Shown: positions 1 to 64,000 of the stretch, one piece after another
How positions within the stretch are numbered: the stretch's first letter is position 1
Layout: every line of letters begins with the position of its first letter
DNA from: Apostichopus japonicus
Lineage: Eukaryota; Echinodermata; Holothuroidea; Aspidochirotida; Stichopodidae
Length of the DNA: 64,000 nt
Reading direction: 5' to 3'
Assembly: GCF_037975245.1 (NCBI RefSeq)
Contig: NC_092567.1
Span: 19,164,876 to 19,228,875 of the forward strand
Notes under the pieces: model-generated
Told to the model about the DNA's origin: nothing
Databases searched by the model: none
The model's input: only the letters and a program-made list of their open reading frames with translations
Made by a program: the position numbers and the translations under genes

Positions 1-1250
1 TGATCGGATTTTTTATCAAAAGGCATTTTTGAGATCTAAATATGGCGTCGAAAATGTAAGAAATATAAGAGACCTACAAGCGTGTCACACCACACCATTC
101 ACAACTTGTCCCAAAATATCAACCATGTCACACCTTGGCATTGAGATTTAATTGCATTAAATGTCAAAAAATTAACTTTGAACTTGTATGTAACTTCACA
201 CACAAAGGTCACCCGGAGGTCAACCAATTGACATTTTTGATCGGTGAGACCTAAATAGAGCATGACTGTAAAAATTCAAACATTTTTTCTTTGCCCATTT
301 TCTCCCCCCATAATACTACTTTTTTAACATTAGCTGACCTTTGGTGACCTTGGATCACATAACCGTTAAGTTTGAAAATATTCCCCTATACCATTTGCAA
401 CTTGTCCAAAAAAATCAACCTTGTCACACCTTGGCACTGGGAGTTATTGCATTAAATGTGTGAAAATTAACTTTGACCTCAAATAACTTCGCACACGAAG
501 GTCAAATGGGGGTCAACCCATTGACATTTATGATCAAAAGTTACCTTTGACATCTGAAAATAGCATCGAAACTGTAAAAATCCCCAAAACACGGAAAGGT
601 CACCAGAGGTCAAATTGAGGTCAAGGGTCACCCAGATGCGGGTCGACAATTGGATTACATTGAGGCAACTCCCAACCCTAACAGACATTTTGTTCTCAAG
701 TTATTGCAAAAATACTAGTTTTTTATCATTAATTGACCTTTGGTGACCTTGTATCACATAACCGTTAAGTTTGAAAATATTCCCCTATACAATTTGCAAC
801 TACTCCAAAAATATTAACCTTGTCACACCTTGGAACTGGGAGTTATTGCATTAAATGTCTGAAAATTAACTTTGACCTCATATAACTTCGCACACGAAGG
901 TCACACGGGGGTCAACCCATTGACATTTATGATCAGAAGTTACCTTTAACATCTGAAAATAGCATCAAAACTGTAAAAATCCACAAAACACTAAAAGGTC
1001 ACCAAAGGTCAAATTGAGGTCAAGGGTCACCCAGATGCGGGTCGACAATTGGATTACATTGAAGCAACTCCCAACCCTAACGGACAATTTGTTCTCAAGT
1101 TATCGCAAAAATACTAGTTTTTTATCATTAATTGACCTTTGGTGACCTCGGATCACATGACCGTTAAGTTTGAAAATGTTCCCCTAACCAGTTAACAACT
1201 TTTCCCAAAATATCAATCTTGTCGCACATTGGCACTGGGAGTTATTGCAG
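1..1250. repeat. ~399-bp tandem repeat, about three copies
   Basis: TGACCTTTGGTGACCTTG followed by ATCACATAACCGTTAAGTTTG recurs at 335, 734 and 1133. Each unit has repeated GGTCA/TGACC words (GGTCACC, AGGTCAA, TGACCTCA) and GATGCGGGTCGACAATTGG. Related words appear near 17829-17860 and inside the element at 23241-24487, pointing to one dispersed family. Confidence 0.92.
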
Positions 1251-1502
1251 TTTTAATATGTTCGGTTTTTGGACCATAAATGACCTTTGGTGACCTTTGT
1301 GGGCACCAAAAACAATAGGGCACACCTTCTCCATATGGCGGATCTATAGTCCAAGTTTGGCCTCAATCCAACTTTCCCTTATTGAGATAGAGCGTACCCA
1401 AGAAAGTGTCACAGATGCACACACAGACACACACACACACACACACACACGCCAACCTGACTGCATAGGTTCCTTTTGCTAAAGCAAGGAACCAAAAACT
1501 AG
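1..1502 (+). mobile_element. Helitron-like element, 3' end (5' end outside window)
   Basis: The repeat block ends with a (CA)n tract (about 1424-1450), a hairpin GGTTCCTT...AAGGAACC (1468-1493), five A and then CTAG followed by T at 1503. A short 3' hairpin just before CTRR inserted ahead of a T is the Helitron pattern. No Rep/helicase is visible, so it would be non-autonomous. Confidence 0.45.
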
Positions 1503-2119
1503 TTTCTGAGTGAAGGGGCAAGTGTTTGCTGGAAATTAGTGTAGGCCTACTACAATACACACTCATTATTACCATTACATTGACCACTATGACCATATTT
1601 TGTGGAGCTTGAACTCAAGACATGAGGGTTACAGATTCGACTGGAAGTTGTAGTGTGAAATGAGGGCTGGCTCGTGGCCAGCTGTGTTTAATTGTGGATG
1701 TTTGTTCTTTTTGCTTTTGGGATGACAAGTCCTCCTGTTAACTACAAGTTGTAATTTAGGGAAATGCAGAAATTAAACTGTTGCCTAAATCGAAGAGATG
1801 TTGTTCGGCTGTTTTCTTGGTGTTCATTGTATTAAATCCTCAGTTCATGGGCCAATCCAGGTTAATCATTCATACAGTATGGCCAGTTATGCAATTCTGG
1901 TTGATGGGGGGATCGCGAGATGATAAGTAGTCCTTCAATATTGTGATATACTGTAAAGCAAACATCTTTTGGTGAAGAAAAACAACCCAAAATTATAATT
2001 AAAACAAAAATATCATATTTTGATGGTTTCAATGGTATGTATTTCAGTCAGATGGTGGTAAACTATTTGTCTCTTTATCATGTATGTGGGTTGTGCTGCT
2101 TATATGCCAATTTTCACAG
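1503..2119. other. No feature recognised
   Basis: Unique AT-rich sequence; I see no coding exon, hairpin or repeat with support. Confidence 0.5.
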
Positions 2120-2247
2120 TTTCTTCCAGTTTCTTCCGGTTTCTTCCAGTTTCTTCCGGAAGAAACTGGAAGAAACCTGGAAGAAACAGGTTTCTTCCAG
2201 TTTCTTCCACGTCCCCGGAAGAAATAGGTTTCTTCCGGAAGAAACCG
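2120..2247. repeat. TTTCTTCC / GGAAGAAA inverted array
   Basis: Ten-base units TTTCTTCCAG/TTTCTTCCGG run in one direction and then switch to GGAAGAAACT/GGAAGAAACC, twice over. The whole block can fold on itself. GGAA cores are dense on both strands, as in ETS-binding microsatellites. Confidence 0.9.
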
Positions 2248-2256
2248 AACCCTGTA

Positions 2257-2262
2257 TGTATA

Positions 2263-2294
<32 letters not shown>

Positions 2295-2731
2295 AATATA
2301 TATATATAAATATATATAAATGAAAATCGTAATGAGTTGGAAAATCAAGAACAGTGAAAAAACTTTCAGCCTCCACCGGGATTCGAACCACGGGCCTCCC
2401 GCTCTGTACGCGGACACCCTAACCACTATAGGCTATGTACGCTGATTGTATGTCCAGAGGTTCGAAACCGGTAAGGAAGATCGTAATTCCACTGTAGGCG
2501 TTTGTCACCTGTATCGAACAATACTAGTTCTGTTTTTGGTGACATATTTTGCCCCACTCTAGAGATCAAACATGATGCTAACCAACTCGAAAATCATTTG
2601 TGATTCCTATATATATATATATATATATACTTCCAATCACTTACCTAATTCAATTATTGTATCTCACTCGAGATCCAGCCTTTCTCTAAATGCAGCATAG
2701 TTGTTTAACAGTTTTTCCGTTATTCCTATAT

Positions 2732-2773
<42 letters not shown>
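2257..2773. repeat. (TA)n microsatellites flanking a SINE-like block
   Basis: TA tracts occur at about 2257-2320, 2609-2630 and 2727-2773. The segment between contains the tRNA-like sequence. Further GCCTATA / TATAGGC words lie at 2835-2910. Confidence 0.85.
2368..2434 (-). mobile_element. tRNA-like sequence, probable tRNA-derived SINE head
   Basis: On the minus strand it has an A-box-like TAGTGGTTAGG, a CCGC/GCGG anticodon stem with a 7-base loop, and a perfect B box GGTTCGAATCC. The outer ends AGCCT/AGGCT pair. It is 67 nt, short for a tRNA, and the loop would give an unusual ACA anticodon. I read it as the pol III promoter head of a SINE, not a working tRNA. Confidence 0.6.
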
Positions 2774-2776
<3 letters not shown>

Positions 2777-2909
2777 GGCTATATAACTTTTGATCACGTG
2801 AACATCAAGTGATGAAGTTAATAAATGCAAATATTTAGCCTATGTATATCATATATATAGCCTATATATGTAGCCTATATATAAATAGGCTGTATGTATA
2901 GGCTATAGG

Positions 2910-4440
2910 CGTGTATTTGAATTTGCTAAGTTGATCACTTACCATACGAAGTACGGTAACCCCTGAGATTGTCACTGGCATTCTTTCATTGCATTAAAAT
3001 CATGGCTTGGAGAAATTTAGACACAGATTTTGACCCTCCCCCCCCCCCCAAAAAAAATGCGTACTGGTAAAGATGCATTTGAATGTTCCCCAATATGCCA
3101 ATACTGCTAACAGTCAGCTGCAGTTTATCTTCTTTCCTTGTACTAAATATGTTAAGTCTGACTCGATTTTTATTTTTGCCGCAAGATGTTTAGAGAATAT
3201 ATATAAGCAAATAAAGTCTAACATAAAAAGTCACCATTTTTCTGATGACTTAGCCCATTTTATTCACCTCCCTTTGATGATTTTCATCTTGAACGAATGA
3301 TGCTCTATAGCCAATGTAAATTTTTTGATCCAAGTCAATTTCTTTCAAATCTGCTCTCATTTCTTTACCGATGCTGAAAAAGTTTTATACAAAAAAAGAA
3401 TCTTGTTACGCAAATTAACAGCGCGCCTGATCAATGAATTCTTAAAAACGAGAGACAGAATCATTGTCATGCGCATGCGTATTGAGAATAGTAAATACGG
3501 TTCCATGGCTTCTGGCTTGCTTGATTAAAGAACATCCCAGCCGATCACGAATTGCAAAGATTAAAACTGGAACTCATTTCCGCTCAGCGACCGTAACCTT
3601 AAAAAATATGAACTTTTATTCTCCTAGTTTTGATGGTTTCATATGGACTTAAGTTATTTTTTTGTATTTTATGTATTTATTCATAAGAAAGAGTAACTCC
3701 TTTTTTTTTAAGTCTGGTTGATATTTCATGATGTATGATTATGTACGAACTTTGGTCGCGATATATAATTCTTGCAACAAAGTACAAAAGTTGGTTGCAT
3801 TCCGTTGTTTTAAAAGTTAAAACTGAATTTATCATACAATTCATTTTACTGCGCACCAGGCGACACCAAGCATCATCGTACAATGCACAGCTCTGCTTGC
3901 GATACAAATGACAAGGTACGATGCGAGTCTTTATTCTCACACCCGCCCCCCCCCCCCCTTGCCGACCACCACTTTACCTCCTTCCTCCCCATTGGTGCAT
4001 CGGATTGTTACTTATTATGATTTAACAAAAGACACATCTCCCCCTCGACATTGGACATCGTCGTGTGATTTCCTTATCGGAAAGAATCGAAAGAACATTT
4101 TTGTCAAAATCAACTCAAAAAACTGTTGTAGTAAACTGTTACATCGTCTGTCGTTACATTTACATATACTATTCATGCTGCTTTCCATATATATACTATA
4201 TCAATTTAAGTCGCTTTGTTTACTGTTTTCTTCGTTATTGATGGACGGTAAAGATAATTCTCCTCATAATGTTTCAGGAAACAAATGACACTACAGATGA
4301 ACACGGAAAATAAATGAGCCATATTCAGAGGACTGTCAGAATGCTTCAGAAGCCCAAATATCGACCGTAGGGAAAATATGTTTGATATATCGCTACTAAA
4401 TTTACAAAAAAAAATAGAAGCGCGGATCTGGTTAGAAAAC
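2910..4440. other. No gene recognised; short open frames only
   Basis: Several open frames below 130 codons exist (for example 3073-3300, 3908-4288). They lack splice context or family motifs. A C-run at 3943-3958 is present. Confidence 0.5.
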
Positions 4441-4446
4441 CAATAT

Positions 4447-4486
4447 ATGAAACAACAACAACAACAACAATAATAATAATAATAGT
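4447..4486. repeat. (CAA)n(TAA)n microsatellite
   Basis: AACAACAACAACAACAA passes directly into TAATAATAATAAT. Confidence 0.9.
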
Positions 4487-4631
4487 GTGTAAACTATATG
4501 TATATATATTCACTTTCATAAATGAGTTGCAACTTCTTTAATCTTCCAAGTCAGAAGTGACAAAGTATAAACACATATAGACACTGCAGGCGTAAAGATT
4601 TACATTACTATACAAACCATAAACTAGGCTC

Positions 4632-7587
4632 TGACGTCATTGTCCATAGCAACGAAGCTCTTTCGGAAGACGTTGATGAGACAAAAGACTTGAGATACAA
4701 AACCCTTTTGAATGCAACACCTTTACCTATTATCATAAAGATGTTATAGGTGAACTCCTCCGAAAAAAACTAACACAAGAGATTTTATTCCGTTTTGGGA
4801 GATAAAATGCTTGCATAATGTCATGACGGGGTTGGGGGAGGGAGGGCGGGTGGGAGGGGAGGGGGAGGGAGTTATGTCACATGTGTGACGTCATGTAGTG
4901 CCTCAATCATATAAAATGTAATGAAATTGTATTTACTTCCTTGTTTTTTTAGTATATAGTTTCACGCTGAACTTAGTGAATGGCTTTATATTATTATTTA
5001 AACAATGCAAGTGTTATTGGTATGTGATACAAAAGGTTAATGAGAAAGTGTCATGTACCTTCTCTATCATAAAAAATATTCGAAGGCAAAAAAAAAAAAA
5101 AATTAATGGCTCTAAATATCACATTAGAATGTTTTAGATTTTAGACGCAGTTTTGGTAAAAAGATAGCGTTTTGTGGGTTGTATATGGAAACTTGTTTAT
5201 AACTTCGCAGTCATTCATATAACATCCGTGATTTGGTTTAACAATTATTGAAACATGGTCAGCTGTGTATATATGTTGCACTGTAATGGCAGTACAACAA
5301 AACACAAATAAGATTTAGTCTGTATCCGTTACGGTAAGCAGAGCATATGAATATATATATTTTTTTTTATCGAATTGGGGGTTCAGGGATAGAGGGGTGG
5401 GTGAGAGGGGGAGGGGATGGGCAGGGTGCGTCGAGATCCAGGTCGCGCCCCAGGACGGCTATATCACCGTGCCTATACTTTGAAGTATACAGCTTCCCCT
5501 GTGTAGGCCTATATGATAAAACTGGGCATACATTACATACAATATTATTTATCCCGTTTTCCCGACCTATATAACTGACGTGGACCCCGAGAGTCTTTTT
5601 CCCTTGAACTCTTTCCCTCGCCTAGTGAGAGGGACGAGAAAAGGAAGCCTAGTGGGGACGGGGAGTGGGGAGGGGGGACGACAACCTGGAGCAGAAGGGA
5701 AATGAGGAAAACTATTATTTAATATGCTTTGTGAATATTCACTACGTCAAGTTTCTCAACCCACCCCGTGGCCATGCCCGAAAGGCCTATGTACAGCACC
5801 TTGCTCTATATAAATGCTTGCCACATAAGTATGATTTTATGGAAAGTATTTTCAAAACGTTTTTCTTTTCTAATAACTCATCATATCTCACGTTACGATG
5901 CCCTCATGCATCCCATCCCCACTCACCCGTCCATGTATCAAACTATACCAAGTTAAATGTAAGCAACAAAGTATATACGCAACCGTATATAAACAAACCA
6001 ATCCATGCATGGGAGTTGTTGCATCATTACAAACAGACTGAATTCAATAATTATAAGCCGACCCCCCATTTAGCGGAAGTTTGACGTCATAATTACGACA
6101 TACAGACTTTAACAGATGTAACGTGTTTAAATATTTTACCGCAACCGTGCACGTGGTAAATCCAGGGAGCTGCCTGGTTAGATTCTTGCCTATCCCCAAA
6201 ATAACCTAAAATAACGATACTTTTGCCACGATTACAAGACCAAAATCGATTTTGACAGGTACATCTGATTCATGGCTGCGGTACAGACTGTGGTTAACAA
6301 TCGGTGTGGGAAATTTCCACCTGCTTGCAAATCTTTCTACTATAAGAGAATGCTCTAAACAATATGGTTTTTGAATTCGGAAATGATTTGTTGTCGTAAA
6401 TTCATGGCATAAATGATATATTGAAGCACTTGTATATCTTACATGTATGTACTTTATGAAATTAACTTTTAAATGGTGTTGTTGTTGTATTATTAAATAT
6501 CTGTTATCGAAACCACTGTCCCTTAGAACACTTGTTTTGGTCAGGCTATAGTGCATTAAGAGCGCACATAAACTTGAACCGCTGGACGTTTGAGTCGCGA
6601 CCACTGATCTGTACACTAGTGTACAGATCAGTGGTCGCGACACTAAAAACGTGCGTGATGAAACACCCGTGCGTCACCGTACAAGAAAAGTTTGAGGAAA
6701 CCGCGCTATATATCTTTTAGGACAAGAATGAGCAAGTCTTGGCAAACAGGCATTGCATTAAAGGTTACCATGTAGGTTAATGAGGTTATCCCCAAATTTC
6801 AGTCTGCTAAGATCCTGAAAATGTTCCTGGAAATTATGGAAATAAATTATATTCCAAGTTATTTCCCAGAATGTAGAGAGGCGTGTTACTCTTTAGATAA
6901 GGAGGAAGAATGGTTTGCGTGTAAAACAGTTTATAATGTGTGTTGAAGTTTGAACTGCATAATAAAACTATTATGTGACTTTTAAGCATATTTAGATTGT
7001 ACAATCAGTACTATTGACGTTTCATGTATAGGTTTACAATTCCTTTATTTTTGAAATGTCAATTAACGCGTTCGTGTAATATTAGGTGGGCGTAATAACG
7101 AGTATCGAAATGTTTTATGACTGAAAAGTTAACGGTACTTAACTTATCTGTTAGCTAAACGGTATTCGGAGTCGGGAAATCTATCACCATGGAAACCCGT
7201 GGATTTTGGTTGGCCAAATATACAAGAGGGTTATCTGAGCAACTGAGCGTTACCGTACTATGCGTAAGGATAAAATGTCTTACGCGTAAACTGTCTTGTA
7301 TGAAGAGAAGCCAACCATGCAAGTCGTATCAATTTTAGGCGTTGTGCGATCCAGTATTATTATACTCGTATAGGAAAATGCCTACCATTTCTAGAAGAAG
7401 ACATTCTTTATTGCATATTGGTAATTAACAATTGGTTTTCATGTAATAACTTGACACTTCGAGTAAAGCTTATTAAATTCAATCTAACCGATAGAAAGAA
7501 GAATCACGGTTAAACGCGCACGTGTGATATGATGACGTCACGTGATTTGATATCCATACCTGGATATAACCCTTTGTTGTGACGTCA
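4632..7587. promoter_or_regulatory. Cluster of five exact CRE palindromes (TGACGTCA)
   Basis: TGACGTCA occurs at 4632-4639, 4886-4893, 6082-6089, 7533-7540 and 7580-7587. The fourth abuts an E-box CACGTG (7539-7544). Surroundings differ, so they are not copies of one repeat. TGACGTCA is the full CREB/ATF site. No gene can be assigned; function is inferred. Confidence 0.5.
6594..6641. repeat. Perfect 48-bp palindrome without spacer
   Basis: Each arm is GTCGCGACCACTGATCTGTA plus CACT, and the other arm is its exact complement. The centre is ACACTAGTGT. The same protein stretch therefore appears in open frames of both strands here. Confidence 0.97.
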
Positions 7588-7922
7588 GAGAAGTCCGTGC
7601 GCAAAATTTGCAATCGCACGTAAACTTACTAAACTTTTAGTTGATTCTTTTGTGATTTATGGACAGAAATGAACGACACGTGATTTCACCAAAGCCGAAA
7701 AAAAGCCCAAAACAAAAACAGAAAAACATCAGTTGAGTATAGACTTGTGTCTGCTTTAAGTCGATGTAAAGGCTTCCCTAAGCTGTAAGTACCACATGCA
7801 ATTACAGTAAATGCTGCTATTTACAGATAAAGTAAGCCATATTAAACGTCTGAAATTTCACCCGGCTAAAAACACTATCCCGAGTAAGATTATCCAGGTG
7901 TAGTCGCAAAACAAGCCTGGTT

Positions 7923-8168
<246 letters not shown>

Positions 8169-11100
8169 GAATTGTTACATAATAGAGTCTTGCCAAGAAC
8201 AATGAAACTAGTTTCAGATGGTAAATATTGAATATGGTTAGGCCATGAGGGCTGTAACTGTTCCTTTGTTCTGTTGTTAGGTTATAAAAAAAGAATTTAA
8301 TTGTAATGCAACACTACCTAAAGACGTATGAATGTTTACATGGAACCTACTCACAGTTAACGATGTAAATCACAAATCTTTCATTGCCCTACTGGGGCAT
8401 ATACTGTTTGATATCTTAATGCTGAAAGTGAAGGTCACATTGACAACTCAGCCAATTCATTCCATATTCTGACAGAATATGCTAGAATGGTCACTAAATA
8501 TCTCTCTACGTAGCTTGAGAATTTTCTGTGACTGATAAGGGAAAGTTAACTTTCCTTTGTGTCACCCTCGCGCAGTATTTAATCAAACTTGTTTCCTGTG
8601 ATTATAATCACCATGAACCTGATGCCGGGAAGTCTTTCTCACTGAGCAAGGTTCCTTTTTGCTGTATGCTGGATTGGGGCACTGACCTAGATAACACTAA
8701 CAGCATGTGTGGTGTCATTGAGTATAGTGTAGCCAAATTGGTGCCCGGATGAGGGGGTGGGGTTGGGGCGGGGTGGAAGAGCGCAGAAAAATGTGGAGCA
8801 GAATTTGCGGGCACATAATTTGGGAAATGTCAACTGACGCCGGAGTCGCTAATGCGAGCGTGGAGCAAGAAGCCATGTCGGCGAGGGGTCCATGGGGGGG
8901 GGGGGGTCAGAATTGATTTCAGCTTCAAATCATCACAATTGTCGAGGTAGATGTTTGTAAGTTATAGTCAGTAGAAGTCAAAAAATGTGTATCTTCCTGT
9001 CTAAGGTTTTCTATTTAGACATGGCAAAATCTCATTTGTGAGACACCAGGGGAGTACCAAAGATTGGGGGGGGGGGGGTGCCTCCCATGGTAACGCCACT
9101 GGTTGAGTGCTATAGTACTACTTCTATAGCTATTCCGTTTGACATGGTATTCTGGCATTGAATTTATGGAATGCTCCTTTAAGTGTAAATCTTGGTAATG
9201 ACGTAGACTCTCGATGGAAGCCCTTTATGTAAATCCATTCTTTTAGTATATGTATTAATTGAACGAAAACATTTTGAACAACTGAGGACTCTTGCACCTA
9301 GTTTGTCCTTGACGATTACCTTTGCAATGCATTGTAAACATGTCACTGAAATCGAGGCCATAAATTAAATGAAGGTATTGTTTTTTAACTGGATTTTGCG
9401 TTGCATCTGCGTATCTGACCCAGTGCATGGTCTGTGTGTACGTTACTACAACTTTCATTGATGAACCTAAGCTGTTTAAAAGCCGTCATTTCTCAAAATT
9501 AAAAGAGATAAAGAAATACAGCTTAGACCGATAGTAGTGTTTTCATCTGCCCTTCATATCATATCAAAATGAAGTTTGTGGATAACAGTAATTATTTTAC
9601 CTCACATACGTTCATTCCGAAAAGTCAAAACGTAGTCTACAGTACGAAAGAACTGCAGATCTAGAGGCCGTAGTGAATTCTTGGCACGAAGAAAATAACT
9701 TACATATCGCAAGATGTCATATGAACGGAATTCGGCAACTCAATAAGTCTTGACTACGTAAGCTATAGACTATATGAAGACCTACAAATAAGCTTTCTTA
9801 GTATCGTCACGCGCCGTGACGTGCATAGATATATATGGACCAGGGAGTTGTTATGCTTGGACCATGGTGATATTTAATACGTATACATATAGCTATATCT
9901 GGAGCCAGGATGGTATCTAAACACTGGTGGTCTATCAACTTTCGGTGATTAATCTTGTTTATTATTATGACGCAATATAAACCCGGACTTCTTTTGATAC
10001 GGCGATTTCCTTTCCGAGATTGAAAAATGTGTTTGGTAACTTGCTTTGTATGAAATGCGACTTATAATATGCGGGTACTATAAGCCTGCTTAGAGAAAAA
10101 AAATTGTGATAAGTCTATAATTTGTTAAAACAGAAAATTTACTTCGAACACGGACACTTACCGTTTAATGAAACCAGACGGCGAAAAAAATACTTCACTG
10201 GAATCACGTAGGGATAACACCTAAGTCCACAATATCATCAATGCCAGTCAGAGAGGCTTTCTTCAGTACTGAAGGCAACAACACGTATATAAGCAATACT
10301 TATTTTATCAATGGTTGAGAAATCTCGCCACGCGCAGAAACATCTGTTGTCAACTTCACAAACAGACTGTCAGGCTTGGCTGACACGAAGTAATTTCAGC
10401 AGAAATGTACGGAGGCGTTTAGTAACCATATTTGTTTACATGATTACAACTCACAGTAATCAATAATGAAATATTTTAGTTCAGATTTTTAAAAAGAACC
10501 ACTTTCACTGAGTGTGTTAATTAATAGTGGGATCGCGGAAGGAAAGAAATTGTCAAAATTTATATCCTATTTTACAATTTACGCCTTGAAATGTCGAAAT
10601 CCAATAGTTAAAGTAGATTGGAGAATTTCGTTCCTTGGAGTTGGGGTAAAAGCATAGAGGTTGCCTAAACTCATGTATTAACTTGATGTTTGCATGCAGC
10701 GAATTTATTTTTGGTATATTGTTCGGTCCTTGAAACACGTTTAATCTTGATGAAAGTAAATATATTTCCAAATAGTAATGTTATTGTCAATCGATGTGCG
10801 CACATGAAACCAAATACGGTAACCACTTATACGTTAAAAGACGCTAGACACACACATAATGGAACCTTAACTGTACCGTAGTTCACTGCATCGACGGTGC
10901 CAAAGTCGTGTGCGAAAGCGGAAATAACTTCTGACGCGTCACCGTGAGAATCTGTATATAGATATTGAAGATGAAGAATGTGTTTATCTTTTTAATTATT
11001 GTTTTGATATACAGTGTCAGACGTGTCAGCCTATCAAATTAGATGGTAATTCAGAACGACCAATTAACGCATGTTGTGTGTGTGAGGAGTGTATTCCTTG

Positions 11101-13077
11101 GTTTTCTTTGTCTTAAGATAGCATCCATTCAGAATAGTCTTTTAACATGATGAAATTAAAAGGCTAGTAGATAAACATGTAGTTACTGCTTAATTGAGGT
11201 TTAAAGGGGGAAGCAAACCCAACCATCATATTTAGCTTAAAGATATGCTTTATTGGCTCCTCGATATAGCACGTTATAGCTATGACAAGTTTTGTGATTA
11301 CGTAATCGAACTTCCACGGTCGTAAATTGACCTCAGGCGGTATAATTAGCCTGCATAGCTTCTTAACACCATTAGGCTCTTCGTGTAAACACTGTGTGGA
11401 AGTAATATTCATGTCTACAGTGTAGTTAATCATATAGTGTTCACAAAAAGGCAATCGTATATAAGAAACAATATGTGGCAGACGTTGCAGACTAATTGAT
11501 AAAAAGAGGTCATTTTTACGACCAAGGCAGGTCGATTACGTAATCTCAAGATGATAACGTGTTATAGTTGGGTCGATACAGCAGACCTTTAAACTGTTAA
11601 ATGACAGTCCTCTTTGACGAGCAGCTTCCCCGAAATGTACAATGTGCTATTCTTGTGATATTTTCACGGTGAATGTATAAGCAGTTTTGATACTGACACC
11701 ACCCACAAGTATTACGTCATGTTAAAAAAAAAACACTGTACATTTTAATTTTTTATGCAGTAATTGCAAAACCCATCGATTTCCCTTATATAATAAAAAA
11801 CATTGAAATACGTGAAGACAATTATTAACAATTGATACACATATGTGGCTCCGTGAAGTCATGTTCTAGACTTATCTGTGGAAGGAACGTTAAATCGATG
11901 ATACCATCCGAATAGGAAAGGCTTTTGTAGTCTGTTTGGAGACGTATAGCGCAAGATTATCACTGTCAGTGTGTTAAAACGGAATATACAGTACAAGTTG
12001 TTAATTAAGACTATGTATGACTTGGAAGAAAATTGATCGCGTAGTCAAATCAGATGTCAACACCTTACACCTCCATGGTTAAATTGAGAGGGGTGTGTGG
12101 GAGGGGTTGGGCTCGTATGCGTGCATATTCAATGTATATCCCTGTGTTCAAATGACAAACCCCAACATTAATCTGATATGCCCCATTAATACTTGTTGAA
12201 ACTTGTACAGCTTCGGATACAGTCATTCACGAAACTTTATACAGCAGAGGTTAGCCAAAAATGTGCGCGATCCATGTTTTTTACCGTGACCTTCACTATG
12301 TGGTAATGGCAGTACTAACAGCCTATCTTTGGTTTTGAAAGGAAGAGGTGGGGGCGCAGTTGAGATATTCCAAATTGAGTTTGGGGAGACAGTGGGGGGA
12401 GAGTGGGGAGAGAGTGGGGGGAGACAGAAAGACAAGTTAAGCAAGGACGGGGCATGGAAATATCGAAGGCATGTAGGCTTGATGTGACATTCGAGGGCGC
12501 TGTTTATGAACTCATAAATTCTACCTGTTCATGATTGTACGTGACTAGTATGAGTGCTAATCACTAGATCTTAGTTTTCATATAGTAGTATTCTGGGAGG
12601 GGAATTTAGGTAGCCGAAATTTGTTTCCCCATCAGCCCCTATAGTGAACGTAAATATCCCCCCCCCCAACAAAAAAAAACAACTAGGCTACACTGAAAAG
12701 GGTAGCGGGAGTGCGATCGTGTGTGAATGAAGGAGGAGGGGGGGGGGGGGAGGATGTATTTTAGACCAAATTACTTTTTGTGAGCTACTGTTCCCCTTCT
12801 ACTTTTGAAACTTGTACACCTTTTCCTGCATGGGCATAAATCTCACCTATTTCTGGCCAAGATGCATAAGCATTGTCCGGACCGAATGTGTTCGCCAACA
12901 AACCAACCATATTTTTCAATCTTATGACCAAAAATTGACACTTGAGGTAAACTCTCAGAAAAGAAAAATAAGCAAAGCAATTGGTTTTATTGTTCATGCA
13001 TCATTGTTACCCCATCTTGACTTGTATTCATATTTTCTTTGCAAGTTAAAAAAAATAATTATATTTTCCTTTTCCAG
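8169..13077. other. No gene recognised
   Basis: The longest open frames are under 100 codons and without motifs. G-runs occur at 8896-8907, 9066-9078 and 12738-12751. A fragment GGTAACGCCACTGG near 9090-9105 resembles the TACGCCACTG ends of dispersed elements seen at 63300. Confidence 0.5.
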
Positions 13078-13173
13078 AAACAAAACAAAGCTATTTCTGA
13101 AGAAGAAGAAGAGAAAAATGAAATCAACTGCAAAATGAAGAAACTAAATGACGACAGGATTGAGTTGACTTAA
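13078..13173 (+). CDS. Doubtful terminal coding exon of an unidentified gene
   Basis: Preceded by TTTTCCTTTTCCAG, a good acceptor, and then open in one frame to a TAA at 13171: KAISEEEEEKNEINCKMKKL and NDDRIELT. A donor-like GTAAGT follows at 13179. The acidic/basic tail looks protein-like, but no upstream exon in phase was found. It could equally be a chance open stretch. Confidence 0.15.
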   Translation, partial: KQNKAISEEEEEKNEINCKMKKLNDDRIELT

Positions 13174-13682
13174 TACAAGTAAGTGCTTGAAGAGTAAACA
13201 GTCACATCAGAGGCAAGTACTGCTCTGTCAGCTGAAAATGACAAAAATATACTGTCTTTACCACATGTAAATATAAAGAAAAAGTATCATTCTAAGACTT
13301 CATACTTATTAAAAATGGTATGCTATTTTATATTCTTGTTTGTATGAAGACTTATATGTGGAACCCACATTCCTAATAAGAAATTCACATAATTTTGATT
13401 CCTTATTCCATCGGTTCTACAAAGTAAGACCCTAGCCCCAACCCCCCCTTTCCCTCCAGAAACACTATTTTTCACATAAACGCCATGCCTCCCATTATAC
13501 TCTCTTAACCAACCCTATTTTTCATCTTCATACAACCTTCTTGTTTTCAATACTAAAGTACACCAAATATAAAAGGGATTTATTTATCTGATTTTTGCTT
13601 GACTTTCATTTGCCCTCTTCGTGTGATGGAACATTCAAACTCTGATATCTCCAGAAGGAACAACATTTTTCTCTGCTGTTTT

Positions 13683-13735
13683 GGGGGAGGGGGGGGGGGG
13701 TTGGGGGAGGGGGGTTGGGGGAGGGGGGTTGAGGG
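13683..13735 (+). repeat. G-rich (GGGGGGTTGGGGGAG)n, G-quadruplex-prone
   Basis: At least four runs of five or more G with short TT or A loops on the plus strand. Confidence 0.85.
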
Positions 13736-13837
13736 AAGTTGTTCATCCCAAGAATCTCATCCAAGTTTACATTTCCTTTCAAGGACAATAGTGATATGGC
13801 AAGAGTCTAACAGACAGATAATTATGTGTAACTTACA

Positions 13838-13928
13838 GGGCCTGATGTTTTGATCCTAGCAGGAGCTTCTTCAAAGGCAAACTGCTTGCCTCTAAAATAA
13901 ATCCTGCTAGGATTAAAATGTCAGGTCC
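13838..13928. mobile_element. Short foldback element, GGCCTGATGTTTTGATCCTA family
   Basis: Left arm GGGCCTGATGTTTTGATCCT with AGCAGGA; right arm is its near complement, ending AAAATGTCAGGTCC. The centre reads CTTCTTCAAAGGC. A second member lies at 32247-32341, and end-like fragments at 40319, 40500 and 43730. Confidence 0.75.
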
Positions 13929-15700
13929 ACTTAGTTTTTTATATGTTTACCCACATGGGCTTGATTCACATTGATAAACAGTTTTTCGACATTGTGTTTT
14001 CTCTCTTTACGACACACCATTAGCATACAATTTCTCATTAACCCCCCCCCCCCCCCGTCTTCCTCACTAAAGAGCATATGATGTAAGGTGTCATGGAATA
14101 ACAATCGATAAATCTTTCCATTCATGAGATCTGACATTTCCTTTTTCGAAAAGGAATTTTTTCATCAACAACTAAAAATTCCAAGTAACAATAGCATTTA
14201 AGATGTTCATATTTGGGTCTGCCAGTTGAGATAAACAGAGCACTTACTGCACCAGTGCGATCACAATGCAAAGCATTATCCAACATTGGTTTTCCTTTTA
14301 CTGCACCGAGTTGGGACAACTAATTCTATACTGTACTGTCATATCCCGCTTAAGAGCTTTCGTGCTATCAGTATGAACAATACGAATATCATGTTTCTAT
14401 CAGAGAAAGGTTAGGAACTGTTTGTACTGTCAATACGAGTGCTTTGAAGCATGATATGGGAGGACAGTTTAGGTATTAGCAGTAGAAACTTGTCCCAATT
14501 GGCTGTTTAACTGAAGCCCCTTATGCATATTCATTACATGATATGTTGCAGTTAAATTATGAAGAGATATTCCACCAATGAGATAACAGAATGAATATAA
14601 CTTAAAGCCATCATTTACACCGGTAACTGCCGGTTAATTTCAACAAATCCTGATACGTGTCTTTTTTGCCTTCCCTATCGTAAAACTTTTTTCTTTTTTT
14701 TCCAAAACCAAATCATAAAATGGATCAATTCTGTGTTCCAAATCTATGGAATAAATTTTTGTCTTTTTGGTTTTGCTGGAAAATGCTGAGTAAGGAAGTA
14801 CAATATGTTCTTCAAGACTTACTCAATCCTCTCACTACAAATAGCCAGTAAAATCGAGAGGAAAATGAATCACGGCATAAGAAACTATTAATGCATGTTC
14901 TCCTCAAACTGATTATTCATTTCTTGATATATTGCAATTATAATCATATAAAAAGAAGAAAATTCCTGGTTACCCATAGGTTAACAGCCAATAAACTAGG
15001 CCTTCACTTCATGACAAATGCACAACCGACCCCCTCCCCCATCTCCTCCTTGGCCCCCTCCCCCATCAGGCCAAGGAGAAGGAAGGGATAAAGACCAAAT
15101 GCAAAGAATTTGCTTCCAATGTTGGGTTTCTTTAAATTCTTTCCAGTTTCAAAGCTCATGAATATTCATTTTTTTCACAATGCCAACATATGCATATAAC
15201 ATGAATAGTATCTAATTCCCCCCTCTATTATCACAGTTAGGCATACATCTAAGGACATATCCTATGGACAGTGCATTTCCATGGACAAAAGAACACCCTT
15301 CCAATGCATATATCCTTCACAGAGAAGAACATTTTCTTACGGACATTTCCTAGCGAGGATGTGGATAATTTTGGTGAAATTGCAGACAGATTAAGTAGTT
15401 GCAGTTAACTCTATTTAAGTATGGCAGTCAAATGGTTATAAATGCTTCACCACAAAGAATTGCATTGTGAAAGAACTCAAAACACTTTTCAACACTGCCA
15501 AAAGGATGAAACAAACTTGACAGCAAATGAGAGACTGTGATCTCAGTCATAATATAATATGAATATTCAATAGATCACATCAGACAGGAAAAAGCATATA
15601 TATAACCAAAAAATGCCCAACAGATTACACATAAACTTTTAACTGGACATCTAAACACACATGCAGACACGTTCAATAGGTATCTCCCAGATCCACAGAT
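13929..15700. other. No gene recognised; region downstream of PRAS40
   Basis: A C-run stands at 14041-14056. No convincing exon. The first ~150 bp next to 15845 is probably PRAS40 3'UTR. Confidence 0.4.
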
Positions 15701-15844
15701 TTTATTTCAGAGCAAGCGGCTGATTTCCGTTCCATCTCTCTCTCTCCAATTCTGAATATTCATGACGTCTCCATGACAACAAACACGTAAACATTGCATG
15801 CCACATTCCTATAACATCACACGTTACATGTCTGGGAGCCTCTG

Positions 15845-16610
15845 TTAGTGACCTTTCTTCCGCGAGGAATCTCCAGTGTTTAGTCGTGGCCTCGGTAGGT
15901 CTCCAAACATCTCTGTCCCATCTTGCACGCTCATGGATAGCGCCCTCATACTCTCGACCATCCTATCCGGTTCGGGCATCGGTAGCTGAAATTAAGAGAC
16001 CACGTAACTTTTTAGTCGGTTTCAGAAATAGATGTACTAAGCCATTCTGTGATTCTCAACTTCTAACGTAGATGTTGAACTTCTAGTCAGGTTAAGCGAT
16101 GTATCATTGTAGCATATACCGAACCAAGTAATTCAATGAAATTTCTATGCTCTTTCAAAATCTGTTTACTTTTCAAGACTGTTTTAGTCCATTACACTTG
16201 CGGACAGAATTTCCTATTGTTAAAGTTCTGAACTGGAATTGATCGAAAGCTCTGAGACTGTGTAAAAAGGACGTGTAGATGCAGTTGAAAGAGGGTGCAG
16301 ATGAGGGTGGAAGGGTGTGAAGATAGGCCTGGAAAAGGGAGCAGACAGGGCTTTTAATGCAGTTTGTGGAATTTGTTTGGTATCTCGGCTAGCCGGGAGG
16401 GGGGGGGGAAGGAGTGTGTAGGGTTTCCGCCAAAGGGAAGGCAAATAATAACGAACTAACTCTCTCGTCTTACCCTGTCGTCTTCCTCATCGTGCAGGTT
16501 ATTTTCCATCGAGAATCGGTCCTTCGGCCAGACTGGCATGGAGATAGGAACAGAGGCAGCATACTGGGTACGATTTAAAGATAGAGGGCTCTCTTCGTTC
16601 AGGGAGTTAT
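15845..16610 (-). CDS. AKT1S1: PRAS40 exons 10-11, mTORC1 and Akt phosphosite region
   Basis: Exons 16610-16474 and 15985-15845. Exon 10 carries SVPISMPVWPKDRF, matching the mammalian SLPVSVPVW block whose first Ser is an mTORC1 site. Exon 11 carries SMRAL and MFGDLPRPRLNTGD, nearly identical to the mammalian C-terminus whose Thr is phosphorylated by Akt and bound by 14-3-3. The protein ends SSRKKGH and then TAA at 15847-15845. A minus-strand AATAAA lies at 15706-15701, about 140 nt downstream, and is a plausible poly(A) signal. Confidence 0.93.
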
Positions 16611-19600
16611 CTAGTCAATGAAAATATGTTAACAGTCACTGGCATGTTATATAATAAACGTCAAAACCACACAAGAGTGACGAACCTGCCGGTAGTTACC
16701 GGAAGTATAAGGAACTTCTATTTGATGATTCAATTTTGAAAAACCAGGGAATTATTACTTAACACAGTTTTGCTGGAAACCTGAATTGAAACTGTACAAC
16801 ATCTCACAATTAATGTAACAATATCCCGACAGATTGTTGCATCTGTCCAACTATAAAATTAAATAAGTCTACCATCTACAATGACCAAATGAACTGGTAA
16901 CCTCTTGAGATGTTCCTCAGAGCATTAAGTACTGAAAATTTATTAACCAACAATCTGCCGGTCTCTTGTGATATAAAAGATAGAAAATCCACTTGTTGAT
17001 GATAATTCGTGCAGAAGATTCTTGACTTCATAGGGAGCCAATGAATCCTCTGCTCGAAAAACGAGCGGACAGCTGTGAAGGAAATAGCTTCAAATATGTA
17101 CCATAACCAGATGTTATGTTTTCATGTGGGTTTTACATTAATGTACTATATTTTTTTGAGTGCCACAGCACAAACTAAATGATTTTTAACAGAGCTTTAT
17201 GCAATTGATTTTGGCAAACTTCCAACCAGACTGGATACTGCACTCCTTCAGAATGATGTATGCAGTTCTTTCAAGTTTCAAGTTTATTTCAGACTTTTGC
17301 TCAAATAGTCAAGTTTCAACCAGGGCTAAGGAGGCAACGATGATGGAATCTTATGAATCCCGACTGATTTTAACGATTTAAAAAAATTAACAATATTTAC
17401 CATCAGTACTGCTTTCGTCATCTGATTCAAAGAACGGCTTATCGCTGTCCTTCTCAAAGTCTTCGAGATCGAACAGAACTGGAAAAGACGAAAAAGATAG
17501 ATGGTATGTTCACGCCACACCTGATTATATCAGAATGCAAAATGCATTGAGATGCATTGCAATGAGATGAATTGCAATTGAGATGAATGCAAAATGCAGA
17601 ATGCAAAATGCATTTTGATGAATCTTATACACTAGACTTCTGCTTGTTTAGTATAACCAGAACTAGCTGTTACAATTTTGGCATGATAAACACAGGTCAG
17701 TCTACTGTATGTGGCTATACACACCTCCATCAAAAACAATAGGGGTCTTGTACTCAATGTTATGTGTCCACACACCACGAATTCCATCGTTCCATCGATA
17801 TCATGTAAAAGGTTTTTCAGAGTTTGACCTCTGGTGACCTATAGGAGATTTGACCTCACAAGCAATAGGATTCTTGTACTCAATATGGCAAAGTCATCTA
17901 TCATGTATGAAAAGTGTCCATGATTTCGAAAAGATGAAAAGATAGGGGGTATGTTAACGCCACATCTGTTTGAAAAATGTGACAACAGGCTTTTGGTAAT
18001 GGCTGTTATAAAAAGTGTCATGCAATGTCCTGATGAAATAAATCGGTAGAATATTGTCACCGAGGAAGAGAAATATGAAACGATTAGGGTGTCATATGGG
18101 AGATAACCCAATAATGTAACTCTCATTTTCATAATATTCTAATGGAAAAAATATAGAAATCAGAAATGGGACCCCACTGACATAATTGTCTCCTGGGCTG
18201 GACCTTGCTCTCGAAGCCCCTCTATAGAAATGTGACTGTGTCTGGTGTTGTCTCAAAATCTTGGAGCAAAACTGATTTATTTTGCATAACTTTCAGACAT
18301 TTTAGATTTCCAATCATATATCTTGTAACTTTAACTTCTGCAAGGTACTCTGGTATCCTACATAATTGTGAAAAGTCTAGCAAACAGTCTTCGTACATTC
18401 GATGGCTTTTGACTTACCGACTGGTTCCGCAGTAGAGGGTTTCACCGGCACCCTGTGATCCCTACTCCTCGACGACTCTTCTATTGTCTACAAGAAGAAC
18501 AATAACATTTCTAAAGTGTAAATAAATGAGCACTTCAAAACTTTTACACCTTCTATAACATGAAGGGATCTCTAAAACTAACCCAAAAAATGATTGGATA
18601 TATGCTAAAATGGTCACAATTCTTGTCATTAGACCCTCTGCTCTGAGATAACTTTGTTGTTGTCCAAATGTTTTTTTTTTACAGTGGCTGAGTTACTGTA
18701 TGCACTCCCCTTATGAGTATTTCCAGTACCATCAATGTATTAGATCCTCTCTTCCCTTCACTTAAAGGCATTGAAGACTCGTGCAAAAAGAAACGTCTCA
18801 TGCCTGTTATCTGACCTATTTTCGAATGAGGTGTAACAGAAGTGTTAGACACCATCATCGATCCCAGAAGATACACACACAGCTTGCTACAGTCGGTAAC
18901 TAGACACTAGTGCACAGTCAATACATGCAGCTACGGTCAATACCCACAACACAGTGTACATAGCAGCGATGGACATCTCAGGTCTAGATAACAAGGTATC
19001 ATGTTTCATTTCTGTCTGCATTTTGTAGCAACACAAAAAAAACTTCACTTGCAAGCAATGGATAGTTAACTTTTGCAGATGGCGGCACGCGGTTTGGGGC
19101 GAGTCTTCAATGCCTTTCAATTATCTTTGAAGTACCTGGTTGCAACTTTTAACCATGCTTTGCTTCTTACCACATTTCACTCATTACATATTTTAGCAAT
19201 GGTCTGTACAAATTTAGTGTAGTGTTCAAACTTTGCATTGGAATACTATGGTTTCCTGTGTATATAAAACTGCGATACATTTTTCACACTTGTATAGCAA
19301 TTTACCAATTTTGGATAGCATTTGGTGATGCGATACCAAATAAAAATTATTCCCTGAAGAAAAAAAAAGTATGAAACTTCTCTATTTGACCAAAAAAGGA
19401 GGGATTAGCCTCAAATTATTCGCCATAATAACTTTCAGCCCTGAAAACAGAGAAAGTTCTATGTATGAGTGAAAACCTACCCAGATAGATCAAAACTTTT
19501 AATTTCATTTTATTTTTTTGACTCCTTACCTGTACGTTAACCATTCCGACTCTCTGGCTGGTTTCCGGTGGTGGTTGTTTTCTTGTTATTTCAGGAACTA

Positions 19601-22600
19601 CTTGATTATTTGCACTTGATTTTTCAACTGTACGGAAAGAAAACAAACAAGCAATTAATAATAAATTAATAATAATAATAATTAATTATTAAAAATTAAA
19701 AATAATTATTAAAAATTAATAATAATATTAATAAATGACAAACAAACAAACAAACAATTAATAGTTTCATTTTCACAGTAATCCAGACTTCAAAATTTCT
19801 GGCTAATTAGTGACTAAAATGCCTGTGGATTTCACCCTTTGCCAGTGGAAGGAGAAAAAGAGACGTGGATTCTTCTGCCCGTAGACATGAAGATCATAAG
19901 AAAATGGTCACTCAGTTAAAAAGTATGCATGATTTCTGAACTAAACATAGAACTATTACTGCTTATTACTGCTTTTTCCGCCAATTCGCAGAATATTCGT
20001 GATTTCTTTGCTACCTCGAGGACAAAAATTATTATCCTAACACACAATAGCATACGCAAACTGGAGCCTATACCGCAATTTTTGCAAAGTTCTGTGATTT
20101 TCTTTTTACCCCAGACTCATCCCTGTTATTTTCAGAACATGTTATTGAGCTGCTCTCAACATCCTGCACAGTAACCATTGTATGTGTGTAAGTCATGAAA
20201 TGAAGGAAAAGTGAAACCTTGATATTAACCAGTTGAATTTGTTATGCACTTGCATTCCTTAGCAAAACTTGTGGATTAGGATTGTTAAAAATGTTTCCAT
20301 ATTTTACACAACAGCTAAGATCTTTTGAGATTTCACTTGTGGCTAGTGTATTGTCTCCTCTTGCCTCCTCCCCTTGCCCCCTCCCCACACCCCTCCCAAC
20401 TCACTTCTAACACTAGTGACATACCTTCTGCAGACAAATAACTTTGCATGGCACTGTATAATAGCATGGAGGCTTGAAAAGCCATGAAGTGATGTGAACA
20501 GTATACAAGCTTCACAAAGTTTCAATATTGATATCTTTCGATATTCACTTGCGGCTGCCGTAGGGCACCCCCCCCCCACCCCCATCAGCCCACTTCCAAC
20601 ACCACTTCCATTAACTGTTGATTAGGAAATAATCTGTATGCTGTATAAATGAGTGGGTGCTGGAAATCCAAATTAACTGACGAAAACACTGATGAACAAA
20701 CAAATTGACCAAACACTTGAGTTCTCCAAGTTTGACAATTTTTAGATATTTCATTTAAGCTCTAAATTGTAGTCACCTCTTGCACACCTCCCCCCCATTC
20801 CCCAGCAATCCACTGACATAACCTCTGCGGGGGGGGGGGGGGGGGAAATGGTCTGTATTATGTTCAAAAGCAAGATTGCTCGAAACCCCACTCAACAATG
20901 ATCACAGTTCTATTGAACAATGAACTATCCAATTTGCAAAAGAATTCCTTCAGTTTTCACTTAAAACGAGTCGATGTACTTCCCTGTTGACAGGACTTTG
21001 TAAACTTACATACCTCTGCGTGAAGATGGTCGATATGTGGTACGAAGCACCAGTGGTTGCGAACCCAATAGTTTACTTAATGGAGGAGGATCCATACAGA
21101 CTCACAAATAGTTATAAATAATACTGACAACCAATATAAACAGCAGATGTCGAATGATCAAACTCCGGTTTTACCGTATGACCACAGAACCATTAAATAG
21201 GGAAAACGAAAAGTTTTCATGAAAGGATGCATTTCAGGAAATCACCTGAGAGTTTAAAGTACCACAATTTCCTGTAAGGTGAGGTCAGTGGTCTTTCATA
21301 TTCCTTTATTACAGTAACATCACAAATTTTGTCAAACATAGACACAAATGTCATGACCAGGAAATGATAACTGAAGGATCAGTTAACGGGAAGAGTTGGG
21401 GGGGGCGGATTATTAGTCAGAAACAAAAGACAAACACAGGTACAGACAAAAACTGCCATTTTTACAATTTATATTGGTATTTGTCTGTATATATAATGAA
21501 ATGAAAAGAAATTATTGATGAGAATCAAAAATCTGCAGACAGTTTGAACTGTAAATTCTTGGAAAGTAGCAAATCAAACTTTTACTTTTTGTTTTGGAAG
21601 TGATACTTTTTTTTCTTTCTTTTTGTTAGGACTATTTTTATTACTTCGAGTAGCATCACAAGTAAGTTCAAATTTTTAATCTTCCTGTGGTCTGAAACGA
21701 CCAAATTTATGTTCAGACAACCAAAATCAGCTTTGGAGGTTGTGCAGTGACAACTTGTTTTTTACATCAAACTTTTACGTCAAATTCAGATTGCACTGTT
21801 AACAAAATATCCTCAAATAGGTCAAATGATTTAATTGGTATCAACCTCCTTCATTTGGAGATACTGGTATACAAAGGCAAAAAAAAAGTGTCGTCTGCCT
21901 ATGATCCACCCCAAGAGGAGTTTAACCGGCCAAAAGCCGATGTTCTATTCACCAAACCTACACATCTTTCCTACAGTGTACGTTCTTGGTTATTTTTTGA
22001 CGCTTTGTCAGATAACCAAATCTGCTGTTCAGACAATGAAAACCGCAAGACCTTGCTATCCATTCCACAACCAGAAAAAAAAAACACTGAACATTTGGCT
22101 TGCAAGTGATGCTTCAAACCAAAAGGAAGATGGCAACTATTGACAACCAAGAACAACAACACTTGGCCTACCACACATTCACAGCAGGTAAAACTTGGCC
22201 TAGCCTACATATTAGTATACGGGTAGTAAAGTGTATCTGATGGGGGCTGCTCACCGATAGGCCTCCTGATAACGGAAGACTTCCTCTGTGGTGTTTCTTC
22301 GTCACTCTCAGCACTGTCCAGCATAGCCTCTGTTAATGACTCTTCCAGCTGATGTTCTTCGGCATCTAATATACGTCTTAAGGTTTTAAAAAAAAAAAAT
22401 TAAGAAATAAATAAATGAAAATATACAAAAATAGCATAAAGTAACGTGAAACACTGACATTGAATTTAACTGTAAATGGTTGGAGACAAAAGAGTGACAG
22501 GATGGACAAATAGAAATACAAGTCCAGGAAATTGTTTCGTACTGAGTAAAGATGGGTACAACGGGGGGGGGGGGGGTTGGGGGGGGGAGACTCAGACCGA

Positions 22601-25600
22601 CAGTTTGCAGAATTCAATGTCCATGCAGTACCAGCTGAGCTACACTACTACTTAGTTTCTTGCTCAGGGTCAGGTCGTGGTACCAGTCTAAGATGTAGTA
22701 TCTTGTATGCTCTGTGACCATTAAAGGATCGCAGAGCTCAAAAGGAGCTTCTCAAATATATGCAAACGTAACGTGAGTCAAACATTGATACCAAGGTTGC
22801 GAAATAGGGTTTACTATGCACAAGAGGTTTCTTACCAGATGAAAATACTTCCAATACATCCAATACTTTATTTGAGGGTTCTGACAGTTACTATTACTAT
22901 GAACAGAGTTTCAATGAAAATAATTTTAATTATGGTAGTTTTTATTGGTGGGTGATGGAGTAAGGATGGGGGGGGTGGAGACAAGAGTTAATAGTCATAT
23001 GACCATGCATTATGATATCATCCATCAACATATACTTTTTTTTTTTAATCTTTTTACTCACCCAATCATGATATTTTTATCTCTGTAAGCTCTCCTTTGT
23101 AGACTTGCGAATAATGCTTTCTGTTCTTCTGCATATTTCCTGAAAAATAAAGCAAAGACATATACATGAACCAGGCCTTCGTCTCTGAATCAAATAACCA
23201 AACTCAATGGGAGACATTGTAATCTCATACTATATAATAACTAGAGCACCAATGGTGCAGAAGCTCATACCTTTTTGAGCTCAAAAATGTAGGGCCCACA
23301 AAACTTTATGGCTCACCAAATTTCAGGCCATTTTTCAGATTCCACCAATTTTGGGCCCATGAGGCCAAACATTTTAGGTTCAAAGACAAATTTATATCCC
23401 TAGCTCAAAACTGCAATAACCCCCCCACTCTGTTAGCAGAATCCTGGCCACACCCCTGGCTATAATTCCTATTTTCCCCCTTTAAATCCTATTTTACCCA
23501 CTCTCTCAAACAATACCACTGACCTACCCTATTAAACTTTCTCCCCTCTCTACCTGAGCAGACATAACTTGTTCACAAGCACACCTTCCCAAAATTTTGG
23601 CTGGCTGCCTACATACCTCAGGCTCAAAGACTTCTAAGAATCGGCAAGTGCTGATTGGCTATAGGGCTCTCATGCTTACAGTTCAACAGTTAATAACAAC
23701 TCCCAATCCTGCTTTAATTCCACTAACAGCCTCTGCAGAGCTTAACCACAAATGTAAACAATCACTGCAGAGACTGGGAGACAAATTAAAGGAGCTTTGG
23801 CAAAAAGGTGAAGGCTCAGATTGGGGATTAATTGTAATTAATTAACTTTTGACCAAAAATTATTAGGCATCACCTTATTCATACACAATCCAACTATCAT
23901 CAGTTCAACTTTGAATATGATCCATCAAAGTCTTGAGGAGATTGAGATATTTGAAAATATTACAAAGAATGACCCCCGATGACCCCCTAAATGACATTTG
24001 ACCTCAATTTTCCGAACACCCCTCGTAACCCTCATCCCGAGGAACGTTGTGACCAAGTTTCATTATAACTGGCCATACACTGTACGAACGGAAGCAATTT
24101 GAAAATATAGGGCCGCGGCCCGGGCCACAAAAGACCCCTAGTTGATCTTTGACCTCAAATTCATGAACACCCTGAAGGTAAAACTTCCATAGTACTATCG
24201 TGACAAACCCTCAATATTGTACCATGGAATCTGTAGGAGAAGAAGCATTTTGCGTATTTCCACAAAATGGCCCATTACTGCCCACAGGTGACCTTTGACC
24301 CCAAATTTCGGACCATCTCTGATGGCCCTATACCCAATGGTCCCTGTGTCCAAGTTTCATGAAATTCCATTACACACTGTGCGAGTGGGAGCGGTTTTAC
24401 CAATTGTTGACGGATAGAGTGATAGAGTGATAGACGCCGCACTGTAACAATAGCTCACACCAGCATGCTGGTATGAGCTAAAAATGATAGAGGTACTTCT
24501 GACCACAAGCATCTTTCATTAATAGAATACCAAAATCATACAGATGCCCCTTTAGAAGACAGTGTAACACAAAAAGTCAAATTAGTGCTGATGTGCCTCA
24601 TAAACTGGGTGGATGGAATTCCATGGAATCCTGAAAATGGAATGAATTGCATATATATAAAAAACTAAAAAAAAAACTTTTGTGCATACTTGATTCTCTC
24701 ATCGACAGCTGTTTTTTCTCTGGCCAGGTACTTGGTCAGTTGGTCTTGGAGTTGTGCTGCGTTATTCCTGACGGCCTCTTCATTGCCAGTGATGGGTGTT
24801 ACTAAGAGGAATGGAATTAATCAATCAATCAATCAATGAATCAATCAATAAGTCAATCAATCCATAAATAAGTCAATCAAAAACTCAATCAATCCATAAA
24901 TAAAACAATCGATGCAATTGATTTCTGAATTTGTTCTAGTCTGCCTCTGAAGACCATCTGGCTGGCAATACAATTGACAAGCTAGGCCTCTCACCTGTTT
25001 TTACATATCGTTGTTTGCAGTTAACAAAACTGTTTGATAATCATTTCATTTCTTAACCACGAAACCTGTTTATGACAGTAATGAAATGCAACCATTAAGC
25101 TACTCTAGAATGAACACTGCCAGTGTTATTTCCAGCATCTGTGTTTCATTGGTGATTTAAGGACTTTAACCCTAATAGTAACTTTGTTATCAAAAGCCCT
25201 ACACAGTCTGATTATATCACATTATTTCTTTGTTTATTCTAGACAAGGATTGTCATCTTAACATTTGAGATGGCCTGGATATTGTACTCTTGTCAATAAA
25301 GTCTTTTACAACTGTCATGCATTTCTGTCATAATGTTTAGTTTCTAAAGCATCTCATTGGGGATAAAACTGAAATGCATCAAAGTTTTTCAAACAATGCA
25401 ATATTGACGTACAGTATAAGTATAATTCTGGTGCAAAAAACAATTGCTTTGATTGGGGGGGAAGCAACCTACTTTTAATTGAAGTCTAACCACAGGTGGC
25501 TCTCATATGTATGTTTGATGTCAGGAGACTAACCACTACAGTACATTAAATGTGTATTTTCTCACCATGGGCTCTGCAAGGATACACTTTTCCTTGTTGG

Positions 25601-28600
25601 GAGGGAAGGGGGGGGGAATGATTCGAAGGAACCCGTTCAGGGTCTATGTAATGCTGAAAGGGCCTTTTTTCTTTTAACATATATTTATACCTAAAGATCT
25701 CCGAGTTCATTCCTATAAAGGAAGTTTGTTCTGTGAATTGCTGTTTACGTCTGTCACACTTTCTGCTGACATCACATAAATTTTGTGAATGTCTTGAACA
25801 GGTCAAATAAAGAAATGTGGCAACATGAACTAGCAGGTTTGATATTTTTATTCCTTTTCAATCCATTGCTCTTGGATTATTCCTGGTAGATATAAAATTT
25901 CTTCAGATCATCCATTACATTGCCAATTTAGACTTTAAGCCATGAGTACAAAAGTATGAATACCAGTAAAAAGAAGAAAAATTATACTTTCTAAGAATAT
26001 CAGTACAAGAAAAATGCTCCATGAGTTAGAACTATAACCTAATCTTAAGCTAGTATCTATATACTAGGTTCTCATATTGCCAGCAGTATGATTATAAATC
26101 TGTGAGTGCAATTGAAAGCAAATGGGCAATTAAATAGAAAAACAAGAATGAGTATGGAATCAAAACAAGTCTGCTGCCACCATGATAATAAATATTCTCA
26201 CCCAACGAATGTTCCTTGGTTTTCAGTGCCTTCTCCGAAAGGAAGATCTTGAACAGTGGTGAAAAGTCCTCGTTGGTTCTTATGGCATCCTGTTTGGTAG
26301 GGTCATACTGACAAAAAGGAAAGAGATAATTAACAGCTTCGTCACAAGATATTGAACAAAACGAAAGATCACAGAACTGACGGCTGACTGTGACTTGGGA
26401 GCTCAGTCACTTTATCATTAAGCCAGAAATTATGACACATACTGGTCTTGCTGTTGACTTTTCCTTCAATTATGATGTTGCCAGATATCGGATACCTTTG
26501 ACCATGTTGCCACGGAAACATGCACTAGCTGCCTGCCAAATCAACACTAGATCCATTCAGGTTAAATGTTTACATTTTCCATGCCCTGGCTTAAATTGGT
26601 GGGGTCAGCAACTTGCTGACAGCAATGATTACAAGATGAAATCTATTTCCGCACGAATTTGACACCTTCAAAGTCCCTCTTTTGTCCAAAATGTAGAAAC
26701 TTGTGTCCTGCCTGTCAGGCTACTTGCATACATGTAGGTCAATATTCATGAATACAGTTTACTATTCTGCATATTGAAATATCTCACATGCCAACACTCT
26801 TCCATAACATGTGGGCTGTCTATTTATCACTCTGATGACATGTACAGTAAGAAGTAAAACAGGAAAAAACAGGAATTCTGGAAGATTGTTTTTTTTTTTA
26901 AGTGGGGGGGGGGGACAAGAATTCCATCCTGAAATATAACAAAAATATTCTTACCAGAAGGTCAGAGTTGATCAAGACCCTATTCAGTCCCTTCACGGCA
27001 TGTGCAGCATAGCACCATGTGTCACAGTTACTGCACTTGTACACAACCCAATCAGAAGTTGTCTTTGCTTGTATCAGGCATTCCTGTTCCTGAAATACAA
27101 GAAAATAATGAAGAAGGATACATGTAATGCTGCTAAAGAAATAGTTCAAAAAAAGTAACAAGTGTCAATTTTTGCTGTCACCCATGAATTCCATACCCCC
27201 CCCCACCTTGTCTCTTTATAAATTAGCTTCATGATGAAGATGAATTCAGTTCTTTGCTCTCATTAAACCCCACTCACCCCCCCCCCAACCCCCACTTTCA
27301 TCTCTTTCTTCTGTCACTTTCCTCCTATTTTGTATGGCTTACAAACATGGTTGGCTGACTTAAATCACATCCATGTAAATCACATACAGTAGTTCAATTG
27401 CTTGATATTTTTTGAAAATATAAATCACAGATTTAAATCTTTCACAAATCTGGTTAAAAAAAATATATGAACATTATGAAAATAAGAACAGAAATAGTGA
27501 TTTATACTTTCTCAGATCCCTTATTTAACAAGTTAAAAACTTGCAAAAGTGGTATATACAACTTAATTTAAGGTTATTAACTTAATAAACTTATTATGGA
27601 CAAGCAACTTTACAGGATGGCCAAGTATCTTAGAAGCATGACCATTTTCACCTTGAAGTATTCATAATTAATCATCAGATCAGTCAATATTAACATAATT
27701 TAACAGTCACTTTTGAGATCATATTTTCATATAAAAGGTTTTGCACTGGTCATTAAAATTTCTCACATCTTGTGGCAGCAAAAGGACAAGTGATGATACT
27801 TGCTGTGAGGGCCTACTTTATTTAACATGTATATTTAACATGCTTTTTGTATTTAACATGTAATTAACATACATGTATTTAACATGCTTTTTGTATTTAA
27901 CATGTATTAAACATGCTTTATTTAACATGTAAGTATAAGTACAGATGATTATGTGTAAGTATAAACTTCACTGAAATTACTCTACAATTCAGGCTTCAGT
28001 ACTCCAGTAAATTGAAAGTACTGTATGAAACTTGGTGTTCTGCGTTAGGGATGCACCGGATCCAAATTTTTGGATCCGGCCGGAACCAGATTTTGCTGGA
28101 TAGTACATGAAATCCGGCCGGATTTTATCCGGCCGGAACCGGATTTTTACATTACACAAAAGAAAATCATTAATAAGAAGTAGAAGTAAGGAGCAAATCT
28201 TAGGTGAGGTATACACATATTATAAAGAAGGTGATCAAATTAAAACCCCATTTATGAGATTAAATATGACTTGAAGTGGTGTAATCTACATTCTTTAATA
28301 AAATAACAACAATATAATTGTTGACAAAGCTTGATACAGTATGTAAATTTGTTTGCTGGAAAAATACTGCATACTACCTATGAAGTTTGTTTTAAAACGG
28401 GAAGCTACATTTCACATATCTCATACTTTTTACTGAATAAAAAGATTATTTAATTGTTGTAATAACACTACTATCTGGATTTAGAATTGTCTTTTATTAT
28501 TCATTATTTGGTAACAAATTTTTACACATAAAAATTCAGAGAAAACATGAATGCGAACAATAATGGGAAAGTAAAGATTCAATGGAACAGTATTTTGACT

Positions 28601-30066
28601 GATAGGCTAACTTGCTAAGTATATGAATGGTCTATTTTAACTGCACAATATTAAACTGATGAAGGCTGCAAGAAATGATTTCACTGCAAACTGTATATGT
28701 TGTATATAGCTTCATATTATTACAGTAGTTGTATTATTTTGGTTGATCTTTAGAAACAGTGGGTCAGACCATAATTTTTGGAAATAGTTTACATTGATTT
28801 TAGTTAATACCAACACCTTTTTAAGGAATAATTCAGGCCAGATTTTGAAAAAGATCCGACCAGATTTTGAAAAAGATCCGGCCGGATTTTGAGAAATATC
28901 CGGCCGGAACCGGAACCGGATAATTCCTCACTATCCTGCCGGATAGTCCGGCAGGACCGGATATCCGGTGCATCCCTATTCTGCGTTGTTAGAATATATT
29001 CTGTATACTGTAGTCAGAACCGTGGCCAGAATATAATCTTGTCAATGATAGAACAGACCACAATTAAAGTGTAAAGTACTGTATACTATACTATAACTTA
29101 ATTGTGATTCAAGGTTTAGTACATTTCAGTAGATCAGTGCTAACTTTCAGTAGCAACAGAGCTACACCTATGTCCCTCTTGGCTTCTCATACATTAAATA
29201 GAAAAGGTTGCAGGAGCAATGTAAGACAGTGAAACAGTATTCTCCTCTCTCCATCCAATTACCCCCCCCCCCACAAAAAAAAAAGCCTCAGAAAATGGAA
29301 GGTATACAAAAGGCAGGAAATTGGAGTACAAAAGAGATTGTTATTCTCAAAACCACAGACTCAAGCACAACATGTTGCCTCCAACATCAAACAGCTTTTA
29401 AACCAGTACTCAAACAATGGATAATACAGGTCTATTAAGTCAGTTAGTGGCAGTCAATTTTATTAATGTGGTGCAACCACAGCAAACTTTTTTTGGATCT
29501 GTTTATCAATGCTATCAAAAGCTTTGTGGAAAAGTAAGCTTTGTGGGCAAACTTGTACTAAATTATACAAGTTGAGTATTTGATCAGAAGTATTCAAGGG
29601 TCAACACAAGTTCCCAAATGACAGACACACAAAGTTCATCATGTCATGAAATACTTTTTTTTTTAACAATCCGACATAATTTTTTTTTAAATCTCATTTC
29701 TTTTTATCTTTTTAAAACAATCACTAATCCTGCTCACAAAGATCTAAGTAAATACCAGTCCCTCCTGATCCTCCTTCTCCAATTTAAAGAAAATCAATAT
29801 CGGAAACAGAGTGGCCCACCGCATTTTAATTACATCATTAAGCAGATGCTAACCTTTACCGGCAGAAGGATCCCCTAGGATGCTACATTTTTTAAACTTA
29901 CCTTTGATATTCCACCTAAATCAAGTTGAACTTCCGATATATTTCCTTCGAAGAACGGAACAGAGTTAGCTAACGGGGGCAGCAGAAGACTTGAAACATT
30001 GACTGGTTGTTGGTCCCCTCTGATATGAAGAACGATATTCAAACACTCACAAGATAACCGGGCCAT
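15845..30066 (-). CDS. AKT1S1: PRAS40 (proline-rich AKT1 substrate 1) orthologue, 11 coding exons, 413 aa
   Basis: Exons in transcription order: 30066-29902, 27089-26955, 26307-26202, 24801-24690, 23139-23062, 22376-22255, 19627-19530, 18487-18418, 17478-17401, 16610-16474, 15985-15845. All introns are GT-AG, all phases agree, and the sum is 1242 nt. PRAS40 is an Akt substrate that binds Raptor and inhibits mTORC1, and phosphorylation with 14-3-3 binding releases it. Seen here: Cys motifs at C6/C8 and C74/C77/C81, a predicted coiled coil at about 148-205, an acidic stretch at 210-229 followed by RKSS, a TOS-like FDLED at 298-302, SVPISMPVW at 341-349 (matching the mammalian mTORC1-site block), and RPRLNT at 399-404, an RxRxxT Akt site equivalent to human T246. 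The mammalian protein is about 256 aa, so the N-terminal half is an extension or was lost in vertebrates. Identity of the C-terminal half is near certain. Membership of exons 1-6 rests on phase continuity and a C-YAAH block. Confidence 0.9.
17401..17478 (-). CDS. AKT1S1: PRAS40 exon 9 with TOS-like motif
   Basis: Codes for residues 297-321, containing LFDLEDFEKD and PFFESDDESSTD. FDLED fits the TOR-signalling motif class (aromatic F followed by an acidic/hydrophobic pattern, as in FDIDL of S6K, FEMDI of 4E-BP and FVMDE of PRAS40) that docks on Raptor. The following PFFESDDESSTD corresponds to the conserved acidic Ser-rich stretch after TOS in mammalian PRAS40. Confidence 0.88.
18772..19119 (+). 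mobile_element. TTAA-flanked MITE, copy A (PRAS40 intron 7)
   Basis: Starts TTAAAGGCATTGAAGACTCG and ends CGAGTCTTCAATGCCT plus TTCA (the right TTAA is mutated). The ends are ~16-bp terminal inverted repeats. The interior (CACCATCATCGATCCCAG and on) matches copies B and C. No coding capacity. Confidence 0.92.
22255..26307 (-). CDS. AKT1S1: PRAS40 coding exons 3-6, coiled-coil and acidic linker
   Basis: Exons 26307-26202, 24801-24690, 23139-23062 and 22376-22255 code for residues 101-239. Residues about 148-205 are rich in E, K, Q, A and L with heptad-like spacing (QLQDQLTKYLAREKTAVDER and on), so a coiled coil is likely. Exon 6 is acidic (SDEE) and ends in RKSSVIRRP, a basophilic kinase-type site. 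I know of no vertebrate PRAS40 counterpart for this part. It could mediate oligomerisation or partner binding; that is inference. Confidence 0.75.
23241..24487 (-). mobile_element. Helitron-like non-autonomous element
   Basis: On the minus strand it begins with TC directly after A (A|TCATTTTTAGCTC) and ends with hairpin GCACCATTGGTGC, T, then CTAG before T. This fits 5'-TC...CTRR-3' inserted between A and T. The interior has GGTCA/TGACC-rich text like 1-1250 and a palindrome ACCAGCATGCTGGT near the 5' end. No helicase is encoded. An alternative is a foldback element with GCTCATACC/GGTATGAGC ends. Confidence 0.5.
26955..27089 (-). CDS. AKT1S1: PRAS40 coding exon 2, cysteine-rich block
   Basis: This 135-nt exon is phase 0 at both ends and gives residues 56-100, including YKCSNCDTWCYAAH. 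The C-YAAH part resembles the CAYAAH stretch near the N-terminus of mammalian PRAS40 as I remember it. It is the only sequence link between this N-terminal half and the vertebrate protein. The CSNC pair reads like half a zinc ribbon. Confidence 0.75.
27818..27935. repeat. TTTAACATG tandem block
   Basis: About eight TTTAACATG or ATTAACAT words separated by short spacers, with one higher-order repeat TTTAACATGCTTTTTGTA. Confidence 0.85.
28046..28978. mobile_element. Non-autonomous hAT transposon, 933 bp, perfect TSD
   Basis: Terminal inverted repeats TAGGGATGCACCGGAT and ATCCGGTGCATCCCTA match over 16 bp. The flanks are identical 8-bp duplications TTCTGCGT (28038-28045 and 28979-28986), diagnostic of hAT. 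Subterminal ATCCGGCCGGA words repeat at both ends. The middle is AT-rich without a transposase. It lies in PRAS40 intron 1. Confidence 0.95.
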
Positions 30067-30071
30067 ATCAC
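29902..30071 (-). CDS. AKT1S1: PRAS40 coding exon 1 (start codon exon)
   Basis: The exon follows a TTGCAG acceptor, has five untranslated bases, then ATG at 30066, and ends at donor GTAAGT. It codes for 55 residues beginning MARLSCECLNIVLH. The C6-x-C8 pair could pair with the CxxC of exon 2 in a zinc site. The start is chosen because it is the first ATG after the acceptor and the reading frame continues in phase through all ten later exons. Confidence 0.75.
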
Positions 30072-31747
30072 CTGCAAGAAACAACAATCAAAAATGAAAA
30101 ACAAGCAAACTTACAATTTAACAACATTTGAGAAGTTTGGCATACTTTCTGTTGCTACATGTTAAAATCATGAAATCCTTTAAAGTGTGTCATGTTACTG
30201 CACTACAGGTTCATAAAACATCCCTCAAGTGTACTATGTCATCCAATAGTCTATGTTCTGTGGTCGAGTTCACATAAGTAAACACTGACAAAGCTAGCTT
30301 ACTAATGATATAATAAATAGTATATGTGTTGTTTATATACTTTACATAGGCCCTAATGTTAGGTATGTCCTCAATTGGCTGAACAGTAAAGACTAATTAT
30401 CATTTAATGATTTATTAAGGAATGAAAATTACTATTTAATGCCGCATTCCCTTATTGCAGTATTTGTGCATGCACTTTTTGGGTAACTGTAATAACTAAC
30501 CTAGATGCTGTTAGAGCATGCTCGTTTTTTTTTTTTTTTTAAAATTTGTTGCGCTGCCTAGTATAGTCTGTATTGCGAAGTTTGGAACTCTGCGAAGTTT
30601 GGACACTCTAAGAAGTACAGGATTTCACCATGACAACCTACAGTATGAGCCAAATTTCACCAAAAAGTATGAAGCTACAGTTATTTTCTCTCCAAAATGA
30701 CCTGTGTGCAAGAAAGTACTTACATATTTGTCAATAAAATGACAGAGATCTATGAAGTCTGTTATAATTACTGAACGAGCAACTGCGCCACCAATTTTAT
30801 CACCAGTGCCACACTGTGGGTTGGGTATCCAAACTTCGCAATACTCTAGCAAAGAAATACCAGTTCCACAATCACAAAGAATTTTCTTGGAATACAACGT
30901 GAAAACAGTTTGCAGGAAAGAAAGTTTGGCCGTGTATCGTAATATAACCCAATTCTCCCACCATATCAAGTATATGTTCAGGTGATATAGACCAGAAGAT
31001 CTAGTTTTGGAGTGTTTCAAGGCTTAGGTGTCTGAACTTCGAAGTTACCATGCTATTACAATGTGAACTGAATATGGAACCAAACAAAATTGAGACCACT
31101 TAGCCTGGCCTAACATTGGAAGCATCTGTGAATTGAGTCATTTAAGTTAAGGAATACCACTACCTTTAGGCTTATACCTAGCCATGAGTTAAACTGTTAC
31201 TAGTAGTAGTAGTGTTACTGTTAGTGTTACAATAGTCTAGACTAGTAGTATTACTGTTAGTGTTAGTTACTGTACTGTTACTAGACCAACAGTCACTGAG
31301 ACTAAAGGAATATTAACAAACCTTGAATTTTGATCTGATGATTAACAAGGCTATTAGAATGTAGATATCACTGTTCAGTCCCAAAACTGCTGCTAGTGAT
31401 GAACTGATTCATGACACTACTGTAAACTCTTGGTACGGTATAGGAACATTATTAGTACTTTTTGTATATATAATAAACCTATGGCCTAACAATTGTAGGC
31501 CTATACACTGTATCGTATGTACAGTCGTACGTGAAAAACAGCAGGCATGCACTGTGTGATTCATGGAAAATTCCAGGCAAACCCTGAAGGCTGAATTACC
31601 ACAAGGACTGAGCCGACTCAATAACACAATCTTCTCTGAAACGCGGGCATCAGTTTGATCACTACTCTACAAAGTTGTATTCTCCGCACTTGACTAAAAT
31701 ACTAAGCTTGCAAGCAATGCCAAGTTGATAAAATCAGTATTACTCAC

Positions 31748-31860
31748 CTCAAATGATGCAATTTATCTGCACGTCTCAGAGGCCTCGTATCACGAGACTT
31801 CTTCTTTGGCTAGTCAACGCGCCTGCGGTTTGATGTTGTACGCACGTACGTACGTACCTA
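31748..31860 (-). other. AKT1S1: Possible non-coding first exon and start region of PRAS40
   Basis: Read on the minus strand, the sequence just above 31748 ends in TTTGAG and is followed by the strong donor GTGAGTA. The coding exon 1 starts with an acceptor and only five untranslated bases, so an upstream 5'UTR exon is required. This is the best donor before the LARGE locus. The upper boundary is not visible; the tandem CGTACGTACGTAC around 31845-31858 may be near the start site. RNA evidence would decide. Confidence 0.4.
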
Positions 31861-32039
31861 ATTATCAATGTAAGCACCAAACTGAAGCTATCCCCATATG
31901 TATCACCAGATTCATCAACAGATTCATTCCAGCGAGCCATTCTCAAATGGCACCCCCGATTTCTCCCCCAGCGGATTCCAGTTGTGTCACCAGACACTTG
32001 GAAGTGGTGTTTGTGTATGATGGGGGAGGGGGTGGGAAG

Positions 32040-32212
32040 GGGCAGTGGCGGAGTGTCCATACAGTCGGGGGGGGGGCGAATGCCCCCCCTGAAGGACTCA
32101 AATGGGGTTTTCTGACTTGCGGAGCGGGGGGCGGAACGATACTTCCGCCCCCCATATTTTTCACTGGGGGCTGGCGCCCCCAGCCCCCCGGTTCCTACGC
32201 CCTTGTGTAGCA
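32040..32212. mobile_element. Fragment of a CAGTGGCGGA-type element
   Basis: Begins CAGTGGCGGAGTG and ends CCGGTTCCTACGCCCTTG, with G- and C-rich blocks (GGCGAATGCCCCCC, GGCGCCCCCAGCCCC) between. Similar ends appear at 59296 (CAGTGGCGGATCCAGG) and 63300 (CTACGCCACTGG). The family is not resolved. Confidence 0.45.
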
Positions 32213-32246
32213 GAATACTTGGTCAAAAGTTGTGTGTATTCATTCC

Positions 32247-32341
32247 TGTGTAAAAGTAATTTGGCCTGACGTTTCAATCCTAGCAGGATATTCTAAAGAG
32301 GCTAAATGCATCAAAACGTCAAGCCAACTTACTTTCACACA
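32247..32341. mobile_element. Short foldback element, second member of the GGCCTGACGTTT family
   Basis: TGTGTAAAAGTAATTTGGCC and TGACGTTT at the left pair with AAAACGTCAAGCC and AACTTACTTTCACACA at the right (arms ~29 bp, a few mismatches). The centre CAATCCTAGCAGGAT matches the 13838 element. Confidence 0.75.
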
Positions 32342-33474
32342 TTCTCTTACACAGGCTCTCTAGTGCATATAAGCAGTTTGCTAACAGTTTTAATTTATTT
32401 TGTATACCTTCCTGTCTAACTTTTGGTCATTGCAAACGTCATATGGAGGGAGGGGACACTATGCACCCACCCACCCCTAGCGACGTCACAGTCAGATTCA
32501 TCCCAATATTGAGAGTAATCACAAGAGCCTTCCGATCCTCAGTGCATATATTCCCAGATTGAGAGTTATACATAGATCAAGCATATTTATCAATGGTAAC
32601 GCGTACGACCTAACTTGGGTGAACTCGGATGAACAAAGGTGTTAACAATTTACCAAGAAAATCGTATTGACGTGTTTCAATATTGCCTTAAGAATGATAT
32701 AAGACGTTCGTAGATAACATTCTAAAACTACTTAGTTGTATCATATTTAAATCCTTTTATGTAAAATTTTCGGTCTATGTCACATATTTTCTACACAATT
32801 AGTTTCGCAAAACTGATATTTGTAATGTCCATGTACTTAACTAAAGTTAAATCACTTATGTTGGTAGGCTAGCCCCATATGTCGTACGGTAGACCTGCTA
32901 TTTATCATTAAGGTTACGAAGTCTTAAGAAACATCAGTTCTGAATCAGGCTAGTAGTACTAACAGCAAACGTTAGTCCAAAGAATGCTATTTCTTAGCCA
33001 GTAGTCTGTTAATTGTTATGCATACAGAATAAATATATAGGTCCTATATGTACAGTATGATTATAAACTGCTTAGGCCAGAAGTACTGTAATGAAGTACT
33101 GTACATGCAAATTGCTATGTAAATACCACCGTGATTTTCGTTACTGAAATTGAAAAGGCCTCAGTGCAGTGTTCCAACGTGAAATGCCCAAATAGCACTT
33201 TCTAGACATCTAACAAGAAATTACAAGTTATTCACAAACCCCAAAAGAATGTTTTCACATCTCAAACATTCTGCACAGAAAGGTCAAAGAGCAGAATTTC
33301 CTTCCAAGGACACTTACTATAAAAATCAAGTTTTCAATACTTGAATTGCTTTCCTTAAGAAATGTCTGTAGTCCTAACAGTTGTAAGTGATAATGTTCAA
33401 AATTGTACGAAAGTTAATAATGTTTCTAATTTTGTAGTGATTTACACTCTAATTATCTCTTTTTGTCAATGTAG
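32342..33474. other. PRAS40-LARGE divergent intergenic region
   Basis: The region between the divergent genes has no coding exon. It should contain the LARGE promoter and any LARGE 5'UTR exon. No TATA box, CpG island or start site can be fixed by eye. Confidence 0.4.
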
Positions 33475-33511
33475 GAAAGATGATTTTTGCAACTCCTTTT
33501 GAGCATCAACA

Positions 33512-51026
<17,515 letters not shown>

Positions 51027-51840
51027 CAGAAAGTGAGGAAAGTTTCTCAACTACGGTCTTTGTTGCCATGGAGAACGTGACTGCGAACAGACAGTCGTGG
51101 AAAGTCTGAGAGGTACAGCTTTGCTAAGATGGAGTACGTGGCTGTTTGTCATACGTAACAGAAAACCAGAAACGGTTTTGATAGAACCGTTTTGTTGCCA
51201 TGAAGAAGTACATGGCTGTCAGTAGATAGGACACATAGAGTTCAGGGAATATTTTAGAGAGAGAGTTTTTGCTTCCTTGAAGTAAGTTACTCGTTGTCCT
51301 AGGTAACAGAGGGTCATGGAAATGTTTTAGATGGAGAGTTGTTGCTTCCTTAGAGTAAGTTACTCGTTGTCCTAGGTAACAGGGAGTCATGGAAATGTTT
51401 TAGATGGAGAGTTGTTGCTTCCTTAGAGTAAGTTACTCGTTGTCCTAGGTAATAGGGAGTCATGGAAATGTTTTAGATGGAGAGTTCTTGCTTCCTTGAA
51501 GTTAGTTACTAGTAGTCCTAGGTAACAGAAAGTCATGGAAATGTTTAAAGAGAGATTTTTTGCTTCCTTGGAGTAAGAAAGTTACTAGTAGTCCTATGTA
51601 ACAGGGAGTCATGGAATGTTTTAGAGAGAGAGTTTTTGCTTCCTTGACGTAAGTTACAAATAGTCCAAGGTAAACAGAGAGTTCAGGAAATGTTTTAGAT
51701 GGAGAGTTTTTGCTTCCTTGAAGTTACTGACTCGTTGTCCTAGGTAACAGGGTCATTGAAATGTTTTATAGAGAGAGTTATTGCTTCCTTGGAGTAAATG
51801 ACTACTAGTCTTAGGTAACAGAGTAAGGGAAAATTGATGA

Positions 51841-52815
51841 GGACAGTTTTTCTTTTCTTATAGTTTTGCCATTGCCTGTTGGTGTGGGGTAACAGAAAAG
51901 TTAGGACATGTTTTAAAACTTAAAAGAGAGTTTTGCTGCCTAGGTGTATATGGCCATTAGTAATGTAAGTAGCAGAAAGGTAGGGAAGATTAACTTAATG
52001 GTAACAAGTCTTCATTTAATTTATTATTGAACTTTAAAACTTTTTTTGATAACTTCAACCATATGTACTTAAATCTCAGACAAGGTGCAAGTTTTGCAAA
52101 TTAACTCAAATTTGTTTTCCTCAAATAACTTTATCGTTAAACATGTCCAAATGCCTTGAACGGTATCACTGTCCAGGGGGAAATTTATTTCTGACAAATG
52201 AATGAAGATCGAGATGAAGATTACTGAGTTATTCTGGTATAATTTTTTCATGCAATTCCTTCATTATATTTTTGAGATATTGAAAGCTGAAATATGTCAC
52301 AGTTTGTACATACCATAAGCGAACTGGAACAGTTGTGATGTCATAGTTACACGCTGAAAGCAGAAAGATTTATTTTTCCTTATGTTTTGGTTATACTGTA
52401 TTGTTTTACCTTGGATTGGATGTGGTTCCAACTTTGTCTGAGGGGATGTGAAGTTCACAATACCCCGAATGACTGAAGTGTATTCATATGTTAATAAAAT
52501 CACAATTTTGAAGAAGAAAATTTGATGCACATTTTAAAGGAAAACATAAAACGGAAACTTGTTGGTGTGCATCTATGACATCACACCTGTTTGCTTCAAG
52601 TTCACTTTTGGTGCAAAAATGTCAACTTTAAATGTTGTTATCTCAAAGTAAAATAAAAGAAGGAATTTTAATGCAAAATTGCACCAAGATGTTTAGAATA
52701 TGTTCCACCTTCATCAGCCAAAACTAACTTTTACCTCTGGACTAACCATTCAATGATGAGGATTTTTGTCTCCAATTGCTAAAAGAGCAGTTACTAAGCA
52801 TTTGCTAACATAGCA
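51841..52815. other. Presumed LARGE 3'UTR and flank
   Basis: AT-rich. AATAAA at 52493-52498 is a candidate poly(A) signal; another stands at 54604-54609. Neither can be chosen without transcripts. Confidence 0.3.
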
Positions 52816-53184
52816 TTAAAGGATGTGAAGACTCGCGCAAAAAGAAACATCTAATGAGGATAATCTGACCTAGTTTTGTATGAGATGTAACAGAAGTGTT
52901 AAACACCACCATCGATCCCAGTAAATACGCACACAGCTTGCTACCATCGGTAATTAGACACTAGTGTACAGTCAGTACAAACAGCTGCGGTCAATACCCA
53001 CAGCACAGTGTACAAACAAGACAGCGATGGACATCTCAGGTCCAGCTAGAGATAACAAGGTATCACATTTCATTACTGTCTGCATTTTGTAGCGACACAA
53101 AAAAAAACGTCACTTGCAAGCAACGGAAAGTTAACTTTTTCAGATGGTCGCACGGGGTTTGAAGCGAGTCTTCAATGCCTTTAA
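52816..53184 (+). mobile_element. TTAA-flanked MITE, copy C (downstream of LARGE)
   Basis: TTAAAGGATGTGAAGACTCG at the left and GCGAGTCTTCAATGCCTTTAA-type right end. The interior aligns with copies A and B at high identity by eye. Confidence 0.93.
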
Positions 53185-56100
53185 TAGCAATAACATTAAT
53201 AGAAATACATTGCAGTTTAGAAATATGATTTAATGAGGGCAGTATGCTATGTCATCAAAGTTGTGAACATTTTTCAGTGACCATTATTTTGAGCTTTGAG
53301 CATATTTGGAGTTCACCCGGGTGTGGGTATGGGGGGTGGAATGCCAATAATCTTTAGTCAAATGTATGGAACTTCAGCGAACTGCACAAAGTTGAAAGGA
53401 AATACACTGAGAACAGCTTCTGGTAATGCTGTCAGTGACTGATATGTGGTTTTAAATAAGTGTATATATTTTTAATTTTTATAACATGACCTTTTAATAA
53501 TTTTCTGAATGTTTTGCAATCACCCCATTTGGTATTCAGGTGCAACTAATTGTCACTCATTTCTTAATTCATCTTTATTTCTAATTAGCTTTTAATTTAA
53601 AATTTTTTGCATCTGGCTATTACCCCAAAATACAATTGGACTTGATATTTTATTAAAAGTATATATTAAAGTATGGTGAATTATGTTTTTTCCCCTTCAT
53701 TTATGATGACAGACGATATCTAATTGTAGGGATGATTCTAGGATGTTTTTTTTTCGGGGGGGGGGTGAGGGAGAGGAGGTGGGGGAGGGTCTTTGGACCC
53801 GACTTCCCTATAGAGGAGTTGGGGATACTCCCTAAAGTAATGATTAACTTTTCAGAGGCATATTAGGCTATAAATTAGGTCTATACCAAAGGATGTGCTA
53901 TTACCTACTTAAAAATGTTTGTTTGGAGTTGAAAAGTGGGGAATGGTGAACAACCCCGCCTTTTGGTTTGTGGTTGCCTTATCCATGGGCTTCAAGAACG
54001 AGGTCTGTACGTGGAGAGAATTAGTGTCATTGGGCCACCTTTTAGAAGTCTTCATTTTCATATACATTTTTCATATGAGAGTGCATTTTTCGTCATCCCG
54101 TACTTTACCAGGGCTCCCTAATTGAACCCTGCACCTTGGGCTGTAGTTCCCCTGACCTCCCTCCCTTTCATCCTCCCCCACCCCCACCCCCCTCCTCCTC
54201 CACCATCCTCTGATGAGGCCTGGCCTTAATACCTACTGTAGATACTATTTTAAGAAATATAAGAAATAAACTGGTGCTAATAGAATATGATATCATTCTA
54301 TTTTCTAATTCATATTTCATTTCACATTTTTAACAGCTGATCTGTTATTTAAGTGGTGAAAGTGTGTTTTAGTTTGTTAATTGATTGGGTTATGTACTCT
54401 TTCTATGCTTGTGGGTTGTGGTAAAATAAGAAAGTACCAAAAATTGCTTCTGTTTGCTCTCTCTCGAGGGTGGGTGGATGGGGCGGGGGTGGCAGGGGGT
54501 TTCTAGGTGGAAAGTAAACCATTTTCTTCTCAGTGTATGTGCATATTGTGGGAGTTGTTTGATTCTGTAATAATCTTGTCAATATTTTTGGTCATTTAAA
54601 GTTAATAAAGAAAAGTGATTGTAAAATTGTCTCTGATTATATTCTGATATATTCCAATATCAGTGGATCGTCTGAAAATTTCAAAGTGAAGAAGAGCATG
54701 AAATTTTTAGATTTCTTTTGTATTTTTGTGTTTTGCAAACTGAGAGGGAAGTTTTATGGAGAGGAGTTGACTGGGTTGGGGGGGGGGGTTGGGGTTGGGA
54801 GAGACTAAGGGGCTGAGTAGTAAACATAGAGAGATTGGAGGGAAGGAATACAATTTATCTGAAATGAGTCTTATGTAGCTATATATTACTAATATCCTTT
54901 TCTGTAACCTTTCTACACTGTTCGTATTCATTTTATAAATTTTGTTTTGGCTTTTGTGTAATTTCATTTTCCCTTTGTTTCCTTATTACTTTGTTTTGAT
55001 TTCATTTATTGTTATCTTGTTAATTATGTACACTCAATTACTCTGTAAATACAAACAACAGATAAGTCTAAGACAAAACCTCAAGAGTTGTGCAATTGCT
55101 GTAATAGTTTCTTGTGCCTCAGCACGCAGAAACACAATATTTCTAGTTTTTATTTTGTACCATTTAAACCATGCTGAAATAAGATCATCTCATAACTGCT
55201 ATAACGTTAAAAACCATAACCGAGGCCAGTCATTATTGCTAGGATATATTTCAAACATAATTCCTTTGTTTGTGTTTTAATTACTTATGTGCTTCTTGTA
55301 AATGATGTCTTAATGATCTATGGACTCCTAGTCTCCAATTCCCCCCCCCCCCCCCATATTCAGTACATTTGTTGTGTGTGATAAACTCATTCAAATTCTG
55401 AAATTTTTTCGAAAATCTCTTTTCGTTTCCAAGATATGCACATTTGAAGTTTGATGTATCTGGGAAACTCATGTAATATGTGCAAACTATGATGTAGAGT
55501 GTTGCGCTCATCAACATTCTTATTTTAGGCCTTAATCAGTTAACCCTTAATTACAAGCCCACATATATCAATTTGAATAAATGTGATGTTCTTTGTTTCA
55601 AAGAAGACAACAAACTATTCAAAAAAATCGCCTTAGGCCATAAACCTGTGTTCAGTGTACTCGAAACGAAGGTTGTAGAAAACAAAGGAATAACGTAACA
55701 GAAAATTAGGCAGTCACTCCCATTACATCATCAATGTGCATAATTAGCTAATATATTATTCATAAATTAAACTAGACTTAAGACAAGACTTATGGTAAAT
55801 CTTTGATGGATTTTGATGAGAGTTGCGGCTATCTTTTTCATGACGTCTGATGCCTATTAGAAAGATTAGAACAGCGTTGTTCTGTGGTGTACGTAGGCCT
55901 TTCAGTAAGTGTTTCATTTTTATGGAATTGTGAAGGAGAATAACAAAACAATATTACAAGCAAACAGCATGCTATAATATATGAATTATGAAACCACTTA
56001 GGGTACATTAGCTATTTTAATTCTCTTTAATTATATCTGTCATGGGTTTGTATTTATGGAGCCAAAGATGTGATGGATACTCAACTATGGAATATGTATA

Positions 56101-58639
56101 TTTTTGGTTAAACAAACCTTTTCATATCAACTTATGGGTTTGAAATATCACATTTGTGTCAAACATATGGCCTTTCTGTTTTTTGGGGGTTTTTTTGGTT
56201 ATTGTAAAGAAACATAATATGAATGATATGTTAATTATGACTACAGGGTTTGATATGCACAAGTTATGTTATATACTGTTATCTCTGTTTTTTTGAGCAG
56301 ATTTCATCAAACTTTTTTTGTGTTTTGATATCATAAGTCAATCATCTTTTTTTTATTTCAGAAGAATAAATTCACTGCTATGATCCTTTTGGGCACTCAT
56401 GATCTAGCCCCTTAACTGGTGCTTACTTTTAAGGGTTATTTTTGGCTGTTTAAAAATGAAATGTTCTTTGGTTTTGTTTTTCTGTTTTTAAAAAAAAAAA
56501 AAAATTATTTCAAATGTAAGTTTACAAACATCCCAAATTACCACTACTTTTAATTAATACATTAGAAAAGACAGATTCAAGATAGGGTGGGGCCAGGAGT
56601 CCAATGTTCAGTGATGGTGTCTAAATTGAAGAGGATAAATAATAAGCTGGTTTATAGAATCTTGGCAAAGAAGTTCCCTTTTTTTTTTTGGTGAGTTATC
56701 CCTAGTTTAAGTGAATCAATCAGTATATATTGCTTTAAATAGAAGCATAAAAAGGGGGGGGGGGCTGGGTGAATTAGCCAGTTATGGTGAAGCTTGCAAC
56801 ATTTCTGTTACTGCAAACTCCACATCTTTTGCTGTCACTTTATTTGACATTGGATTCTTTAGTTGACACTTTCAAATTCCTGAGAGTAATGACAAGGGTC
56901 CAAACCTTAACGGGAGTGAGTCCTTATTCGACCACTGGCAGCTTCGTGTAGCTTAATATTGCTCTTCGGACAAAATGCCTGAAAATGTTTTTTTTAAGGA
57001 TACATGTTGTTATGTATTCCACTTCAAATTGTATTCAAACATAACATGTTTTTTTTAAATATGTAGCTGACATTAAATGATCCCTATAGATGGTATAAGC
57101 ATCTAACTTACTGGATCCCCTATTGTTCAACTTTTCAATGAATGTAAGGCTATATCATGTATTTTCATGATATTCTCCTCCTTATCACTAGCAGATTGCT
57201 AAATATGTTTCAAACATTATTAAAATGTTCAAAATTTCTTCTGCCAGACCACGAGCGTTTCTGTCACAATTCATGAATCTTACTACTATATCGCATTAAT
57301 GTTATTTTGAGGCAATTAATTCAACGTCCTATACAACTCCTTAAATGGCATCAGTGTTTGGCCGAAAATTCTATAAATAAAAAAAAAAACGGCTAAATAT
57401 CTGAAAATTACATTCCTGGAGTCTCTGATTCTTCAAATTATTCCCAGACATTTAAGAATTGTTAAAATACACAGTAAAAAATGCTCAGTGTGGACAAAGT
57501 ACTTTTAAGAGTGGGCGTAGTAAAAAATGCTTCTTCAAATTTGAGCATTGGTGACCATTATCAAATATTCTAGCATATATTTGGGGGGTGTTGGGGGGGG
57601 GGCGCAACGAGTGATGACGTTTTAAGTTTGAAGTTCCATGATCGTTTGGTATTACTGTGTAATAGAGTGCTGTTTCTACAGCAAAACTGCATTTTTTATC
57701 ATATCTATATCCATAACATAAAAAAGGTTACAAGAAACATGTGCTTCCCTGTTTTTTAAGTTTGGTTTTTTGGCAAAATATTCATATAAATATTTCAAAC
57801 TCTTTTTTTCTGCTTTAAACAAAGACCATGTTTTTGCATGCCTGAATTATTTGCCTTCCTTACTTATTTTATTAGCCTTGTCTGTGTTTTGAATTTTTTT
57901 TATCTTTGTTTGGGCCTTCTTTGTTTAATTTTCAAAAATTTCCTCCATGTTCTTATGACACAACATACTCCTGTGCCACCAAGATCAGCAGGTTGGGAGA
58001 AGAGGGGTGGGGGTTAGGAGTTAGGGGGGGGGTAGATGAGAGGAAATTTAAATCAAGTATTTATCTAGAAGTTACGTTCCAAAGGGAACAAACCCTATGC
58101 AAGAAAACTTCAAACCCTCAATGACCCTCAATATGGAGAGCTTACAATGTGTATGTGATAGGTGGGAGGGGGAAGGGGAGGGTGGGGGTTGTTTCCATAC
58201 CCTCTCACTCTACAGCATTAGTTTGGTGTGTATCACTTCTATTATAATGCAATAGTGCATATCTATTATAAATATCACCTTTCCTCCATCCCCTCCCCCA
58301 CCACCCCCTCCCCGGCCCACTACATATTTTGACATTGAAGTTAATTACCCGAACAGCTTAAGGATTCCCCCTTACACAAGTTCCCTTTACTCTGTAATCT
58401 AAATACGTCATTGCAGAATGACAACCATTATTCATTCGCGATGTTCCACGGAGTGAACAAAGAATAACCGACAATAGAATTTCAATCTGTAAAGCTCCTG
58501 ACAGAGCTGAACCCTTGACAAATTGCTGAGCTGAACCCTTTCCATAAAAAATAATCGATGCGTCGAACAAATACGATCAAAGGGGGTTGCTATGACGACA
58601 CTGTGACGCGCCTCTATGGAAGGGATTTACAGTGGTATA
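53185..58639. other. Gene-poor region between LARGE and the CUB gene
   Basis: AT-rich unique sequence with G or C runs (53755-53790, 54777-54800, 55341-55356, 57581-57602). Open frames are under 115 codons, without motifs or splice partners. Confidence 0.5.
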
Positions 58640-58899
58640 TCACGTAATCATGCATAAGTTATGTACAACTATATAACGCCAAGATCCTCTCTATACAATG
58701 GCCTACACGGTAACCTGTGTAGCCTATACCGGAATCTTTAACTTTTAAAATCGAAAAGCCTAATTTCAACTTTGCATCTTATAAAGTTTGAGTTGTTTCC
58801 AACATGTAGGACACTGGACACTGCAAAAATCAGACGATAATTAGCGCGAACCGTGTTCAGGAAGTTTATTTGAGGACACTTTCAGACACTTAAGTTACG
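58640..58899 (+). promoter_or_regulatory. Possible promoter and 5'UTR exon of the CUB gene
   Basis: A strong donor (TTACG^GTAAGTA) ends at 58899 and could pair with the acceptor at about 60352 just before the CUB start codon. No TATA box or start site can be fixed. Inference only. Confidence 0.3.
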
Positions 58900-60158
58900 G
58901 TAAGTAATTTTATAGTTTGTTTCACAAACAGGCACCCTGCAGCAACCGACTATAGGCCAATATTTCAGAAGATGTTGACCTACGTGATTATATTGTAGAA
59001 GGGATAGAATAAAAAATTTTTTTTAAGTCACCCAATTAAAGCTAGAACCTGGGTATTATAATGTATGACGTAATGTAACATGTGATGGAGATATTGGTGA
59101 TTATCTCTACGGGATCTCTCAGTAGAGGGGTACAGTGAAGGGGAAATCTTTTTAAAAAAAACGTTTTGTCCTTTCTGCATTTGAAAACGTGTATTATAGG
59201 CTACGGGCGGAGAATAATTTCTAGGAATTGGCTAGACACACGGAATGTTGCAGGAGAGGTTTCAAACACGGACCTCTCAGTTGAATGTGAGGGATCAGTG
59301 GCGGATCCAGGAAGGGTAAAGGCCCTCGTTGACTGTGACTCCTGGTCATGTAGGGTGTTTGGGGCTCCTCCCTCAGGGAACAAAATTTAGACTGTAAATT
59401 ATGATAGAGAAACATGCCAGACTATGCTAATATCTCCTTTAAATCGTCTTGTGTGTGGTTGAAGAAAGAGCGGGGGGGGGGGGGGCGGGGTGGGCACACC
59501 ACCCATAACCTGAATCCTCGCTTGAATATTTATGCTAGATTTCTAAAAATGCTTTGAGCACGGGTACGTTTTCAATTACATTCGCATCCAACTATTGTAT
59601 GGACCTCAATATATCCACACTGATATTTCTTCGTTGTGAAATTCAGTTTGCCTGTATATCTCAGAAGCAGTAACGTAACTAGGGATTGAAGCTAGGACCC
59701 CCTGTTCACCGTGAGTGGAGGCTGGGGGAGGGGACGCTTCACCCTTACTCCATCTAAAATGCACCGTAGCACAAAATAATGAATGTAAACAGCCACAAAT
59801 TTCTGCCTGAGTACGATTGGCTACTATAAAGACAAATATGATCGATGGCTAATCAACCACGGGTGGGGGGGGGGGAGCGGGGTGGATGGATGGGTGGGGT
59901 GAAGAGTCGCTAAATTAACAACAATTTGGTGACATATCAATCTGGATTTTTATTTTTGTGCAACTATCGTTGGAGATGAAAACGCTTTATTCAGCTTAGA
60001 GATCATCAGTATTGCCTCAAAATATGCTAGAAAGTCGGCTTTTGGTCACTGATTTTCAGACTTCAATTCTACTGATCTCACATTCAGTACTGCAGTTGAA
60101 CAATGTAACGGAGTAATTTTGGGAAGAAACTTTGAGGCAATTTTTAGCGCGCTACGCG

Positions 60159-60253
60159 TGGGTGTGGTGGGGATTGAGTGGGGTTGGGGTGGGATTGAGT
60201 GGGGTGGGGATTGAGTGGGGGTTGGGTGGGGAATGAGTGGGTGGGTGGGGAGG
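60159..60253 (+). repeat. GGGATTGAGTGGGG tandem, G-rich
   Basis: GGGATTGAGTGGGGT-like units repeat about four times with drift, giving many G3-G5 runs just upstream of the CUB start exon. Confidence 0.8.
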
Positions 60254-60358
60254 TACTGGTTACATTTTGACCCTATGTAGCCAAATATTGCCGTGGTCTT
60301 TCTCATTTGTCTTTTTTATTTTCGGTTTTGTCTTCCTGTTTTTTTCGTGTAGCAAACT

Positions 60359-60569
60359 ATGCAACGTTTCATGGAAAAGGCTAGGTTAATCCTTTGGGTG
60401 CTGGCGATCGTCGTGTCTCTATGGAAACCAACTTTACAAGATGAAATACTTTGTGAAGAGACATACGAACTTGAAAGTACGTTAGAAACAGTGATCGTGA
60501 CGTCACCGCAGTACCCGAGTGAATACCCACCCAGGACGACTTGCTCATTCTCTTTCAAGGCTAAAAGTT
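60359..60569 (+). CDS. CUB protein exon 1: signal peptide and first half-CUB
   Basis: ATG at 60359 follows an acceptor-like CGTGTAG, hinting at an upstream 5'UTR exon. Residues 1-27 (ARLILWVLAIVVSLW core) are a signal peptide. CUB1 starts with ILCEETYELE and TSPQYPSEYPP, the usual SP.YP..YP CUB signature, and the exon leaves in phase 1 at GTAAGC. Confidence 0.85.
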
Positions 60570-61878
60570 GTAAGCCATTGCAGTTTTCTTCTTTGTTGTT
60601 GCTTTTTGTTGTAGTTTTGCTACTCCTATGCAGGTACCGTGGTGCGCACCAGGGGTGCAACCACGTTTTTTGTAGGCACGGAGGGGGGGGGGCGATAAGA
60701 TGTTATGTCGTCGAGGTGAGGAGTCTAAAGGAAGGGTTGGCCCCTCCTCCTTTAGAAACGTTAGTTAATAATTGTAAGGCGCGCGAAGTGATGCGTAACT
60801 GTGCCCTTGGTGGGGAGGAGTAAATTAGTGGATGGTTCTTCCCCTGTGAGAAAGTTTAATATGTTTCAGGGTGTTCAGACGCAAAAGATGGTAATGGTTT
60901 GCGACTCTTCAAGCTACTGTACTTATTAATGTAATAATGTGTTAATGTTCAAGAGTTTTCCACATCGGTTAGGCTAGTCTGCCCCAATATAAACGTTCTT
61001 GAAGATGGATCAATAAAATTGTGAAAAAAATAGATGGTACGACTTTTTAAGAATGTCACGTGACGTTGAAGAGCTTAATTGATTGGTGAATCGACAATTA
61101 TGGTAGACTTACGTCATAGTCCTTCAACTTCATTCTTTTGATTCTTCTTTTTTCAGATCACAGGTTGAGAATAATATTTGATGTCTTTGAATTAGAGAGA
61201 GCGAATAACTATGGTAGCTGTAGCTATGACTACATCGAAATTCACGACGGTGTTTCGGCAGATGCACCGAGCTTTGGTGTCTGGTGCGGTCAAATAGCGC
61301 CGCCTATCATCATCAGTACCAGGACTCGGCTGTTCTTGTCATTCTTGACCGATGGATCCATCCAGGAAGTTGGATTTTCCGCCACGGTTACCATGGTAAA
61401 CTCTAGCTATGTTGGTGAGTTTATCGGCGTCTCTGGAAAACGACTTCAAGCAAGTTTATAAACCACTGGTGTTTATACGTTTAAAAAAGAACTTCGATTG
61501 TGTTGTATATAGACTGTTAAACATCACTGTTATCGGTTGAATTTGTGTTCCTATAAAACGTTTAAGTTTGATTACACATATTTAATTTACTTCTTGTGTT
61601 TTTGGATAAAATTTAAATATTAAATGTTCCTCATCTGAAGCAGTTATGCGGCTGGAATATTTTGTCTAATGTAACAATCATTGTGAAAACGTCAGATGAA
61701 AAACAAAAACTCAGTAGGAAAACAAAAGTTTTAAGAAACAAAAAAACGAAAAAAGTTTTAAATGCATTACAAATTTTGTAAAAATCAAATGGTGTTGGAT
61801 GCCATGAATGCTTTGTTATTCATATGAAGTTAGAATTTGTTCCCTATCTGATATGAAATATAGTTAGTCAATATAATA

Positions 61879-61948
<70 letters not shown>

Positions 61949-63555
61949 ATCGTTTAGTACCGGTGTTTTTTTATTTTGTTGCTTTTGGCTTTTACATTTT
62001 TTGCCTTATTGGTTCGATATATTTAATATTTTAGTTTTTGTACCTATATATATGTCTTGAGGTTTTGCATTTGTAAAGCGCTTTGAGCAGCTTTGCTGAT
62101 TACGCGCTATATAAATATTACTTACTATTATAATTATTATAATGAACTGCATTCTTATGAGATTTTATTTTCATTTAAATGTCGAACAATTTTAGAAAAT
62201 CAACGAGAAAAAGCTGTCAATGTTTTTCATGTACCGAGAAAGGGAGATTTAAAAAACAGAGAGACATGTGAACAAACTGCTTATCTTATATAAACCAAAA
62301 AACAAAACAAAAAATTGAGGGAAAAAAAGAAGTGAAATGGCGCATCCTAATTGGCTCATGATGCGTCATCACCCAATGAAATGTCCTTATTATGCAGGTA
62401 CCATAAAATTGTTTTAAACCCTTCTCTTCTTCAGAGAATGTCGCAACACCAGATCCGGGTGCCTGTTACCAGCTACTGGACGGACAGACAGGGTTTTTCA
62501 CTTCTCCTGGTTTCCCAGAAAATTATGAAAATAACATCGACTGCGTTTACATTATTACAGTTGATAGTGAGCACAATGTGCAGGTACGTATGCTATGCCT
62601 ATAGTAAATCCTTACGCTTCGGGATCAAATTTTACCGTACGGTCAGAGATTTTGCACAAAAAACAAATGGAACCTTTCTTAGTTATGTCCAAAATAGACA
62701 CAATTCAGTCGTATCTATTGTACACAAATTACTTTCGGCGGTATGTTAATTAAGTATAAATTTATATCTTCATTTTTCTTTCTTCGTAACAGCTACGATT
62801 TTTGTCGTTCGATCTCGAGCCTTCAGTTAATTGTGTGTACGACTACATAGAAGTAAAAGATGGGAGTTCCCAGGGTTCATTGGTCCTTGGGAGGTACTGC
62901 GGAGGGTCAGGGAACCACCCACCTGACATAATAGAGTCAACCACAGGGTCCAGCCTTTACGTTCATTTCCACTCGGACTATTCTCAGAGGTACACTGGTT
63001 TTAAAGCGGAGTATATCGACGCTTCCATCGGGTTCCCATCGGTCGGTTCCGGCACCACTGAACTGCAGAATGTGGTCGGTAAGCATCGTTAACCTTAGCT
63101 ATGTATTGCTATACACGTACACATCTATTAACATCACTCCTCCCTAACATGTCTCCTCTCAATTCTTGTACTCTACCATCTACTTAACTTGTCAAAATCA
63201 CTTCCAAAAATAAATGTTGACAATTTTGTTCTGAGAGGGGGACAAACAAATATGTCTTTTGGGTGTGGGTGGGGGGGGGGGCTAGACCCTCGGACCTCCC
63301 GTGTCTACGCCACTGGTACAACATGTCTTGTATGTGACTATTTTCTTTTATCATTTAATTTCTTTCGCGTATTTCGTTTTGTTACAGTCTGCGAAGGCAC
63401 AATTATTACAACATCGAAACATGGAATGTTTACGTCACACGACCAAGAGCTCTATGACACCTATCCACCGAATAAGGAATGTACTATTATTATCTCAGGG
63501 GACAGACCCGACGAACAGGTCTACATAAACTTCTTCCAAAATGACCTTTCACCTC
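60359..63555 (+). CDS. Multi-CUB secreted or membrane protein, 5' part (runs off the right edge)
   Basis: Exons 60359-60569, 61157-61414, 62435-62583, 62793-63078 and 63388-63555 are GT-AG with consistent phases and give 357 residues plus one base. An N-terminal signal peptide (hydrophobic about 10-21, cleavage near 27) precedes CUB1 (about 32-150; Cys 32, 62, 92, 114; calcium-type residues E84, D95, D136), CUB2 (about 167-285; Cys 167, 193, 220, 242; D223, D268) and the start of CUB3 (Cys 303, 333). CUB domains mediate calcium-dependent extracellular protein binding. The last exon ends at donor GTGAGT, so more exons lie beyond 64000. Family membership (tolloid, neuropilin/NETO, cubilin or CDCP type) cannot be settled without the C-terminus. 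Confidence 0.9.
61157..61414 (+). CDS. CUB protein exon 2: second half of CUB1
   Basis: Contains SCSYDYIEIHDG, the Cys and calcium-site Asp of a CUB domain, then VWCGQ and LFLSFLTDGS with the third calcium-site Asp, ending GFSATVTMV. Phases 1 in, 1 out. Confidence 0.92.
61877..61942. repeat. (TA)n microsatellite in CUB gene intron 2
   Basis: Almost pure TA tract with one CATA break. Confidence 0.95.
62070..62142 (+). mobile_element. LINE/SINE-type 3' tail
   Basis: TTGTAAAGCGCTTTGAGCAG...GCGCTATATAAATATTA followed by ATT-rich repeats. This TAAAGCGCTTTGAG / GCGCTATATAAAT tail is a common 3' end of metazoan LINEs and their SINE partners. The body of the element is not recognisable. Confidence 0.6.
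62435..63078 (+). CDS. CUB protein exons 3-4: CUB2
   Basis: Exons 62435-62583 and 62793-63078. They read GFFTSPGFPENYENNIDCVY, then LRFLSFDLE, VYDYIEVKDG, GRYCGG, LYVHFHSDYSQRYTGF. All four Cys and the calcium-site E/D/D residues are present. A Ser/Gly-rich linker follows before CUB3. Confidence 0.93.
63388..63555 (+). CDS. CUB protein exon 5: start of CUB3
   Basis: Begins with VCEGTIITTSKHGMFTS, with Cys pair 303/333 spaced 30 residues as in CUB domains. The tyrosine/proline signature is altered (ELYDTYPPNKEC). Leaves in phase 1, so the second half of CUB3 should be in an exon outside the window. Confidence 0.8.
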
Positions 63556-64000
63556 GTGAGTACGGTTAATTTGCTATACCTCAGTGAAATACACACTTAC
63601 GCATGTACACTGAAGTAGCTAGGCTACTAGTAGGCCTACAACTGTAACAGTAGGCCTGTATCTAAAGATCCTTTAAGGTTTTCTTCCCCCATCTGTACCC
63701 TACTGAATAGACTTAGTCCTCCCTCCCCTCCACCCTCCACCCACCACATAGGCCTACCCAAACCACACCCCAGCCACTCTAAAACCCCATCACTCTTCTT
63801 AATTCCATCTACCTCAACAATGCCATCAGAACCTCCAAAATGGTTGCTAGCCTACAATTGTTTATTATGATGAACTTAGTACAGCAGTTTTCTTTTTCTA
63901 TGAGTGGGATACTTTATATTTTGAACTATGAGTTATGCATTACATGTAGGCTACTGTAGACCTATATGGTTACCTATTGTCCGTACTAGTAAACCTATAT

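Follow-up and report, generated by a model that had tools for sequence, protein, structure and literature searches.

A long-form PRAS40 gene in the sea cucumber Apostichopus japonicus and a candidate zinc-bound, beta-tent-like domain in its N-terminal half

The gene on the minus strand of the window, i.e. the whole stretch of 64,000 nucleotides that was analysed, is by its sequence AKT1S1 (PRAS40) of the echinoderm Apostichopus japonicus, in a long form. PRAS40 is a brake on the growth pathway. Nine predicted coding exons from 30066 to 15845 join in phase to encode 357 residues, all eight junctions are GT-AG and the reading frame is open throughout (Table 1). Exons 1-6, which encode residues 1-239, make up an upstream interval that ends at 30071, five bases 5' of the ATG at 30066. 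The leading reading, unproven and in our estimate with an even chance of being right, is a long PRAS40 composed of a zinc-bound beta-tent-like N-terminal domain, a helical linker and a TORC1-docking tail. A profile search found PF15798 at a single place in the 671.6 Mb genome, and residues 1-239 searched against the genome gave six matches at E<=10, every one an exon of this gene. The PRAS40 gene is single-copy: one copy was found.

Table 1. Predicted coding exons and motifs of the sea-cucumber PRAS40 gene, in positions of the window
Feature	Positions	Strand	Remarks
Coding exon 1, residues 1-55	29902..30066	-	ATG 30066; C6 30051-30049; C8 30045-30043
Coding exon 2, residues 56-100	26955..27089	-	also carries C59
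Exon 2 cysteines and histidine	C74 27035-27033; C77 27026-27024; C81 27014-27012; H85 27002-27000	-	
Coding exon 3, residues 101-135 + one base	26202..26307	-	top phase-compatible candidate
Coding exon 4, residues 136-172	24690..24801	-	predicted charged helical stretch begins
Coding exon 5, residues 173-198	23062..23139	-	predicted charged helical stretch
Coding exon 6, residues 199-239	22255..22376	-	predicted helical stretch ends; acidic segment
Coding exon 7, residues 240-265	17401..17478	-	TOS-like FDLED (242-246) at 17473-17459
Coding exon 8, residues 266-311	16474..16610	-	AASVPISMPVW (283-293) at 16560-16528
Coding exon 9, residues 312-357 + stop	15845..15985	-	FRB-helix counterpart (318-330) at 15967-15929
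Akt-type RPRLNT (343-348) in exon 9	15892-15875	-	human counterpart
Polyadenylation-type hexamer (AATAAA or ATTAAA)	15701..15706	-	139 bases 3' of stop

The C-terminal part and its human counterparts

The assignment of the C-terminal part to PRAS40, already made in the sequence-only reading, is borne out by the PRAS profile PF15798, which matches residues 248-352 (9.5e-24, 84.9 bits against a curated cut-off of 27), and by aligned counterparts of the human motifs. Human PRAS40 (6sb0_T) aligns with residues 241-354 only (phmmer, E 5.8e-16), in agreement with the earlier statement that the N-terminal half is not known from mammals. AASVPISMPVW aligns with human AKSLPVSVPVW in the mLST8-strand region, the strand itself presumably being located within this human segment, and the Akt site of the type RxRxxT, RPRLNT at 343-348, has the same letters as in the human protein. 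FDLED at 242-246 stands opposite human FVMDE with one gap in the alignment, FVMDE being described as a variant of the TOS motif for Raptor (PMC6325617), and in the region of the FRB helix, given as 212-232 in human PRAS40 (PMC6325617), DRMVESMRALSMS aligns with human DRIAASMRALVLR.

Keeping these counterparts of the mTORC1-docking elements, the C-terminal third should act as human PRAS40 does. By analogy with the human protein, the TOS motif would engage Raptor, the strand mLST8 and the helix the FRB domain of mTOR, and phosphorylation of RPRLNT by Akt together with 14-3-3 binding would lead to release. The physiological role of human PRAS40 is debated. As to nomenclature, the fly name 'Lobe' for PRAS40 is doubtful because L and PRAS40 are treated as adjoining genes in the account given in PMC10476559.

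The N-terminal cysteines and the charged linker

What could the N-terminal half be? The motifs C6-x-C8, C74-x2-C77 and C81-Y-A-A-H (81-85) lie where they were first read, with C59 as the one further cysteine. Most likely, the first 100-135 residues make a small, beta-rich domain that a single structural zinc holds in place, for which C6, C8, C74 and C77 are the proposed ligands; the site would be of the beta-tent kind, with GFA-type spacing but lacking GFA's second cysteine cluster. In the beta-tent fold, two sheets of four strands each stand at right angles, and two cysteine pairs bind one zinc at the apex. C74 follows C8 by 66 positions; among 80 bacterial GFA sequences the corresponding distance is 63 in 74, 64 in five and 42 in one, the set being the best 80 of 211 relatives and mostly close kin. 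GFA is described as having CxC as its first cysteine pair, where other zinc-bearing beta-tents use CxxC (PMC4287342). When residues 1-135 were shuffled 200000 times, a CxC...CxxC spacing of 58-70, a pattern and range picked post hoc, arose 192 times. A global alignment to a GFA profile made from the 80 loci, CENP-V and 3fac scored above all of 150 full shuffles (z 2.75); the score given by this profile is -17.

Of the zinc binding that had been suggested as possible, the spacing leaves a plausible candidate site at the CxC and CxxC pairs; a match to the GFA profile was not obtained, and hhalign of the N-terminus against GFA, CENP-V, Mss4 and Yippee gave nothing (the GFA alignment consisting of one of the 80 loci plus CENP-V). 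Residues 1-135 match no Pfam family at E<=10 within HMMER's filters and thus not PF04828 (GFA/CENP-V), and they found no relative in Pfam, NCBIfam or PDB sequence searches. The C-x-C-x2-C cluster of GFA, seen in 3fac, is absent, only C59 lying between C8 and C74. Structure models cover single exons (pLDDT 41.7 and 62.3); exon 2 folded alone has three strands in the best of five models, with a mean pLDDT of 62.3. No beta-tent entry is among the matches listed for the exon 2 model by Foldseek and VIA-align, which does not exclude one. Scans of viral contigs, one using residues 1-135 and another the C-terminal 82 residues, yielded no confirmed match.

These weak or negative beta-tent tests speak for a somewhat less probable alternative, according to which the long PRAS40 is real and its N-terminus adopts another small fold, perhaps with a metal site formed by exon 2 only (C74, C77, C81, H85) or with metal-free cysteines. 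C74-x2-C77-x3-C81-x3-H85 could indeed make a site alone, but the N-terminal CxC would then be left without an evident role, and the CxC...CxxC spacing comes near to that of the GFA-type pair. In the preferred reading of a zinc-bound beta-tent-like domain, the N-terminus would likely be a module for binding, by which PRAS40 is tethered or tuned on TORC1 or at another place, and a charged helical linker of about residues 139-226 would connect it to the TOS motif. That residues 139-226 contain no proline and consist to 61% of E/K/R/Q/A/L makes a charged helix likely. This is the part of the proposed charged coiled coil that stands; the best heptad in residues 136-226 by a simple a/d score was equalled by 63 of 500 shuffles, leaving the coiled coil, and with it the suggested oligomerising N-terminus, unsupported. 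The same score also picks the proline-containing residues 29-56, at 1 of 500. Matches of the charged helical part to Rep_1, SUS_EPBD and MIC19_MIC25 in Pfam and two matches in NCBIfam were rejected, lying far under their cut-offs.

Coding evidence and the unity of the gene

Exons 1-6 together read as coding. Jointly they score 0.128 per codon as compared to -0.148 (sd 0.059) for controls (z 4.7), a value reached by 1 of 3000 controls, and with 239 residues and GT-AG junctions they confirm the six in-phase upstream exons of about 240 residues described earlier. Training of the codon scores used 24 kinase matches from this genome that are free of stops (5326 codons; five of these matches are near-identical copies), 6 of 30 loci having been left out for stops, and the controls were stop-free non-exon stretches of matched length, low-complexity stretches excluded. 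Taken singly, exon 4 was equalled by 1, exon 6 by 9, exon 3 by 37 and exon 2 by 41 of 1500 controls. Exons 1 and 5 did not exceed chance in this score (293 and 215 of 1500 controls as high) and are therefore supported by their splice sites and phase. Multiplied, the stop-free chances of the six exons come to 3e-6, and a composition-only coding score for exons 1-6 gave z 2.5, with 33 of 2000 controls as high. In exons 7-9 one wrong frame nearly equals the right one under the trained codon score (0.282 versus 0.290), so that this score separates coding from non-coding DNA better than it separates frames. Exon 3, with a score of 11.97, ranks first among nine candidates having the phases required by exons 2 and 4, followed by one with the same donor and a later acceptor (10.23), the best with a different donor reaching 9.83. 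Exon 1 is the sole ATG-started, phase-0 open exon of at least 20 codons and with a donor score of at least 7 in 27120-40000, i.e. 12.9 kb upstream.

Could exons 1-6 belong to a gene of their own, which reads through exon 6 to a stop at 22207, with exons 7-9 forming a short PRAS40 under another first exon? The frame of exon 6 continues for 16 codons to that stop, the 1600 bases that follow hold four polyadenylation-type hexamers, starting from 21835, and the human alignment begins only at residue 241. The donor of exon 6, however, is in the correct phase for exon 7, exons 7-9 are unable to start alone because they lack an ATG ahead of the TOS motif and in-frame stops lie upstream of exon 7, and the bay scallop PRAS40 is reported to be long too (PMC11591371); we regard two genes as improbable. 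Still less probable is that the long transcript is accompanied by a short one, begun by another first exon somewhere in 22254-17479, as the 4.8 kb intron between exons 6 and 7 and the short human PRAS40 would allow.

Significance and comparison with known systems

Should invertebrate PRAS40 carry a folded zinc domain at its N-terminus, its role would go beyond competing for TORC1 substrate sites. Beta-tent domains are described as binding through a cradle (PMC4287342), and PRAS40 could then sense a ligand or partner via this cradle. A wider proposal, which we consider doubtful, is that the bilaterian ancestor already possessed a PRAS40 with an unrecognised zinc-bound N-terminal beta-tent, related to GFA, cereblon CULT and Yippee and offering a cradle ligand site, followed by a long helix and a TORC1-docking tail, and that vertebrates replaced the domain by a proline-rich stretch. 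If true, PRAS40 would originally have been a TORC1 inhibitor that senses a ligand or partner. Among the open-licence PMC papers listed by searches on PRAS40, judged by titles and abstract openings, nothing concerns zinc or a folded N-terminal domain of PRAS40, and the N-terminal half of long PRAS40 appears to be unstudied.

Human PRAS40 (AKT1S1, PDB 6sb0 chain T) resembles the sea-cucumber protein from the TOS motif through the Akt site. It has 256 residues, a proline-rich N-terminus and a CAYAAH, as had been stated for the mammalian protein. In contrast, its residues 1-127 are proline/alanine-rich and their likeness to sea-cucumber residues 1-239 is at chance, and a mammalian remnant is not supported: the best match of residues 1-135 to human 1-127 is YAAH, with a score that 557 of 1000 shuffles attain, the best match of residues 1-239 pairs 211-222 with human 7-18 (556 of 1000), and the local alignment score of residues 56-135 was reached by 315 of 1000. 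Mammalian PRAS40 has proline-enriched stretches at its N-terminus whose function is stated to be unknown (PMC5620322).

Bay scallop AiPRAS40, compared by its description alone, is a long form like that of the sea cucumber, with 403 residues, 13 exons, one PRAS domain and nine predicted beta strands, and is present in genome and transcriptome (PMC11591371). Length alone is therefore not new for PRAS40.

The GFA/CENP-V family shares with the sea-cucumber N-terminus the order CxC then CxxC at similar spacing, whereas it carries an extra C-x-C-x2-C cluster between the pairs and its profile does not match here. The beta-tents of Mss4, Yippee/Mis18 and cereblon CULT, as far as they are described, hold one structural zinc by two cysteine pairs, as the two candidate pairs of the sea-cucumber protein might do, whereas their first pair is CxxC and that of sea-cucumber PRAS40 is CxC.

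The PRAS40 gene and its nine exons

The C-terminal part of the predicted protein is PRAS40, as the sequence-only reading had proposed: residues 248-352 match Pfam PRAS (9.5e-24), and a PDB sequence search at E<=10 retrieved three entries, each of them human PRAS40, with alignments that begin at residue 241. In addition, counterparts are present of the Raptor-docking TOS motif (FDLED versus human FVMDE), of the strand region (AASVPISMPVW versus human AKSLPVSVPVW), of the helix named for the FRB domain of mTOR (DRMVESMRALSMS versus human DRIAASMRALVLR) and of the Akt site RPRLNT, which is identical to human. The roles of these elements in human PRAS40 are described in two papers (PMC6325617; PMC7464330), the former of which also calls the evidence that PRAS40 is a regulator under Akt control scant. 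A search of 671,581,487 bases in 35 contigs of the sea cucumber genome found one PRAS place, and residues 1-239 matched, at E<=10, only the exons of this same gene.

Does the protein begin far upstream of this part? Exons 7-9 are preceded by in-frame stops and lack an ATG ahead of the TOS, so that further coding exons must lie upstream of them. The six in-phase exons claimed previously, encoding about 240 residues, become complete once exon 3 is included: joining exon 2 straight to exon 4 produces a stop codon, and the chosen exon 3 has the top score among nine candidates with neighbour-compatible phases, five of which have its donor in common. The resulting gene has nine minus-strand coding exons with GT-AG borders and a single open frame of 357 codons, followed by one polyadenylation-type hexamer 139 bases 3' of the stop. 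Exon 1 starts five bases 5' of its own ATG and ends at GTAAGT; in the 12.9 kb upstream of exon 2, no other open frame that begins with an ATG and spans 20 codons or more has a strong phase-0 donor. When codons are scored after training on 24 kinase matches (5326 codons) in the same genome, exons 1-6 jointly reach z 4.7 over non-exon stretches without stops, a value equalled by 1 of 3000 controls, and a composition-only coding score gives z 2.5 (33/2000); exon 1 alone and exon 5 alone did not exceed chance with the trained score against the same type of control. Judged from these sequence features, the long PRAS40 gene is evidently real.

Features located in the window
Feature	Position	Strand	Details
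PRAS40 gene	30066-15845	-	357 residues
PRAS40 exon 3	26307-26202	-	score 11.97
tRNA family match (Rfam)	2368-2442	-	35.1 bits, cut-off 29; no ARAGORN call
Open frame	41110-41619	+	
TCA trinucleotide array	41305-41590		95 copies, within the open frame
Minisatellite	44924-45873		21-base unit, 45.5 copies, 91% matches
CUB domain match, below cut-off	60353-60820	+	0.0038
CUB domain match	61120-61458	+	4.8e-15

Other features of the window and genome

Since its repeat unit is a multiple of three, the minisatellite leaves both strands open over long distances (346 and 317 codons); these frames are not evidence of a gene. The start of the open frame containing the TCA array presumably resembles a piece of a LARGE-type glycosyltransferase; the frame has no Pfam match at E<=0.01. 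The CUB open frames are part of another, plus-strand gene, and the tRNA match may be a tRNA-derived repeat. Elsewhere in the genome, six loci on two contigs (C1 and C7) hold near-alike kinase-like frames covering profile positions of about 23-257, one of them with a stop, and further matches to the same span lie on C21 and C22; these loci appear to be an expanded family in which the matched part is free of introns.

The N-terminal region

The N-terminal part, which belongs to no known family, contains six cysteines (C6, C8, C59, C74, C77 and C81), and residues 1-135 have neither a Pfam match nor a PDB sequence match at E<=10. Beta-tent domains consist of two zinc-pinned beta-meanders, and in GFA, unlike in other zinc-bearing families of this fold, the first cysteine pair is CxC (PMC4287342). 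The PRAS40 N-terminus likewise has a CxC followed by a CxxC, at a distance of 66, compared with 63 in 74 of 80 GFA sequences, 64 in five and 42 in one. Among 200000 shuffles of residues 1-135, 192 contained this arrangement with a spacing of 58-70 and 34 did so with the CxC near the start, the pattern having been picked post hoc, with the sequence already seen. Global alignment to a GFA profile scored above all 150 shuffles, yet the score is negative (-17 versus 247 and 166 for members) and was equalled by 7 of 150 shuffles with the cysteines fixed, so that the case for a beta-tent rests mainly on the cysteines. Folded singly, exon 1 gave low confidence (41.7), as did exon 2 (62.3, with three strands; its other four models 42-51), and a structural search with these low-confidence folds returned no usable match. 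A GFA enzyme is ruled out, since the C-x-C-x2-C cluster of GFA is missing from this protein. A GFA-type beta-tent zinc site is the leading hypothesis for this region, as yet unproven.

Residues 139-226, which lack proline and consist to 61% of the helix formers E, K, R, Q, A and L (43% in the whole protein), likely form a long charged helix. The coiled coil and oligomerisation once ascribed to it gain no support from the heptad score of residues 136-226, which 63 of 500 shuffles equalled.

Comparison with other PRAS40 proteins

Human PRAS40 does have the expected length of about 256 residues (256) and a CAYAAH; a mammalian trace of the sea cucumber N-terminus is not shown, because local alignments with human residues 1-127 score at the level of shuffles. 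The top match of residues 1-135 is YAAH (557 of 1000 shuffles as high), and that of residues 1-239 is a different stretch, 211-222 with human 7-18 (556 of 1000). Titles and abstract openings of the PRAS40 papers retrieved make no mention of a folded or zinc-binding N-terminus. The label 'AKT1S1/Lobe' is better avoided, as fly PRAS40 and Lobe are treated as adjoining genes (PMC10476559) and their link is called unconfirmed (PMC6924039). According to PMC11591371, bay scallop PRAS40, detected in genome and transcriptome, has 403 residues, 13 exons, a single PRAS domain and, by prediction, nine beta strands. Long PRAS40 forms are, on this account, not confined to the sea cucumber gene. A long form in a mollusc and in a sea cucumber makes it an attractive idea that the N-terminus may be ancestral and may have been lost in vertebrates.
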